This document shows positions 1 to 64,000 of a stretch of 64,000 nucleotides of DNA, in pieces (position 1 is the first letter of the stretch; each line of letters opens with the position of its first letter). The notes under the pieces were generated by a model. It saw only the letters and a program-made list of their open reading frames with translations, had not been told where the DNA came from and searched no databases. The DNA comes from Lutibacter sp. HS1-25 (lineage in GTDB: Bacteria > Bacteroidota > Bacteroidia > Flavobacteriales > Flavobacteriaceae), in NCBI RefSeq assembly GCF_004121075.1, contig NZ_RHLN01000002.1, forward strand, positions 1 to 64,000. Direction: 5' to 3'. A program made the translations under genes and the position numbers.

Positions 1-358
1 TCCTCACTGCTGCCTCCCGTAGGAGTCTGGTCCGTGTCTCAGTACCAGTGTGGGGGATCTCCCTCTCAGGACCCCTATCTATCGTTGCCTAGGTAAGCCG
101 TTACCTTACCTACTAGCTAATAGAACGCATAGCCATCTTTTACCACCGAAGTTTTAATTATTAAATGATGCCACTTTATAATACTATGAGGTATTAATCC
201 AAATTTCTCTGGGCTATCCCTCTGTAAAAGGTAGGTTCTATACGCGTTACGCACCCGTGCGCCGGTCGCCACCATCCGAAGACGTGCTGCCCCTCGACTT
301 GCATGTGTTAAGCCTGCCGCTAGCGTTCATCCTGAGCCAGGATCAAACTCTTCATCGT
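1..358 (-). rRNA. rrs: 16S ribosomal RNA, 5' portion (partial)
   Basis: The plus strand reads as the reverse complement of the 16S 5' domain. The universal primer region ACTCCTACGGGAGGCAGCAG is at 8-27 and AGAGTTTGATCCTGGCTCAG at 332-351, both on the minus strand. Placing the latter at 16S position 8 puts the mature 5' end near 358. The gene runs off the left edge, so only about the first 358 nt are present. Its promoters lie to the right, at 620-879. Confidence 0.97.
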
Positions 359-619
359 ATGTATTTTTAATAATGTACGATGTTAATATTTCTCAAAAGA
401 ATTGTCTATGTATTTAAACATAGGTTCTTACTCAATTTACGCTGTCAATTTCAATATTTTCAATGAACTTAATCTTATTGCTTTTTGTAACTTATCTCAG
501 CTACCTTTAAACAATATTTTGTAGAAATGTTAGACTCGAACTAACTAGTTTTTTAACCTTAAAAACTTTCCAAAATTTCCTCTGAACTTTTCCCTAACCC
601 CTTTCGTTGTTAGCGGCTG
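359..619 (-). other. 16S rRNA leader (transcribed spacer)
   Basis: This gene-free stretch lies between the 16S 5' end and the nearest rRNA promoter. It holds a small inverted repeat, CTATG/CATAG at 406-423 with an 8-nt loop. The first transcribed bases after each promoter contain a CTAAC/GTTAG inverted repeat around a GAAAGG-type loop. I see no reading frame of note. Its role as precursor leader is inferred from position. Confidence 0.6.
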
Positions 620-651
620 CAAATGTAAAACGTTTATTTTTTATGACCAAA
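620..651 (-). promoter_or_regulatory. rRNA promoter, proximal copy
   Basis: On the minus strand the -7 box TACATTTG (plus-strand 620-627) lies 20 nt downstream of a TTTG -33 element (648-651), matching the Bacteroidota pattern TTTG/TTG-N19-21-TAnnTTTG. The bases after the box, GCAGCCGCTAAC, are shared with two further promoters upstream. Confidence 0.8.
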
Positions 652-734
652 TAAAATTTGATTTATTTTTTAAAAGTTTTTTTCGCAATATTTCTCTGAA
701 CTTTCTAACTAACCCCTTTCGCTGTTAGCGGCTG

Positions 735-765
735 CAAATGTAAAACCTTTTTTTAATATCACAAA
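735..765 (-). promoter_or_regulatory. rRNA promoter, middle copy
   Basis: The minus-strand -7 box TACATTTG (735-742) lies 19 nt from TTTG (762-765). It is followed by the same GCAGCCGCTAAC start region and a GAAAGGGGTTAG stretch as in the proximal copy, so this is a duplicated promoter unit of about 115 bp. Confidence 0.8.
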
Positions 766-846
766 TAAAAAATTGATTATTTTTTTAAGAATTTTAACTC
801 AACCTGTTCCTGAACTTTTTGCCAACAAACACCCCGTTAGCGGCTG

Positions 847-879
847 CAAAGATACCACCTTTATTAATTCCTAAACAAA
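847..879 (-). promoter_or_regulatory. rRNA promoter, distal copy
   Basis: The minus-strand -7 box TATCTTTG (847-854) lies 21 nt from TTTG (876-879). It is followed by GCAGCCGCTAAC, as in the other two copies, though the sequence further downstream has diverged. The three spacings of 20, 19 and 21 nt support a tandem promoter array for the rRNA operon. Confidence 0.78.
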
Positions 880-1034
880 CTTTTTGCAATGTTTTTTTAA
901 AATAAAAAACAACCAACTGAATTTAAGACACTTATAATAAGTATAAAATCATTAAAGATTCCTTAATAAAAAAGCTGACTACTAAATTAATACTTATTTT
1001 TGTATTACACAATAGTAAATTGACTTTTTTATCA

Positions 1035-1727
1035 CTATTTTTTTTCTTTGGGTTGCGGGATAATTAGTGGCTTTTCAGCCAATATAGTGTAATCTAAATC
1101 CTTTTTGGAAGGCTTCAAAGTAATAATGCCTTCTACAGATGCGCGCTGCAAAATGTTCTCAATTAATAAATCTTCATTATTATTCATTGGATCATAACCA
1201 TCTTTTAAAGACAACTTAAATACATTTGCTGTTGTATTGTACCAAAAAGCTTTCCAACCACTGCGATAATCTTTCACCAAATCGTAAGCTACAACCCCAG
1301 TTTGTCTATCTAACAATTTAATTAATATACGACCTTCCATTCTTGTTAGCTTTTTAAGTTGATCTGTAAATTCTTCCTCCATATACTTTTGCATTGTTTT
1401 AGTATATGCCTTTTTCTTTCTGCTTGATTTAATTTTATCTAAGTTGGCATTTAATATTTCTAAACTATCTGCTGCAATTTGTGCATAAGGATAAGCCTTT
1501 AGTACTTTTTTACGAAACCAATAATAATACTTACGCTCGTAACTTGTAGGTAAATTAATTTTTTTCAACAAAAAGACTTCATCTAATTCTATTAATAAGG
1601 TATCGCCTTCAAAAATAGTATAGCGTTCAGTAAGTGGTATTGTACCATTCGCTTCTTCCTGAGAAAAAAGAAAATTACTATTTATTAATAAGCAGCAAAC
1701 AATAATATATTTAAAATACACTTTCAT
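1035..1727 (-). CDS. DUF4294 domain protein, exported
   Basis: A 230-residue protein with an N-terminal signal peptide (hydrophobic residues about 6-20, then Ser-Gln, a typical Bacteroidota cleavage region). The conserved core includes RTGVVAYDLVKDYRSGW and a following W/N/T-rich segment, which I recognise as DUF4294, a family largely confined to Bacteroidota. No biochemical function is known to me. The C-terminus is lysine and proline rich. A -7 box TAAATTTG lies on the minus strand at 1753-1760, about 25 nt before the ATG. It is divergent from the M42 peptidase gene, with which the family is often a neighbour (recollection, not tested here). Confidence 0.8.
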   Translation of the reverse strand: MKVYFKYIIVCCLLINSNFLFSQEEANGTIPLTERYTIFEGDTLLIELDEVFLLKKINLPTSYERKYYYWFRKKVLKAYPYAQIAADSLEILNANLDKIKSSRKKKAYTKTMQKYMEEEFTDQLKKLTRMEGRILIKLLDRQTGVVAYDLVKDYRSGWKAFWYNTTANVFKLSLKDGYDPMNNNEDLLIENILQRASVEGIITLKPSKKDLDYTILAEKPLIIPQPKEKK

Positions 1728-1797
1728 ACATTTATATATGGGAAAATCCTGCCAAATTTACAATATATACTTATATGTATAAAACGATTTTATTTAA

Positions 1798-1829
1798 TTG
1801 TTTGTATACACCACAATTTAGTATCTTCG
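1798..1829 (+). promoter_or_regulatory. Promoter of the M42 peptidase gene
   Basis: TTG at 1798-1800 is followed after 21 nt by TATCTTCG (1822-1829), one mismatch from TAnnTTTG. Transcription would begin near 1834, which supports the ATG at 1850 and argues against upstream in-frame ATGs. Confidence 0.5.
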
Positions 1830-1849
1830 TTTTTTTAAAAATAATACAT

Positions 1850-2935
1850 ATGAGCAAAAAAGTTTTGAATAAAAAATCGATTGATTTTTTAGAAAAGTAT
1901 TTGAACAATGCCTCTCCTACTGGATATGAAAGTGAAGGTCAAAAAATTTGGATGGAATATTTAAAACCATACGTTGATACTTTTATAACTGATAACTACG
2001 GTACAGCAGTTGGAATTATTAATCCAGATGCTGAATTTAAAGTTGTAATTGAAGGGCACGCTGATGAAATTTCATGGTATGTAAATTATATTACTCCTGA
2101 AGGTTTGATATATGTTATACGTAATGGAGGTAGCGACCATCAAATTGCTCCATCAAAAATTGTAAATATTCATACAAAAAAAGGTATTGTAAAAGGAATT
2201 TTTGGTTGGCCTGCAATTCACACTCGCGATAAAGGAAAAGAAGAAACCCCTACATTAGAGAATATTTTTGTAGATGTAGGTTGTAAAACAAAAGAAGAAG
2301 TTGAAAAATTAGGGATTCACGTTGGTTGTGTTATTACATATCCAGATGAGTTTTTTATTTTAAACGAAAACAATTTTGTTTGTAGAGCACTTGACAACAG
2401 AGTTGGTGGTTTTATGATTGCTGAAGTTGCTCGTTTGCTAAAAGAAAACAATATTACGCTTCCTTTTGGATTGTACATTACAAATTCTGTTCAGGAAGAA
2501 ATTGGGTTAAGAGGTGCTGAAATGATTTCGCATACTATTAAACCTAATGTTGCTATTATTACTGATGTTTGTCATGATACTACAACACCAATGATTAACA
2601 AAAAGAAAGAAGGTGAAACAATTTCTGGAAATGGACCAGTAATTAGCTACGCTCCTGCCGTTCAAAATAATTTAAGAGAATTAATTATTGAAACAGCCGA
2701 AGCTGCTAAAATTCCTTTTCAACGAATCGCTTCATCTCGTTCAACAGGAACTGACACAGATGCTTTTGCTTATAGCAATGGTGGTGTACCATCAGCATTA
2801 ATTAGTTTGGCATTGCGTTATATGCATACTACTGTTGAAATGGTTTCAAAAGATGATGTTGAAAACGTTATTAAATTAATTTATGAAACTTTACTTAAAA
2901 TAGACCCAAAAGAAGGGTTTAGTTATTTTAAATAA
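1850..2935 (+). CDS. M42 family metallopeptidase (cytosolic aminopeptidase)
   Basis: About 361 residues from the chosen ATG. M42 (glutamyl aminopeptidase/FrvX type) enzymes are two-zinc exopeptidases that form large cytosolic assemblies and trim peptides. Seen here: IEGHADEISWYV with the zinc-ligand His-x-Asp, RALDNRVGG with the bridging Asp, VQEEIGLRGA with the catalytic Glu pair, ITDVCHD, and a C-terminal RYMHTTVEM with the last zinc His. The reading frame is open upstream to 1775, but the promoter-like box at 1822-1829 and family length favour ATG 1850. A clear hairpin terminator follows at once. Confidence 0.92.
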   Translation: MSKKVLNKKSIDFLEKYLNNASPTGYESEGQKIWMEYLKPYVDTFITDNYGTAVGIINPDAEFKVVIEGHADEISWYVNYITPEGLIYVIRNGGSDHQIAPSKIVNIHTKKGIVKGIFGWPAIHTRDKGKEETPTLENIFVDVGCKTKEEVEKLGIHVGCVITYPDEFFILNENNFVCRALDNRVGGFMIAEVARLLKENNITLPFGLYITNSVQEEIGLRGAEMISHTIKPNVAIITDVCHDTTTPMINKKKEGETISGNGPVISYAPAVQNNLRELIIETAEAAKIPFQRIASSRSTGTDTDAFAYSNGGVPSALISLALRYMHTTVEMVSKDDVENVIKLIYETLLKIDPKEGFSYFK

Positions 2936-2938
2936 TTT

Positions 2939-2964
2939 TAAAAGACAGCGAAAGCTGTCTTTTA
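2939..2964 (+). terminator. Intrinsic terminator after M42 peptidase
   Basis: An 11-bp perfect stem TAAAAGACAGC / GCTGTCTTTTA around a GAAA tetraloop, followed by a T-rich tract. The next gene starts 11 nt later, so it probably relies on read-through or a promoter I cannot see. Confidence 0.8.
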
Positions 2965-2974
2965 CTTTTTTACT

Positions 2975-3517
2975 ATGGATGAATATATTGATATACTAAA
3001 TGAAGTTGGTGAAATTTCAGGAAAAACCTGTTTAAAATCCGAAGCACATCAAAAAGGACTTTTTCACGCATCTGTACATATTTGGATTTTTGATAATCAT
3101 AAAAATATACTGATTCAAAAAAGAGCTTTAAACAAAGACACATTTCCTGGCTTATGGGATATTTCTGTTGCAGGTCATATTTCAGCAGGAGAATTACCAA
3201 TAGATTCTGCTATTAGAGAAGTATCCGAAGAAGTTGGGATTTCAATTCAACAAAAACAATTACATTATATAGGTACTTCAACAAAAAAAGTTACCCATAA
3301 AATTGATCTTATTGACAACGAATTACACCATATATATATATGTAGCATAAATTTTAATATTGAAACCTTAAAAATCCAACAAGAAGAAGTTGCCGAAGTG
3401 AAATTAATTCCGCTAAATGAATTAATTTTAGCAACAAATTTAAACAATACCAGTTTTGTTCCTCACGGAAAATCTTATTACGAATTTGTATTGAATGCTA
3501 TAAAAAACACAAAATGA
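2975..3517 (+). CDS. Nudix hydrolase
   Basis: A 180-residue protein with a complete Nudix box: Gly-x5-Glu-x7-REVSEEVGI, about residues 67-89. Nudix enzymes hydrolyse nucleoside-diphosphate-linked substrates using the Arg and Glu residues of this box to bind magnesium. The N-terminal part (FHASVHIWIFD, then ILIQKRALNKDTFPGLWDISVAGH) resembles the isopentenyl-diphosphate isomerase-like and YfcD-like branch, so the substrate is open. The stop overlaps the next start by 4 bases (ATGA), implying translational coupling with the DUF294 protein. Confidence 0.88.
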   Translation: MDEYIDILNEVGEISGKTCLKSEAHQKGLFHASVHIWIFDNHKNILIQKRALNKDTFPGLWDISVAGHISAGELPIDSAIREVSEEVGISIQQKQLHYIGTSTKKVTHKIDLIDNELHHIYICSINFNIETLKIQQEEVAEVKLIPLNELILATNLNNTSFVPHGKSYYEFVLNAIKNTK

Positions 3518-5430
3518 AAAATACCATTGCCGAACGAATTTTCGATTTTTTAAAAGAATATCCACCTTTCAATTTAATTTCAAAAGAAACTTTATGTGAA
3601 ATTTCTAGAAATGTTGAAATTCAATATTATGAAAAAGACCAAATAATTTTCGATCAAAATGACCCACCTCAAGATAATTTTTACATTATTTATGAAGGTG
3701 TCGTTCGCTTGTATAGATTTGTTGATGACAAAAAAATAAATATTGACATTTGCGATGAGGGGGATGTTTTTGGTTTGCGCCCTTTGATTATGAATGAAAA
3801 CTATACGATGGGAGCTGCTGCAAATGAAGAAACTATTTTGTATGGCATTCCAACACATCTTTTTAAAGATATTATTTTAAACTACCCAAAAGTTAGTCAG
3901 TTTTTAATAGCCAGTTTTGCAACAAACACCCGCGATCCATTTTCAGATAAACACAAAGGGAAACTATTTGCCAATATTTCATCAGTAAATAAAATGGACA
4001 ATAGTTATGCTGAAACTCAATCGGCAAAATACAGTAAAAACCCAATAACCTGTAGCATTAACACTTCTATTAAAGAAGCTTGTATGATTATGACTGGACA
4101 TATTATTAACTCAATAATTGTTTCAGAAAATCATATTCCCATTGGTATTATAACCGATAAAGATATTAGAACAAAAGTAGGAACTGGTGTTTATAGCATT
4201 TTTGACCCTGTTAGCAAAATAATGACAAGTCCGGTAATTACTTTTCCTGAGAACATTACCGTTGCTGAAGCTCAAATTGCGCTAATTAAACACAAAGTTT
4301 CGCACATATGTATTACCAAAGATGGTACTGACCAATCGGAATTGGTTGGTATTTTAGCAGAACATGACTTAACCATGCTTCAAAGCAATAACCCAATATT
4401 TTTAGCACGCGAAATAAAATCGGCCAAAGATGTTGAGACACTTAAATACATTAGAACCAAAGCATCTGAATTAACAAGAGGTTATTTGGAGCAAGAAATT
4501 CCTATTTATTTTATTACCAAAGTTATTTCTGAAATTAATACTGCCATTACAAAACAAATTATAAAACTTGTAATAAAAGAAATTGGAACTGAGCCACCTG
4601 TTGCTTATGCTTGGTTAGCTATGGGAAGTCAAGGTAGAAAAGAACAATTATTAATGACCGATCAAGACAATGCCTTGGTTTTTGAAAATGTTGAAGAAGA
4701 AGATTACGAAAAAACCAAAGCTTATTTTTTAAACTTTTCAACCAAAATAACCGAAAAATTAAACATTGTTGGATTTGAATATTGTCCTGCAAATATTATG
4801 GCAAGCAACCCAAAATGGTGTTTATCTGTAAAAGAATGGAAAGCACAATTTAAAGATTGGGTTAAACATCCAACTTCAGATAAAATATTGTTAAGTATTA
4901 TCTTTTTTGATTTTGAATATATTTTTGGAGATAAGAATTTGTATGAAAGAATGAGTGAAAGTGTATTTAGATACATTGCAAATAAACAAACCTTTTTAGG
5001 CTTTTTAAGTAAAGCTACACTAGACAACCCTGCTCCTCTCGGTTTTTTTAAACAATTTTTAGTTGAACAAGATGGTGAAAATAAAGATCAGTTTGATATA
5101 AAAAGCAGAGCTATTCGTCCGTTGGTTGATGCTGCACGTATTTTTTCATTACATCATAATTTAAAAATAAACAATACCATAGCTCGTTATGAAAAATTAA
5201 TGGAAGTTGAACCTCAAAATAGAGATATTTTTGAGTCTTGCGCCAATGCATTTAAAATATTATTGCAATTTAGAACTTCACAAGGTTTGGCAAAAAATGA
5301 CAGCGGTAAATTTGTAGACATCAATAGTTTAAGTAAATCGGATAGGTTGAAATTAAAAAGCTGTTTTAAACCTATAAAAAACATTCAGGAGTCTTTAAAA
5401 TTAAGATTTAATGTTTCTCAAATTCCATAA
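3514..5430 (+). CDS. cNMP-binding/CBS/DUF294 nucleotidyltransferase-like protein, copy 1
   Basis: A 638-residue predicted cytosolic signalling protein. Domain order: cyclic-nucleotide-binding fold (about 1-130, with YEGVVRLYR and DEGDVFGLRP), two CBS repeats (about 165-290, GIITDKDIRTK and GILAEHDLT), a DUF294 nucleotidyltransferase-like domain with GSQGRKE at 371-377 and Asp383-x-Asp385, and a DUF294 C-terminal domain. The Gly-Ser and DxD residues of the transferase fold are intact, so activity is possible; the substrate is unknown. It overlaps the Nudix gene by 4 bases and is followed after 3 bases by a DEDDh exonuclease. Such DUF294-exonuclease pairs are common in bacteria, often near acetate metabolism genes, but none are seen here. 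Confidence 0.88.
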   Translation: MKNTIAERIFDFLKEYPPFNLISKETLCEISRNVEIQYYEKDQIIFDQNDPPQDNFYIIYEGVVRLYRFVDDKKINIDICDEGDVFGLRPLIMNENYTMGAAANEETILYGIPTHLFKDIILNYPKVSQFLIASFATNTRDPFSDKHKGKLFANISSVNKMDNSYAETQSAKYSKNPITCSINTSIKEACMIMTGHIINSIIVSENHIPIGIITDKDIRTKVGTGVYSIFDPVSKIMTSPVITFPENITVAEAQIALIKHKVSHICITKDGTDQSELVGILAEHDLTMLQSNNPIFLAREIKSAKDVETLKYIRTKASELTRGYLEQEIPIYFITKVISEINTAITKQIIKLVIKEIGTEPPVAYAWLAMGSQGRKEQLLMTDQDNALVFENVEEEDYEKTKAYFLNFSTKITEKLNIVGFEYCPANIMASNPKWCLSVKEWKAQFKDWVKHPTSDKILLSIIFFDFEYIFGDKNLYERMSESVFRYIANKQTFLGFLSKATLDNPAPLGFFKQFLVEQDGENKDQFDIKSRAIRPLVDAARIFSLHHNLKINNTIARYEKLMEVEPQNRDIFESCANAFKILLQFRTSQGLAKNDSGKFVDINSLSKSDRLKLKSCFKPIKNIQESLKLRFNVSQIP

Positions 5431-5433
5431 ATT

Positions 5434-6102
5434 ATGCTGAATTTTTTTAAAAGAAAAAAATATCCCGAGTTTTGGCAAAAGCATATTGATACCGTTAAAA
5501 ATTGTAAAAAATATGCCAATTACGAAAACATACGATTTGTAGCTTTAGATACAGAAACAACAGGATTTGATTATGAAAACGACCGCATTTTATGCATTGG
5601 AGCAGTTGCTATTCAAAATAACAGAATCTTGGTTTCTGACTCTTTTGAAGTATATATAAAACAAGATGTATTTAATAAAGAAACTGTAAAAATTCACGGT
5701 ATACGAAAAAACGGAACCGAAATTAAAGTCAGTGAAGAAGAAGCTTTAATTGCGTTTCTTGACTATTTAGACGATGCCATAATTATTGCACATCATACAA
5801 AATTTGATATGACAATGATTAACAACGCGCTAAAGCGTTTAAATGTTGGCCCAATACAATCTAAACAATTAGACACCAACTATATTCATAAAAAAATAGC
5901 AACCGAAGACCGTTTTAAAAAACTTTTTAGCTTAGATGAACTTTGTGAAATTTACAATGTAAAAAAACACGATCGCCATACCGCATTGGGAGATGCCTTA
6001 ATTACTGCATACATTTTTTTAAAACTGACCTTTAAGTATAAGAAAAACAATGTTTTAAATTTAACTGAATTGATAAATACCAACTACTATTTAAATAAAT
6101 AA
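5434..6102 (+). CDS. DEDDh 3'-5' exonuclease (DnaQ-like), copy 1
   Basis: A 222-residue protein of the DNA polymerase III epsilon-like exonuclease family. Exo I is DTETTGFD, Exo II is AHHTKFD and Exo III is HDRHTALGD, giving the full DEDDh catalytic set. There is no polymerase or helicase domain, so it acts alone or with a partner. It begins 3 nt after the DUF294 stop, indicating cotranslation and a shared function. A paralog at 14284-14946 shares the N-terminal PEFW motif, which seems to mark this subfamily. Confidence 0.9.
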   Translation: MLNFFKRKKYPEFWQKHIDTVKNCKKYANYENIRFVALDTETTGFDYENDRILCIGAVAIQNNRILVSDSFEVYIKQDVFNKETVKIHGIRKNGTEIKVSEEEALIAFLDYLDDAIIIAHHTKFDMTMINNALKRLNVGPIQSKQLDTNYIHKKIATEDRFKKLFSLDELCEIYNVKKHDRHTALGDALITAYIFLKLTFKYKKNNVLNLTELINTNYYLNK

Positions 6103-6120
6103 TTTACTTTTTTGTACTGT

Positions 6121-6128
6121 TATTTTTG
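6121..6128 (+). promoter_or_regulatory. Possible -7 box before DUF294 copy 2
   Basis: TATTTTTG matches TAnnTTTG and lies 33 nt before the chosen ATG. No convincing TTG sits at the -33 distance, so this is a weak call. Confidence 0.4.
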
Positions 6129-6161
6129 TAACTTTAAAGTCTATCGTAGCTTTAATTGATT

Positions 6162-8081
6162 ATGAAAAACACTATTGCTGAACGCATTTTCGATTTTTTA
6201 AAAAACTTCCCTCCTTTTGATCTTTTAGAAAAAGAACAACTTTTTAAAATCGCCTCTCATGTAAAAGTGATATACATTGAAAAAAACGACTTCGTTTTTA
6301 AACAAGCTGAATATCCGCATGAAAATTTTTACATTGTAAAAGATGGTGCTATTGGTTTATACAGAACAATGGATAGCGATCAAATTTTAGTTGATATTTG
6401 TGATGAAGGTGATATTTTTGGTTTAAGACCACTTGTTCAAAACGATCAGTATTTGATGAGTGCAAAAGCAAATGAGGAATCTATTTTATATGCTATTTCG
6501 GTTGAAATTTTAAAAGAAATTATCAATTCAAATGAAAAGGTTAAAAAATATATAATTGCCAGTTTTTCTTCAAATATTAAAACACCTTATGCCAGAACAA
6601 ATCCTGGAAATTTGTTTGCAAATATTGACAATCTTGAAAACGACAATACTTTTTCTGAAGTTCAAACAGCACAATACAGCAAAAATCCCATATTTTGCAG
6701 TAAAGAAACTACTATTAAAGAAGCTGCTTTGATTATGAGCGAAAAAAAAGTAGGTTCTATATTGATTGTTGAAGATCAAAAACCCATTGGCATTATTACC
6801 GATAAAGATTTACGCACAAAAATTGCAACGGGATTGATTTCAATAGAAAAAAAAGTGAGTGAAATTATGTCATCTCCAGTCATCACTTTTTCTGAAAAAA
6901 TTACCATAGCTGAAGCTCAAATAGCTATGATTAAACACAAAATTACCCATTTGTGTATTACAAAAAATGGCACTCCAAACGCTGAACTCACGGGAATTTT
7001 ATCTGAACATGACATTGTGGTATTACACGGTAACAATCCTTCTGTATTGATTAAGGAATTAACAAGAGCAAAAGAAGTAGCAACCTTAAAATATGTAAGA
7101 GAAAAAACTTCTAATTTATTAAAAGGCTATATTGAACAAAATATACCTATCGCATTTATTTCAAAAATAATTGCAGAAATAAATGATGCTATAACCATTA
7201 AAGCAATTGAACTTTCTTTGGCTGAAATGGAAACTGCACCACCCGTAAAATTTGGTTGGCTTGCCTTAGGAAGTCAGGGGCGAAAAGAGCAATTGTTAAT
7301 TACAGATCAAGACAATGCTTTGATTTTTGAAGATGTATCAAAAGAAGATTACAAAAAAACAAAAGCTTATTTTTTACAACTTTCAGAAAAAATTACCATT
7401 AAATTAAATACAGTTGGCTACGAATTTTGCCCAGCAGATATGATGGCAAGTAACCCAAAATGGTGCTTATCGCTTTCTGAATGGAAACAACAATTTAATA
7501 CTTGGATTACAAAACCAACAGAAGAAGCTATCATGATGTGTACCATCTTTTTTGATTACAATTTTGTCTATGGCGATAAAGAACTGGTGCATAAACTCAC
7601 TAAAAGTATCTTTAAATCTGTACAGTCTTTTGAAATATTTTTAAATTTATTAGGTAAAAATGCGTTAAAAAATCCATCGCCACTGGGTTTTTTCAGACAA
7701 TTTTTGGTTGAACATGATGGTGAACACAAAGACCAATTCGATTTAAAAAGCAGGGCTTTGATGCCTTTAATTGATGCTGCTCGTTTGCTAACTTTATCGC
7801 ACAATATAAAAGATAAAAATAATACCATTGCACGTTTTAATAAATTAGTAAAAATTGAACCACAAAATAAAGACTTATACCTTTCATGTGCCGATTCATT
7901 TAAAATATTATTGCATTATAGAACTGAACAAGGCTTGAAATACAATAATTCAGGTAGGTATATTGCATTAAATACTTTGTCAAAATCTGACAAGCTAAAA
8001 CTAAAAGGTTGTTTTAAATCAATTAATGATATACAAGATTTGATAAAAATTAGATTCAGTTTAAGTCTTATTGGTCTATAA
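6162..8081 (+). CDS. cNMP-binding/CBS/DUF294 nucleotidyltransferase-like protein, copy 2
   Basis: A 639-residue paralog of the protein at 3514-5430, alignable end to end. It has the same first residues (MKNTIAERIFDFLK), a cNMP-binding fold, two CBS repeats (GIITDKDLRTK, GILSEHDIVVL), GSQGRKE with the DxD of the transferase fold, and the same C-terminal domain. An in-frame TTG at 6156 is possible, but the ATG at 6162 reproduces the copy 1 start. The direct-orientation arrangement with exonuclease copy 1 between them implies tandem duplication. Unlike copy 1, no exonuclease follows directly; its likely partner is 6.2 kb away. Confidence 0.88.
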   Translation: MKNTIAERIFDFLKNFPPFDLLEKEQLFKIASHVKVIYIEKNDFVFKQAEYPHENFYIVKDGAIGLYRTMDSDQILVDICDEGDIFGLRPLVQNDQYLMSAKANEESILYAISVEILKEIINSNEKVKKYIIASFSSNIKTPYARTNPGNLFANIDNLENDNTFSEVQTAQYSKNPIFCSKETTIKEAALIMSEKKVGSILIVEDQKPIGIITDKDLRTKIATGLISIEKKVSEIMSSPVITFSEKITIAEAQIAMIKHKITHLCITKNGTPNAELTGILSEHDIVVLHGNNPSVLIKELTRAKEVATLKYVREKTSNLLKGYIEQNIPIAFISKIIAEINDAITIKAIELSLAEMETAPPVKFGWLALGSQGRKEQLLITDQDNALIFEDVSKEDYKKTKAYFLQLSEKITIKLNTVGYEFCPADMMASNPKWCLSLSEWKQQFNTWITKPTEEAIMMCTIFFDYNFVYGDKELVHKLTKSIFKSVQSFEIFLNLLGKNALKNPSPLGFFRQFLVEHDGEHKDQFDLKSRALMPLIDAARLLTLSHNIKDKNNTIARFNKLVKIEPQNKDLYLSCADSFKILLHYRTEQGLKYNNSGRYIALNTLSKSDKLKLKGCFKSINDIQDLIKIRFSLSLIGL

Positions 8082-8086
8082 ACAAA

Positions 8087-8110
8087 AGAGAGTCGCTTTC
8101 GCAACTCTCT
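8087..8110 (+). terminator. Hairpin after DUF294 copy 2
   Basis: AGAGAGT at 8087-8093 pairs with ACTCTCT at 8104-8110, with an inner GC/GC pair and a TTTC loop. It starts 6 nt after the stop. The downstream tract is CT-rich rather than pure T, so terminator strength is uncertain. Confidence 0.6.
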
Positions 8111-8208
8111 CTCTCTATAGTATATTAAACCGCCCAAAGTTTAATACCTATATTTCACTTTCTCATAATATTTTAATTTATAATGGTTATTTTTAAGATA
8201 ATAACCTT

Positions 8209-8361
8209 TTACAATTCATTTTCTTCTGATATTTTTTTCCAAGAATGATTTGATAGTTTTACTTTAAAATTGGGTTGTTTACATTTTTTTGGAGTCCCTA
8301 TTTTAGAAATTAAAGTATCATTTCTTGTTATTCCACAAATTCTACATTCGTAGGTTGCCAT
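8209..8361 (-). CDS. Small CxxC protein (50 aa), zinc-ribbon-like
   Basis: A 50-residue frame starting MATYECRICG, with one CxxC (Cys6, Cys9), a further Cys at about 27 (KKCK) and a His near 40. It is basic and has no membrane segment. One CxxC plus a lone Cys may form an incomplete or dimeric zinc site; this is inference. Support for it being real comes from its promoter: a -7 box TAGTTTTG 22 nt before the ATG and a palindrome just beyond it, with the same geometry as the promoter at 11860-11898, which also shares the first codons. Function unknown; it may be a regulator or an accessory member of the WYL-controlled set. Confidence 0.65.
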   Translation of the reverse strand: MATYECRICGITRNDTLISKIGTPKKCKQPNFKVKLSNHSWKKISEENEL

Positions 8362-8383
8362 AGTCTATTTTAAATTTTAAAAA

Positions 8384-8421
8384 CAAAACTAACTTGCTAA
8401 AACAGACAAAAAAGTCTATTT
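8384..8421 (-). promoter_or_regulatory. Promoter-operator 1 (WYL-type palindrome)
   Basis: The minus-strand -7 box TAGTTTTG (8384-8391) is followed, 8 bp further upstream, by the inverted repeat AAACAGAC-N6-GTCTATTT (8400-8421), one mismatch between arms. It shares box, spacing and palindrome type with the site at 11860-11898. The palindrome would cover the -33 region, so a bound repressor would block sigma. The regulator is inferred to be the WYL protein at 11927-12913. Confidence 0.65.
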
Positions 8422-8599
8422 AATAAATTAAAATTATTTTAAATAAGTATTTATTTTTTATAATTATCGAGATGTTTTGTTAAGCATCTACACTTATACT
8501 CCTATATTTTATTTACTGGAGTTGACTTCCTTTTATGGAAGAACAATTTTTTTACTTTTCTTTTTTTAAATTTAAATCATTCAAATTTGTATTTTAATG

Positions 8600-8977
8600 T
8601 TAACGATATAAATAATGATATGATAACTCTGAATTATTTTTATAATACTTTACTAAAACAACACTTAAAGATGTTACTGCAGCTTCAATAACTGATGCAT
8701 CGTCTATTAAACCAAAAACCGGAATCATATCTGGAATTGCATCAATAGGTGAAATTACATATAAAAGAGCACCAATAGCGATAGCTTTATTACACCAAGC
8801 TCCTTTTGGGTCTCTTATAAATCCCCATAATTGTTCAACTTTACACCATACCTGTTTTAAAGCACCTTTGTTCATTTCTTCAATTGCTGCATTTATCTTT
8901 TTTATATCATTTTCATTTGCATTCATTGTATAACAATTGAATTTCTTCTCAGCTTTTTTACTTAATTTCTTTTCCAT
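8600..8977 (-). CDS. YkvA family protein (DUF1232)
   Basis: A 125-residue protein containing the DUF1232 signature LLYVISPIDAIPDMIPVFG followed by LIDDASVIEAAV, about residues 71-100. This family is small, usually has one or two membrane-associated hydrophobic segments around the SPID-IPD motif, and its role is unsettled. The N-terminal 40 residues are charged and lysine rich. It stands alone: the nearest upstream gene is separated by a strong terminator at 9226-9263. The long untranslated region upstream (see 8978-9225) may carry its promoter. Confidence 0.88.
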   Translation of the reverse strand: MEKKLSKKAEKKFNCYTMNANENDIKKINAAIEEMNKGALKQVWCKVEQLWGFIRDPKGAWCNKAIAIGALLYVISPIDAIPDMIPVFGLIDDASVIEAAVTSLSVVLVKYYKNNSELSYHYLYR

Positions 8978-9225
8978 TTAGATGCAATTTTTAAATTAAT
9001 AATTTTAGAATTTTGATATTAAAACTCTGACTAGCCAATATTTAAAGACATTCTCTTCTGTTAATTTACACTTCAATTACATCAATAATTTACTTGGATT
9101 TTCATTTCAAAATGTTGGCTTGCCTTGTTTTTAATTATGGTAACAAACTTACCCAAATCTGAACATTAAATTTTACGGTTTTCCGCAATTTAGGAGATTT
9201 TTTATTTATCTTTTTTTAGTGATGT
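8978..9225 (-). promoter_or_regulatory. Regulatory region upstream of the ykvA-like gene
   Basis: No reading frame seen. A -7 box TAAGTTTG lies on the minus strand at 9144-9151, which would give a leader of about 160 nt. Twenty-one bp beyond the box is the imperfect palindrome TTACGGttttCCGcAA at 9173-9188, placed over the expected -33 region. The palindrome differs from the WYL-type sites in sequence and spacing. Confidence 0.4.
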
Positions 9226-9263
9226 AACAAAAATAGAGTTGCTTTTGCAACTCTATTTTTGTT
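9226..9263 (-). terminator. Strong terminator after the HNH/coiled-coil operon
   Basis: A 17-bp perfect stem, arms 9226-9242 and 9247-9263, core AGAGTTGC / GCAACTCT with a TTTT loop. Flanking A and T runs allow it to work on either strand. It lies 84 nt beyond the end of the 252-residue gene and insulates it from ykvA. Confidence 0.85.
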
Positions 9264-9346
9264 AGAAGATTAAATAATCATGTTGAATTAATTTAGTGGA
9301 ACTCTTTTTTATTAATTGCTTTAAATGATTGATTTTTTTCAACTAT

Positions 9347-10105
9347 TTACAAATATTTATTGGTTATAATATAAAACAAAAACCCTAAAATAATTATTAG
9401 GTTTGTCATTGAAAATATAATTAATAGATTGATTTTCTTTTTTTGATTACTTAAAGTTTTTTCATTTTTTTTCTCGGAAATGACATTAATTAATGTTTCA
9501 ATATTTTCAATCTTATTGGAAGTCGCAATCTTTTCTAATTTAAGTTTTTTATCAATTTCTCTTATATTATCATTGATAATTCCAAAATTATATTCAATTT
9601 TATCTGCTCGTTTTCTTTCTTCGACAGTTTTCTCAATTTGTGAAATAACAATCCTTTTTATATGATTTCCTTGTACTTCATTACCATTTGAACTTTCTTT
9701 AATTTGATTTATAATACCCTCTAATTCAGCACTAGTTTCACTTATTTTCTCAAATGAAAGTCCTGATAACATTGCTAAAGCTCCTACCATTTCAGCTAAT
9801 AATTTCGAATTTTCGTTATTATTAGTAATTAGTTTGCTTATTGAAGAAATTGATTTAGACGTTGCATTGTTATCCTCTTTAATTAAATCAAGTAAAGCTT
9901 GTTTATCTAGACTTCCCCAACTTCTTCCTTTTTTGCCATTGCAAACTTCTTCAATTGAGCTTTGTGCCCTGTTAATATTACTTAATAAACTCTTAGCATT
10001 TCTATTTGACTCTTCATACCTGTTATTTACCAAAGTTATTTTGTCAATAATCTTTTTTGCATCTACTATACTTGTAACATTTTCTGATATTTCAACCTCT
10101 TTCAT
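9347..10105 (-). CDS. Tail-anchored coiled-coil protein of unknown function
   Basis: A 252-residue protein I do not recognise. Residues 1-220 are mostly charged, predicted helical and heptad-like, with short hydrophobic patches (AEMVGALAMLSGLSFEKI, about 104-121). Residues about 226-247 form a single strong transmembrane segment (LLIIFSMTNLIIILGFLFYI) with only a few residues after it. This is a C-terminal membrane anchor with the bulk of the chain likely in the cytosol. It starts 2 nt after the stop of the HNH-like gene, so the two are made together and probably form one complex. There is no enzymatic motif; a sensor, scaffold or partner role is inference. Confidence 0.75.
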   Translation of the reverse strand: MKEVEISENVTSIVDAKKIIDKITLVNNRYEESNRNAKSLLSNINRAQSSIEEVCNGKKGRSWGSLDKQALLDLIKEDNNATSKSISSISKLITNNNENSKLLAEMVGALAMLSGLSFEKISETSAELEGIINQIKESSNGNEVQGNHIKRIVISQIEKTVEERKRADKIEYNFGIINDNIREIDKKLKLEKIATSNKIENIETLINVISEKKNEKTLSNQKKKINLLIIFSMTNLIIILGFLFYIITNKYL

Positions 10106-10107
10106 AT

Positions 10108-11781
10108 TTAAATACTTTCTAATAAGTTTAATAAATTATCATTTTCATTATTTATAGCTTTAGCAGAAGATATATTTTCAGAAATAATATTCTTTGTTTT
10201 TCTTATTTTCACTAAAGATTCATCAATTTGATTTTTGCAAGACTCTATTATTGGCAATGTACCTTGAAAAATTGTTAGTGATAAACTTGTATATTTTGTT
10301 GCTTCCACGTCACTTATTCCAGCTTGAGCTAAATTAATTTCGGATCGTGTTTGTAGTTTAGAACCTTCCTCCCCCTGAAGTTTATTAAATACAATTTTAC
10401 TTTGATATTTCTGAAACCCTTGAAGAATTAAAACTGAACCAATGCCAACGATTAAACCTGATAGCACAGGCGAAACATAACCTGCAAATGGAGTAGTAAA
10501 TGGAAAGTTAGTTATTAATGCCTTTTCAATAATTTCATCAAGTCCTAGACCAATTAATGAGGCCACAGCAACTCCTAAAATCTTCAAAGCTTCCTTTAAT
10601 CTAACCTCCCACGAATATTCACTTGAAAACAATATTTTTACAGCTTTCAAAATTGAAACAATTGCTAGTTTAACAAATTTGAAAATGTTTTTTGCAATTT
10701 TAAATAAGCTATTTAAAATTGCGTCTAAAAATGTAGAAAGAAAACTACTTATTGAGTGGTCTTTAAAAGTAGAGAGTAAACCTTTGGCTTTTTCTTTAAT
10801 CCTAAATGAAATATTTTTAACTCTTTGAGTAATTTCAATGTCTTCTTCTTTTTTATATTCATTAATTACTTCTACTATAGTAATAGAAAGCAATTGACCA
10901 ATTGCAGCTTTTGCTCCACTTTTAACTGCGTTTGATGTAGCTATTTTTGCTTGAGTTTTTACAGCATATTGCACTTGTTTACTCTTTAAAAGATGTTCTC
11001 TAGCTTTTTTACTAACATCTATAGTTTTGGACATTTTTTCATCATCAATTTCAAAATGTTCTTTGTTTGTTTTGTTAGAGTCGTTTGTAGATGTTTTATT
11101 TTTATAATCTTCTACATCATCTATTTTTGTGTCATTTAAAGATGTATTCAGTTTTTTATTAGTAGCAACTAAATTTTCTTTCGAATTTGCTAATTTTTTT
11201 CTTTCTTCTAATGTAGTTGTAAATGCTAAAACTTTGTCCTCATGAATTTCTTTTATTGACGTAACGTGTTCATATGAATATTGTTTAGTTTCATCCTTTT
11301 CTCCATTTAATAAGTGTTTTCCAGTGTAAGCACAATCGTATCCTCCTCCATTTTCATTATACATTTTTTGTCTGTTTTTCGCAAACTCTTTTCCTGTTAA
11401 TGATTCCCTATGTTCAGAATAATTATATTTTAAATTGTCACCTTCTTTCAACATTCTATTGAATTCGTCCTTATTAGTATATTTTACTTTATACTCAAGA
11501 CTTCTTTCGCTTTTTGGAGTGTTTTCCCATTTTGTTTTAGCTTTAAATTCTTTGTCAAAAGCGAGTCCATTGGTACTATGGTTTGAGTTTTCTAATATAT
11601 CTGAAATTCCTAATGCCATTGTAATAGTCTCAATAGATTTGGATTGAATGGCATTCATCATTTGTCCATTCATTTTTGAAGGATCTGCATCCTTCATTTT
11701 TTTTTGAAGTTCAATTATTTCGTCTAATAAATCTTGTTCTTCTTTTTTTAAATCTATTTTTATTTTTTCATAGTCCACCAT
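10108..11781 (-). CDS. HNH-like (His-Me finger) nuclease with C-terminal membrane domain
   Basis: A 557-residue protein from ATG 11781 (a TTG at 11790 is an in-frame alternative). Residues about 147-214 look like an HNH nuclease core: CAYTGKHLL at 150-158, then YEHVTS with His172, then ENLVATNKKLN at 202-212 supplying the Asn positions, an order like HNH domains that begin C-x-YTG. The second metal-binding Cys pair is absent. Residues about 220-260 are polar and low in complexity. Residues about 290-455 are rich in hydrophobic and amphipathic helices, including a Gly-rich pair near 400-415 and 437-455. The C-terminus is again helical. No known family is recognised. Operon partner: the tail-anchored protein. 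The context suggests an inducible membrane-linked nuclease, possibly for phage defence (inference). Confidence 0.75.
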   Translation of the reverse strand: MVDYEKIKIDLKKEEQDLLDEIIELQKKMKDADPSKMNGQMMNAIQSKSIETITMALGISDILENSNHSTNGLAFDKEFKAKTKWENTPKSERSLEYKVKYTNKDEFNRMLKEGDNLKYNYSEHRESLTGKEFAKNRQKMYNENGGGYDCAYTGKHLLNGEKDETKQYSYEHVTSIKEIHEDKVLAFTTTLEERKKLANSKENLVATNKKLNTSLNDTKIDDVEDYKNKTSTNDSNKTNKEHFEIDDEKMSKTIDVSKKAREHLLKSKQVQYAVKTQAKIATSNAVKSGAKAAIGQLLSITIVEVINEYKKEEDIEITQRVKNISFRIKEKAKGLLSTFKDHSISSFLSTFLDAILNSLFKIAKNIFKFVKLAIVSILKAVKILFSSEYSWEVRLKEALKILGVAVASLIGLGLDEIIEKALITNFPFTTPFAGYVSPVLSGLIVGIGSVLILQGFQKYQSKIVFNKLQGEEGSKLQTRSEINLAQAGISDVEATKYTSLSLTIFQGTLPIIESCKNQIDESLVKIRKTKNIISENISSAKAINNENDNLLNLLESI

Positions 11782-11842
11782 ATAATCCAATTATTAATTT
11801 ATACAAAAGAGCACTTTGTTTTAATTTCAAATGTTGCCATAG
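11768..11842 (-). CDS. Short upstream ORF or gene remnant before the HNH-like gene
   Basis: A 24-codon frame beginning MATFEIKKQS and ending TGA at 11768-11770. Its start is 18 nt after the -7 box at 11860-11867. Its first codons match those of the 50-residue CxxC gene (MAT-Tyr/Phe-Glu), as does the DNA just before the ATG. It overlaps the HNH-like start by 14 nt, so it could couple translation of that gene, or be a decayed CxxC gene whose promoter was captured. Translation is not proven. Confidence 0.4.
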   Translation of the reverse strand, partial: LWQHLKLKQSALLYKLIIGLYGGL

Positions 11843-11859
11843 TTTTTTTTTATAAAACA

Positions 11860-11898
11860 AACCTAGCTATCTAAAACGGACAAACAAAGTCCGTTTAG
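11860..11898 (-). promoter_or_regulatory. Promoter-operator 2 (WYL-type palindrome) of the HNH operon
   Basis: The minus-strand -7 box TAGGTTTG (11860-11867) has a TTTG -33 element at 11887-11890, 19 nt away. The -33 element sits inside the perfect inverted repeat AAACGGAC-N7-GTCCGTTT (11876-11898), 8 bp beyond the -7 box. Site 1 at 8384-8421 has the same layout. A protein bound here would exclude RNA polymerase. The site lies 28 bp past the end of the WYL regulator gene, which is the natural candidate repressor. Confidence 0.75.
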
Positions 11899-11926
11899 AA
11901 AAAAATTAAGAAAATTTTAAGAAATA

Positions 11927-12913
11927 CTAATTGTAGTATTTTACAATTAAATTAAGATGTTCTTTGAAGAAATCAACAACAGGTTTTGGAGAAACTATTT
12001 TAACCCATTGATTGTATTTTAGCATTTCCATAACAAACTCATAATTAACTTTTAAGGTCACTTCAATTTCGCCCCACATATCGGGATTGGCGTAATTAAG
12101 TTCGTTGGTATCCATTTCAATTGCTTCAGCAATTATTTTTTGACTTTTATGAATTGGTTGTGCTATCAAATATTTTAAATGATGATTGGCTACTTTTATT
12201 TTAATTTTTTCAACCTTTAAACCCTCATTTAAAATTCCTATTGAATATTTAAAATAGTCTTGTTCATTAAATTTAATTGGATTTTGCACTTTTATATTAA
12301 AAATTTGAATTTCGACCAAACGCTTGTCTAAACAAAAAGTTTTTATTTCTTTTTCATAAATCGCATAAGCTATTAAATACCAAGCTTTGTTCTTTTCTTT
12401 AATATGTAACGGTTGAAATTGTTGTTTTTCGAGACATTCAAATTTATTATCATCATACCAACCTTTATAAGATATATGTACTAAAAAATTATTTTCAATA
12501 GCATTTATTAAGCTCAATAAATCAATTGTAGTATTTAAAGTTGCTTTTTCTGGCGTAATGTTAAAGTTATTTTCAGCGGCTTTTGTACTAATTAATAAAT
12601 GTTCTATTCTATAAAACACGTTTTCCATTTCTTGCGAAATAGTTCCTTTTTGGACATAATAGCCATAATTTCTTTTCAATTTAATTTCAACACCAAAATA
12701 TTCTTTGATAGATTTTAAATCTCTTCGAAGCGTTTTTTCACCATTAAATTTTAATTTCCCAAGAAAAGTATTGTTTTTAAAATCTTCGTACTTTTTATCT
12801 AGTACTCTTTGAAGTTCTTTATTAGATACATACTTGTCTGTATATATCCCAAAATACTTTGGATTAGATACAATTTTAAGAATATAATATCTTCTAAAAA
12901 ATTCAGCTGTCAT
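11927..12913 (-). CDS. WYL-domain transcriptional regulator
   Basis: A 328-residue protein. The N-terminal winged-helix region is about residues 25-88 (TLRRDLKSIKEYFGVEI, then the wing NYGYYV). The WYL domain is about 135-205, with Trp178-Tyr179-Leu180 in KAWYLIAYA and the conserved Arg in LDKRLVEI. A C-terminal extension (WCX-like, about 230-328) follows. WYL regulators sense nucleic-acid-type or nucleotide ligands and often repress phage-defence operons (BrxR, CapW). The gene lies directly upstream of, and in the same direction as, the HNH-like operon, with a palindromic operator between. It is divergent from a flippase gene 62 bp away. Confidence 0.9.
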   Translation of the reverse strand: MTAEFFRRYYILKIVSNPKYFGIYTDKYVSNKELQRVLDKKYEDFKNNTFLGKLKFNGEKTLRRDLKSIKEYFGVEIKLKRNYGYYVQKGTISQEMENVFYRIEHLLISTKAAENNFNITPEKATLNTTIDLLSLINAIENNFLVHISYKGWYDDNKFECLEKQQFQPLHIKEKNKAWYLIAYAIYEKEIKTFCLDKRLVEIQIFNIKVQNPIKFNEQDYFKYSIGILNEGLKVEKIKIKVANHHLKYLIAQPIHKSQKIIAEAIEMDTNELNYANPDMWGEIEVTLKVNYEFVMEMLKYNQWVKIVSPKPVVDFFKEHLNLIVKYYN

Positions 12914-12950
12914 TCATTAATTTTGAAACAAGAATACAAAAAAAGTTTAA

Positions 12951-12958
12951 TAAGTTTG
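12951..12958 (+). promoter_or_regulatory. -7 box of the flippase gene
   Basis: TAAGTTTG matches TAnnTTTG and lies 17 nt before the ATG at 12976. TTTG at 12922-12925 is 25 nt upstream, longer than usual for a -33 element. Confidence 0.45.
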
Positions 12959-12975
12959 CAGCAGAAACAAAAAAC

Positions 12976-14238
12976 ATGGCTCAACTTTTTAGCAAACAAG
13001 ATTTATTAAATACAAAGTGGTTTATTGCTGAAAAGCTTACTAGTTTATTAGTTGCAATTATCATTGTTCCAAAAATTTTTAAATCAATTGGCATTTTAAA
13101 CATTGGAAAATTAAAATTTGCCGAAACATTTATTAGCTTTTTTACACCTATTATGTTTTTAGGACTTTCTGCAATTTGCATTCGTGAAATTGTATTTTAT
13201 CCAAAGCGAACAAAATTAATTCTTTCAACTGCACTTTACTTAAGAACAGCGAGTTGGTTATTAGCGCTGCTAATTATTTTAACTTATAGTTATTTGTTTA
13301 TTGATAAAGAGTTATTAATGCTTTATTTTGTAATTTGCTTTAGCTATTTTGTTAGAATTTTTGATGTTTTTGAATATTATTTTTACGCCATAAAAAAAAC
13401 AAAATATGTATTTATAAGTAAAATATCAAGTTTATTTATCATTGTAGTACTTCAATATTATGGGGTTATACAGCAATTTGGTATTATTTATTTTGCTTCA
13501 TTAATAATTTTTGATTTTTTAATTCAAAGTACCATCTACTTTGGCATTGTAAAAACTAAAAATATTTTCAATTTTAAAGACCTTGTATTTTCAAAATCAA
13601 TGGCGATCTATTTACTTAAAAATGCATTTCCGTTGGTAATTTCCAACTTTTTAATACTTATTTATATTGTTACAGACGATTTCTTTTTAAAATATTATCA
13701 CGGAGACGCATCTTATGGTTACTATGCTACTATCTATTTCTTAATCATTACTTTAACCTGGAGCATTGGTTTTTCAATCATTAATGCATTGTTTCCTTCA
13801 TTGGCCGAATCTTACACGTCAAACCTTAAAATATATTATCAAAAAATAAGTTTGCTAATTGCTTATATGCTTGTATTGGGCGTTTTAATTATTTTAATTT
13901 ATCACTTTTTCAGCAATGCTATTTTAAATACATTTTTTGATGAAAGTTTTCTTAAAATCAACTACTCTTTAAAGCTATTTAGTTGGGGACCTCTTATGAT
14001 TTTTATGGGTATGATTTATGAAAAGCACCTAATTACAACAAATCGTATTGAAAAAAACGTGTATCGTTTTGTACTTGGCTGTATCTCAAATCTATTTTTT
14101 TCTATTATTTTAATACCAAAATACGCAATTAATGGCGCAATAATAGCTGTTTTAGTAAGCCATTTTTTGACCAATATTGCCTTTGTTTTTTTTGATGCTA
14201 AAAGCAGAAAGGAATTAAAGTTTTTATTTCTGAAATAA
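12976..14238 (+). CDS. Polysaccharide flippase (Wzx-like, MOP superfamily)
   Basis: A 420-residue integral membrane protein with about 12 hydrophobic segments across its length. The pattern fits MOP-superfamily lipid-linked oligosaccharide flippases: an N-terminal pair of helices, the central VTDDFFLKYYHGDASYGYYAT region (about 232-252) typical of Wzx, and a C-terminal block with PKYAINGAIIAVLVSH. It would move undecaprenyl-linked glycan repeats across the inner membrane. No glycosyltransferase is adjacent, so it is an orphan, in contrast with the flippase at 35459-36919 inside a glycan cluster. Confidence 0.82.
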   Translation: MAQLFSKQDLLNTKWFIAEKLTSLLVAIIIVPKIFKSIGILNIGKLKFAETFISFFTPIMFLGLSAICIREIVFYPKRTKLILSTALYLRTASWLLALLIILTYSYLFIDKELLMLYFVICFSYFVRIFDVFEYYFYAIKKTKYVFISKISSLFIIVVLQYYGVIQQFGIIYFASLIIFDFLIQSTIYFGIVKTKNIFNFKDLVFSKSMAIYLLKNAFPLVISNFLILIYIVTDDFFLKYYHGDASYGYYATIYFLIITLTWSIGFSIINALFPSLAESYTSNLKIYYQKISLLIAYMLVLGVLIILIYHFFSNAILNTFFDESFLKINYSLKLFSWGPLMIFMGMIYEKHLITTNRIEKNVYRFVLGCISNLFFSIILIPKYAINGAIIAVLVSHFLTNIAFVFFDAKSRKELKFLFLK

Positions 14239-14283
14239 ATTTTAACTATTTCATATCTTTAGAATGAACTTAAAGACTATTGA

Positions 14284-14946
14284 ATGTTCTCGTTTTTTAA
14301 ACATAGAAACTATCCCGAATTTTGGAAAAACTACTTAAAAAAGTTTAAACAAAAACAACCAAAAACCATTGAAACCACGCGTTTTGTTGTTTTTGATACC
14401 GAAACTACAGGTTTAGATTTGGCAAAAGACAAAATTTTGTCTATTGGCGCAGTAGCTATTAATAATAAAATTATTGATGTTTCTGATAGTTTTGAAATTT
14501 ACTTAAAACAAGACGAATTTAATGCTGAAACTGTTGAAATTCACGGACTTTTAAAAGATGGCCATTTGATAAAATCTGCTGAAAAAGAAGCCATAGAACA
14601 GTTTGTTAATTATTTAGAAAATTCTGTTTTAGTTGCACACCACGCTGCTTTTGATGTTGAAATGATTAACGCAGCACTAAAAAGAGTCAACCTTCCAAAA
14701 TTGAAAAACAAAACCATTGATACCGGAATATTGTATAAAAAATTAGCCGACAAAAAGGATAGCCATTTTAACTTAGATGTACTGTGTGAAGAATTTAACA
14801 TTCCAAAACACGACCGACATACAGCTTCTGGAGATGCTTTTATTACTGCGCTCCTTTTTTTAAAAATTATTTCGAAACTCAAAAAAGAACGAACCGTCCA
14901 TTATTCCGATTTATTTAGAACATCCAATAACAAAGGCCTTTTATAA
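14284..14946 (+). CDS. DEDDh 3'-5' exonuclease (DnaQ-like), copy 2
   Basis: A 220-residue paralog of the exonuclease at 5434-6102. It has the same N-terminal pattern (FFK, then YPEFWK), Exo I DTETTGLD, Exo II AHHAAFD and Exo III HDRHTASGD. All DEDDh residues are present, so it should be active. It is preceded by the flippase gene, not by a DUF294 gene, although its closest paralog is coupled to one. The likely explanation is that it was once the partner of DUF294 copy 2 and was parted from it by insertion of the 8.1-14.2 kb segment. It converges on ligA with 10 bp between the stops. Confidence 0.9.
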   Translation: MFSFFKHRNYPEFWKNYLKKFKQKQPKTIETTRFVVFDTETTGLDLAKDKILSIGAVAINNKIIDVSDSFEIYLKQDEFNAETVEIHGLLKDGHLIKSAEKEAIEQFVNYLENSVLVAHHAAFDVEMINAALKRVNLPKLKNKTIDTGILYKKLADKKDSHFNLDVLCEEFNIPKHDRHTASGDAFITALLFLKIISKLKKERTVHYSDLFRTSNNKGLL

Positions 14947-14956
14947 TTTAACTATT

Positions 14957-16978
<2,022 letters not shown>

Positions 16979-16998
16979 CTAAAAGTAGTTAAAAAACA

Positions 16999-17029
16999 AA
17001 AAACCCAAACATAAAATGCTTAGGTTTTT
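16999..17029 (-). terminator. Terminator after the Do-family protease gene
   Basis: AAAAACC at 16999-17005 pairs with GGTTTTT at 17023-17029, with an inner CAT/ATG pair. On the minus strand the stem is followed by a run of T. It lies 26 nt past the protease stop. Confidence 0.6.
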
Positions 17030-17054
17030 AAATAATACTTCTAGTTTAAAATTG

Positions 17055-18458
17055 TTATCTAAATATATAGCGTTCTAATTCACCATTTAAGTTTAACATT
17101 TCTATCCTTAAAACCTGTCCTTGTTCTTTGTTAGAAATTATTTTTGTAACATCGTCAATCGTTGAAATTTTTTCATTGTTTATTGATGTTATTACAAATC
17201 CTTTTTTAACACCATAGTAACTCAATTCTTTGTTTGAAATACCTGTTATTTTTACACCATTTGAAATATTGTAACTTTTTAATTCAGCTTTGTCTAAATT
17301 TTTCAATTCTAATCCCAATGTAGAAACGGTACTTACTTCATTTTTAGACAAAACTACACTTGCTGTTTGTTCTTTACCATCTCTTAAAAAAGTAATATTC
17401 ACTTTATCATTAGGTCTTTTTGACCTTAAAAAACCAGTTAAATCGGCATAAGTACTAATTTTTACATTGTCTAATTTTACAATGATATCGTTTTCTTTCA
17501 ATCCAGATTTTTCAGCTCCAGAACCTGATGTTACTTCCGAAATATAAAAACCTTGCGTATAATCAATATTTAACTCATCAGCAAGTTCACTATTTAACTC
17601 GCCTCCACGAATGCCCAAAATAGCTGTTTGCACATTACCAAACTCCATTAAATCTTCAACAACTTTTTTTGCAATATTAGACGGAACGGCAAAAGAATAC
17701 CCTACAAAAGAACCAGTTTGAGAAGTAATAGCAGTATTTATACCAATTAGTTCGCCACGTGTATTTACCAAAGCACCACCACTATTTCCTGGATTTACAG
17801 CTGCATCGGTTTGTATAAAAGAATTCACATCATTATTACCACCTAAATCTCTTCCTTTGGCACTAACAATACCTGCAGTTACTGTTGAAGTTAAATTATA
17901 CGGATTTCCAACAGCTAAAACCCACTCTCCTACTTTTACATTGTCAGAATTTCCAAAAGGAATGTATGGCAACTCTTTAGATTCAATTTTTAACAAAGCA
18001 ATATCATTAGTTGCGTCGGCACCAATTAACTCTGCTTTTAAAATTTTCTTATTGTCTAAAGTAACTTCAATTTCAGAAGCACCTTTAATTACGTGGTTAT
18101 TGGTAATAATATAACCATCTGATGAAATAATTACACCACTACCTGTACCAACTTGCGAATATTGTCTGGTTCCATTTCCCTGTCCATAAAAAAATTGTTG
18201 AAACGGGTCTTGAATTGTTTTATATGAAGTATTTTTAACATGCACTACTGCATTTAATGTTTTTTCGGCTGCAATTGTAAAATCCGTGTTTTCCATAGCC
18301 GCAACAACGTTACCCGTAAATGCAGTATTTACCATAGCTGGTTGCGAAGAATTACTTTCATAAACAACAGGTGGATTTTCAATAAATAATTTATAGGCTC
18401 CTAAAGTAAGAGCCCCACCTAAGGCTGATATTAAAATCGTGCTTACTATTTTTTTCAT
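17055..18458 (-). CDS. Do-family periplasmic serine protease (DegP/DegQ type)
   Basis: A 467-residue envelope quality-control protease and chaperone. There is an N-terminal signal or anchor helix (about 4-24). The trypsin-like triad is His122 (TNNHVIKG), Asp152 (TNDIALLK) and Ser226 (NPGNSGGAL). Two PDZ domains follow (about 275-370 and 385-467), as in DegP. The Q-linker-like segment FQQFFYGQGNGTRQYSQ lies before the protease core. Cage assembly and unfolded outer-membrane protein binding are known for the family. It is divergent from dapF across 162 bp. Confidence 0.93.
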   Translation of the reverse strand: MKKIVSTILISALGGALTLGAYKLFIENPPVVYESNSSQPAMVNTAFTGNVVAAMENTDFTIAAEKTLNAVVHVKNTSYKTIQDPFQQFFYGQGNGTRQYSQVGTGSGVIISSDGYIITNNHVIKGASEIEVTLDNKKILKAELIGADATNDIALLKIESKELPYIPFGNSDNVKVGEWVLAVGNPYNLTSTVTAGIVSAKGRDLGGNNDVNSFIQTDAAVNPGNSGGALVNTRGELIGINTAITSQTGSFVGYSFAVPSNIAKKVVEDLMEFGNVQTAILGIRGGELNSELADELNIDYTQGFYISEVTSGSGAEKSGLKENDIIVKLDNVKISTYADLTGFLRSKRPNDKVNITFLRDGKEQTASVVLSKNEVSTVSTLGLELKNLDKAELKSYNISNGVKITGISNKELSYYGVKKGFVITSINNEKISTIDDVTKIISNKEQGQVLRIEMLNLNGELERYIFR

Positions 18459-18608
18459 ATTTTAAAATGTTTTATAAATTATTACTCGAAATTAGAGATT
18501 TATTCAATTCAAAAAAATGCTTTAACGCTTTGTTAACGCTCATTTAACCAATTTTAACATTTTTAAATTCACTTAAAATTTTAGTTCAAAAAACTATTTC
18601 AATTTTAG

Positions 18609-18616
18609 TACATTTG
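18609..18616 (+). promoter_or_regulatory. -7 box of dapF, leaderless geometry
   Basis: TACATTTG is a perfect TAnnTTTG box and ends 4 nt before the dapF ATG at 18621, so the transcript would begin at or next to the start codon. No good -33 TTG is seen. Confidence 0.6.
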
Positions 18617-18620
18617 CACT

Positions 18621-19400
18621 ATGAAACTACATTTTTATAAATATCAAGGCACGGGAAACGATTTTATCATGATTGATAATAGAAGTCTATTTTTCCCTAA
18701 AAACGATGTGAAATTAATTAATAAATTATGCGACAGACGTTTTGGAATTGGTGCAGACGGATTAATTTTATTAGAACCTTCTGAAAATGAAGATTTTAAA
18801 ATGATTTATTTTAATGCCGATGGAAATGAAGGTAGTATGTGTGGAAATGGCGGTAGATGTTTGGTTGCATTTGCAAAACAATTAAATGTAATTGCTAACA
18901 AAACTACTTTTGATGCTGTTGATGGTTTGCATTTTGCAACTGTTGAAGATGGTATTGTTAGTCTTAAAATGATTGATGTTAACAAAATTGATATTGAAAA
19001 TTCACATTCATTTTTAAATACAGGCTCTCCACATGACATTCGTTTTTGTGAAAATGTAAACAATGTAAATGTAAAAGAAACTGGTGCAAAAATTAGATAT
19101 GGAGCACCTTATTTTGAAACAGGTACCAATGTTAATTTTGCCGAACAAATAGGTGATAACCACTTTAAAGTTAGAACTTACGAACGAGGTGTTGAAGATG
19201 AAACTTTGGCCTGTGGAACAGGTGTTACAGCAGTTGCCATAGCGGCTCATAAAACAAAAAAAACAAATGATACTACTATAAAACTGAATGTTTTAGGAGG
19301 TGATTTAGAAGTGTCTTTTGAAGCAAATGGAGAGAATTATACCAATGTTTTCTTAAAAGGTCCTGCCACTTTTGTTTTTGAAGGTGATATTACTATCTAA
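18621..19400 (+). CDS. dapF: Diaminopimelate epimerase
   Basis: A 259-residue enzyme that converts LL- to meso-diaminopimelate for lysine and peptidoglycan synthesis, without cofactor. The two catalytic cysteines are visible: Cys74 in MCGNGGR and Cys198 in ACGTGVTA. The start KLHFYKYQGTGNDFI is the conserved family N-terminus, fixing the ATG. The stop overlaps the next ATG by one base (TAATG). The operon continues with a GNAT enzyme and mltG, a cell-wall theme. Confidence 0.98.
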   Translation: MKLHFYKYQGTGNDFIMIDNRSLFFPKNDVKLINKLCDRRFGIGADGLILLEPSENEDFKMIYFNADGNEGSMCGNGGRCLVAFAKQLNVIANKTTFDAVDGLHFATVEDGIVSLKMIDVNKIDIENSHSFLNTGSPHDIRFCENVNNVNVKETGAKIRYGAPYFETGTNVNFAEQIGDNHFKVRTYERGVEDETLACGTGVTAVAIAAHKTKKTNDTTIKLNVLGGDLEVSFEANGENYTNVFLKGPATFVFEGDITI

Positions 19401-19933
19401 TGGCTATCTTACTAGGAAAAAATATCAGCCTACGTGCTTTAGAACCTGAAGATTTAGACTTTTTATTTTCAGCAGAAAATGATGAAGCTTCTTGGGAAAT
19501 TAGCAGTACACAAGCACCTTATTCAAAATATATATTAAAAAAATACATAGAGAATTCGCATCAAGATATTTATGAAGCTAAACAATACCGCTTTGTAATT
19601 TGCAATACTGAAAATATTGCGATTGGAATGATTGATTTATTTGAATTTAACCCGCAACATAGCAGGGTTGGTGTTGGAATTTTAATAATTCCAACTTATC
19701 AAGGTTTGGGTTATGCTTCAGAAGCTTTGGAATTAGTTATTGAATATTCTTTTTTATATTTAAATGTACATCAAATATTTGCGAATATTACACCCGACAA
19801 TCATAAAAGTATTGCACTTTTCGAAAAATTTAAATTTCAAAAGGCTGGTGTAAAAAAAGACTGGATTTTCTCTAAAAATTCATTTAAAGATGAAATTTTA
19901 TATCAATTAATAAAATCAACTGATGAATCTTAA
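19400..19933 (+). CDS. GNAT family N-acetyltransferase (RimJ/RimL type)
   Basis: A 177-residue protein. The acetyl-CoA-binding region is about residues 90-125 (VGVGILIIPTYQGLGYASEAL, the Q-x-x-G-x-G/A core). The later ANITPDNHKSIALFEKFKF is typical of the RimL-like branch that acetylates protein N-termini or small amines. Substrate unknown. It overlaps dapF by 1 base and mltG by 11 bases, so all three are translationally linked. Confidence 0.9.
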   Translation: MAILLGKNISLRALEPEDLDFLFSAENDEASWEISSTQAPYSKYILKKYIENSHQDIYEAKQYRFVICNTENIAIGMIDLFEFNPQHSRVGVGILIIPTYQGLGYASEALELVIEYSFLYLNVHQIFANITPDNHKSIALFEKFKFQKAGVKKDWIFSKNSFKDEILYQLIKSTDES

Positions 19934-20960
19934 AAAATTATTTTTACTTATTGGTGTACTTCTATTTATAATTGGAGGTTTTCTAGGCTATAATTTTTAC
20001 AATAAACTTTACAAGCCAAATACTTCAACAGAAGGATATGTATATATTCCAACAAACAGTAGTTATGATGATGTTGAAAATTTACTCCGTCCATTTTTAA
20101 ATAGGGTAAATACATTTGCATTTACAGCAACTATAAAAAATTATAAAAACGCTGTAAAACCTGGAAAATATCATATTTCCAAAGAAATGAACAACAATCA
20201 ATTGGTTAACTTATTAAAAAGTGGACGACAAACTACTGTTAAATTATCGTTTAACAATCAGGATACTTTTGAAAAATTAGCTGGAAGAATTGCTGAACAA
20301 ATTGAAGCAGACTCTTTGACACTATTAAATTCTTTTAAAGATAAGAACTTTTTAGCTGAAGCTGGCTTTATCGAAGAAACAAGTTTAGGGATGTACATAC
20401 CAAATACTTATGAATTTTACTGGAATACTTCAGCAGAATTGTTTAGAAAAAAAATGTTGCGTGAGTACCAAAATTTTTGGAATCAAGAACGATTAGAAAA
20501 AGCTAAACGACTTAATTTAGATAAAAATCAGGTTATTACATTGGCATCTATAGTTCAAAAAGAAACTGCAAATGTTAGAGAACGCCCTAGAGTGGCTGGT
20601 TTATATTTAAACAGATTGAAAGACAAATGGCCTTTACAAGCCGATCCTACTGTTATTTTTGCGCTAAAAAAACAAGCTGGCAACGAAGATATTGTTATAA
20701 AGCGCGTTCTTAAAAAAGATTTAGATATCGATTCGCCTTATAACACTTACAAAAATTTAGATTTACCTCCAGGACTTATTTCAATGCCCGATATTTCATC
20801 TATTGATGCTGTTTTAAATTATGAAAAACACGATTTTTATTACATGTGTGCCAGTATTTCAAACATTGGAACCCATGAATTTGCGAAAACCCTTTCGCAA
20901 CATAATAGAAATGCTGCCATTTATCAAAAATGGTTAAATCAACAAGGAGTAAATAGATAG
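19923..20960 (+). CDS. mltG: Endolytic murein transglycosylase MltG
   Basis: A 345-residue protein with one N-terminal transmembrane helix (about 5-23), a LysM-like segment (about 35-95) and a YceG domain. The motif ASIVQKETANVRERPRVAGLY carries the catalytic Glu, and PLQADPTVIFAL and DIDSPYNTYKNLDLPPG are MltG signatures. It cleaves nascent glycan strands at the inner membrane and is thought to set strand length. Its place after dapF fits a wall-synthesis operon. Confidence 0.95.
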   Translation: MNLKKLFLLIGVLLFIIGGFLGYNFYNKLYKPNTSTEGYVYIPTNSSYDDVENLLRPFLNRVNTFAFTATIKNYKNAVKPGKYHISKEMNNNQLVNLLKSGRQTTVKLSFNNQDTFEKLAGRIAEQIEADSLTLLNSFKDKNFLAEAGFIEETSLGMYIPNTYEFYWNTSAELFRKKMLREYQNFWNQERLEKAKRLNLDKNQVITLASIVQKETANVRERPRVAGLYLNRLKDKWPLQADPTVIFALKKQAGNEDIVIKRVLKKDLDIDSPYNTYKNLDLPPGLISMPDISSIDAVLNYEKHDFYYMCASISNIGTHEFAKTLSQHNRNAAIYQKWLNQQGVNR

Positions 20961-21097
20961 TTAACCCACTAAACACAAGCGTTTTTAAATAATTCTCAAG
21001 TTAATATTGTTGCAGTATTTTTTTATTTTTTCAATGTTAAATTAACAATAATTTTTGTTAAAATATTGTTATTCAATAAAATAAAACTTTACATTTG

Positions 21098-21127
21098 TTG
21101 CGTATTACAAAATAAACTGTACTTTTG
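21098..21127 (+). promoter_or_regulatory. Promoter of the lysozyme-like gene
   Basis: TTG at 21098-21100, 19 nt, then TACTTTTG (21120-21127) is a full match to the Bacteroidota promoter pattern. The leader would be about 42 nt. Confidence 0.75.
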
Positions 21128-21174
21128 CCTGCTGAAATTTAATAGGATAATAGAAATCTTAACACCATTAAATT

Positions 21175-21804
21175 ATGAAAAAAGTATTTATACTTATAAG
21201 TTTATCTGTATTGGCTTTTTTAATCTCAAGTTTTGTGAGAGTTAAAAAATCAAATGCAGCATTTTTCACAAAAGATGTTGTTGGTAATATCAACTACGTT
21301 CCAAATGAAAAAGAAATTAATGAATATCATGTTCAAATTCCTTTTATTGGCAATAAATTTATTGGTTTTAGAGAAGCTGTAGCTTTTAAAGAATCTCAAG
21401 GAGATTACCAAACAATAAATTCACTTGGGTATTTAGGTAAATATCAATTTGGAAAATCTACCTTAGAAAGATTCAAAATTTACGACACTGAATTATTTTT
21501 ACAAACTCCTCAATTACAAGAAAAAGCCTTTGTTGCGCTTTGCTCTTTAAATAAATGGATTTTAATTAGAGACATTAAAAGAAGTGTAGGTAAAAATATC
21601 AATGGTGTAAAAATTACAGAATCTGGTATACTTGCAGCGGCTCATTTAGCTGGTGCAGGAAACGTAAAAACGTATTTAAGAAGTAATGGTGAAATTAAAT
21701 TTAATGATGCTTTTGGAAGCTCAATTCAACATTATTTAAAAGAATTTTCGGGCTATGATACTTCATCAATTGAACCTATAAAAAATCCTAAGGTTCATAT
21801 TTAA
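21175..21804 (+). CDS. Exported lysozyme-like (transglycosylase-fold) protein
   Basis: A 209-residue protein with an N-terminal signal or anchor sequence (about 4-22). The core FREAVAFKESQGDYQTINSL, then GYLGKYQFGKSTLERF, resembles goose-type or SLT lysozyme folds, with a Glu (FKES) in the catalytic position and the GxYQFxxxT element after it. ILAAAHLAGAGNVKTYL, about 153-169, matches the helix that closes such folds. It probably binds or cuts peptidoglycan in the periplasm; activity is inferred. Monocistronic, with its own promoter and terminator. Confidence 0.72.
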   Translation: MKKVFILISLSVLAFLISSFVRVKKSNAAFFTKDVVGNINYVPNEKEINEYHVQIPFIGNKFIGFREAVAFKESQGDYQTINSLGYLGKYQFGKSTLERFKIYDTELFLQTPQLQEKAFVALCSLNKWILIRDIKRSVGKNINGVKITESGILAAAHLAGAGNVKTYLRSNGEIKFNDAFGSSIQHYLKEFSGYDTSSIEPIKNPKVHI

Positions 21805-21820
21805 ACCTAACAACTTTTAT

Positions 21821-21860
21821 AAAAAAAGGCTCAAAATATTGATATTTTGAGCCTTTTTTT
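21821..21860. terminator. Bidirectional terminator between convergent genes
   Basis: A 19-bp perfect stem (21821-21839 with 21842-21860; core GGCTCAAAATAT) on a 2-nt loop, flanked by A and T runs. It serves the lysozyme-like gene and also overlaps the stop codon of the minus-strand methyltransferase. Confidence 0.9.
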
Positions 21861-22575
21861 ATTCTTTATGAATGATAAAAATTGTAGGTCTTTTATGCAA
21901 ATTAGGATTTTCGCGTTGCCAATCATGAATTGACAAGGTTTTTATGTATTCTGTAGACAGTGTAATATCACAAGCCACACATAATTTTGTTGTAGATCCT
22001 AAAGTACTTTTTAAATCTGCCAGCATTTTTTCATTTCTAAAAGGCGTTTCAATAAATATTTGTGATTGATTTTTATCTTTAGAAATTTTTTCCAAGCTTT
22101 TGATAGTCGCTTTTCTTTCAGAATTGTCTATAGGCAAATAACCATTAAAAGTAAAATTTTGACCATTAAACCCAGAAGCCATCATTGCTAAAATAATTGA
22201 TGACGGACCTACCAAAGGCACAACTTTAATACCCTTTTCGTGCGCTAATTTTACAATTTCAGCACCAGGATCGGCAATTGCAGGAACGCCTGCTTCTGAA
22301 AGTAAACCTACCGAAATTCCTTGATTACAAACATCTAAATACGTTTGTACTTCAATAGCTTGAGCATATTTGTCTATACTTTTAATTACTAATGAAGGTT
22401 GCGACTTTTTTGGTGTAATTTTTTTAATAAATCTACGAGCCGTTTTTTCATTTTCGACAATAAAGTAAGTTAACTCTTCAATAATAGTTCGAACAGAATA
22501 AGGCAACACTTCTAAAGGCTCATTATCTCCTAAAGTAGTAGGTATTAGGTATAATTTACCTTTTTGATTATCCAT
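21859..22575 (-). CDS. SAM-dependent methyltransferase, tetrapyrrole-methylase fold (RsmI-like)
   Basis: A 238-residue protein. YLIPTTLGDNEP near the start, SVGLLSEAGVPAIADPG (about 87-103) and VPLVGPSSIILAMMASGFNGQ (about 118-138) match the RsmI/tetrapyrrole methylase fold. RsmI methylates the ribose of C1402 in 16S rRNA, but canonical RsmI is about 280 residues and its N-terminal motif differs. This shorter form is the usual Bacteroidota variant and its target is uncertain. It overlaps the phosphatase gene by 8 bases, in an operon headed by dnaA. Confidence 0.82.
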   Translation of the reverse strand: MDNQKGKLYLIPTTLGDNEPLEVLPYSVRTIIEELTYFIVENEKTARRFIKKITPKKSQPSLVIKSIDKYAQAIEVQTYLDVCNQGISVGLLSEAGVPAIADPGAEIVKLAHEKGIKVVPLVGPSSIILAMMASGFNGQNFTFNGYLPIDNSERKATIKSLEKISKDKNQSQIFIETPFRNEKMLADLKSTLGSTTKLCVACDITLSTEYIKTLSIHDWQRENPNLHKRPTIFIIHKE

Positions 22576-23029
22576 TTGGATTTAATTTATTTGAAATTAC
22601 AGTACAGGCTTCATCTAACATATTAAAAACGTTTTTAAAACCATATTCACCACCATAGTAAGGATCAGGAACTTCCACATCTTCACCAGGCATAATTTCA
22701 TTTAATATTAATTTTACTTTGGCTTTATCGTTTTCATTTCTAGCCTGCTCACAAACAATTCTATAATTAGATCTATCCATTACATAAATCAAATCAAAAT
22801 CATCAAAATCTGTTACTTCAAATTTTCGAGCTTTTTGTTTTGAAATATCTATGCCATTTATGTTAGCTATGGCAATAGATCTTAAATCTGGTCTATTACC
22901 AACATGATAAGCACCAGTACCAGCTGAATCAACAAAAACCTCTTTTGAATTAACTTTAGATTTTAATATTCCTTCTGCTAATGGAGAACGACAAATATTG
23001 CCTAAACAAACCATTAATACTTTAGTCAT
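22568..23029 (-). CDS. Low-molecular-weight protein tyrosine phosphatase
   Basis: A 153-residue phosphatase. The P-loop CLGNICRSPLAEG carries the nucleophile Cys8 and Arg14, and the acid/base Asp is in VPDPYYGG (about 120-127). Wzb/Etp-type enzymes dephosphorylate tyrosine kinases of exopolysaccharide export or arginine-phosphorylated proteins; which applies here is not visible. It begins 3 nt after the dnaA stop and overlaps the next gene by 8 nt, so it is cotranscribed with dnaA. Confidence 0.93.
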   Translation of the reverse strand: MTKVLMVCLGNICRSPLAEGILKSKVNSKEVFVDSAGTGAYHVGNRPDLRSIAIANINGIDISKQKARKFEVTDFDDFDLIYVMDRSNYRIVCEQARNENDKAKVKLILNEIMPGEDVEVPDPYYGGEYGFKNVFNMLDEACTVISNKLNPNG

Positions 23030-23032
23030 ACT

Positions 23033-24463
23033 TTAAAAGGTCAGTTTTTTTGTAATATCGTCAACGTATTTTTTAAATTGCTTGTCTGTTTCAGTTAAAT
23101 TATCAACTGTTTTACAAGCATGAAGTACTGTTGCGTGATCTCTTTTTCCTATTTGTGAACCAATACTAGCCAATGAAGCTTTAGTCATTCTTTTTGCAAA
23201 ATACATTGCTAACTGACGCGCTTGAACAATATGACGCTTACGCGTTTTTGACTGTAAAGTGTTTACATCAATTTCAAAATAATTAGAAACAATTTTTTGA
23301 ATATAGTCTATTGAAACTTCACGTTTTGTATTCTTTACAAATTTATCAACAATTTGTTTGGTTAATAAAAGTGTAAATTCTTTTCTATTGAATGAAGCCT
23401 GTGCAATCATAGAGATTAACACACCTTCTAATTCTCTAACATTAGATTTGATATGTTTTGCAATATACTCAACAATTTCATCTGGCATTTCAACACCATC
23501 TCGGTATAATTTGTTTTTCAAAATTGCAACACGCGTCTCATAATCAGGCGCTTGCAACTCTGCAGACAATCCCCATTTAAATCTAGACAACAAACGTTGC
23601 TCAATATCTTGCATATCTACAGGTGCTTTATCTGATGTTAAGATAACCTGCTTACCGTTTTGATGTAAATGATTAAAAATATGGAAGAAAACATCCTGAG
23701 TACCTGTTTTACCAGATAAAAATTGAACATCATCAATAATTAATACATCAATCATTGAATAGAAATGAATAAAATCATTTCTGGTATTTCCTTTTACAGA
23801 ATCTATGTATTGTTGTGTAAATTTTTCAGACGAAATATACAATACTGTTTTGTCTGGATATTTATCTTTAATCTCAACTCCAATTGCATGTGCAATGTGT
23901 GTTTTTCCTAAACCTACACCACCGTAAATTAACAACGGATTGAAAGATGTTCCTCCTGGTTTATTGGCCACAGCCAAACCTGCTGAACGACCTAATCTAT
24001 TAGAATCACCTTCAACAAAACTTTCAAAATTATAATTTGGATTTAATTGAGATTCGATTTTAACTTTTTGAATTCCAGGAATTACAAATGGATTTTTCAA
24101 TTCTCGTTTGTTCAAATCTAAAGGAGCATTTACGCCTTGACTTGTGTGAATTGGATTTCTGTTTGAACTTGGAAATTTTACAGTATGCGGATTGCTGTTA
24201 CTGTAATTATTTTCCATTCTTACATCGTAAATCAACTTTGCATCAGGGCCTAGTTGCTTTACCAAAGCTACCCTTAAAAGTTTGATATAATGTTCTTCTA
24301 ACCATTCATAAAAAAACTTACTTGGCACTTGAATTGTCAAAGCTTCACCCGCTAATTTTATTGGTTTAATTGGTTCAAACCATGTTTTATAAGCCTGTTG
24401 TTTAATATTATCTTCAATAAAAGATAAACATTCATTCCAAACTGATGATGCAGTTTTAGTCAT
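23033..24463 (-). CDS. dnaA: Chromosomal replication initiator DnaA
   Basis: 476 residues with all four domains. Domain I is about 1-90 (WFEPIKPIKL). A variable linker follows (about 90-140). The AAA+ core has Walker A GGVGLGKTH, Walker B VLIIDDVQFL and the initiator-specific KQVILTSDKAP region. Domain IV carries the DNA-binding signature KRDHATVLHACKTVDNL, about 444-460. It opens oriC and loads helicase. It is first in an operon with a tyrosine phosphatase and an RsmI-like methyltransferase. No cluster of DnaA boxes (TTATCCACA-like) is visible nearby, so I see no origin here. Confidence 0.98.
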   Translation of the reverse strand: MTKTASSVWNECLSFIEDNIKQQAYKTWFEPIKPIKLAGEALTIQVPSKFFYEWLEEHYIKLLRVALVKQLGPDAKLIYDVRMENNYSNSNPHTVKFPSSNRNPIHTSQGVNAPLDLNKRELKNPFVIPGIQKVKIESQLNPNYNFESFVEGDSNRLGRSAGLAVANKPGGTSFNPLLIYGGVGLGKTHIAHAIGVEIKDKYPDKTVLYISSEKFTQQYIDSVKGNTRNDFIHFYSMIDVLIIDDVQFLSGKTGTQDVFFHIFNHLHQNGKQVILTSDKAPVDMQDIEQRLLSRFKWGLSAELQAPDYETRVAILKNKLYRDGVEMPDEIVEYIAKHIKSNVRELEGVLISMIAQASFNRKEFTLLLTKQIVDKFVKNTKREVSIDYIQKIVSNYFEIDVNTLQSKTRKRHIVQARQLAMYFAKRMTKASLASIGSQIGKRDHATVLHACKTVDNLTETDKQFKKYVDDITKKLTF

Positions 24464-24629
24464 TCCTCAAATAATCTTTAAATATTGGTTAAAATTTGGC
24501 TGATAATCAGAGCATTCTACAACTCCTTATCTCTTGTACAAAAATGTGAATATATTTCATTATAAAAAAATTAAAAACTCTTGAATATTAATTTTTTTTT
24601 ATGTAAATAACATCCCATAAATATACAAA

Positions 24630-25037
24630 ATGATTTCAGACAAAATACAATTTAGAGTAAGATATGGAGAAACCGACCAAATGAGTTATGTTTACCATGG
24701 AAATTACGCAGCCTATTTTGAAATGGGCAGAACCGAATGGCTAAGAAAACTAGGGGTTTCATACAAAATTATGGAAGAAGAAGGAGTTATGCTACCTGTA
24801 ATTAGTCTAAATACAAATTACATAAAACCTGCAAAATATGATGATGTACTTACATTAAAAACAACACTCTCAAAAAGACCTTCGGCTAAGATTACTTTTG
24901 ATTTTGAAATTCACAATGAGCAAAATGAATTGTTAACAACTGCAACAGCAACTTTGGTTTTTGTTAATATGAAAACCAATAAACCAACAAGAGCACCAAA
25001 ATATATTACAGATATTGTTGACAAACTTATGGCGTAA
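24630..25037 (+). CDS. Acyl-CoA thioesterase, YbgC/4HBT hot-dog family
   Basis: A 135-residue single hot-dog domain. RYGETDQMSYVYHGNYAAYFEMGRTEW has the family's catalytic Asp region (here E-T-D-Q-M-x-Y-V-x-H-x-x-Y). It hydrolyses acyl-CoA thioesters; chain length cannot be told. It starts 166 bp from the divergent dnaA and its end overlaps the convergent YigZ gene by 11 bp. Confidence 0.92.
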   Translation: MISDKIQFRVRYGETDQMSYVYHGNYAAYFEMGRTEWLRKLGVSYKIMEEEGVMLPVISLNTNYIKPAKYDDVLTLKTTLSKRPSAKITFDFEIHNEQNELLTTATATLVFVNMKTNKPTRAPKYITDIVDKLMA

Positions 25038-25644
25038 CCTCTTTTAATTTTACACATCGCAAGTCAAGAATTAAATCTTTTACTTTTTGTGCATTTTTTT
25101 TTCGAACAGCAATAAGAAAATCACAATTTAGTGCCATTTTTTGTTCAATTAAATCTAGGTTTTGCTCTTTTACAATTCGCATAACCTTATTCATATCTGC
25201 ATATTCAAAAATTAGTTGAAAAAAAACATCAATTGTTTTTTCAACAATATCAACCTCATCTAAAATCATTTTAGCTGAGGTTTTATATGCGGTAATTAAA
25301 CCACCTACACCTAATTTTGTTCCTCCAAAATAACGAACCACCACCACCAAAATATTAGTAACTTCTTTTGATAAAATTTGTCCGTAAATAGGTTGTCCGG
25401 CCGAGTTATTTGGCTCACCATCGTCATTGGCTCTGTATTGCACATCTTCTACACCAATTTGCCAAGCATAACACCAATGTCTTGCAGAATGGTGCTTTTT
25501 CTTCAACTCATCAATATAAATTTTAGCTTCATCTTCTGAAGTAATTGGAAAAGCATAACCAATAAACTTACTGCCTTTTTCTTTAAAAAGCACATCACCT
25601 TTGGCTATTTCAATGGTTTTATATGTATCGCTTTCTAAAGACAT
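25027..25644 (-). CDS. YigZ/IMPACT family protein
   Basis: 205 residues. The IMPACT N-terminal domain signature RYFGGTKLGVGGLITAY is at about 99-115, preceded by NDDGEPNNSAGQPI. The C-terminal DUF1949-like ferredoxin fold is about 135-205. Eukaryotic IMPACT modulates GCN2 through ribosome-associated GCN1; the bacterial role is not settled. The 3' end overlaps that of the thioesterase gene, so the two mRNAs share 11 complementary bases. Confidence 0.92.
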   Translation of the reverse strand: MSLESDTYKTIEIAKGDVLFKEKGSKFIGYAFPITSEDEAKIYIDELKKKHHSARHWCYAWQIGVEDVQYRANDDGEPNNSAGQPIYGQILSKEVTNILVVVVRYFGGTKLGVGGLITAYKTSAKMILDEVDIVEKTIDVFFQLIFEYADMNKVMRIVKEQNLDLIEQKMALNCDFLIAVRKKNAQKVKDLILDLRCVKLKEVTP

Positions 25645-25694
25645 TGTTTTTTAACGCTAAGCTTTTTGCTGTATTTTATTATTGATTGTTCTTT

Positions 25695-26744
25695 TTAACT
25701 ATTTAAATAAACACACAAATTGTCGTTTGAAATTTTAGTAATTTCTGAAATTGTTTTTTCCAGTTTTGGTGCTTTTAAGCCATTATTAAATATAACATCT
25801 CCAATAAAAACATAGGCTTCATCCCACAAATCAGCAGCTATAAAACTTTGCAATGTTTGCGCCCCACCTTCAATAATTACAGACTGAATTTCGTATTTAT
25901 ACAAAACCTCACAAATTTGATGTGGTACATTTTTACTAAAATCAATAGGTTCAAAAATCACATTTCCGTTAACGCTTATAAGGTCTTTTACTTCTGAAAA
26001 AACAATTGTTTTAACACTACCGTCAAACAAATGATAGTTTGAAGGAATTTTTGATGTCCTGTCAATTACCACACGAATGGGATTATTTCCAAACCAACTT
26101 CTTGTAGTTAAACTTGGATTGTCTGCCAAAGCAGTATTTGTACCAACCAAAATAGCATTTTCTTGGGCACGCAATTTATGAACCAATTGTTGAGAATACT
26201 GATTAGAAATCCAATTTGGAGAAATTTCATCATTTACTGTTCTAATTTTATCTAAAAAACCATCTTTAGACGCTGCCCATTTTAAGATTACAAAAGGTCG
26301 TTTTTTATTATGAAAAGTAAAAAACCGCTTATTTAACGCATAACATTCGTTTTCTAAAACCCCAACAACCACATTACATCCATTATTTTTAAGAAGCTCC
26401 ACGCCTCTCCCACTCACTTTACTATTAGAATCAACAATGCCAATTACCACATTTTTAATACCACTTTCAACAATTAAATTGGCACAAGGTGGCGTTTTAC
26501 CAAAATGAGAACAAGGTTCTAAACTTACATAAATGGTAGCATTTTTTAATAAGGATTTATCTTTTACTGCATTTATAGCATTTACCTCGGCATGTGGCTC
26601 GCCTGCTTTTTGATGCCAACCTTCGCCTATAATTACATCATTTAAAACAATTACACTACCAACCATAGGATTTGGATAAGTTGTACCCAAACCATTTTTA
26701 GCCAATTCTATACAGCGTTTTATATATTTTTCTTGTAATTTCAC
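25695..26744 (-). CDS. ribD: Bifunctional riboflavin biosynthesis deaminase/reductase RibD
   Basis: A 349-residue two-domain enzyme. The deaminase part has the zinc site GEPHAEVNAI and EPCSHFGKTPPC (about 48-86). The reductase part follows (about 146-349; FVILKWAASKDGFLD and VIIEGGAQTLQSF). It carries out steps 2 and 3 of riboflavin synthesis from GTP. The start codon is GTG, 4 nt after a perfect -7 box (26749-26756), so the mRNA is probably leaderless. It is divergent from prmC, only 22 bp away. Confidence 0.96.
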   Translation of the reverse strand: MKLQEKYIKRCIELAKNGLGTTYPNPMVGSVIVLNDVIIGEGWHQKAGEPHAEVNAINAVKDKSLLKNATIYVSLEPCSHFGKTPPCANLIVESGIKNVVIGIVDSNSKVSGRGVELLKNNGCNVVVGVLENECYALNKRFFTFHNKKRPFVILKWAASKDGFLDKIRTVNDEISPNWISNQYSQQLVHKLRAQENAILVGTNTALADNPSLTTRSWFGNNPIRVVIDRTSKIPSNYHLFDGSVKTIVFSEVKDLISVNGNVIFEPIDFSKNVPHQICEVLYKYEIQSVIIEGGAQTLQSFIAADLWDEAYVFIGDVIFNNGLKAPKLEKTISEITKISNDNLCVYLNS

Positions 26745-26748
26745 AGCG

Positions 26749-26756
26749 CAAAAATA
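26749..26756 (-). promoter_or_regulatory. -7 box of ribD, leaderless geometry
   Basis: On the minus strand TATTTTTG is a perfect TAnnTTTG box and ends 4 nt before the GTG start of ribD. The -33 element would lie inside the 5' coding part of prmC. Confidence 0.6.
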
Positions 26757-26766
26757 AGGCTTTAAA

Positions 26767-27624
26767 ATGCAACTATTAAACTTTAAAAAACAATTTTATT
26801 TAGATTTATCTGAATTGTATCCTGAAACTGAAATTCAATCTTTCTTTAACTTATTGATAGATTTTAGATTGCATTTAAGCAGAATTGAAATTGCACTTCA
26901 ACCAAATTTTGAAATACAAAAAGAAGATTTAACATTTCTTCAAAAGTCTATTTTAGATTTAAAAAAACACATTCCTATACAATATATAATAGGTGTAACC
27001 GAATTTTACGGGCTTCCTTTTTTGGTAAATGAACATGTTTTAATTCCAAGACCAGAAACCGAAGAATTGGTTAGCTGGATTATTGAAAGTTTAAAAATTG
27101 AAAATCGGAATTCGAAAGTTCATATTTTAGATATTGGTACCGGAAGTGGTTGTATTCCAATTTCATTGGCAAAAAAATTATCCAATGCTACAGTAAGTGC
27201 CATTGACATTTCTGTTGAAGCTTTAAAAACAGCAAAAAACAATGCACAATTAAACAAGGTAGACGTGTTTTTTATTGAAAAAGACATTTTAAATACCGTT
27301 GAATTACCCGAAACTTTCGACATTATTGTGAGCAATCCGCCCTATGTGCGTGAGTTGGAAAAAACACAAATGCACGAAAATGTTTTGGCTCACGAACCAC
27401 ATTTAGCGTTGTTTGTAAAAAATGAGAATCCGTTGCTATTTTACGATAAAATTGCTGAGTTGGCAAAAAAACACCTTTCTAAAAACGGCAATTTATATTT
27501 TGAAATCAATCAGTATTTAGGAAATGAAACTGTTGAATTACTTAAACAAAAAGGTTTTACCAACATTGAATTAAGAAAAGATATTTTTGGAGCTGACAGG
27601 ATGATAAAGGCTACTATTGCTTAA
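26767..27624 (+). CDS. prmC: Release factor glutamine methyltransferase PrmC
   Basis: 285 residues. It methylates the Gln of the GGQ motif in peptide release factors. The SAM-binding motif ILDIGTGSGCIPISLAK is about 119-135 and the N-x-x-Y substrate motif NPPYV is about 190-194. The N-terminal helical domain that binds the release factor (about 1-85) is present. Divergent from ribD. Confidence 0.96.
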   Translation: MQLLNFKKQFYLDLSELYPETEIQSFFNLLIDFRLHLSRIEIALQPNFEIQKEDLTFLQKSILDLKKHIPIQYIIGVTEFYGLPFLVNEHVLIPRPETEELVSWIIESLKIENRNSKVHILDIGTGSGCIPISLAKKLSNATVSAIDISVEALKTAKNNAQLNKVDVFFIEKDILNTVELPETFDIIVSNPPYVRELEKTQMHENVLAHEPHLALFVKNENPLLFYDKIAELAKKHLSKNGNLYFEINQYLGNETVELLKQKGFTNIELRKDIFGADRMIKATIA

Positions 27625-27664
27625 AATAAAATAGGAAACTCATTTTAAAAAACAACATTTACAA

Positions 27665-27770
27665 TTCAGTTTTTTTGCGCTAGGGATTGCAGCGGCATCC
27701 TTTTTTACAATGCAACGCAGTGAAATTGTAAAAAAGATATAGCGAAAAGCCCGACCTTTAGGGAGCGCCC
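27665..27770. repeat. Flavobacterial intergenic repeat-like element
   Basis: A GC-richer block in AT-rich DNA that begins GCGCTAGGGATTGCAGCGG and ends AAGCCCGACC...GGGAGCGCCC. Its centre is an imperfect hairpin: ATC(C)TTTTTTACAAT pairs with ATTGTAAAAAAGAT around a 13-nt loop containing GCAACGCAGTG. I recall closely similar blocks between many flavobacterial genes, but there is only one copy here, so the repeat status rests on memory. Confidence 0.5.
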
Positions 27771-27946
27771 ATAAAATTAAGTGTACGAATTATAATTTTA
27801 TTGAAGCTACAGAACAATATATTTTGTATGCGCTAGGTATGATATTTAACACGCATATCACTTTCAACATATTAGAGGGACTTTAGCCTGTGGAAAAATT
27901 TAGACTTTAAACTTTACAACTTTTTAACTTTGAAACTGAAAAAATC

Positions 27947-27954
27947 TATCTTTG
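27947..27954 (+). promoter_or_regulatory. -7 box of trmD, leaderless geometry
   Basis: TATCTTTG is a perfect TAnnTTTG box ending 4 nt before the trmD ATG at 27959. A second box, TAACTTTG, lies 22 bp upstream and would give a short leader. Confidence 0.6.
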
Positions 27955-27958
27955 CCAA

Positions 27959-28636
27959 ATGCGAATAGATATAATTACCGTTTCACCCGAATTGATTAAA
28001 AGTCCGTTTGAATATTCAATTATCAAACGTGCTATTGATAAGAATTTAGCTGAAGTACATTTTCACGACTTAAGAACCTATGCCTTAAATGATTATGGAA
28101 AAATTGACGATTATCAGTTTGGTGGTGGCGCAGGGATGGTTTTAATGATAGAACCTATTGATAAATGTATTTCAAAACTAAAATCGGAAAGGGATTACGA
28201 CGAAATTATTTATATGACACCTGATGCACCGACTTTAAATCAACGTACCGCAAATACACTTTCGTTGAATGAAAATATGATTATTTTATGCGGACATTAT
28301 AAAGGCGTTGATCAACGTGTGCGTGATTTATTTATTACCAAAGAAATTTCTATTGGCGATTATGTTTTAAGTGGCGGAGAATTGGGAGCTGCTGTATTGT
28401 GCGACTCAATAATTAGGTTAATTCCAGGGGTTTTAGGAGACGAAACTTCAGCGTTAACAGACTCGTTTCAAGACGATTTATTATCGCCACCTGTTTACAC
28501 GCGACCTGCTGAATACAAAGGACTTAAGGTTCCTGAAATTTTACTTTCGGGTAATTTTCCTAAAATTGATGAATGGCGAAACGACCAAGCTTATGAACAT
28601 ACAAAAAAAATTAGACCCGATTTGTTGGAAGACTAA
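27959..28636 (+). CDS. trmD: tRNA (guanine-37-N1)-methyltransferase
   Basis: 225 residues, a SPOUT-class enzyme that methylates G37 of tRNAs and prevents +1 frameshifting. The N-terminus [12 protein letters not shown] is conserved and fixes the start. [17 protein letters not shown] (about 48-64), [11 protein letters not shown] and [18 protein letters not shown] form the trefoil knot and SAM pocket. It is followed by rplS, the classic order, but rplS also has its own promoter. Confidence 0.97.
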
Positions 28637-28654
28637 TAATTTTGATTAAATTTG
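28625..28654 (+). promoter_or_regulatory. Promoter of rplS
   Basis: TTG (28625-28627), 19 nt, TAAATTTG (28647-28654) is a full promoter match; the -33 element lies inside the 3' end of trmD. The leader of about 65 nt contains an ACCT/AGGT-type small hairpin at about 28671-28685 that might serve autoregulation (speculative). Confidence 0.7.
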
Positions 28655-28724
28655 CACACTCAAAATTAACCTCTGACGAAGGTCGTGTATGTTGATTTAA
28701 GAAAAACCATCAATAAAATTAAAA

Positions 28725-29075
28725 ATGGAAAGTTTAGTAAAATTTATACAAGACGAGTTTGTAACTAAAAAAGAACTTCCTGATTTCCAATCTGGTGATA
28801 CAATCACAGTTTATTACGAAATTAAAGAAGGTGAAAAAACACGTACACAGTTTTTTAAAGGAGTTGTAATCCAAAGAAGAGGAACTGGAGCTTCAGAAAC
28901 ATTTACAATCAGAAAAATGTCTGGTGATGTTGGTGTTGAGCGTATTTTCCCAATAAATTTACCTGCAATTCAAAAAATTGAAGTTAACAAGCACGGTAGA
29001 GTACGTAGAGCACGTATTTTCTACTTTAGAGGTTTAACTGGTAAAAAAGCAAGAATTCAAGAGAAAAGACGCTAG
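28725..29075 (+). CDS. rplS: 50S ribosomal protein L19
   Basis: 116 residues with the L19 signatures [29 protein letters not shown] and [13 protein letters not shown], plus a basic C-terminus ([18 protein letters not shown]). It lies at the 30S-50S interface. It has a promoter at 28625-28654 and a strong terminator 20 nt after the stop, so it can be expressed independently of trmD. Confidence 0.98.
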
Positions 29076-29094
29076 TCTATTTCTATACAAATTT

Positions 29095-29125
29095 AAAACC
29101 CGTTTTGAGTTTCAAAACGGGTTTT
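29095..29125 (+). terminator. Terminator after rplS
   Basis: A 14-bp perfect stem, AAAACCCGTTTTGA (29095-29108) with TCAAAACGGGTTTT (29112-29125), on a GTT loop, followed by T residues. Confidence 0.9.
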
Positions 29126-29309
29126 TTGTTATTAACAATTGTTGATAACCATAGTTCATATGTTGTTGATATTAAATTAGTTATAAATTTTAAAAATTGC
29201 TTTTATTGTGCTAATTTTAACAATGTATTTAATGAGGGATTTATCGATAAGCACGAAAGTGCAGCTTTGATGAGTAAGAGATAAAATCCAAGTTAAATTC
29301 TAAATGTTC
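29126..29309 (+). other. Noncoding stretch with a structured hairpin element
   Basis: No reading frame seen. At 29237-29289 GGATTTATC pairs with GATAAAATCC (one bulge) and encloses a perfect GCAC-GAAA-GTGC hairpin (29251-29262) with a GNRA tetraloop. This is RNA-like structure of unknown role, just upstream of the candidate noncoding RNA. Confidence 0.35.
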
Positions 29310-29343
29310 TTGAACATCGTTTTTAAAGTCTAACTTTGAAAAG

Positions 29344-29650
29344 TAATGAGCCCAAGTATTTAGCATGAATAGGTGGAATCAAGATTTTAAAAACAATTTT
29401 AAAATGGTAGTTTAAAACGAGCAATTTTAATTGCAACAAAGTTTTAAGTACTATTTTAAAGAAACAATGCATTTATTAAGAAGTTGGTTTGAGAAAACCA
29501 ACAAGTTAAGGTGAAATAAGAGGTAAATAATACAACTTGAAAAAGAAGTATTGTTTAGTTAAACAAGAAGCCAAAAACTTATTAAATGTTAGTGTTTCAG
29601 CAAAAAGCCATGATACTGAGAAATCAATATGATGGCTTTTGTTTTTATAT
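29344..29650 (+). ncRNA. Candidate noncoding RNA between rplS and icd
   Basis: The sequence has a promoter (TTG 29310-29312, 18 nt, TAACTTTG 29331-29338) and, 265 nt later, a terminator: AAAAGCCAT/ATGGCTTTT stem at 29603-29640 with an inner ATA/TAT pair, then T-rich sequence. Between them there is no open frame of note, but there are hairpins such as GTTGGTTT/AAACCAAC and GCAATT/AATTGC. It lacks the hallmarks of RNase P RNA, tmRNA and SRP RNA. The existence of a transcript of about 300 nt is inferred from these signals only. Confidence 0.45.
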
Positions 29651-29785
29651 TGTTATTTCTACATTTTTTCGCCATTATTTTTATCTAAAATAAAATTACA
29701 ACAGCTTATTTCTAACGTTTTCGAAATCGTTATTTTCCAAAAATATATTACATTAGCAAAATAAACCAAAACCAAAATAACGTAG

Positions 29786-32074
<2,289 letters not shown>

Positions 32075-32098
32075 TCTGATAAATATTTAAATACAAAG

Positions 32099-32126
32099 GC
32101 GGGCAATTTTGCTCGCTTTTTTTTAT
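32099..32126 (+). terminator. Terminator after icd
   Basis: A 6-bp stem GCGGGC/GCTCGC (one G-U pair) around an AATTTT loop, then eight T. It ends inside the -7 box region of murQ, so the end of one unit abuts the start of the next. Confidence 0.7.
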
Positions 32127-32131
32127 TTTTG
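32124..32131 (+). promoter_or_regulatory. -7 box of murQ, leaderless geometry
   Basis: TATTTTTG matches TAnnTTTG and ends 3 nt before the ATG at 32135. It overlaps the T-run of the preceding terminator, so some chance matching from T-richness is possible. Confidence 0.4.
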
Positions 32132-32134
32132 AAA

Positions 32135-32956
32135 ATGAGTTTTAACAAAATAACAGAACAAGCTTCAAAGTACAATCATTTAGAAAAAATGACTGTCAAC
32201 CAACTTTTAACCAACATCAATGCTGAAGATAAAACTATTTCATTGGCTGTTGAAAAAGTTATTCCTTCCATAGAAAAATTGGTAGTACAAATAGTTGAAC
32301 GTATGAAAAATGGCGGAAGATTATTTTACGTTGGTGCAGGAACCAGTGGAAGATTGGGAATTTTAGATGCTTCAGAATGCCCTCCAACTTTTGGAGTTCC
32401 TCACAATTTAGTTATTGGAATTATTGCAGGTGGAGATACTGCAATTAGGAAAGCTGTTGAATTTGCCGAAGACTCAACCACACAGTGCTGGGAAGATTTG
32501 AGAAAATTTGAAGTTAATGCAACCGATACTGTTATAGGTATTGCCGCATCTGGAACAACTCCTTATGTAATTAACGGACTTCAAAAGTGCAATGAAAATA
32601 ATATTTTAACTGGTTGTATTACTTGTAATGAAGGAAGTCCTTTAGCGCTTGTTTCAAAACTACCTATTGAAGTTGTTGTTGGACCTGAATTTGTTACAGG
32701 TAGCTCTAGAATGAAAGCTGGAACTGCTCAAAAACTGATTTTAAATATGATTTCTACCAGCGTTATGATTCAACTTGGAAAAGTAAAAGGAAACAAAATG
32801 GTAGATATGCAACTATCTAATAACAAACTAGTTGACAGAGGCACGAAAATGTTGATGGAAGAATTGAATATTTCAGAAGAAAAAGCAGCAGCATTGCTTT
32901 TAAAACATAAAAATGTGAGATCAGCAATCCTAAATTACACAAATGGCAACAGATAG
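32135..32956 (+). CDS. murQ: N-acetylmuramic acid 6-phosphate etherase
   Basis: About 273 residues. It cleaves the lactyl ether of MurNAc-6-P to give GlcNAc-6-P in wall recycling. GAGTSGRLGILDASECPPTFG (about 69-89) is the signature of the SIS-fold active site, with Glu83 in the acid/base position; TGSSRMKAGTAQKLILNM follows. A TTG six bases upstream is open, but ATG 32135 matches the family start. It overlaps the next gene by 14 bases. Confidence 0.96.
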   Translation: MSFNKITEQASKYNHLEKMTVNQLLTNINAEDKTISLAVEKVIPSIEKLVVQIVERMKNGGRLFYVGAGTSGRLGILDASECPPTFGVPHNLVIGIIAGGDTAIRKAVEFAEDSTTQCWEDLRKFEVNATDTVIGIAASGTTPYVINGLQKCNENNILTGCITCNEGSPLALVSKLPIEVVVGPEFVTGSSRMKAGTAQKLILNMISTSVMIQLGKVKGNKMVDMQLSNNKLVDRGTKMLMEELNISEEKAAALLLKHKNVRSAILNYTNGNR

Positions 32957-33170
32957 AAAAGAATTGGTGAGAGGTTTAAAATACGAAATGGGCGCTTTAC
33001 CCCTTTTATTGTTAGGTCCAATTTTAATAACAATTGGCTTTAAAGCAATTAAACAACAAAACAACTATCTATTTCTAATTGCGGGGATTATTATAGCAAT
33101 TACCGCTATTGTATTAGGATTTATTGGTATCCGTATCATTTTAAATGCTTTATTTTCAAAAGATTCATGA
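32943..33170 (+). CDS. DUF6095 family small membrane protein
   Basis: 75 residues with two transmembrane helices (about 16-33 and 42-67) and charged ends (TDRKELVRGLKYE at the start). I recognise the DUF6095 pattern common in flavobacteria. Function unknown. It overlaps murQ by 14 bases and the next gene by 4, implying tight coexpression with cell-wall recycling. Confidence 0.8.
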   Translation: MATDRKELVRGLKYEMGALPLLLLGPILITIGFKAIKQQNNYLFLIAGIIIAITAIVLGFIGIRIILNALFSKDS

Positions 33171-34225
33171 AGTTATTTAAATTTAAACATTGGGAATATT
33201 GGCCAAGCTACCTATTTTATCTTCCCAATATTCCGTATGCTGTTTATTTAGCTTTGCGCGCAAAAAGCCTAACACTTTTTTCAGCAACAAATCCTGCTAT
33301 TCAACATTCGGGGAATGGAAGTGAATCAAAATTTGCAACCATCCAGTTAATTCCTTCAGCCTACAAACCTATTTCTATTTATATTGAAGCAAATAGCAAT
33401 ACACAAAATATTTTAAAATCGATTTTAGAAAATAAAATTCAATACCCATTTATTATAAAACCAGATATTGGTTTTAGAGGTTTACTTGTTCAAAAAATAT
33501 ATACACAAATAGAACTTGAAAATTACCTTAAAAATTACAACCACATTGATTTAATTGTTCAAGAGTTTGTTGATTTTAAAAATGAATGTGGCATTTTTTA
33601 TCATCGTCTTCCAAATGAAACTAAAGGAAAAATAACATCTATTACCTTAAAAAAATATTTAACTGTTTGTGGTGACGGCATTTCAACCTTAAAGAAATTG
33701 ATTGAAAACAACGAAAGAGCCAAATTACACATCCCATTGTTAAACAAACTGCATCAAAACAATCTTAATTTAATTCTTCAAAAAGATGAAGAAAAAATTT
33801 TAAATTTCATTGGCAACCATTCAAAAGGCACTCAATTTATCAATGGAAACAACCTAATTAACAACAATTTAGAAACTGCTATTGATAAAATAATGCAACA
33901 AATTCCAGGTTTTTACTATGGAAGGTTAGATATTAAATATCAATCTTTTGAAGATTTATTATTGTTGAAAAATTTTAAAATTATTGAATTAAACGGTATT
34001 ATTTCAGAGCCAACACATATTTACGACCCAATAAATTCAACTTATTTTAATGCTTTAAAAGAAATTAGAAAACACTGGAAAATTATCTATAAAATAGCCA
34101 CTTTAAATCACACTATAAACAAGGTTGAATATGACAAAGCAAGTGATTTTTTAGCCAGTTTAAAAAAGTTGAAAAAATATTCGAAGCAACTAAATAAACA
34201 AAGCCTAATAAGCAACAAAAGTTAA
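33167..34225 (+). CDS. ATP-grasp domain protein (D-Ala-D-Ala ligase-like)
   Basis: 352 residues. The N-terminus has WPSYLFYLPNIPYAVYLALR. The ATP-grasp core follows: FIIKPDIGFRG (about 95-105, ATP-binding Lys and loop), LIVQEFVDF (about 126-134) and a C-terminal RLDIKY...KIIELNG with the metal-binding Asp, Glu and Asn. It should make an amide or thioester bond using ATP; the substrate is unknown. Context with murQ hints at a wall or glycan substrate, but carboxylate-amine ligases are diverse. It converges on DinB, with 1 bp between stops. Confidence 0.75.
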   Translation: MKLFKFKHWEYWPSYLFYLPNIPYAVYLALRAKSLTLFSATNPAIQHSGNGSESKFATIQLIPSAYKPISIYIEANSNTQNILKSILENKIQYPFIIKPDIGFRGLLVQKIYTQIELENYLKNYNHIDLIVQEFVDFKNECGIFYHRLPNETKGKITSITLKKYLTVCGDGISTLKKLIENNERAKLHIPLLNKLHQNNLNLILQKDEEKILNFIGNHSKGTQFINGNNLINNNLETAIDKIMQQIPGFYYGRLDIKYQSFEDLLLLKNFKIIELNGIISEPTHIYDPINSTYFNALKEIRKHWKIIYKIATLNHTINKVEYDKASDFLASLKKLKKYSKQLNKQSLISNKS

Positions 34226-34226
34226 T

Positions 34227-34712
34227 TTAATGCTGTTTTGGCGTAGTTGGATTGAAACCAAAATCATTATCTGGCAAACTGATACCTAGCTGTGAAATTA
34301 TATAGCCCAAACTTGCAAAATGATGAATTGCATGACTATGTGCTTGAATTAAAATACCGCCTAAAGTATAATCTACGGTTAAAACTCCCAAACCTAAATC
34401 GTCTGTAACTTTAACAATTTTATTGAAATCTTCGGAATTTAATTGTTGTAATTTTTCAATAATTTCTTCAAAATATTGAATACCTTCTTCTGTAAATTGC
34501 TCAACACGCAGATTTCTTTTTCTATTGATTAAATTGATATTCCCAGAATTTAAGCCTTCAAAAACACAATCAAAAACATCTAAAATATGACGCACATGAC
34601 CTCCTATACTTGAGTAATAGGGTGCAATGGTGGTGTTTCTATATTCTTCTTCCGAAATATTTTTTAGCAGCTGTACACCTCTATTGAGATTTTGTTCTAT
34701 GGCATCTATCAT
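34227..34712 (-). CDS. DinB family protein
   Basis: 161 residues, a four-helix-bundle fold. The three metal-ligand His positions are likely in GGHVRHILDVFD (about 48-59) and AHSHAIHHFASLG (about 123-135). The family includes thiol-dependent transferases (bacillithiol, mycothiol); the substrate here is unknown. Confidence 0.85.
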   Translation of the reverse strand: MIDAIEQNLNRGVQLLKNISEEEYRNTTIAPYYSSIGGHVRHILDVFDCVFEGLNSGNINLINRKRNLRVEQFTEEGIQYFEEIIEKLQQLNSEDFNKIVKVTDDLGLGVLTVDYTLGGILIQAHSHAIHHFASLGYIISQLGISLPDNDFGFNPTTPKQH

Positions 34713-34750
34713 TCTAATTTCTTAAAATCAACTATAAATATAAACATAAT

Positions 34751-35365
34751 TTACTGTATCAACTTGATAAAAGTCACCAATCCTAAAACAACAAAAATGC
34801 CACTTAAAATAAGGTTGATGTTTTTAGCAATAAAAGATACTTTATTTGCAATAATTTTAGCAAAATTAATATAAGTACTAAATAATAACATAGCTCCAAT
34901 AAATACCCCAGAAATATAAAGTATAATATATGGTTGCTCTATGGTAATAAGTTTTTTTTCAGCCAAAAAAATAGAAAATGCTAAGTAAAATGGTATAGAA
35001 AGCATATTTAAAGCAGACATAAATGCGCCTCTTAAAAAATATTTCCCTTTTGTGACTTGCGCTTCTGGATTGGCTTTTTTAAAAGAAATTATAAAAAAGA
35101 AAATAGCTAGTATAAAAAAAACAAACACCGCAGCAATTCTTAAAAAATCTATTACTTTCGGATTGTCAACTAAATAATCTGCAAAAAACAAAGCAATCCC
35201 AGCTTGTATGAAAATTATACAGGTTGCTCCAAATGCAAATTTTATAGCCTGAACTTTGCCAATTTCCAACCTTACTTTTAACGCTGTCATATTTAACATC
35301 CCAGGAACCAACAATGAAAAATAGGCTATAAAAACACCGTATAAAACGTGTAAAAAATAATTCAT
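34751..35365 (-). CDS. LysE-type translocator family membrane protein
   Basis: 204 residues with six hydrophobic segments. The start LHVLYGVFIAYFSLLVPGMLNMTALKVRL matches the LysE/RhtB N-terminal pattern, where Pro-Gly-Met-x-N replaces the usual Pro-Gly-Pro. Family members export amino acids or similar small solutes. The altered motif is typical of a Bacteroidota-specific subgroup, so substrate assignment is not possible. Confidence 0.8.
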   Translation of the reverse strand: MNYFLHVLYGVFIAYFSLLVPGMLNMTALKVRLEIGKVQAIKFAFGATCIIFIQAGIALFFADYLVDNPKVIDFLRIAAVFVFFILAIFFFIISFKKANPEAQVTKGKYFLRGAFMSALNMLSIPFYLAFSIFLAEKKLITIEQPYIILYISGVFIGAMLLFSTYINFAKIIANKVSFIAKNINLILSGIFVVLGLVTFIKLIQ

Positions 35366-35458
35366 CTTAAAAAATCAAATAAGCTATAAAAATAATTAAT
35401 CTAAATTCAAATTCTTGTTGTTTTTAGAAAGAAGTCATTTCAAACTACAAAAAACAAG

Positions 35459-36919
35459 TTATTTTCTTTTCAAATATTTCATAGCCAAAGAACTAATGTC
35501 CTGTGAAATATGAAATCTATCAACAAGAAAAGCATATAATAAAACAATTGCACAACTTTTTAATCCAATATTAACTATTGGATTAAATGGCAGATTTACA
35601 TAATAAAAACCAATATAAACCACACCAATTAAACTCAGCACTTTTAAAGTATTTAACTGAAACGGCTGCATTTTTAATCTAAAATTTATGTAAAAAATTT
35701 TAATAACACTGTACAATAAAACTACTATTAAAGTCGCCAAAGCAGCACCATCAATACCTATTAAAGCAATTAACCATTTATTTAAAAATATAATGGTAAT
35801 TGCCATTGCAATAGATAAATAAAAAAATATTTTATAATAATTAGAATTTACCAAAATGGCATTTCCGGTACCCAAAGCCAACTCTACTAATTTTGAAAGC
35901 GATATAATTAACACCACCCAAATACCTTTTGTAAACTGTGGTTTGTTAATTAATATGTACATATCTACTATATTCAAATTAATCAGCAAAAAAAACAAAC
36001 CGCCAACAATCAATAAGTTAAGTGAAGATTGTTTGTATAACTTTTCAACTTCAACCATATTGTTTTCGTTCATATCCTTAGCTGTAATTGGTATGGTAAT
36101 TTGCTGCATTGCACGTGTAGGAATTGCAATAACACTGGCAATGTAAATACCAACAGAATAGTAAGCCACTTCAGCAATTTTTTCCATTTGTGGAATCATA
36201 AATTTATCTATTTCCAGCAGCACTCCGGCAGCTGAACCTGCAACAATTATATAGGCTGAAAACGACACGATTTCCTTCACATTTGAAGGTAAATTAAATT
36301 TGAAGGTTGGCTTGTAAATATAAAATGCAAAAAACATCATTATCAATGTACTTAAGCCATAAACAGCTACAACTGCATAAATAAACTGCTCATTTGTTAA
36401 CCACTTAAAATAAACTGCAATTAATAAAAACGAGGTGCATAACCTTGGAAATATTTCTTTAATAAAATTTCCAAAAACCGATTTCATATGCACTTTTGTC
36501 CAAGCATAAAAAACCTCAAAATACCCCATAAAAACAGCAACAATAAAAATAAGATAGGTGTACTTTTTTATAATGGGATTTTCTGCTGAAATCCAATTTG
36601 CGATGGTTTCATAAAACAATGATCCTGCAAAAGCCAAAGGAATTATAACTATCAGCGGAATTATTAAAGTTGTAGATAAAAAATGATCTCTTTCGAGCTT
36701 TGTTTGGTACGATGTGTAAAATTTTATGATGGTATGTTGCATCCCAAAAACAAGCAATGGCAATAGAATATTGGCTGCCGATAACAAAAAAGTAATTAGC
36801 CCAAAATAATCTTCCTCCAAAAAATGCGTATATAAAAACAATACATTGATACCTCCTATTCCAAATCCTAAAAATAGAATGATGGTATTTGTAAACGACT
36901 GCTTTAATACGATTCCCAT
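35459..36919 (-). CDS. Oligosaccharide flippase (Wzx-like)
   Basis: 486 residues with about 12-14 transmembrane segments and a MOP-superfamily pattern (start VLKQSFTNTIILFLGFGIGGINVLFLY; ISFSAYIIVAGSAAGVLLEIDKFMIP in the middle). It would flip lipid-linked sugars to the periplasm. The start overlaps the wecB stop by one base, placing it last in the glycan operon. Confidence 0.9.
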   Translation of the reverse strand: MGIVLKQSFTNTIILFLGFGIGGINVLFLYTHFLEEDYFGLITFLLSAANILLPLLVFGMQHTIIKFYTSYQTKLERDHFLSTTLIIPLIVIIPLAFAGSLFYETIANWISAENPIIKKYTYLIFIVAVFMGYFEVFYAWTKVHMKSVFGNFIKEIFPRLCTSFLLIAVYFKWLTNEQFIYAVVAVYGLSTLIMMFFAFYIYKPTFKFNLPSNVKEIVSFSAYIIVAGSAAGVLLEIDKFMIPQMEKIAEVAYYSVGIYIASVIAIPTRAMQQITIPITAKDMNENNMVEVEKLYKQSSLNLLIVGGLFFLLINLNIVDMYILINKPQFTKGIWVVLIISLSKLVELALGTGNAILVNSNYYKIFFYLSIAMAITIIFLNKWLIALIGIDGAALATLIVVLLYSVIKIFYINFRLKMQPFQLNTLKVLSLIGVVYIGFYYVNLPFNPIVNIGLKSCAIVLLYAFLVDRFHISQDISSLAMKYLKRK

Positions 36920-37998
36920 TATAAAATGCTCAAAATTTCATTGTAAATTTTTTCTCCAACATTGTTTCCAAATAAATCCATTTCAAAATTTAAAGTTGAC
37001 TGTTGAAATTGCTCGAAAGCGGCTCCCATTTTTTGCGAATCGCTCCCAACAATTAATGCAAAACCATTAGAAACCAGCTCAACCCATTCGGTTTCTTCAC
37101 GAGCAATTATGCAATGTTTTTGATTAAAAAAAGCTTCTTTTTGCAATCCACCACTATCTGTTACCACCAAATTACAGTTTTTTAGCAACTCCAACATATC
37201 AAAATAACCAACAGGATCAATAATTTTTAAGTTGAAGTTTAAATTGTTTTGTTTTAAAATGCCTTTAGTTCTTGGATGAAGCGGTAAAATCACATGTTTT
37301 TGCTCACTAATTTTTTCCAAACCTTCAAATATCGCTGTCAAATTTTCTAGGTTATCTGTATTTTCCTGACGATGAATTGTTGCCAAAACAAATTCATTAT
37401 TTTGAAGATTTAATGCTGAAATTATATCCGATTTTTCAGATGAAAACGCACTGTAAAATTCAACAGCATCTTTCATAATATCACCACATTTCACCACTTT
37501 TGAAGGCATATTATCAAATCCTTCATCTTTTAAATTTTCAATAGCAGTATCGGTTGGACAAAGTAATATATCAGAAATTCTATCGGTTAAAATACGGTTA
37601 ATTTCTTCGGGCATTTTCATATTAAACGAGCGCAAACCCGCCTCAATATGAGCCACTTTTATATGTAACTTTTTTGCTGCTAAAGCACCAGCCAAGGTTG
37701 AATTTGTATCGCCATAAACAACCACCAAATCTGGTTTTTCTAACAACAAAATTGCTTCAATTTTTTCCAACATCTGACCAGTCATAGCACCGTGACCTAA
37801 ACCATTAATTGCCAAATTATATTTAGGTGCAGGAATTTCCATTTCAGTAAAAAATATATCGCTCATATTGGCATCATAATGTTGCCCAGTATGCACAATA
37901 ACTTCTTCAATAGCATTGTATTTAGAAATTACCCTACTTAAAACAGCTGCTTTTACAAACTGTGGACGTGCACCTAATATGGTTACTATTTTTCTCAT
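36919..37998 (-). CDS. wecB: UDP-N-acetylglucosamine 2-epimerase (non-hydrolysing)
   Basis: 359 residues. It converts UDP-GlcNAc to UDP-ManNAc for surface polysaccharide. GARPQFVKAAVL (about 9-20), VVYGDTNSTLAGALAA, HIEAGLRSF, THRQENTDNL and DSGGLQKEAFF are all family signatures, with active-site residues intact. One-base overlap with the flippase gene; a 130-bp gap separates it from the upstream glycosyltransferase. Confidence 0.95.
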   Translation of the reverse strand: MRKIVTILGARPQFVKAAVLSRVISKYNAIEEVIVHTGQHYDANMSDIFFTEMEIPAPKYNLAINGLGHGAMTGQMLEKIEAILLLEKPDLVVVYGDTNSTLAGALAAKKLHIKVAHIEAGLRSFNMKMPEEINRILTDRISDILLCPTDTAIENLKDEGFDNMPSKVVKCGDIMKDAVEFYSAFSSEKSDIISALNLQNNEFVLATIHRQENTDNLENLTAIFEGLEKISEQKHVILPLHPRTKGILKQNNLNFNLKIIDPVGYFDMLELLKNCNLVVTDSGGLQKEAFFNQKHCIIAREETEWVELVSNGFALIVGSDSQKMGAAFEQFQQSTLNFEMDLFGNNVGEKIYNEILSIL

Positions 37999-38128
37999 TG
38001 TTACTGTTTAATTTATATTGAGTTTGTGCTGTTTAACACCTCACTTTCTCTACGCTAGTAGATGTATTGCTTTTCATAAATTTATCCTTCAGCTACAGTT
38101 GGTGATCAAAAAATTGAATATTCTACCT

Positions 38129-39406
38129 TCAGACTTTTAACTCTAAAACAATTTGTGCGACTTTTTTAGTCAATTGTTTTCTATGAAACTGTTCTATATT
38201 TTTAGAATCAACAACTAAGTCGCCATTTTTATATTTTACATACAAATCTATGATTGTTTTTTTCAATAAAGCAGCATTCTCAAAATCAACTACCATTCCA
38301 GCATTTGTTTGTTCCATTATTTCAGCCAAATCACCATTTGATGGTGCAATAGCTAAAATAGGTCGTTTTGCCATTAAATATTCAAATATTTTACCAGTGA
38401 TAATACCTTTGGCACTTGGTACATTATTTACTACCAACAACAAAACCTGTGATTTTTTTTGAAATTCAACAACCTTATTATGAGGCATATAATTGATGAT
38501 TTCAACATTTTCAGCAAGTTCAAATTTCGAAATTTCATTCAATACACTTACATCAACTTTACCTATCAATTTTAATTGAAAATCGGTTTTAAAATCTTTA
38601 TTTTCTGAACAAATTTCAGCCAAAACTTCCCATAACATCCCCGAATTTCTATCGGCATTCATCAATCCAATATGCGTTAGGGTAAATTTTGAATCTAATT
38701 CAACTTTAACATCATCAATTTCACCATCAAAGCCATTGGTAACTGTTACCACATTGCTATTGAATTTATCGTATTTTTCTTTCATTGTTTTACCAACAAC
38801 CAATACTGAATCTGCATTTTTTAACACTTCCTGCTCTAAAAAATGATGCTTTTTAATGGCTTTTTTTGAAAGTGGCAACTGATGAAAATAATCTATTTCA
38901 GTCCAAGGATCTCTAAAATCTGCAATCCAATTAACGCCTATTTGCTGCTTTAATTTTAAACCAATTAAATGCGTACTATGTGGCGGACCTGTAGTAATTA
39001 CAACATCAATTTTATTTTCTGAAAGGTATTTTTTTAAATAATTTACCGAAGGTTTTACCCAAAACATACGAGCATCGGGAATAAAATAATTGGCTCTTAC
39101 ATATTGCATTATTTTCCCTAAAAAAGAAGGATTCGGGTTTAAAAAACCTGCGCTTTCTGTTTTCTTTTTTCCGAAGAAAGACAATAAATTATTGGGTTCC
39201 CAAATGGGTTGTTTTAACACTTCAATATTTTTTGGAATGTCATTTTGAAGTGATGTGTCTAAAATTGGATAATTTGGATTTTGAACCGTATAAACCACCG
39301 GTTCTACACCAAAATCTCTAAAATATTTTACAAATTTCAACCATCGCTGCACACCCGAGCCACCTGCAGGCGGCCAATAATAGGTTATAATGAGTGCTTT
39401 TTTCAT
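38129..39406 (-). CDS. Glycosyltransferase family 4-like protein
   Basis: 425 residues, GT-B fold. The N-terminal start YYWPPAGGSGVQRWLKF is typical of GT4-type enzymes that act on surface glycans. The C-terminal donor domain has FEYLMAKRPILAIAPSNGDLAEIM (about 343-366) with the E-x7-E-like motif. Acceptor and donor are unknown. It starts within the last four bases of the preceding glycosyltransferase (ATGA overlap). Confidence 0.9.
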   Translation of the reverse strand: MKKALIITYYWPPAGGSGVQRWLKFVKYFRDFGVEPVVYTVQNPNYPILDTSLQNDIPKNIEVLKQPIWEPNNLLSFFGKKKTESAGFLNPNPSFLGKIMQYVRANYFIPDARMFWVKPSVNYLKKYLSENKIDVVITTGPPHSTHLIGLKLKQQIGVNWIADFRDPWTEIDYFHQLPLSKKAIKKHHFLEQEVLKNADSVLVVGKTMKEKYDKFNSNVVTVTNGFDGEIDDVKVELDSKFTLTHIGLMNADRNSGMLWEVLAEICSENKDFKTDFQLKLIGKVDVSVLNEISKFELAENVEIINYMPHNKVVEFQKKSQVLLLVVNNVPSAKGIITGKIFEYLMAKRPILAIAPSNGDLAEIMEQTNAGMVVDFENAALLKKTIIDLYVKYKNGDLVVDSKNIEQFHRKQLTKKVAQIVLELKV

Positions 39407-40593
39407 GATGTTAAATTTGAATACAAGGCTATTAATTTTTCAGAAGTTTTTTCCCAGCAAAATTCATTTTCAATAAAAGCTTTTCCGTTTTCACCCAAAG
39501 TAATTTGCAAAGATTTATCTTCATATAAATCCATTACTTTTTGTGCAAAATCTTTCGGATTTTGTTCTTCGTGTACCAAACCAGTTTTTGTTTTTTCAAT
39601 TAAATTTTTCTGAGCAGTAGCATTGCTAACCAAAACAGGTTTTGACAAACTCATGTACTGAAAAACTTTATTTGCATAGGCAACATCGTGCTGAATATTG
39701 CGGTGCAAAGGCGAAATACAAATAGCACTTGCCTTAATGTACGATGGAAACAAACTCACATTTTGCCAACCCTGAAAATCAACACAATCGGTTAAATTAA
39801 GGTTTTCAACTTGTTCTTTTAAAACGGTATCTGTGGTATTTACACCAACAATTACCAGTTTAACATTGGGTATTTTAGCTTTTAAAACAGGCATTGCAGC
39901 AATAGCGGTTTGCAAACCTCTGCGCAAAGCTGTATCGCCAACATACAAAATCACAAAATTGTTTTTATAACGTGTTAAAATCTCGTTATTAAATTTGGCC
40001 TCTTTGTAAAACGATTGATGCACCGTGTTTGGAACCAAGGTAATTTTATCTCTTGAAATTTTTGTTCTGGCAATTACTTCTTCAATAAATTCTTGAGAAA
40101 CAGTGATAATTTTGGTTGCTTTTTGAATAAACTCCTCTTCTTTCACTTTCCACTTTTTAGGAGAAATCAATTGCTTTCCTGGAAACTTTTGAAGATGTGG
40201 ATACAACTTGATAATTTCGGGCATATTGTCGTGCAAATCTAAAACCGTTGGCAATTTCAACCCTTTATTGGCTTTAAAAACGGCATCGGCTATTTGCATA
40301 TCGTGAATATGAATGGCTTCAATATTATTTGTTGTCAAAAAATGTTTGATTTTTTTAGACATTATTTGGGTGTAAAACGGCACCGTATACACCAAAGCCG
40401 ACAATTTATAATTTAGTTTGTTAGATTGATATCTTTTAACCTGAATTCCGTTAACAACTTCATTTTCAAGCTCATTATCATATTTCAAACAAAACAAAAA
40501 AACTTCAAATCCATTTTGAATTAATGAAATAGCTTCGTTTTCTACCCTTGGATCAGGCGGAAAGGTTTTGTCTAAAATCATTCCAATACGCAT
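39403..40593 (-). CDS. Glycosyltransferase (GT-B fold, family 4-like)
   Basis: 396 residues from ATG 40593, where RIGMILDKTFPPDPRVENEA gives the standard N-terminal strand and DPRV motif. An open frame extends 19 codons upstream into the yfhO-like gene but adds no conserved sequence. The donor-binding domain (about 190-380) includes ILYVGDTALRRGLQTAI and VFQYMSLSKPVLVS. It follows the YfhO-family gene by 19 nt. Confidence 0.88.
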   Translation of the reverse strand: MRIGMILDKTFPPDPRVENEAISLIQNGFEVFLFCLKYDNELENEVVNGIQVKRYQSNKLNYKLSALVYTVPFYTQIMSKKIKHFLTTNNIEAIHIHDMQIADAVFKANKGLKLPTVLDLHDNMPEIIKLYPHLQKFPGKQLISPKKWKVKEEEFIQKATKIITVSQEFIEEVIARTKISRDKITLVPNTVHQSFYKEAKFNNEILTRYKNNFVILYVGDTALRRGLQTAIAAMPVLKAKIPNVKLVIVGVNTTDTVLKEQVENLNLTDCVDFQGWQNVSLFPSYIKASAICISPLHRNIQHDVAYANKVFQYMSLSKPVLVSNATAQKNLIEKTKTGLVHEEQNPKDFAQKVMDLYEDKSLQITLGENGKAFIENEFCWEKTSEKLIALYSNLTS

Positions 40594-40612
40594 AACTGGG
40601 TAGCTATTTAAA

Positions 40613-43042
40613 TTATTGTTTTTTCTTTTTATCAACAAAAAACCAACCAATAGGAATCAATAGCAATAAGAAATAAGAAACCAATGTAATGGTATTTCCC
40701 GTTTTTATTACTGTTGGCTCAAACTTAAATTCGATGGTATGATTTCCTTTAGGAATTTCCATTCCACGTAAAACATAATTTACGTTATAATGAGGCGTTA
40801 ATTTACCATCAACATAAGCATTCCAACCATCTTTGTAATAAATTTCAGAAAAAACAACAAACTGATTTTGAGTTGAAGAAAATTTATAAGTCAACGCATT
40901 TGCTTTGTAGCTGATTAACTGAATTGAAGCTGTGGAATCAATTGGATAATTTGCAACAAAATTACTCGGAATGTTTTTAGCATTGATAACAGCTTCAAAC
41001 TTGGTTTTTAAACTATCCAAAGCTTTTATTTCAGCATTTGCATTTTCAACCACGTTAATTTTGTTAACCAACCAAGCATTTCCGTTAGCATCACCATTTG
41101 CTTCAACAGATTTTTCACCTTTGTCATTTGCAATAACAATATAACGTGTGTTTAACATATTTAACACCTCCATATTGCCTTTGGCTATTTGAAAATCGTA
41201 CAATTCCTGATAACGACGTGGTTTTGCAGCGTGATACCCACCAATTGATTTATGAAAGTAAGACGTTGATCCGTCGGCCATCACATTTTTGGTTAAATCG
41301 GCTACACGGTAATAACTTTTATCTTTTAAAATTTCTTTATCAATTTCTGAAGCAGTAAAAGGTTTTTCAACATTTCTGGCACTTGTAAAATAACTATCAT
41401 TTACATAACGTTTATCTACATTTCCTAAATCAAAAATTACCAAAGCACCAAAGCAAACAATTAAAACAACACTCTTTATTTTTTCTTTTAAATAAGCAAA
41501 AATCAAACCAGCTAAAATCGACACAATAATTAACGAACGAAGACTATCACCGTAAAATAACGATTTTCTATCTGCCACAATGGCATCTAAATAACCCGTT
41601 AATTGCTCATTAATTTGAATGTCCATTTCTGTTTCAAACGAAAACAAACCAGTTCCACCAACTGTGAAAATAAGTGCCAATCCACCAACAATTATTGTTG
41701 CATACTTTAAAGCATTTAATTTTATTTGGGTTGAAATTTCTTTATTTAGCAAGGCTTGTAAACCTAAAATACCCAACAACGGAATGGTGATTTCAGCAAT
41801 TACCTGAATGGAAGAAACCGCTCTAAACTTATTGTACATTGGCACATAATCAATAAAGAAATTAGTCAAAAACTCTAAATTTTCTCCCCAACTTAACAAT
41901 ATTGAAAAAACAGTAGCCGCTACCAACCAATTTTTCAATTTTCCTTTTACCAAAAACAAAGCCAACACAAATAAGAAAATAAACAAAGCTCCAATATAGG
42001 CAGGTGCCGCCACAATTGGCTGATCTCCCCAATACATTGAAGAAATTTGCATGATATAATTGGCATCATTTACATCCAGTCCCTTTTGTACAGACTGCTT
42101 CAAAAAGCTTATCAACTCGCTGTTTTCAACAACTTCACGGCTGGTTCCTCCTTTAAAACGAGGAATAAATAAGTTAAAAGTTTCCCATCTTCCATAACTA
42201 TATTGAGTGATATAGTCTTTAGACAAACCCGTTGAAATTTCTTTTGGAGAACCATCTGGATTGATGGTTAGCTCACTTTTACTACGCGTACTGTGTTTGG
42301 CATATTCTTGCGTTGCCATTAAACTAGTGGCGTTTACACCAACCGCCAAAATAACTGCAACCAATAAAATACCTACACTTTTTATAAACTGTGGAATTTC
42401 TTTATTTTTAACAGCTTCAATTAATTGTACTATTCCGAAAATGAGCACCAGAAACATCAAATAGTAAGTCATTTGAATATGACTTGCCGCAATTTCCAAA
42501 GCCATTGCCAAAGCAGTAACTACAAACCCCAATAAATATCTTTTTTGAAAAACCAGTAAAATACCAGCCAAAACAATTGGCATATAAGCAATTGCGTGTG
42601 CTTTAGCATTGTGACCAACGCCTAAAATAATAATTAAATAGGTTGAAAGTCCAAAACCTATGGCGCCAAAAATGGCCAATCTCCAATCTATTTTTAATAC
42701 TGAAAGTAATATAAAAAAACCTAAAAAGTATAGAAATAAATAATCGGCTGGTCTTGGCAAAAACCTTAAAGCAGCATCTACTTTTTTAATAAAATCGTTT
42801 GGATAATAAGTACTTACCGCATAAGATGGCATTCCGCCAAAAGTAGCATTTGTCCAATAAGGCTCTTCATTATTTTCTTTTCTAAAGTCTTTAATTTCTT
42901 TTGAAGAACCTATAAATTGTGTAATATCACTTTGTTGTATTTTTTTTCCTTCTAAAACTGGTGAAAAATATAGCAATGCCACAACTATAAAAGACACTAT
43001 TGCTATTAAATATGGCGTAATTTTTTTTATTGAAAACTTCAT
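40613..43042 (-). CDS. YfhO family membrane protein
   Basis: 809 residues with about 12 or more transmembrane segments in the first 530 residues, and a soluble periplasmic C-terminal domain before a last helix (about 780-803). YfhO-type proteins are GT-C-like and act in glycosylation of surface polymers such as lipoteichoic acid in Firmicutes. Here it heads a run of glycan genes, consistent with transfer of sugars from a lipid carrier on the outer side of the membrane (inference). An Asp/Glu-containing first loop (NATFGGMPSYAVSTYYP, about 65-81) may be catalytic. It directly follows DUF4834 with no gap. Confidence 0.88.
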   Translation of the reverse strand: MKFSIKKITPYLIAIVSFIVVALLYFSPVLEGKKIQQSDITQFIGSSKEIKDFRKENNEEPYWTNATFGGMPSYAVSTYYPNDFIKKVDAALRFLPRPADYLFLYFLGFFILLSVLKIDWRLAIFGAIGFGLSTYLIIILGVGHNAKAHAIAYMPIVLAGILLVFQKRYLLGFVVTALAMALEIAASHIQMTYYLMFLVLIFGIVQLIEAVKNKEIPQFIKSVGILLVAVILAVGVNATSLMATQEYAKHSTRSKSELTINPDGSPKEISTGLSKDYITQYSYGRWETFNLFIPRFKGGTSREVVENSELISFLKQSVQKGLDVNDANYIMQISSMYWGDQPIVAAPAYIGALFIFLFVLALFLVKGKLKNWLVAATVFSILLSWGENLEFLTNFFIDYVPMYNKFRAVSSIQVIAEITIPLLGILGLQALLNKEISTQIKLNALKYATIIVGGLALIFTVGGTGLFSFETEMDIQINEQLTGYLDAIVADRKSLFYGDSLRSLIIVSILAGLIFAYLKEKIKSVVLIVCFGALVIFDLGNVDKRYVNDSYFTSARNVEKPFTASEIDKEILKDKSYYRVADLTKNVMADGSTSYFHKSIGGYHAAKPRRYQELYDFQIAKGNMEVLNMLNTRYIVIANDKGEKSVEANGDANGNAWLVNKINVVENANAEIKALDSLKTKFEAVINAKNIPSNFVANYPIDSTASIQLISYKANALTYKFSSTQNQFVVFSEIYYKDGWNAYVDGKLTPHYNVNYVLRGMEIPKGNHTIEFKFEPTVIKTGNTITLVSYFLLLLIPIGWFFVDKKKKQ

Positions 43043-43312
43043 TTACTTATCGTCTTTAACCTCTTCAAAATCAACATACTCACCCACATTTTTATTTCCT
43101 TCATTAGGTGATGAAGGTTTTTTTGCAATAACAGTTTCACCTACTTTTCCGTTAGAAGTAGCTTCACTTTGATTTTGTTGTTGTTCTCTGTATTTTTTTT
43201 CAACATTATTAATTACTTTTTTCAAAAATATTGGCGCAATATATCTGCTAAAAAACTTGAAAGCGTAATAAATAATAATGAAGATTGCTATTGTTTTTAA
43301 AAATCCTGTCAC
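43043..43312 (-). CDS. DUF4834 family small membrane protein
   Basis: 89 residues with one N-terminal transmembrane helix (about 5-32), followed by a charged tail rich in Gln, Ser and acidic residues. It matches the DUF4834 pattern of Bacteroidota (KTIAIFIIIYYAFKFFSRYIAP). Start codon GTG. It abuts the yfhO-like gene without a gap, so it is probably an operon member or small partner of that membrane protein. Confidence 0.75.
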   Translation of the reverse strand: MTGFLKTIAIFIIIYYAFKFFSRYIAPIFLKKVINNVEKKYREQQQNQSEATSNGKVGETVIAKKPSSPNEGNKNVGEYVDFEEVKDDK

Positions 43313-43415
43313 AATAAAATATGTTTTAATTTAATTTTCAAAAATAACAATTTGACAGGAACTAAAACGTTTAATTATATAAAATCTTATATTTACACCA
43401 TAATCAACCAAATTT

Positions 43416-44330
43416 ATGAAAAGAGTTTTATTGGCAATTATAGTACTCGTTGGTTTTCAAGAGTTAACCGCCCAATACACTGATATTATCAATTCTAAAA
43501 GACCTGGTTTTTCTGAAAGTCCTTATAGTGTAGGTAGAGGTGTTTACCAATTTGAGACAGGATTATTTTACAAAAACACAAAAAGCGAACTTTTAAGTGC
43601 CTACCCTAATTCTTTTGGGGGTGAACTTTTTTTTAGAATAAGCCCTTTATTAGAAAATTTAGAAATCAATTTAAACGCCGTTTATCAGGCAGACGAAGTT
43701 CAAAATCCTTTTGGAGATAATTACTTTAATAGTGGTTTTAGCAATTTAAGACTGGGTGCCAAATATTTGATATTTCAACAAGAATTTACAGACAAATCAA
43801 AAGAAATTAGAAGTTGGAAAAAAAGGACTTCTTATGATCTAAAACGTTTAATTCCATCGGTTGGTGTTTATGCAGGTGTAAGTACAAATTTATTAACCAA
43901 AGATATAACTGAAGACGGAATTAGATTTAAAGGAGCTGTTTTATTACAAAATGATTTTACCGACAGGTTGGTTGTGCTTACCAATTTAGTGGTTTCAGAT
44001 ATTGCTTCAGAAAGTATGCAATATGCTTATATTGTTACTATGACCTATGCTTTGAGTTATAAATGGTCGTTTTTTGTTGAAAATACTGGAAAATTTGAAA
44101 CTGGTTATAGTCCTGAATACCAACTTGGTGCAGGTTTCGCTTACCTTATTTCTCCAGATTTACAAATAGATGCTTCTTACAGAACAAATATATTCGACAA
44201 TTATTCATACAATTATTTTTCAGCTGGTGCTTCATTTAGAATAGATAGGCACCAAGATGATCTTATAGAAACACACGTACAAACCAAAACTAAAAAAGGA
44301 TTTTTCTCTAAAATATTTGGAAAAAAATAA
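43416..44330 (+). CDS. Outer-membrane beta-barrel protein, transporter-like
   Basis: 304 residues with a signal peptide (about 1-19, ending LTAQ). Alternating beta-strand patterns follow, with SKRPGFSESPYSVGRGVYQFETG, FRISPLLENLEINLNAVYQ and SFRID near the end, matching the Phenol_MetA_deg-like barrel family common in flavobacteria. The last residues FFSKIFGKK are basic and unlike a porin's C-terminal Phe, so the tail may lie in the periplasm. Substrate unknown. A near-consensus -7 box, TATATTTA, lies at 43388-43395. Confidence 0.75.
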   Translation: MKRVLLAIIVLVGFQELTAQYTDIINSKRPGFSESPYSVGRGVYQFETGLFYKNTKSELLSAYPNSFGGELFFRISPLLENLEINLNAVYQADEVQNPFGDNYFNSGFSNLRLGAKYLIFQQEFTDKSKEIRSWKKRTSYDLKRLIPSVGVYAGVSTNLLTKDITEDGIRFKGAVLLQNDFTDRLVVLTNLVVSDIASESMQYAYIVTMTYALSYKWSFFVENTGKFETGYSPEYQLGAGFAYLISPDLQIDASYRTNIFDNYSYNYFSAGASFRIDRHQDDLIETHVQTKTKKGFFSKIFGKK

Positions 44331-44352
44331 TTTTAATTTACAATACATTCCA

Positions 44353-45468
44353 ATGATTACAATAAAAGAAATGATTTCAAGAAAGGAAATGACTGAATTT
44401 GTTAAATTTCCTTTCAAACTTTATAAAAACAATCCGTTTTGGGTTCCACCAATGATCAATGGCCAACTGGATACTTTTGATAAAAATGTAAATCCAGTTT
44501 TTGAACAGGCAAGTGGTCAATTTTTTGTAGCTATAAAAAACAACGAAATTGTTGGTAGAATTGCCGTAATGATAAATAGTTACGATTTAAAAGAAAACAT
44601 TAAAAAAGTTCGTTTTGGCTGGTTTGATTTTATTGATGATTTAGAAGTTTCGGCAGCATTACTTGAAAAAGCAAAAGAAATTGGTATTGCTAATAATCTA
44701 GAATTTATGGAAGGTCCTATGGGTTTTTCAAATCTTGATGAAGTAGGTGTTTTAACAAAAGGTTTTGATCATATTGGTACTATGTCATCTTGGTATAATT
44801 ATCCTTACTACAGCGAGCATTTAAAGCAATTGGGATTTCAAGTAGGTACTGAATTTGTAGAAAATAAATTTTCATTCAGTAATGTAAATCCTCAAAAATT
44901 AGAACGTGGAAGCGAAATAGTAAAGCAACGATATGGATTTAAAGCACTTAATTTTACCGACATCAAAGATTTGATGCCATATGTTGATGAAATGTTTGAT
45001 GTTTTTAACGCAAGTTACGCTTCATTACCATCATTTGTACCTGTTTCTCAAGCTCAAAAAGAATATTTCAGAAAAAAATATTTGCCTTTTATAAATCCCC
45101 ACTTTATACAATTTGTAACCGATAAAGATGGAAAATTAATTGCTTTTGCAATTACAATGCCTTCATTTTCCGTCGCATTACAAAAAGCACAAGGAAAACT
45201 TTTCCCATTTGGATGGTACCATTTGTTAAAAGCTAAAAACAAGGCAAAACACATTCTTTTTTATCTAATTGGCACACTTCCAAAACATCATAATCAAGGT
45301 GTACCTTCTATTATGTTTTACGAATACTACAAGATTTTTAAAAAAATTGGTGTTGAGCAATGCTATAGAACTCCCGAACTTGAAAGTAATACTGCTGTTA
45401 AAGCACTTTGGAGTGGTTTTGGTCAAGAAACCTATAAAAAACGTTGTACTTTTATAAAGAAATTATAA
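44353..45468 (+). CDS. GNAT-fold acyltransferase-like protein
   Basis: 371 residues from ATG 44353; an in-frame ATG at 44317 overlaps the upstream gene and gives no extra conserved sequence. GQFFVAIKNNEIVGRIAVMIN (about 54-74) and the C-terminal GVPSIMFYEYYKIFKKIGVEQCYRTPE with ELESNTAVKALWSGFG look like a GNAT fold of the kind that acts on amines or peptides. Homologs are often labelled GTP cyclohydrolase, which I think is an error because no such motif is present. It overlaps rsmE by one base. Confidence 0.68.
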   Translation: MITIKEMISRKEMTEFVKFPFKLYKNNPFWVPPMINGQLDTFDKNVNPVFEQASGQFFVAIKNNEIVGRIAVMINSYDLKENIKKVRFGWFDFIDDLEVSAALLEKAKEIGIANNLEFMEGPMGFSNLDEVGVLTKGFDHIGTMSSWYNYPYYSEHLKQLGFQVGTEFVENKFSFSNVNPQKLERGSEIVKQRYGFKALNFTDIKDLMPYVDEMFDVFNASYASLPSFVPVSQAQKEYFRKKYLPFINPHFIQFVTDKDGKLIAFAITMPSFSVALQKAQGKLFPFGWYHLLKAKNKAKHILFYLIGTLPKHHNQGVPSIMFYEYYKIFKKIGVEQCYRTPELESNTAVKALWSGFGQETYKKRCTFIKKL

Positions 45469-46175
45469 TGCAATTATTTTTTAATAGTGAAATAACACCG
45501 CAAACAAAACAAGTTACTTTCGACAAAACCGAAAGCAGACATATTGTGCGTGTTTTACGAAAAAATGAAGGAGATACTATTTTTATCACCAATGGTAAAG
45601 GTCAATTATTTACTTCGGAAATTGCTATTACAAGCGACAAAAAATGCTTGGTAAATATTAAAAGTGTCGAAAATTTTAAAAAACACTGGAATTATTATTT
45701 ACATATTGCCATTGCTCCTACAAAATTAAACGACCGTTTTGAATGGTTTTTAGAAAAAGCTACTGAAATTGGTATTGATGAAATTACACCTATTATTTGC
45801 GACCATTCTGAACGAAAAGTTTTAAAAACAGACCGCATGGAAAAAATAATTCATTCGGCAGCAAAGCAATCTTTAAAATATCATTTTCCTAAATTGAATG
45901 AGCCAATTTCATTAAAAGAATTTTTAAATTCGTCTTTTGAAGGTCAGTTATTTGTTGCGCATTGTGAAGAAACCGATAAGAAACTATTAAAATCTATTTT
46001 AATTCCTAACACAAACACAACAATACTTATTGGTCCGGAAGGCGATTTTTCTCACAATGAAATTGAGCAAAGCTTGAATCGTAATTTTATTCCTGTATCT
46101 TTGGGAGAAAGCAGGTTACGTACTGAAACAGCTGGTATTGTAGCCGTTCACAGTGTTGCTTTTGTAAATGAGTAA
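45468..46175 (+). CDS. rsmE: 16S rRNA (uracil-1498-N3)-methyltransferase
   Basis: 235 residues, a SPOUT methyltransferase with an N-terminal PUA-like part (KTESRHIVRVLRKNEGD) and the knot motifs LIGPEGDFSHNEI (about 182-194) and VSLGESRLRTETAG. It methylates U1498 of 16S rRNA in the 30S subunit. ATG 45468 overlaps the previous stop (TAATG), and the conserved start QLFFNSEI supports it. Confidence 0.95.
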   Translation: MQLFFNSEITPQTKQVTFDKTESRHIVRVLRKNEGDTIFITNGKGQLFTSEIAITSDKKCLVNIKSVENFKKHWNYYLHIAIAPTKLNDRFEWFLEKATEIGIDEITPIICDHSERKVLKTDRMEKIIHSAAKQSLKYHFPKLNEPISLKEFLNSSFEGQLFVAHCEETDKKLLKSILIPNTNTTILIGPEGDFSHNEIEQSLNRNFIPVSLGESRLRTETAGIVAVHSVAFVNE

Positions 46176-46184
46176 TTTATAAAA

Positions 46185-46880
46185 ATGCTTAAAAATATAC
46201 TTTTTCAATTAAAAAAAACTAGCTTAAAAGCAGCTGTTTTAAACACTGCTTTTTTTCTAATTGTATTGTCAATGCCACTAAAAGGCATTTCGCAGCAAGT
46301 TGCTATTTTAAAATACAATGGTGGCGGAGATTGGTATGCAAATCCTACCGCTTTACCTAATTTAATTGAATTTTGTAATTTAAACATACATACTTCAATT
46401 CTTAAAAATCCAGAAACTGTTGAGGCAAATAGCATTGATATTTTTAATTATCCTATTGTTTTTATGACTGGTCATGGCAATGTTATTTTTGATGAAATAG
46501 CCATTGATAATTTAAAAAATTACTTAATTTCTGGTGGATTTTTACATATTTCAGACAATTACGGAATGGATACTTACATTAGAAGCGCTTTAAAACAAAT
46601 TTTTCCAAACGAACAACTTCAAGAAATACCATACACGCATCCTATTTTTCATCAAACTTATAATTTTGAAGATGGATTGCCTAAAATTCATGAGCACGAC
46701 AATAAACCTGCACAGAGTTTTGGTCTTTTTTACGAAGGACGATTGATTTGCTTTTATGATTATGAATGCGATTTAAGTGATGGCTGGGAAGATGCAGAAG
46801 TTCACAACGATGGCATAGAAATTAGAGAAAAAGCTTTAAAAATGGGTGCTAATATTATTGAATACGCTTTTAAAAATTAA
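46185..46880 (+). CDS. DUF4159 domain protein
   Basis: 231 residues with a signal or anchor sequence (about 15-35, ending SQQ). DUF4159 core: AILKYNGGGDWYANPTALPNLIEFCN (about 40-65), then PIVFMTGHGNVIF and LISGGFLHISDNYGMD (about 120-135), a glutamine-amidotransferase-like Rossmann arrangement without a clear catalytic Cys. Function unknown. Nine bp after rsmE, so likely in one operon. Confidence 0.8.
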   Translation: MLKNILFQLKKTSLKAAVLNTAFFLIVLSMPLKGISQQVAILKYNGGGDWYANPTALPNLIEFCNLNIHTSILKNPETVEANSIDIFNYPIVFMTGHGNVIFDEIAIDNLKNYLISGGFLHISDNYGMDTYIRSALKQIFPNEQLQEIPYTHPIFHQTYNFEDGLPKIHEHDNKPAQSFGLFYEGRLICFYDYECDLSDGWEDAEVHNDGIEIREKALKMGANIIEYAFKN

Positions 46881-46888
46881 TAAAAAAA

Positions 46889-46926
46889 GCAATTATTAAT
46901 AACTTAAATTAGTTATTAATAATTGC
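46889..46926 (-). terminator. Terminator overlapping the 3' end of the GH3 gene
   Basis: A 16-bp perfect stem, GCAATTATTAATAACT (46889-46904) with AGTTATTAATAATTGC (46911-46926) on a 6-nt loop. On the minus strand it is followed by seven T. It covers the stop and last five codons of the GH3 fusion gene and ends 9 bp past the DUF4159 stop. Confidence 0.75.
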
Positions 46927-49827
46927 ATCCTGAATTACTTTTTGAATTTCAGTTCTAATATTTGAATTTACAAGTTTTTTGTTCTCTGCTGTTGGAAAAG
47001 TTCTATTTGATAAAAACACATACACAATTCCAGATGCTGGATCTGCCCAAGTAAAAGTTCCTGTAAAGCCACTATGTCCAAAACTACTGTTTGAAACACA
47101 TCCACAAGTTGCCTTTTCACTTTCTTTAATCTGAGGCTTGTCAAAACCAATTCCTTTTCTAACCTCCATTTTTGCGTAATATTGATGGTTAAATTTTTTA
47201 ATGGTTTCTGGTTTTAAATAACGTTTTCCACCATAAAATCCGTCTTGTAAGTACATTTGCATTATTTTGGCAACATCATTGGCATTAGAAAATAAACCTG
47301 CATGACCTCCTATTCCGCCTAACATAGCCGCACCCATATCATGCACATACCCTTGTATTGTTTGATACCTGTAATAATCATCAACTTCAGATGGTACAAT
47401 TTCGTTTATTGTAAATTTTTCTAATGGCAAATAAGTTGTTCTGTTTGCACCAATTGACTTATAAAAATGATTTTGAGTTAAAACATTTAAGTCGCTTTTA
47501 TAATACGCTTCAATATAATCTTTAAAAATAAAATACGATAAATCACTGTATTTGTATTGCTTTTTTGGTAACAATTCAGATTTTGCAATAATATTGTAAA
47601 TGGTATCTTGATAATCGCCTCTTATATACAAATTATTGGCTACAATTTTATTAAAATTTAAAGTATCTTTTGTGTTATAATATTCTGAAGATGGTTTTTT
47701 ATTACTATCCAACGTTGACTTATAAAATGGAACCCAAGCTTGCAACTTTCCGTAATGAGATAAAACTTCTTTTACGGTTAATTTACTTTTATTGGTATTT
47801 TTTAACGCAGGAACCAAACTTCCCAAAGTACTTTCTAAAATAAATTGTTTGTGCTCTTCCATTTCCATTAGCAACGGCAATGTTGCCAATATTTTTGTCA
47901 TAGAAGCAACATCATACAAATTACTACTTTCAACCGGTACGGCATCATTATAAGTATGATTACCAAAACTCTTATTGTAAATTACTTTTCCGTCTTTGGC
48001 AACCAAAATTTGCAATCCAGGTGCCATTTTTTCTTTTACAACAATCCCAGCTAAAGAATCTATTTCTTTTAATTTATCACTACTCATTCCCACATCTTCA
48101 GGAATAGAATATGCCAATCTGCTTAATGACGTAGACATCAATCCATGTCCTTCAGAATAGGCATTTTTAACAGAAACTGGTAATTTACCTTTAGTTTCTA
48201 TGGCCCCAAAAATCATTTGAGCAGAAATTTCTTGAGCCAATTTACTATTTTGATACGACACCAATAGTCCGTTTATATTTGTGAAAGTTTTAATTTTTAG
48301 CAAACTATAAGGACTTGCAAAAACGTCTAAAATAACCTCTTTATTTCTCGAAATTTCTTGAATCCATGTCAAATCTGTATCTTGAAATTCATACGATTTC
48401 CACGGGTTTGAATTTGATTTATGATAACCTAAAATTACCAAGTTATAAGGCTTTAACTGCTGAATTAATTCATTTAAGTTTTCAGCAGAAACCACATCAA
48501 CTTCTGTATAATTTTGAAGCATTTTTACAAAATCTTCGTTTTCAGCATCACCAAATTTTACATAAGCTATTTTCTTTTTGTCTAAATTTTGAATTGGAAA
48601 TACAACACCTTCATTTTTAACTAAAGTAATGGCATTTTCTAATAATTTTCTATGCAACAATTCATTTTGAATGGCATTTAAATCTTGTTGTAAATTTGCC
48701 AATTCAATTGGCTTATAATCATTAAGACCTGCCCAGTACTTAGCCTTCAATATTTTTTTTACTGAAAAATCTAACCTTTCTTCAGTTAAAATATTTTCAA
48801 CAAGCGCATTTTTAATTTTTTCTATAGCAGCAGGTACATTTTCAGGAATCAACAACATATCATTCCCCGCTAAAAAAGCTGCTAAATCAATGTCACCAGG
48901 TTGGGCATAATTAGAAGCTCCTTTCATATTTAAAGCATCGGTTAAAATTAAACCTTTAAAACCCAACTGTTCTTTTAACAAATCATTAATTACTTTATAA
49001 GACAAGGATGTTGGCAACTCACTATTTGGTTCTAAAGCATTTACACTCAAATGCGCTACCATAATACTTGCTAAATTTCCTTTTACCAACTTTTTATAAG
49101 GATACAATTCTATAGAATCTAACCGTTCAAAATTAAAATCTAAAACAGGCAATGCTTTGTGAGAATCGGTATCTGTATCTCCATGACCAGGAAAATGTTT
49201 TGCATTTGCCAGTACTTTTTGCGTTTGAATTCCGTTAATAAACGCCTGCGCTTTTTGAGTCACATTTTCTCTATCTTCACCAAAAGAACGGTTACCAATA
49301 ATTGGATTTTCAGGATTGATATTGATATCGACAACAGGTGCAAAATTAACGTGAATTCCCATTCGTTCACAATGTTTACCTACCTGAACTCCAAAAGCTG
49401 TAATAAGCGAATTATCTCTTATAGCGCCAAGAGTCATATTCCATGGAAATCGGTAAGTATCTTGCAAACGCATATCTAAACCCCATTCACCATCAAAACC
49501 AATTAATAGTGGAATTTTAGATTTAGCTTGAAATTGATTGGTTAAATCTGCTTGCTTTTCAGGAGTTCCCTGCATAAAAATTAACCCACCAATGTGGTGC
49601 TTAATTATCAAACTATCAATAAAACTTTGATGTGTTTTATCTTTGTTTGAATAGGCCTGCACCATAAACAACTGACCAATTTTTTCTTCAATTGACATTT
49701 TTTGCAACAAAGCATCAACCCATTGTTGCTGCGCCAATGTATCGTTAGAAATTAATGGATCGTTATGCTGCGCTTTTACAAAAGCTACATTCAAAAACAC
49801 AACTATGACTAGCAATTTTTTAATCAT
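46909..49827 (-). CDS. GH3 beta-N-acetylglucosaminidase fused to a serine beta-lactamase-like domain
   Basis: 972 residues with a signal peptide (about 1-19). The GH3 domain (about 35-365) has KHFPGHG at 210-216 and TDALNMKG with nucleophile Asp297, the NagZ pattern for GlcNAc-anhydroMurNAc or chitobiose-like substrates. A GH3 C-terminal-like part spans about 390-560. The class C/esterase-type beta-lactamase domain (about 580-965) has Ser642-x-x-Lys645 in ASMTKILATL, Tyr-Ser-Asp in KYSDLSYF, and HSGFTGTF as the third motif. The two enzymes in one exported chain suggest joint trimming of peptidoglycan sugar and peptide in the periplasm (inference). Third in a minus-strand run after an exonuclease and an unknown gene. 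Confidence 0.9.
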   Translation of the reverse strand: MIKKLLVIVVFLNVAFVKAQHNDPLISNDTLAQQQWVDALLQKMSIEEKIGQLFMVQAYSNKDKTHQSFIDSLIIKHHIGGLIFMQGTPEKQADLTNQFQAKSKIPLLIGFDGEWGLDMRLQDTYRFPWNMTLGAIRDNSLITAFGVQVGKHCERMGIHVNFAPVVDININPENPIIGNRSFGEDRENVTQKAQAFINGIQTQKVLANAKHFPGHGDTDTDSHKALPVLDFNFERLDSIELYPYKKLVKGNLASIMVAHLSVNALEPNSELPTSLSYKVINDLLKEQLGFKGLILTDALNMKGASNYAQPGDIDLAAFLAGNDMLLIPENVPAAIEKIKNALVENILTEERLDFSVKKILKAKYWAGLNDYKPIELANLQQDLNAIQNELLHRKLLENAITLVKNEGVVFPIQNLDKKKIAYVKFGDAENEDFVKMLQNYTEVDVVSAENLNELIQQLKPYNLVILGYHKSNSNPWKSYEFQDTDLTWIQEISRNKEVILDVFASPYSLLKIKTFTNINGLLVSYQNSKLAQEISAQMIFGAIETKGKLPVSVKNAYSEGHGLMSTSLSRLAYSIPEDVGMSSDKLKEIDSLAGIVVKEKMAPGLQILVAKDGKVIYNKSFGNHTYNDAVPVESSNLYDVASMTKILATLPLLMEMEEHKQFILESTLGSLVPALKNTNKSKLTVKEVLSHYGKLQAWVPFYKSTLDSNKKPSSEYYNTKDTLNFNKIVANNLYIRGDYQDTIYNIIAKSELLPKKQYKYSDLSYFIFKDYIEAYYKSDLNVLTQNHFYKSIGANRTTYLPLEKFTINEIVPSEVDDYYRYQTIQGYVHDMGAAMLGGIGGHAGLFSNANDVAKIMQMYLQDGFYGGKRYLKPETIKKFNHQYYAKMEVRKGIGFDKPQIKESEKATCGCVSNSSFGHSGFTGTFTWADPASGIVYVFLSNRTFPTAENKKLVNSNIRTEIQKVIQDAIINN

Positions 49828-49863
49828 TTTATAAAAATAGTATGACTTTATAATTAATTGTTT

Positions 49864-50352
49864 TTAAGAAACTAAAAAACGTTTGTGCCAACTTTTATCT
49901 GCCGTCACTTCCCATTTTTGCTCAAAATCTCCTTTTGTAGTTACCATATTGTTAAACACTACGGTATTTGAAGTTATTTTTTGTTGTTTGGCATATTGTT
50001 GAAAATCGGCCATAGACACAATATTGATATTTAAATTGTCTTTAAAAGCAATATTTAATCTATTGGTTAAATCTGTTGAAAATTGCTTTTCGAGCTGTTT
50101 TATCATATTTACCGAAGCATCAATAGAACAACCTGAAACTGCATTGTAATCTTCATCAACAGCTATTACTAAAAACTGATTGTATTTAATTTTATACGAC
50201 GCTTTTAACGCTTCACCATGGTGTCTCCAATTAGACAAAAACAATTCGATTTTTGAATTGATTTCTTTCACCTCATTTTCAGAAAATTCTCTACTTGATT
50301 GGTAAACCCAAACTCTTGCAGCATCTCCTAAACTTTCATAATTTACTAACAT
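49864..50352 (-). CDS. Conserved Bacteroidota protein of unknown function
   Basis: 162 residues. Related proteins are widely labelled ABC transporter ATPase, but there is no Walker A, signature or Walker B motif, so that name is unsupported. Visible features are AARVWVYQSSREFSENEV at the start, then FLSNWRHHGEALKASYKI and VSGCSIDASVNMIKQLE (about 73-89). It is soluble with no signal peptide. It begins 2 nt after the exonuclease stop and lies in the same run as the GH3 fusion. Confidence 0.75.
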   Translation of the reverse strand: MLVNYESLGDAARVWVYQSSREFSENEVKEINSKIELFLSNWRHHGEALKASYKIKYNQFLVIAVDEDYNAVSGCSIDASVNMIKQLEKQFSTDLTNRLNIAFKDNLNINIVSMADFQQYAKQQKITSNTVVFNNMVTTKGDFEQKWEVTADKSWHKRFLVS

Positions 50353-50354
50353 AT

Positions 50355-51173
50355 TTATAATTTTTGATTGAATTTACTTTTTAAATCATCCAACGTATTT
50401 TCAACTTTTGGAGGAAAAACGACATCTTTAATTTCTGCCAACACTTTTTTGGTATACAACGGAAAATCGGCATTTTGAATCCAAGAATAATAGCCCTTAT
50501 CATTTTTTAAAATATCTGCTACTTTACGCCCTTTGTATTTTCCAAAAGTAAAAATTTCGTCATCATCTTCATCAAACTGAATAAAACCGGCAAAATCTGC
50601 TCTTTTATTAAATGTTGAAAAATCGCTTAAAAACTGTACATCGTTTTCAATATCATCATATTTTTTTAATTGAGCCAATAAAATTTCATACGTTGCCAAG
50701 GTATCCGCTTCAGCAGAATGTGCATTGTCCAAAGATTTTCCGCAATAAAATTGATAACCCGCACTTAAAGTTCTTTCTTCCTTTTTATGAAAAATAACCT
50801 GTACATCTATTGCAACTCTATTTTTCATATCAAAATTCACATTTGCACGCAACATTTCTTCAGCTAATAAAGGAATATCAAAACGATTTGAATTAAATCC
50901 TGCCAAATCACATCCTTTGATCATATCACTTACTTTTTGTGCCAATTCTTTAAAAGTAGGCTCTGTTACCACACGTTCGTTTGTAATACCGTGAATATCT
51001 GATGCTTCTTTTGGAATTTCTATTTCAGGATTTACCAACCAAGTTTTACTTTCTTTATTTCCATTAGGAAAAACTTTTAATATTGAAATTTCAACTATTC
51101 TGTCTGTTGCAATATTAATTCCTGTTGTTTCTAAATCAAAAAATATGATTGGTTTTTTTAATTTTAATTCCAT
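50355..51173 (-). CDS. DnaQ-like 3'-5' exonuclease with C-terminal extension
   Basis: 272 residues. The exonuclease domain (about 5-175) has FFDLETTGI (Exo I), AGFNSNRFDIPLL (Exo II) and AHSAEADTLATYEIL (Exo III, DEDDh). A further segment (about 205-240) FTFGKYKGRKVADIL with KGYYSWIQNADFP looks like the small DUF3820-type module seen with DnaQ-family exonucleases. It differs from the two PEFW-type exonucleases at 5.4 and 14.3 kb. Likely a repair or RNA-processing enzyme; target unknown. Confidence 0.9.
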   Translation of the reverse strand: MELKLKKPIIFFDLETTGINIATDRIVEISILKVFPNGNKESKTWLVNPEIEIPKEASDIHGITNERVVTEPTFKELAQKVSDMIKGCDLAGFNSNRFDIPLLAEEMLRANVNFDMKNRVAIDVQVIFHKKEERTLSAGYQFYCGKSLDNAHSAEADTLATYEILLAQLKKYDDIENDVQFLSDFSTFNKRADFAGFIQFDEDDDEIFTFGKYKGRKVADILKNDKGYYSWIQNADFPLYTKKVLAEIKDVVFPPKVENTLDDLKSKFNQKL

Positions 51174-51364
51174 AGTACTATTATATAATTTAAGCGTAAA
51201 TATACGACTTGTAATTTACGATTTATGGAATGTTAAAGAAGTTTATCCGAAGTTTTTAACAAAAATTTAATGCTTGCTTATGACCTCTTATTTTTTAATA
51301 AAAGTAGTCTTTGGTAAGTTTAAAAATAATTATACAATCCTTTATATAAAAGCTTAAAGCTATT

Positions 51365-52213
51365 TTATTCATTTTTAAGTTGATTTTTATAATCCTCTAA
51401 ATGAATTTGATACTTTTCGGGTAAATCTGGCTCTTGAAAATGATACTTTTCAAGTGTTTCTAAAATAGTTTCAGCAACTATTAATCTGGCTGTATCTTTA
51501 TCATCGGCAGGAATTACAAACCAAGGCGCGTGTTCTTTTGATGTTTTATTTAACAACTCTTGATAACAGTATTGATATTTTTCCCATTCTAAGCGTTCTT
51601 TTAAATCACCTGGTGAAAATTTCCAATTTTTCTGTTGTAAATCCAACCTTCTTAACAACCTGTTTTTTTGTTCTTTTTTTGAAAGGTTTAAAAAGAATTT
51701 CAAAATAATAGTGCCGCTATTGGCTATAAATTTTTCAAAATTATTGATTTCTTCCATTCTATTGTTGTAAAAATCATCGTTTAAATCTTCAACACTTTTT
51801 ACAGATGGAATATTTTCAGCCAATATATATTCTGGATGAACCCTAGTTACCAACACATTTTCATAATGAGTTCTATTAAAAATACCTATTTTTCCTTTTT
51901 CGGGTAAAGCAATATAATGACGCCATAAATAGTCGTGCTTTAATTCCGTTTCATTAGGTACTTTAAAACTATGCACTTGAATTCCTTGAGAATTTACATC
52001 TTTAAAAACTTCGCGAATTAAACTATCTTTTCCTGCAGTATCCATTCCTTGCAAACAAATAAGCACCGAATATTTACCTTCAGCATACATGGTATCTTGG
52101 ATCTTGCTTAGTTTCTTGCGAATTTTTTTCAACTTTTTAGTCGCTTTCGCATGAATTTCTTTAGTAGCTAAATCTTGTAAAACAACAGTTCCTGAAACTT
52201 TATAATTTTCCAT
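51365..52213 (-). CDS. Polyphosphate kinase 2 family protein
   Basis: 282 residues. Walker A-like QGMDTAGKDSLIREVF (about 53-68) and the Walker B region IFNRTHYENVLVTRVHPE (about 109-126) match PPK2, with the Asn variant (FNR rather than FDR) typical of class III enzymes that can phosphorylate AMP and ADP from polyphosphate. Class is inferred from the motif. DLKERLEWEKYQYCYQELLNKTS forms the lid region. It lies downstream of the NtrC-type regulator. Confidence 0.92.
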   Translation of the reverse strand: MENYKVSGTVVLQDLATKEIHAKATKKLKKIRKKLSKIQDTMYAEGKYSVLICLQGMDTAGKDSLIREVFKDVNSQGIQVHSFKVPNETELKHDYLWRHYIALPEKGKIGIFNRTHYENVLVTRVHPEYILAENIPSVKSVEDLNDDFYNNRMEEINNFEKFIANSGTIILKFFLNLSKKEQKNRLLRRLDLQQKNWKFSPGDLKERLEWEKYQYCYQELLNKTSKEHAPWFVIPADDKDTARLIVAETILETLEKYHFQEPDLPEKYQIHLEDYKNQLKNE

Positions 52214-52262
52214 ACAATTTTAAAAAATAATTCAACAAAAATTAAACACCACAACAAACAAT

Positions 52263-53426
52263 CTATTTACTTGCAAAAGATTTTACATCATTTTCAGACA
52301 CTTCTTTATCTCCCAAAATAATTAAACGTTCAACAACATTTCGCAGTTCTCTAATATTACCTGTCCAGTCGTAAGCCTGCAATAATTTAATGGCTTCCTT
52401 AGAGAATTTTTTAACAACACTTCCCTGTTCATCAGCAATTTGTTCAGCAAAAAAATGAATCAATTGTGGAATATCTTCTCTGCGATTGTTTAAAGACGGA
52501 ACATCTATTAAAATAACCGCCAATCTATGATACAAATCTTCTCTAAATCTACCTTCGGCAATTTCTTTAGTTAGATCTTTATTAGTTGCTGCAACAACCC
52601 TAACATTTACTTTAATATCTTTATCACTGCCTACTCTAGAAATTTTACTCTCTTGCAATGCGCGCAATACTTTAGCTTGCGCAGGCAAACTCATATCACC
52701 AATTTCATCTAAAAAAATTGTACCACCGTTAGCTACCTCAAATTTACCAGCCCTATCTTTATTTGCCCCAGTAAAAGAACCTTTTACGTGTCCAAACAAC
52801 TCACTTTCAATCAATTCCGACGGAATGGCTGCGCAATTTACTTCAACCATTGGCGCTTTTGTTCTTTCACTTTTTTCGTGTAACCAATGCGCAACCAGTT
52901 CTTTTCCGGTTCCATTTGGACCTGTAATCAAAACCCGCGCATCTGTTGGTGCAACTTTTTCTATCATATTTTTAATACGAACAATTGCATCACTATCTCC
53001 AATCATCTCGTATTTTTTACTCACTTTTTTCTTCAGCAGCGTATTTTCAACCACCAATTCTTTTTTATCAAGCGCATTGCGAACCGTATTGAGCAACCTG
53101 TTTAAATCTGGTGGTTTTGAAATATAATCAAAAGCGCCTAAACGCATTGTATTAACAGCGGTATCTAAATCCCCATGACCCGAAATCATAATTACAGGTA
53201 TTTCTGGTTTTAATTTTTTTATTTTTTCCAATACCTCAACACCATCCATTTTTGGCATTTTAATATCGCATAAAACCAAATCGAAATCCGATTTTAAAAT
53301 CATTTCAATACCTATTAAACCATCTTCGGCTTCTTCAACAAGGTATGTCTCATTTTCTTCTGAAATAATTTTATTTAATACTCTTCTAATTGCAACTTCA
53401 TCTTCAATAATTAATATTTTCGGCAT
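52263..53426 (-). CDS. Sigma-54-type response regulator lacking a DNA-binding domain
   Basis: 387 residues. Receiver domain (about 1-120) with acidic EDE near the start, phospho-Asp in VLCDIKMPKMDG and the Lys in YISKPPD. Central AAA+ domain (about 140-370) with Walker A GPNGTGKE, GSFTGA loop in FGHVKGSFTGANKDR (the sigma-54 contact motif) and Walker B GTIFLDEIGD. The chain stops just after the AAA+ C-terminal helices at DVKSFASK; the Fis-type helix-turn-helix of NtrC (about 60 more residues) is absent, and no frameshift explains this. Such short forms may activate from solution. No histidine kinase is adjacent. Confidence 0.92.
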   Translation of the reverse strand: MPKILIIEDEVAIRRVLNKIISEENETYLVEEAEDGLIGIEMILKSDFDLVLCDIKMPKMDGVEVLEKIKKLKPEIPVIMISGHGDLDTAVNTMRLGAFDYISKPPDLNRLLNTVRNALDKKELVVENTLLKKKVSKKYEMIGDSDAIVRIKNMIEKVAPTDARVLITGPNGTGKELVAHWLHEKSERTKAPMVEVNCAAIPSELIESELFGHVKGSFTGANKDRAGKFEVANGGTIFLDEIGDMSLPAQAKVLRALQESKISRVGSDKDIKVNVRVVAATNKDLTKEIAEGRFREDLYHRLAVILIDVPSLNNRREDIPQLIHFFAEQIADEQGSVVKKFSKEAIKLLQAYDWTGNIRELRNVVERLIILGDKEVSENDVKSFASK

Positions 53427-53518
53427 AAATTATTTTTTTAATTTTTAAGAAACTTTGTATTATTTGATATCGTCTATAGGATGATAGCTATAAAAAACGA
53501 CCCAACAACATGTAGTTT

Positions 53519-54349
53519 TTAACCCTTAGATTCATAAACGTGAATATCTCTTTGAGGGAAAGGAATTGTAATATTGTTTTCGTTGAATTTTTTATAAATA
53601 GTATACCTAATATCACTCTTTAATTTTAACTGATAAAAGCTCTCATTTATTGTAAAACGCAACCTAAAAACCAAAGCACTATCCGCAAAATCCATAAATA
53701 GTACATCGGGCATTTTAGTTTTCAAAACTTTTGGATGCTCCAAAGCGGCTTCAATAAGCACTTTTTTAACCAATTCAACATCCGATCCATATGCAACACC
53801 AACATCTATAATTTCAGTTGTAATGTTGTCATTTTGAGTCCAATTGTGTAAATTATTGGTTAAAAACTTATGATTAGGAATTACTACGACCCTATTTAAA
53901 ACGGTTACAATACGTGTTGTTCTTAACTTTATTTCAAAAACTTTGCCAAAAACGCCATCAATTTCAATAATATCATTTACATGTACTGTTTTATCTACAA
54001 TTATAAAAATTCCGGAAATAACATCTTGAAATAAAGTTTGAAGCCCTAATCCCAAACCAACCAACAAGGCAGCAGAACCTGCTAAAAACACACTTATATT
54101 AACCCCTGAAGATTCTAAAACTGCCACAATTACAAATACATAAATAATGTATTTTAAAAATGAAAAAACACTTTTAAATTTACCTTTATCCTCTTCTTCT
54201 AAATTTTTATTTACAAGTTTTCTTATCAGTTTTAATAAAATATTTGTTATTAAAAATGCTATTAGTAAAACTAAAATTACTTTTACCGAAATATGAATGT
54301 TATCATTAAATCTAAAAGTATAATTTAAAATGTTATGCAATATTTCCAT
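53519..54349 (-). CDS. Mechanosensitive ion channel, MscS family
   Basis: 276 residues with three N-terminal transmembrane segments (about 20-40, 62-80 and 85-110), the third being the Ala/Gly-rich pore helix (FLAGSAALLVGLGLGLQTLFQDVISG). A beta domain (about 125-180) and the C-terminal MscS cytoplasmic vestibule (PFPQRDIHVY near the end) follow. It releases solutes on hypo-osmotic shock. It starts 9 nt after the ABC permease stop, so probably in that operon. Confidence 0.93.
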   Translation of the reverse strand: MEILHNILNYTFRFNDNIHISVKVILVLLIAFLITNILLKLIRKLVNKNLEEEDKGKFKSVFSFLKYIIYVFVIVAVLESSGVNISVFLAGSAALLVGLGLGLQTLFQDVISGIFIIVDKTVHVNDIIEIDGVFGKVFEIKLRTTRIVTVLNRVVVIPNHKFLTNNLHNWTQNDNITTEIIDVGVAYGSDVELVKKVLIEAALEHPKVLKTKMPDVLFMDFADSALVFRLRFTINESFYQLKLKSDIRYTIYKKFNENNITIPFPQRDIHVYESKG

Positions 54350-54358
54350 AATAATATT

Positions 54359-55672
54359 TTAATATTTTAACCATTTATACAATTCTTTATAACTTGGTTT
54401 TTTTCCATACATTAAGATTCCTACTCTATAAATTTTAGCAGCAAACCAAACGATTGCTAAAAATGTAACGATTAATAAAAACATAGAAACTATTATTTGC
54501 CACCAAGGTACACCAAACGGAATGCGCATTAGCATTACAATTGGTGATGTTAACGGAAATAATGAAAAACCAATGGCAATTGGCCCATGTGGATTTTCAA
54601 TAACAGAAAAACCTACATAAATAGCTATAATTAAAGGCATTAAAACAGGCATCATAAATTGTTGCGTGTCGGTTTCGCTATCAACTGCAGCCCCAATAGC
54701 TGCATAAATTGAACTATAAATTAAATATCCACCTAAAAAGTAAAAGATAAATGAAAATATCATTGTGAAAAGTGGCAAATTGCTTATTTCAGCCAAAATT
54801 GTTTGAATATCTGAAATAGAAGACCCTTCAACATGCTGAGCCATTTCAGGATTTAAACTTCCAATTGCAGCACTTGAACTGGCAGGTTCCTGACCAAATA
54901 CAAATGTAATTACAGACCACAGTAGCAACAATGAAATTGCCCAAATAACAAATTGTAAAATACCTGCTAAAGCATTCCCTAAAATTTTACCTAACATTAA
55001 CTGAAAAGGCTTTACTGATGAAATAATAACTTCAATAATTCTGCTTGTTTTTTCTTCAATAACACTTCGCATTACAGATGTGCCATAAATTATAATAAAC
55101 ATAAAAATTAAATAGCCAAAAGCACCACCTACCAACATCCTTAAAACACTTCCCATTTTTGAAGATTTCTCTCCTGAAAAATTTTCGGAAATGATAAAAA
55201 CTTTTGTGTCTGCTCCTTTAATTTTATCAACATCAACCTGCAGTTCAGCTATTTTTAAATCTCTAATCCCTTTTTCTAACCTATACTCTATTTGATTTAA
55301 AAGATTGATACTTGGTGCATCTACAGAAAAATATTCAACACCTTCTGAAAGTGAATTTAATGACTCACTTTTTGGAATGTACACCAATCCTTCATAATTG
55401 TCTTTTGTTATATTTTTAGCTTCACTAATACCTAAATCTGTTAGGTTTACAAACTTCATATTCTCAGAATCTGTAAATACTGAAGTCAAAAGAACCGATT
55501 CATCAACATAAGCTATTGATTTAATTTCTTGGCTATTTTGTTTATTTAAAAAAACAATCAACAACATAAGTCCAACCATTAATAATGGACTTAATATTGT
55601 TAAAATAATAAATGATTTATTTTTAACCTTTGCAAAAAACTCTCGTTTTACAATTAATTTTAATTTATTCAT
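54359..55672 (-). CDS. ABC transporter permease (NatB/ABC-2 type)
   Basis: 437 residues. One N-terminal transmembrane helix (about 22-44) is followed by a large external domain (about 50-175) and then five or more helices in the C-terminal half, with SVIEEKTSRIIEVIISSVKPFQLMLGKI (the EKE/ABC-2 coupling helix region, about 212-239). This is the ABC-2 layout of NatB-type exporters. It pairs with the ATPase 53 bp upstream. Substrate unknown (Na+ in NatAB). Confidence 0.9.
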   Translation of the reverse strand: MNKLKLIVKREFFAKVKNKSFIILTILSPLLMVGLMLLIVFLNKQNSQEIKSIAYVDESVLLTSVFTDSENMKFVNLTDLGISEAKNITKDNYEGLVYIPKSESLNSLSEGVEYFSVDAPSINLLNQIEYRLEKGIRDLKIAELQVDVDKIKGADTKVFIISENFSGEKSSKMGSVLRMLVGGAFGYLIFMFIIIYGTSVMRSVIEEKTSRIIEVIISSVKPFQLMLGKILGNALAGILQFVIWAISLLLLWSVITFVFGQEPASSSAAIGSLNPEMAQHVEGSSISDIQTILAEISNLPLFTMIFSFIFYFLGGYLIYSSIYAAIGAAVDSETDTQQFMMPVLMPLIIAIYVGFSVIENPHGPIAIGFSLFPLTSPIVMLMRIPFGVPWWQIIVSMFLLIVTFLAIVWFAAKIYRVGILMYGKKPSYKELYKWLKY

Positions 55673-55725
55673 TTTTAGACCTTAAAAAATTTAATTATCA
55701 ATTTCGAATTATAAATTGAAAATGA

Positions 55726-56652
55726 TTAATTATTCGAAACTGCTTTTAAAAATATATCATTTGCACTTGGAATCACCTCGGTAAAATGAGTTATTTGTGC
55801 TTTGTTATTTAAAAACTGAATTAAATCATTTGAGGTTTCATCATTTTTTAAACTTACCAATAGTCGTATGTTTTCATTAAAGGCAATGGATTTTATACTT
55901 TTGGTAATAAATTTAGCATTTATTTCTTTCAAAAGACTTTCGCAATTATTACAAGACAGTCCAACCTCAAACTGATTGGTTTTAAATTGCTGTTTTATAT
56001 CGTTTAACTTTCCATCTAAAATTTTATTAGACTTATTTATTAAAGCAATATGATCGCACAACTCTTCAACAGATTCCATTCTATGGGTTGAAAATATAAT
56101 AGTAGCACCTTCATCCCGTAATTGTAAAATTTCATCTTTTATTAAGTTGGCATTTATAGGGTCAAAACCACTAAAGGGTTCGTCAAAAATCAACAATTTT
56201 GGATTGTGCATAACAGTTACAATAAACTGTACTTTTTGTGCCATTCCTTTAGAAAGTTCTTGTATTTTTTTATTCCACCAATCGCTAATTTCAAACTTTT
56301 CAAACCAATATTTGAGTCGTTTTTTAGCTTCAGAATGAGATAAACCTTTAAGTTGCGCCAAATACATAGCTTGCTCACCAACTTTCATACTTTTGTACAA
56401 GCCTCTTTCTTCTGGCAAATAACCAATATTTTTAATATGATGTGGATTTAAATCTTCTCCATCTAAAATTACCTTACCACTGTCGGGTAAGGTAATTTGG
56501 TTTATGATTCTAATTAATGAGGTTTTTCCTGCACCATTTGGTCCTAAAAGTCCAAACACACTTCCTTTTGGTACTGAAATAGAAACGTTGTTTAGTGCTG
56601 TAAAATCACCATAGTTTTTACAAACACTATCAATCGTTAAAATATTTTCCAT
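55726..56652 (-). CDS. ABC transporter ATP-binding protein (NatA type)
   Basis: 308 residues. Walker A GLLGPNGAGKTSLIR (about 34-48), signature LSKGMAQKV (about 138-146), Walker B LLIFDEPFSGFDP (about 157-169) and the switch His in FSTHRME. The C-terminal about 80 residues are the extra domain common in NatA/Bcr-type exporters. It energises the permease at 54359-55672. Confidence 0.94.
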   Translation of the reverse strand: MENILTIDSVCKNYGDFTALNNVSISVPKGSVFGLLGPNGAGKTSLIRIINQITLPDSGKVILDGEDLNPHHIKNIGYLPEERGLYKSMKVGEQAMYLAQLKGLSHSEAKKRLKYWFEKFEISDWWNKKIQELSKGMAQKVQFIVTVMHNPKLLIFDEPFSGFDPINANLIKDEILQLRDEGATIIFSTHRMESVEELCDHIALINKSNKILDGKLNDIKQQFKTNQFEVGLSCNNCESLLKEINAKFITKSIKSIAFNENIRLLVSLKNDETSNDLIQFLNNKAQITHFTEVIPSANDIFLKAVSNN

Positions 56653-56723
56653 TTATTTATTTTTTCGAAGAACGAATCTAAAATTATTATTTTTTTAAAT
56701 TAAGATTGTTTTTAACTATTTTT

Positions 56724-57413
56724 TTAAAGTCTATCAATATATTTTTTTTGAATTGTTTTTAAAAACTCAACAGATGCATTTGGTCTAACAATACGTAACA
56801 TTTCTACAATACCACCTTTTTTATAAAAAATACCTTTGGCAATATCGTAACTATTGTCTGGTACGTTGTGTTTTACTTCAAAAGTTAAAGTTCTAAACTC
56901 TTCCCAAGTCATATATCTTGGCACTTCAATGTAAAAAACATTGGCTTCGTCTTTAGACTCATAAATACCTTTTTCTAACTTGTTAATATTAAAAAAACGA
57001 TTTACACGTATAATTGCATCTTTATCATGAAACTTTTCACTATTGGCAAAAACGTAACCTTCATCTGCGTAATATTGTTGAATTTGTAAAATATCTGGAT
57101 ATCTAGAAATGCCTTTTACCCTTACACCATTTAATATTCTATCCCCAATTCTAATTTCACACTTGGCACCATCAATATCTAAATCGTACTTTTCATTGAT
57201 TTTTGCTGTTACGCGCAATATTTTTTCAAATGAATTTGGCTTTTTAGTTACAAAAATAATAGAGGTTGGCTTTTCAACATCTGTAAACCTTCCATAATAA
57301 TTTTTGTATGGATCAGGCACGTTAATAACAAATGTATTTGGTAATTTATTTGCATCAACAGTATCAATATTTTCTTGAATAATAATTTTCCCTATAAGTT
57401 CTTTTGTAGCCAT
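56724..57413 (-). CDS. Uncharacterised conserved Bacteroidota protein
   Basis: 229 residues, soluble, with no signal peptide, membrane helix or enzyme motif I recognise. Mixed alpha/beta composition with repeated charged strands: FVINVPDPYKNYYGRFTDVEKP (about 28-49), RIGDRILNGVRVKGISRYPDIL (about 87-108) and EVPRYMTWEEFRTLTFEVKHN (about 162-182). It lies divergent to marR, with 128 bp between the starts. No function is proposed. Confidence 0.7.
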   Translation of the reverse strand: MATKELIGKIIIQENIDTVDANKLPNTFVINVPDPYKNYYGRFTDVEKPTSIIFVTKKPNSFEKILRVTAKINEKYDLDIDGAKCEIRIGDRILNGVRVKGISRYPDILQIQQYYADEGYVFANSEKFHDKDAIIRVNRFFNINKLEKGIYESKDEANVFYIEVPRYMTWEEFRTLTFEVKHNVPDNSYDIAKGIFYKKGGIVEMLRIVRPNASVEFLKTIQKKYIDRL

Positions 57414-57505
57414 AATTTTTAGTTTGCGATTTATTTTTAAACTTATCCATTTTTTTTTTAATAAACAAACAAAATTTCAAAGACATACAAATTTCATATA
57501 TATAT

Positions 57506-57537
57506 TATGCGTGCATAGTATTTTTTTTATATATTTG
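57506..57537 (+). promoter_or_regulatory. marR promoter with palindromic operator, leaderless geometry
   Basis: TATATTTG at 57530-57537 is a perfect -7 box ending 4 nt before the marR ATG. The palindrome TATGC-GT-GCATA (57506-57517) sits over the expected -33 region. MarR proteins commonly bind such short inverted repeats and repress their own operon; an acyl-CoA or fatty acid ligand is plausible from the genes that follow. Confidence 0.65.
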
Positions 57538-57541
57538 ATAC

Positions 57542-57994
57542 ATGCACAAACAAAAAACATTAGATTATGTACTTAGAGCAACTTGGCAAGCGGTTGCTAA
57601 AATGTACAATGAACAGGCTATAAAATACGACAGTACAATGGCCATGGCGTTTGTACTATTAACTATAGATATTGAACATGGAACACCTTCTACATCATTG
57701 GGTCCGCTTATGGGAATGGAGCCAACCAGCTTATCTCGAATTTTAAAAAACATGGAAGAAAAGGGCGCTATTTATAGAGAAAAAAACCCAAATGACGGCA
57801 GAGGTGTATTGATAAAGTTAACTGAATTTGGCATTGAAAAAAGAAACATTTCTAAAGCCCATGTATTGCAGTTTAATGAAAAAGTAAGAGAACATATTTC
57901 TGAAGAAAAAATAAATCACTTTTTTGAAGTGACACAAACTATTAATAAATTAATTGCAGATAAATCAATTTTTGAATTAGAAACTACTAAATAA
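57542..57994 (+). CDS. MarR family transcriptional regulator
   Basis: 150 residues. Winged helix-turn-helix about 50-110: TPSTSLGPLMGMEPTSLSRI (recognition helix), KNMEEKGAIYREKNPNDGRGVLIKLTEFG (wing with the Asp-x-Arg motif). It dimerises and would bind the TATGC/GCATA palindrome upstream. The gene is first in the unit with fadJ-like, fadA and acyl-CoA dehydrogenase genes, so it most likely represses beta-oxidation until acyl-CoA appears (inference). Confidence 0.93.
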   Translation: MHKQKTLDYVLRATWQAVAKMYNEQAIKYDSTMAMAFVLLTIDIEHGTPSTSLGPLMGMEPTSLSRILKNMEEKGAIYREKNPNDGRGVLIKLTEFGIEKRNISKAHVLQFNEKVREHISEEKINHFFEVTQTINKLIADKSIFELETTK

Positions 57995-58001
57995 ATATAA
58001 T

Positions 58002-60401
58002 ATGAAACGACCAATTAAAAAAGTTGCAGTTATAGGTTCTGGAATTATGGGATCAGGTATTGCATGCCATTTTGCAAATATTGGTGTAGAAGTTTTGTTA
58101 CTCGACATTGTTCCCCGTGAATTAAATGATGTTGAAAAAGCAAAAGGACTTACAATTGAAAGCAAAATTGTTCGCAATAGATTGGTGAACGACAGTTTAA
58201 CCGCTGCACTAAAATCAAAACCTTCACCAATTTACAATCAAAAATTTACAGCTAGAATTACAACTGGAAATTTAGAAGACGATATACAAAACATTAAAAA
58301 TGTTGACTGGATTATTGAGGTGGTTATTGAGCGTTTAGATATTAAAAAATCGGTTTTTGAAAAAATTGAAAAACACAGAACACCTGGTACTTTAATAACA
58401 TCAAACACATCTGGTATTCCTATTAAATTTATGAATGAAGGTCGAAGTGAAGATTTTCAACAGCATTTTGCCGTAACTCATTTTTTTAACCCACCTCGTT
58501 ATTTAAAATTATTTGAAGTAGTTCCTGGTCCAAATTGCAAAGCTGAAGTTACCGACTTTTTAATGAAATATGGTGAAAAGTTTTTGGGTAAAACGTCGGT
58601 TTTAGCAAAAGACACACCTGCTTTTATTGGAAACAGAGTAGGAATTTTTGGTATTATGAGTTTATTTCATCAGGTAAAAGAATTGGGTTTAACTGTTGAA
58701 GAAGTAGATAAATTAACCGGACCTGTTATTGGACGACCAAAATCTGCCACTTTTAGAACCGTTGATGTTGTTGGTTTAGATACCTTAGTTCATGTTGCAA
58801 ACGGTATTTACGAAAATTGCCCAAATGACGAAGCCCATGAATTGTTTAAGCTCCCAACTTTCATTGATAAAATGATGGAAAACAAGTTATTGGGAAGTAA
58901 AACCAAACAAGGTTTTTACAAAATGGTTGTTGAAAACGGCAAAAAAAACATCCTTTCTTTAGATTTAGAAACCTTAACATATCGCTCAAATAAAAGAGCA
59001 AAATTTGCCACTTTAGAAATGACCAAAACCATTGATAAAGTTATTGACCGATTTAAAATTTTGATAAAAGGAAAAGACAAAGCTGGCGAATTTTACAGAA
59101 AGAATTTTGCAGCAATGTTTGGTTATGTTCAAAATAGAATTCCTGAAATTTCTGATGAATTGTACCGTTTAGATGATGCTATGAAAGCTGGTTTTGGCTG
59201 GGAACACGGACCTTTTCAAATTTGGGACGCCATTGGTGTTGAAAAAGGAATTGAACTCATGCAAGCCGAAAACATTCCTGTTGCCAATTGGGTAACTGAA
59301 ATGTTGGCTGCAGGAAATAAATCGTTTTACACTGTTAAAGAAGGTGCTAAATATTATTATGCAATTCCTTCAAAAAAACAAGAAAAAATTCCTGGTCAGG
59401 ATAGTTTTATTATTTTAGACAATATAAGAGAAGCCAAAACCATTTGGTCAAATGCAGGTGCTTCTATTCAACATTTAGGAAATGGTGTGTTAAATGTAGA
59501 ATTTCAATCTAAAATGAACACTTTGGGTGGCGAAGTTTTACAAGCTATTAACAAAGGTATTGATTTAGCCGAAACCGAATATGATGCCGTAATTTTAGGA
59601 AATCAAGGTCCAAACTTCTCTGTTGGTGCCAACTTAGCCATGGCTTTTATGATGGCTGTTGAACAAGAATATGACGAATTAAATTTCTCTGTAAAATATT
59701 TTCAAGACACCGTAATGCGCCTGCGTTACTCATCTTGCCCTACTATTATTGCCCCACACGGATATACTTTTGGTGGTGCTTGTGAAATGAGTATGCACGC
59801 TGACAAAGTTATTGCGGCTGCCGAAACTTATATTGGTTTGGTTGAATTTGGGGTTGGAATTATTCCAGGTGGCGCTGGTTCAAAAGAAATGGCTTTAAGA
59901 GCTTCTGAAGGATTGTTAAAAGATGATGTTAAATTGAATAAACTACGTGATTATTTTATAAACGTAGCTATGGCAAAAGTAGCAACTTCGGCACATGAGG
60001 CTTATGATTTAGGATTTTTTAAAGAACATAAAGACATTGTAGTTGTTAATAAAGACCGACAAATTGCCACAGCAAAACGCCATGCAATTCAAATGTTGGA
60101 AGATGGTTATACCCAACCAACACCTAAAAAGGTATTGGTTTACGGTCAGCAAGCTTTGGGAATGTTTTTAGTGGGAACAGATAGTTTACAAAAAGGTCAT
60201 TATGCATCTGAACACGATAAAAAAATAGCGAATAAATTAGGGTACGTTATGTCTGGTGGCGATTTATCCGAACCAACTTATGTATCTGAACAATATTTAC
60301 TAGACCTAGAACGCGAAGCTTTTATGAGTTTAATGACTGAGCGAAAAACACTGGAACGTATTGAACATATGTTAAAAACAGGGAAACCGTTACGTAACTA
60401 A
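58002..60401 (+). CDS. 3-hydroxyacyl-CoA dehydrogenase/enoyl-CoA hydratase (FadJ/FadB-like)
   Basis: 799 residues. The dehydrogenase comes first: Rossmann motif VIGSGIMGSGIACHFA (about 10-25), SNTSGIPI, and AVTHFFNPPRYLKLFEVV with the catalytic His (about 156). The 3HCDH C-terminal domains follow (about 195-430). The crotonase domain is about 505-720 (GPNFSVGANLAM; ELNFSVKYFQ; the GGACEMSMHAD and EFGVGIIPGGAGSKEMALR motifs). The order is reversed relative to E. coli FadB, as usual in this lineage. It runs beta-oxidation steps 2 and 3. Seven nt after marR. Confidence 0.95.
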   Translation: MKRPIKKVAVIGSGIMGSGIACHFANIGVEVLLLDIVPRELNDVEKAKGLTIESKIVRNRLVNDSLTAALKSKPSPIYNQKFTARITTGNLEDDIQNIKNVDWIIEVVIERLDIKKSVFEKIEKHRTPGTLITSNTSGIPIKFMNEGRSEDFQQHFAVTHFFNPPRYLKLFEVVPGPNCKAEVTDFLMKYGEKFLGKTSVLAKDTPAFIGNRVGIFGIMSLFHQVKELGLTVEEVDKLTGPVIGRPKSATFRTVDVVGLDTLVHVANGIYENCPNDEAHELFKLPTFIDKMMENKLLGSKTKQGFYKMVVENGKKNILSLDLETLTYRSNKRAKFATLEMTKTIDKVIDRFKILIKGKDKAGEFYRKNFAAMFGYVQNRIPEISDELYRLDDAMKAGFGWEHGPFQIWDAIGVEKGIELMQAENIPVANWVTEMLAAGNKSFYTVKEGAKYYYAIPSKKQEKIPGQDSFIILDNIREAKTIWSNAGASIQHLGNGVLNVEFQSKMNTLGGEVLQAINKGIDLAETEYDAVILGNQGPNFSVGANLAMAFMMAVEQEYDELNFSVKYFQDTVMRLRYSSCPTIIAPHGYTFGGACEMSMHADKVIAAAETYIGLVEFGVGIIPGGAGSKEMALRASEGLLKDDVKLNKLRDYFINVAMAKVATSAHEAYDLGFFKEHKDIVVVNKDRQIATAKRHAIQMLEDGYTQPTPKKVLVYGQQALGMFLVGTDSLQKGHYASEHDKKIANKLGYVMSGGDLSEPTYVSEQYLLDLEREAFMSLMTERKTLERIEHMLKTGKPLRN

Positions 60402-60415
60402 GTTTCCCATCCCAG

Positions 60416-60432
60416 CCTTCCCGAAGGGAAGG
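60416..60432. repeat. REP-like hairpin 1 between fadJ-like and fadA
   Basis: CCTTCCC-GAA-GGGAAGG, a perfect 7-bp stem in a GC-rich patch, preceded by CCCATCCCAG. It belongs with the hairpins at 60483-60501 and 61713-61729. Confidence 0.6.
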
Positions 60433-60482
60433 AGTTAATAAGGATATAATGTATAACTACTAAAAAAATAACCCATAAAATT

Positions 60483-60501
60483 CCCTTTCCTTAGGAAAGG
60501 G
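60483..60501. repeat. REP-like hairpin 2 before fadA
   Basis: CCCTTTCC-TTA-GGAAAGGG, a perfect 8-bp stem, followed by TTAGGGA, opposite in sense to the CCCTAACCC motif of hairpin 3. Sixteen bp before the fadA start. Confidence 0.6.
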
Positions 60502-60516
60502 TTAGGGATAGGAAAG

Positions 60517-61701
60517 ATGAAAACAGCATATATAGTACAAGGATACAGAACAGCAGTTGGCAAAGCGCCAAAAGGGGTTTTTAGGTTTAAAAGACCTGAT
60601 GAACTGGCTGCTGAAACTATTGAATATTTATTAAAAGATTTTCCACAATTAGACAAAAAACGTATAGACGATGTTATTGTTGGAAACGCAATGCCTGAAG
60701 CTGAACAAGGCTTAAATATGGGGCGATTAGTTTCATTAATGGGATTAAAAATTGAGGATGTTCCAGGAATGACAGTCAATAGATATTGTGCTTCAGGATT
60801 GGAAACAGTTGCCATTGCAGCGGCTAAAATACAAAGCGGAATGGCAGATTGCATTATTGCAGGTGGGGTTGAAAGTATGAGTTATATTCCTATGGGTGGT
60901 TACCGCCCTGTTCCAAATTATAAATCGGCCAAAGAAGGACACGAAGATTATTATTGGGGAATGGGTTTAACAGCCGAAGCAGTTGCAAAACAATTCAATG
61001 TTTCTAGAGAAGATCAAGACGAATTTTCTTTTAAATCTCATATGAAAGCATTGGAAGCACAAGCCCAAAATAAATTTGAAAAGGATATTGTTCCAATTAC
61101 TATTGAAAATATTTTTTTAGATGAAAACGGTAAAAAACAAACTAAAAATTATACTGTTTCTGTTGATGAAGGCCCAAGAAAAGGAACTTCATTAGAAGCA
61201 TTGGCAAAATTAAGACCTGTTTTTGCTGCAGACGGAAGTGTAACTGCTGGAAACTCATCTCAAATGAGTGATGGCGCAGCCTTTTTATTGGTCATGAGCG
61301 AAGAAATGGTAAAGGAATTAAATATTGAACCTATTGCGCGTTTGGTTTCTTTTGCTGCAGTGGGTGTTGAGCCTCGTATTATGGGGATTGGTCCTGTAAA
61401 AGCCATTCCTAAGGCATTAAAACAAGCCAATTTAAATTTAAACGATATTGACTTAATTGAATTAAACGAAGCTTTTGCATCGCAATCACTGGCAGTTATA
61501 CGCGAGTTAAATATCAACCTAGAAATTGTAAATGTTAATGGTGGCGCAATTGCCTTAGGGCATCCACTTGGTTGTACAGGTGCTAAATTATCGGTTCAGT
61601 TATTAAATGAAATGCGCAGACGCAAAAACAAATATGGTATTGTAACCATGTGTGTTGGAACGGGACAAGGCGCGGCTGGTGTTTATGAGTTGTTGAAATA
61701 A
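60517..61701 (+). CDS. fadA: Acetyl-CoA C-acyltransferase (thiolase)
   Basis: 394 residues. It completes beta-oxidation by cleaving 3-ketoacyl-CoA with CoA. Catalytic residues visible: Cys in NRYCASGLETVAIAAAKIQSG (about 85-105), His in GGAIALGHPLGCTGAKL (about 345-361) and the final Cys in TMCVGTGQGAAGVYE (about 377-391). It partners with the FadJ-like protein upstream. REP-like hairpins flank the gene on both sides. Confidence 0.96.
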   Translation: MKTAYIVQGYRTAVGKAPKGVFRFKRPDELAAETIEYLLKDFPQLDKKRIDDVIVGNAMPEAEQGLNMGRLVSLMGLKIEDVPGMTVNRYCASGLETVAIAAAKIQSGMADCIIAGGVESMSYIPMGGYRPVPNYKSAKEGHEDYYWGMGLTAEAVAKQFNVSREDQDEFSFKSHMKALEAQAQNKFEKDIVPITIENIFLDENGKKQTKNYTVSVDEGPRKGTSLEALAKLRPVFAADGSVTAGNSSQMSDGAAFLLVMSEEMVKELNIEPIARLVSFAAVGVEPRIMGIGPVKAIPKALKQANLNLNDIDLIELNEAFASQSLAVIRELNINLEIVNVNGGAIALGHPLGCTGAKLSVQLLNEMRRRKNKYGIVTMCVGTGQGAAGVYELLK

Positions 61702-61712
61702 TCCCACCCTAA

Positions 61713-61729
61713 CCCTCCCAAAGGGAGGG
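61713..61729. repeat. REP-like hairpin 3 after fadA
   Basis: CCCTCCC-AAA-GGGAGGG, a perfect 7-bp stem preceded by CCCACCCTAA. It starts 11 bp after the fadA stop and may be the same repeat family as hairpins 1 and 2. Confidence 0.6.
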
Positions 61730-61763
61730 AATTAAATAAAAGTCTAACTAAAAAAACTACTTT

Positions 61764-61803
61764 TCTCCTGTAGAAATTTTCCCAATTCGGGAATAAAAGG
61801 AGA
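61764..61803 (+). promoter_or_regulatory. Possible hairpin sequestering the ribosome binding site of the acyl-CoA dehydrogenase
   Basis: AGGAGA (61798-61803) is a strong Shine-Dalgarno match 6 nt before the ATG, unusual in this AT-rich genome. It is the exact complement of TCTCCT at 61764-61769, and between them lies the hairpin TTCCC-AATTC-GGGAA (61779-61793). Closed, the structure would hide the ribosome binding site. Role is inferred from base pairing only. Confidence 0.4.
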
Positions 61804-61809
61804 CTAAAA

Positions 61810-63603
61810 ATGGCAACAATTAAAGGAGGAGAATTCCTAATCAAAGAAATTAAATCGGATCATATTTTTATTTCCGAAGATTTTACTGAAGAACAAAAAA
61901 TGATGAAAGAAGCGGTCGTTGATTTTGTAGATCGTGAAATTTGGCCAAATAAAGAACGTTTTGAAAATAAAGATTATGCCCTAACTGAAGAAGTAATGCG
62001 TAAAGCTGGTGACATGGGCTTTTTGGGCGTTTCTATTCCTGAACAATATGGCGGCATTGGTATGGGATTTGTTTCAACAATTTTGGTTACAGATTATATT
62101 TCATCAGCAACAGGCTCTGTTGGTACAGCTTATGGCGCACATACAGGTATTGGAACTATGCCAATATTTTTATACGGTACTGAAGATCAAAAACAAAAAT
62201 ATTTGCCAATATTAACTGCTGGCCAAAAATTTGGTGCTTATTGTTTAACCGAACCTGGTGCTGGTAGCGATGCCAATTCTGGAAAAACCACTGCAACTTT
62301 AAGTGACGATGGGAAATCTTACAAAATTAACGGTCAAAAAATGTGGATTTCAAATGCTGGTTTTGCTGAAATTTTTATTGTTTTTGCACGTATTGAAAAT
62401 GATAAAAATATTACTGCTTTTATTATGGAATTCGACAAAAACAATCCAAATGGTGTTACACTTGGCGAAGAAGAAAAAAAACTTGGTATTCACGCATCAT
62501 CAACACGACAAGTATTTTTTAATGATACAGTAATTCCGGTTGAGAATATGTTATCAACACGTGGTCAAGGTTTTAAAATTGCCATGAACTCATTAAATGT
62601 TGGTCGTATAAAATTGGGAGCCGCTTGTTTAGATGCCAGCAGAAGAATTGTTACGCAATCGGTTAAATATGCCAATGAACGTAAACAATTTAACACTGCT
62701 ATTGCTAGTTTTGGTGCTATTCAAAAAAAATTAGGCGAAATGAGTACAAAATCATTTACCATTGATGCAGGTGTTTACAGAGCAGCAAAAGACATACAAA
62801 ATATGATTGATGCTTTATTAGCCGAAGGAAAACCACATCAAGAAGCTGAATTGGCCGCATTTCAAGAATATGCAATTGAGTGTGCCATTTTAAAAGTTTA
62901 TGGTTCTGAAGTTTCTCAATTTGTTTCAGATGAAGGTATACAAATATTTGGAGGTATGGGATTTTCAAAAGATACTCCTATGGAAAGTGCCTGGAGAGAT
63001 GCCCGTATCACAAGAATTTACGAAGGAACCAATGAAATAAACAGATTATTAACTGTTGGAATGTTACTTAAAAAAGCCATGAAAGGAGAAATGGATTTAA
63101 TTACTCCTGCTATGGAAGTTGGTAAAAGTTTAATGGGAATACCATCATTTGATATACCTGATTTTTCAGAAGTACTTTCGGAAGAAAAGGCAATGATTGA
63201 CAAATTGAAAAAGTTATTTTTAATGATTACTGGTAAAGCTGTTGAAAATTACGGAATGGATTTAGAAAATCATCAACAATTGGTATTGGCTTCCGCTGAA
63301 ATTTTAATTGAGATTTACATGGCTGAATCTGCCATCTTAAAAGCTGAAAAATTAGCGAAATTAACTTCAGAAAAAGAAGCTGAATATCAAATTGCAATGG
63401 CTAAATTAAACTTATACAATGCTGTAGAAAAATCTGCAAATATGGGTAAAGAAGCTATTTTATACTTCTCAGAAGGAGATGAACAACGTATGTTACTTAT
63501 GGGATTAAAACGTTTTACAAAATATGTAAACAATCCAAATCCAATAATTTTAAGAAATTTTATTGCACAAAAAGTTATTAGCGAAAACAAATATTGTTTT
63601 TAA
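61810..63603 (+). CDS. Acyl-CoA dehydrogenase
   Basis: 597 residues, the long (about 600) class typical of Bacteroidota, with a normal FAD-dependent acyl-CoA dehydrogenase core (about 30-410) and a C-terminal helical extension (about 440-597). Seen: YCLTEPGAGSDANSG (about 147-161), KMWISNAGFAEIFIVFARI, and DARITRIYEGTNEINRLL (about 397-414) with the catalytic Glu and Asn-Glu-Ile motif. It does step 1 of beta-oxidation; last gene of the marR unit before a strong terminator. Confidence 0.95.
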   Translation: MATIKGGEFLIKEIKSDHIFISEDFTEEQKMMKEAVVDFVDREIWPNKERFENKDYALTEEVMRKAGDMGFLGVSIPEQYGGIGMGFVSTILVTDYISSATGSVGTAYGAHTGIGTMPIFLYGTEDQKQKYLPILTAGQKFGAYCLTEPGAGSDANSGKTTATLSDDGKSYKINGQKMWISNAGFAEIFIVFARIENDKNITAFIMEFDKNNPNGVTLGEEEKKLGIHASSTRQVFFNDTVIPVENMLSTRGQGFKIAMNSLNVGRIKLGAACLDASRRIVTQSVKYANERKQFNTAIASFGAIQKKLGEMSTKSFTIDAGVYRAAKDIQNMIDALLAEGKPHQEAELAAFQEYAIECAILKVYGSEVSQFVSDEGIQIFGGMGFSKDTPMESAWRDARITRIYEGTNEINRLLTVGMLLKKAMKGEMDLITPAMEVGKSLMGIPSFDIPDFSEVLSEEKAMIDKLKKLFLMITGKAVENYGMDLENHQQLVLASAEILIEIYMAESAILKAEKLAKLTSEKEAEYQIAMAKLNLYNAVEKSANMGKEAILYFSEGDEQRMLLMGLKRFTKYVNNPNPIILRNFIAQKVISENKYCF

Positions 63604-63624
63604 AAAACAATTTAAAAATTCTTT

Positions 63625-63662
63625 AAAAAAAGGTTGTAACAAAATTGTTACAACCTTTTTTT
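63625..63662 (+). terminator. Terminator of the beta-oxidation operon
   Basis: An 18-bp perfect stem (63625-63642 with 63645-63662; core GGTTGTAACAA) on a 2-nt loop, with T residues after it. Confidence 0.9.
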
Positions 63663-63758
63663 AATTAACTAAAAATCAGTCGTTTTTTTTTGTAACTTTA
63701 ATAAGCAGTTCAAGACCAAACTTTTACCTCAATTGTAAAATCATTAAAATCTTCAATT

Positions 63759-64000
63759 ATGAAAAAAAATATTGGAATTTGGATAGACTCAAATCAAGCG
63801 ATAATCGTAAAACTTTCATCAAAAGAACCTTCAATAAAAAAAATTGAATCTAACATTGATTTTAGAGAAAGAATTCCTGGCGAAAGCAAAAAATACGGAA
63901 GGTTTGGCGGGCAATACATTACTTATGAAAAAAACAAAGAGAATCGGCAAAAAGAGCAAACCAATTTGTATTTTAAAAATTTATTAAAAGAAATTTCCAA
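63759..64000 (+). CDS. Host-attachment/eRF1-like family protein, N-terminal part (cut by window end)
   Basis: At least 80 residues, open to the right edge. The start KKNIGIWIDSNQAIIVKLS resembles small proteins in which a short strand and Ile-Trp-Ile/Leu-Asp-x-x-x-Ala-x-Ile-Val precede an RNase-H-like or eRF1-like fold. FRERIPGESKKYGRFGGQYITYE follows. Function unknown; the family label is tentative. A near -7 box TAACTTTA is at about 63693, 55-60 nt before the ATG. Confidence 0.5.
   Translation, partial: MKKNIGIWIDSNQAIIVKLSSKEPSIKKIESNIDFRERIPGESKKYGRFGGQYITYEKNKENRQKEQTNLYFKNLLKEIS

What the first reader, a model, noticed from the sequence alone, without database searches (positions are those of the whole stretch)
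9347..12913. Candidate new WYL-controlled membrane nuclease operon (possible anti-phage system)
Seen: a WYL regulator, then a palindromic operator, then a 557-residue protein with an HNH-like core (CAYTG, EHV, ENLVATN) joined to a hydrophobic helical C-terminal half, then a tail-anchored coiled-coil protein whose gene starts 2 nt later. Established: WYL regulators BrxR and CapW repress phage-defence loci by binding inverted repeats. Inference: the two proteins form a membrane-linked nuclease complex that is held off by the WYL protein and used in defence. I do not recognise either protein from a named defence system. The segment looks accessory because it lies between two genes that appear to have been neighbours.
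Basis: partly seen in the sequence, partly recalled or inferred. Interest (0 to 1): 0.8.

Follow-up and report, generated by a model that had tools for sequence, protein, structure and literature searches.

The report
Swappable nuclease cassette beside WYL regulator
Next to a resident gene-control protein this bacterium has a chromosomal slot whose contents differ from species to species, and here the slot holds a probable membrane-linked DNA-cutting enzyme with a helper protein that may defend against viruses but has not been tested.

Summary
The observed parts are there: WYL gene, palindrome, 557-aa HNH-type protein, and a 252-aa tail-anchored helical protein starting 2 nt later. The HNH protein is not family-less: it matches PADLOC's untested candidate PDC-M40B (E 1.1e-30), with relatives in several phyla, often beside WYL, coiled-coil/membrane, TerB or YkgJ genes and near defence genes. 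H172, N203 and N212 are kept in 86 of 86 aligned proteins. No credible homologue of the helper was found. The main surprise is the site. The WYL gene and its divergent flippase neighbour are resident (pair kept in 15 of 16 genomes with the WYL ortholog), while the content downstream of WYL varies: near-empty, HNH modules, a GTPase/DUF697 module, other gene sets. A palindrome 6 or 8 bp before a TAnnTTTG box follows WYL; the composite motif has 14 exact matches in 50 whole genomes, all within 3.4 kb downstream of WYL. Some slots hold a second copy, and one empty site matches the outer flanks of a two-copy slot. So the regulator and operator were not acquired with the HNH pair, which is one cargo of a WYL-controlled variable slot. 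Anti-phage activity, complex formation and repression are inferred, not shown.

The parts
12976..14238 (+). flippase-like gene (Polysacc_synt), divergent resident neighbour of WYL
   Evidence: Pfam 1.6e-12; adjacent to the WYL ortholog in 15 of 16 genomes
11927..12913 (-). WYL-domain regulator, resident
   Evidence: Pfam WYL 2.2e-6, 28 bits vs cut-off 21.8; PADLOC WYL 1.3e-18; orthologs at 63-76% in 3 same-genus genomes without the HNH pair
11858..11896 (-). putative promoter-operator: palindrome 11874-11896 followed 8 bp later by TAGGTTTG (11858-11865)
   Evidence: the TAnnTTTG -7 box of Bacteroidota is recalled knowledge
11799..11840 (-). cut-off DUF6140-type leader frame (13 codons)
   Evidence: same start MATFEIKTK as the 69-aa DUF6140 frame of L115
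10108..11781 (-). HNH-type protein, PDC-M40B-like, 557 aa
   Evidence: PADLOC PDLC04630 1.1e-30; H172, A198, N203, N212 in 86 of 86; model local pLDDT 74-89 over residues 131-220
11140..11334 (-). HNH core, residues 150-214 (E171, H172, N203, N212)
10423..10686 (-). hydrophobic helical region, residues 366-453
   Evidence: Kyte-Doolittle scan; 28 of 63 relatives weakly match the membrane family BPD_transp_1, best 4.8e-6
9347..10105 (-). partner: helical protein with C-terminal hydrophobic anchor (residues 229-247, 9365-9421)
   Evidence: no match on plasmids; no credible match in 296 genomes of the order
9212..9277 (-). terminator-like inverted repeat after the two-gene unit
   Evidence: arms 31 nt, 84% complementary, 4 nt apart
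8600..8977 (-). DUF1232 protein, third gene of the slot
   Evidence: Pfam 2.9e-15; homologous DUF1232 in the L160 slot
8384..8417 (-). second, degenerate operator copy
   Evidence: 75% over 85 columns with the first copy including the following ATGGCAAC; looser motif scan
8209..8361 (-). ZR50: 50-aa Cys-rich (zinc-ribbon-like by eye) small protein
   Evidence: homologues in slots L115, L156, L158, L159, L161, L163; no Pfam family
6156..8081 (+). cNMP/CBS/DUF294 protein, far border of the slot in this genus
   Evidence: Pfam; same border in L115, L116, L117

Best explanation
The segment is a cargo slot controlled by a resident WYL protein. The WYL protein binds the palindrome that lies just upstream of a -7 box and keeps the downstream promoter off until stress or infection (inferred by analogy with BrxR and CapW). 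In this genome the slot carries a two-gene PDC-M40B-like unit: an HNH-type nuclease with membrane-type helices and a tail-anchored helical partner. When released, the two form a membrane-linked complex that senses infection at the membrane and lets the HNH domain cut DNA, phage or host (inferred). Shown by sequence: the gene order, the HNH residues, the WYL-operator-slot association, the variable content. Inferred: DNA binding, repression, complex, trigger, cleavage, defence.
For: PDC-M40B match 1.1e-30. H172, A198, N203 and N212 in 86 of 86 aligned relatives; position 171 D in 85, E here. Strands 147-149, 156-158, 168-172, 204-208 and following helices at local pLDDT 74-89. Weak HNH-type Pfam hits in relatives: GmrSD_C 7 of 63, HNH_4 6 of 63, GH-E 2 of 63. 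Of 79 genome loci found with the main branch, 79 have a coiled-coil 'chemotaxis-like' gene, 75 a YkgJ gene and 45 a WYL gene within 4.5 kb on the same strand; 30 of the 46 with enough flank have WYL. Neighbours of 14 of these 79 loci matched 173 PADLOC models at E<=1e-15 (132 proteins; ZorD, REase_I, MkoC, ZacC among them) against 80 models in 14 control stretches of the same genomes (134 proteins). In one of two E. coli regions opened the system lies beside type I-E CRISPR-Cas. Composite motif: 4 sites in 38 genus genomes, exactly in the 4 with the WYL ortholog, and 10 sites in the 12 other WYL genomes, all within 3.4 kb downstream of WYL.
Against: No wet evidence, and PADLOC 'PDC' means untested candidate. 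Pfam finds no HNH domain in the window protein itself; neither the full-model Foldseek search (0 of 155 matches at E<=0.001) nor the profile searches against PDB sequences found a nuclease. The partner has no homologue, so conserved pairing of these two genes cannot be tested; relatives carry different partners. On the tree the window protein is a lone long branch, not grouped with the relatives that also have coiled-coil plus C-terminal-anchor partners. Most other slot cargo has no PADLOC match: of 10 cargo proteins only two matched better than 1e-4 (L156 148 aa to PDC-M40B, 9e-7; L160 370 aa to LeoBC, 1.2e-7). No match in phages or viral contigs. The PADLOC counts are of overlapping models, not of proteins.
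Confidence: 0.5

Rival explanations
1. The pair is a stress module rather than a phage-specific one: WYL senses DNA damage or nucleotides and switches on a membrane-linked nuclease as part of a Ter-like or DNA-damage response.
For: TerB-like, glycine-zipper partners beside relatives (L004, L122, L123, L125, L014, L126); TerB genes within 4.5 kb of 4 of 79 main-branch loci; WYL proteins also control DNA-damage responses (search listing only).
Against: Defence-gene-rich neighbourhoods of the sampled relatives compared with matched controls; accessory distribution, 430 of 5,426 E. coli genomes.
Confidence: 0.2
2. The partner is an inhibitor: a toxin-antitoxin-like pair in which the anchored helical protein holds the nuclease inactive at the membrane until infection breaks the contact.
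For: Genes 2 nt apart; in L007 and L121 HNH and partner frames overlap by 4 nt; partner types vary while the HNH protein stays.
Against: In main-branch relatives of Proteobacteria the partner gene comes before the HNH gene, in Firmicutes after it, and partner sequences are not homologous, which is unusual for a specific inhibitor. Not tested here.
Confidence: 0.15
3. The WYL protein activates rather than represses the slot.
For: Some WYL proteins are activators (title and abstract of PMC10693628 in a search listing); the palindrome lies upstream of, not over, the -7 box.
Against: BrxR and CapW are repressors that bind palindromes at promoters (passages).
Confidence: 0.25
4. A secreted or contact-dependent toxin with a membrane-crossing half.
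For: Nuclease-type domain joined to hydrophobic helices in one protein.
Against: No immunity-like or secretion genes seen in the slot; HNH part lies before, not after, the hydrophobic half; relatives sit with WYL and defence genes.
Confidence: 0.04

Closest known systems
PDC-M40 (PADLOC-DB 2.0 phage defence candidate, B component)
   Same: HNH-type protein matches model PDLC04630 at 1.1e-30 over residues 114-471
   Different: No second-component model was hit by the partner (only DruC at 0.21); candidate untested; 0 papers with the name in the searched library
Main-branch operon WYL / coiled-coil 'chemotaxis' protein / HNH ('cobalamin adenosyltransferase' in annotations) / YkgJ
   Same: Same HNH core and membrane-type C-terminal half, WYL often adjacent
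   Different: Window has no YkgJ and no homologue of the coiled-coil protein; 16-24% identity to the main-branch rows of A5
BrxR and CapW WYL regulators
   Same: WYL protein, perfect palindrome, downstream accessory genes (passages of PMC9122601, and PMC9122588)
   Different: Operator lies downstream of the WYL gene before the cargo, and the WYL gene stays while cargo is exchanged; in the cited work the site is in the promoter upstream of brxR, or in the CBASS promoter with capW on the opposite strand

Membership tests
PDC-M40 (PADLOC candidate) | B component matches the PDC-M40B model | tested here: met
   1.1e-30, 104.9 bits; G000 8.1e-30 in genome search, 0 of 14 control genomes
PDC-M40 (PADLOC candidate) | second component present | tested here: inconclusive
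PDC-M40 (PADLOC candidate) | anti-phage activity | not testable with these tools
   needs plaque assays
HNH / His-Me finger nuclease | catalytic His and Asn residues conserved | tested here: met
   H172, N203, N212 in 86 of 86; D171 is E here
HNH / His-Me finger nuclease | beta-beta-alpha arrangement around them | tested here: inconclusive
   strands and helices in order at local pLDDT 74-89, but no structural match at E<=0.001 with the full model
HNH / His-Me finger nuclease | match to a curated HNH family | tested here: not met
   window protein: 0 Pfam families at E<=1 and at E<=10; weak hits only in relatives
BrxR/CapW-type regulator | WYL domain | tested here: met
   28 bits vs 21.8 cut-off
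BrxR/CapW-type regulator | palindrome in the promoter of the controlled genes | tested here: met
   relaxed palindrome within 350 nt after WYL in 14 of 16 genomes, strict composite in 11 of 16
BrxR/CapW-type regulator | binds the palindrome and represses | not testable with these tools
   needs EMSA and reporter assays
Ter-type stress system | TerB domain partner | tested here: not met
   no TerB match in the window partner and none by profile in the window; met in some relatives

The most novel reading that the evidence does not exclude
A family-wide cassette site in which a resident WYL protein owns one promoter-operator sequence, and copies of that operator flank the cargo as direct repeats, so that unrelated effector sets can be exchanged by recombination at the operator and come under the regulator's control at once: a regulator-anchored, operator-flanked cassette slot for (probably defence) genes.
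Probability: 0.35. Interest if true: 0.8.

Novelty: new variant of a known kind. Interest (0 to 1): 0.6.

Why it matters
Most defence hotspots are described by their borders or by mobile elements. Here one regulator with a motif that is nearly unique per genome marks the slot, so new cargo can be found by a DNA pattern plus a WYL gene, and the question how incoming defence genes come under safe control becomes testable. It also ties an untested candidate nuclease, found in 430 of 5,426 complete E. coli genomes in its main-branch form, to a common layout that can be assayed in laboratory strains.

Tried and rejected
Tried without result: Pfam, NCBIfam and PHROGs for both proteins; phage and viral-contig searches; homologues of the partner (the one weak hit outside this genome, G656, falls in a ribosomal-protein/rpoA operon, taken as chance); Rfam on 7900-13000 (only a chance CRISPR-repeat hit at E 0.94); Foldseek with the full HNH model and PDB sequence searches; cargo proteins L159 681 aa and L161 578 aa on plasmids (none; one at 21% identity).

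Rejected: that the WYL gene came with the HNH pair. That the palindrome is a dispersed repeat (one site per genome in the genus). That the window pair belongs to the branch of L007/L121/L124 because the partner architecture looks alike: the tree does not group them and the partners are not alike in sequence.

Limits: the 79 genome loci came from patterns of the main branch only (best 80 of 121 kept), so the partner counts describe that branch, not the window's. The coiled-coil profile can pick up unrelated coiled coils. For DUF6140, 4 of 6 carrier genomes (of 319 searched) have the WYL ortholog; the other two, G820 and G1011, show no operator in the 2.2-3.2 kb fetched; the P of 1.7e-5 used 349, not 319, genomes. 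Organism and family name of the window are not given by any tool; 'Flavobacteriaceae' is my inference.
Full report
What is there. The four elements of the finding are present at the stated places. The palindrome is perfect and has no other match at up to 3 mismatches in the window or the genome. The HNH protein carries three hydrophobic stretches in its C-terminal half and the partner one near its C-terminus. The partner's model is all-helical at mean pLDDT 52.8, so 'coiled coil' is plausible rather than shown. A terminator-like inverted repeat follows the pair at 9212-9277.

The HNH protein. It matches PADLOC model PDC-M40B at 1.1e-30 and no Pfam, NCBIfam or PHROG family at a meaningful level. 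In 100 related genomes only 3 have any match (own; G032 with a 32% HNH-part hit in a 140-aa frame about 40 kb from its slot; G062 weak); the PADLOC model finds 3 of 395 genomes of the phylum, and a nine-row profile 4 of 395 of the order, three of them HNH part only. Farther away relatives are common: 28 plasmid records with the window protein, none covered to 80%; 61 with the relative L007; 121 confirmed stretches among 84,980 species genomes with a main-branch query, the best 80 kept as 79 loci, from Enterobacteria, Lachnospiraceae, Treponema, Desulfovibrio, Cryptobacteroides and others; and 430 of 5,426 E. coli genomes, 365 of them with at least 80% of the WYL/coiled-coil/HNH query.

Active site. 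In an alignment of 86 proteins H172, A198, N203 and N212 are invariant; position 171 is D in 85 and E in the window. The order DH(V/I)...N...N is that of HNH nucleases as I recall it, Cas9 included. The model places strands at 147-149, 156-158, 168-172 and 204-208 and helices after them at local pLDDT 74-89. Curated support is weak: among 63 relatives 7 hit GmrSD_C (best 0.02), 6 HNH_4 (best 0.0044) and 2 GH-E, the window protein none. Foldseek with the whole model gave 155 matches at E<=10 and none at E<=0.001; PDB sequence searches gave no nuclease. I take 'HNH-type nuclease' as likely (about 0.8), not proven.

Neighbours of relatives. Of the 79 main-branch loci 79 have a coiled-coil 'chemotaxis-like' gene, 75 a YkgJ (CxxCxxCC) gene, 45 a WYL gene and 4 a TerB gene within 4.5 kb on the same strand; among 46 loci with enough flank 30 have WYL. 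Relatives closer to the PADLOC model have other partners: long helical proteins, with a predicted C-terminal hydrophobic stretch in L007 and L124 and, below my cut-off, a hydrophobic end in L121, or TerB-like and glycine-zipper proteins, homologous to one another (L004, L122, L123, L125, L014, L126). So the HNH protein is the constant part and the membrane or helical partner varies. The tree has the window protein as a lone long branch.

Defence context. For 14 of the 79 loci, chosen because they lie on long contigs, 132 neighbouring proteins matched 173 PADLOC models at E<=1e-15; the 25 listed include ZorD, a type I restriction subunit, MkoC, ZacC, MzaA and SspE. The same test on 134 proteins from 14 arbitrary stretches of the same genomes matched 80 models, the listed ones coming mainly from a reverse transcriptase, a UvrD-like helicase and mad3-like proteins. 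These are counts of overlapping models, not of proteins. Single cases: type I-E CRISPR-Cas next door in an E. coli tRNA-Phe island (another E. coli island opened lacks it), a Sau3AI-type enzyme, Csm6, an AbaSI-type enzyme. The window's own neighbourhood beyond four proteins was not scanned with PADLOC; by Pfam its near neighbours are not defence genes.

The slot. Three same-genus genomes have the WYL ortholog (76, 76, 63%) with flippase, exonuclease and DUF294 gene in the same order and no HNH pair. In G024 about 330 bp separate WYL from the DUF294 gene; in G032 two other genes of 588 and 174 aa (plus 114 aa) lie there; in G008 a DUF6140 gene and a 176-aa gene. Twelve further genomes of the family have the ortholog at 40-47% (13 of 349 at E<=1e-40 including the window). 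Of all 16, 15 have the flippase divergently next to WYL (not L164; broken frame in L116). Downstream of WYL: near-empty in L116, L157 and L165; ZR50 only in L158; HNH-type genes in the window, L156 (148 aa), L159 (145 aa, with a 681-aa protein) and L163 (144 aa, with a 679-aa protein and an ATPase-like protein); a GTPase/DUF697 protein and DUF1232 in L160; 578/179/364-aa and 578/174/415-aa sets in L161 and L162; other sets in L115, L117, L166, L167; L164 has a different surrounding. The small HNH proteins are linked to PDC-M40B or the window protein by L156 (9e-7) and L163 (1.8e-6); a phmmer comparison at 1e-4 did not link them to the window protein. Most other cargo has no PADLOC match.

The operator. 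Within 350 nt after WYL a relaxed palindrome is found in 14 of 16 genomes and the strict composite (palindrome, then TAnnTTTG) in 11 of 16; elsewhere in the same 500,190 nt (both strands) the strict form occurs 3 times, each time farther down the same slot (L159 +3250, L160 +2339, L167 +3165). By whole-genome pattern search the motif has 4 sites in 38 genus genomes, one in each genome with the WYL ortholog and none in the other 34, against 1 for the reversed control pattern, and 10 sites in 9 of the 12 other WYL genomes, control 0. All 14 lie within 3.4 kb downstream of WYL. L165, near-empty, has no palindrome; L158 has only a degenerate one by eye. The motif was drawn from these loci, so the within-slot counts are not independent of it; the absence elsewhere is.

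Exchange. The window has a second, degenerate copy at 8384-8417, 75% alike over 85 columns including the following ATGGCAAC. In L159 the cargo lies between two copies; the near-empty L157 of the same genus matches L159 on the left up to the operator (84% over 157 columns), and on the right matches L159 after its second copy (79% over 296 columns), not after its first (58%). This is what gain or loss by recombination between operator copies would leave, but it is one pair of genomes. In L160 the second copy lies inside the slot, before DUF1232, so second copies may also simply be second promoters.

Reading. A resident WYL regulator controls a variable slot; here the cargo is a divergent PDC-M40B-like nuclease pair. 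Control by analogy: BrxR binds an 11-bp inverted repeat with 5-bp spacer and represses, and of 347 BrxR homologues 48.41% have a known defence system downstream (passages of PMC9122601); CapW represses CBASS through palindromes of about 19-24 bp over the -10 site (abstract and passages of PMC9122588). The TAnnTTTG box is recalled, not from a call. Two other PADLOC candidates tested by others, PDC-M63AB and PDC-S04, showed no activity in that model (passages of PMC12409345), a warning against reading 'PDC' as 'defence'. 'PDC-M40' and 'DUF6140' were in 0 papers each of the searched library, which holds open-licence PubMed Central papers only and no preprint collection.

Noticed in passing
L161 oriented 4914-5719 (WYL on + strand): ZR50 and DUF6140 small genes occur twice in tandem before the cargo, as if slots grow by module duplication.
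   Followed up: partly
window 8120-8148 (-) and the matching ends of L115, L116, L117: By eye, a short hairpin with a similar loop (TTTGGG) and changing stems stands at the far end of the slot before a terminator-like repeat (sequences); no Rfam match.
   Followed up: no
L009, L119, L120 and 430 of 5,426 E. coli genomes: Main-branch HNH proteins are annotated as cobalamin adenosyltransferase or ATPase and their partners as chemotaxis protein; probably misnamed.
   Followed up: partly
window 3514-8081: Two cNMP/CBS/DUF294-type genes with an exonuclease-like gene between them; a further exonuclease-like gene lies beyond the flippase at 14284-14946.
   Followed up: no
L116 5445-6706: The flippase frame beside the near-empty slot of G024 is broken.
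   Followed up: no
L161, L162, L115: A second recurrent cargo set (578-588 aa, 174-179 aa and a third gene), no PADLOC match for the tested members; one distant plasmid relative in Segatella.
   Followed up: partly
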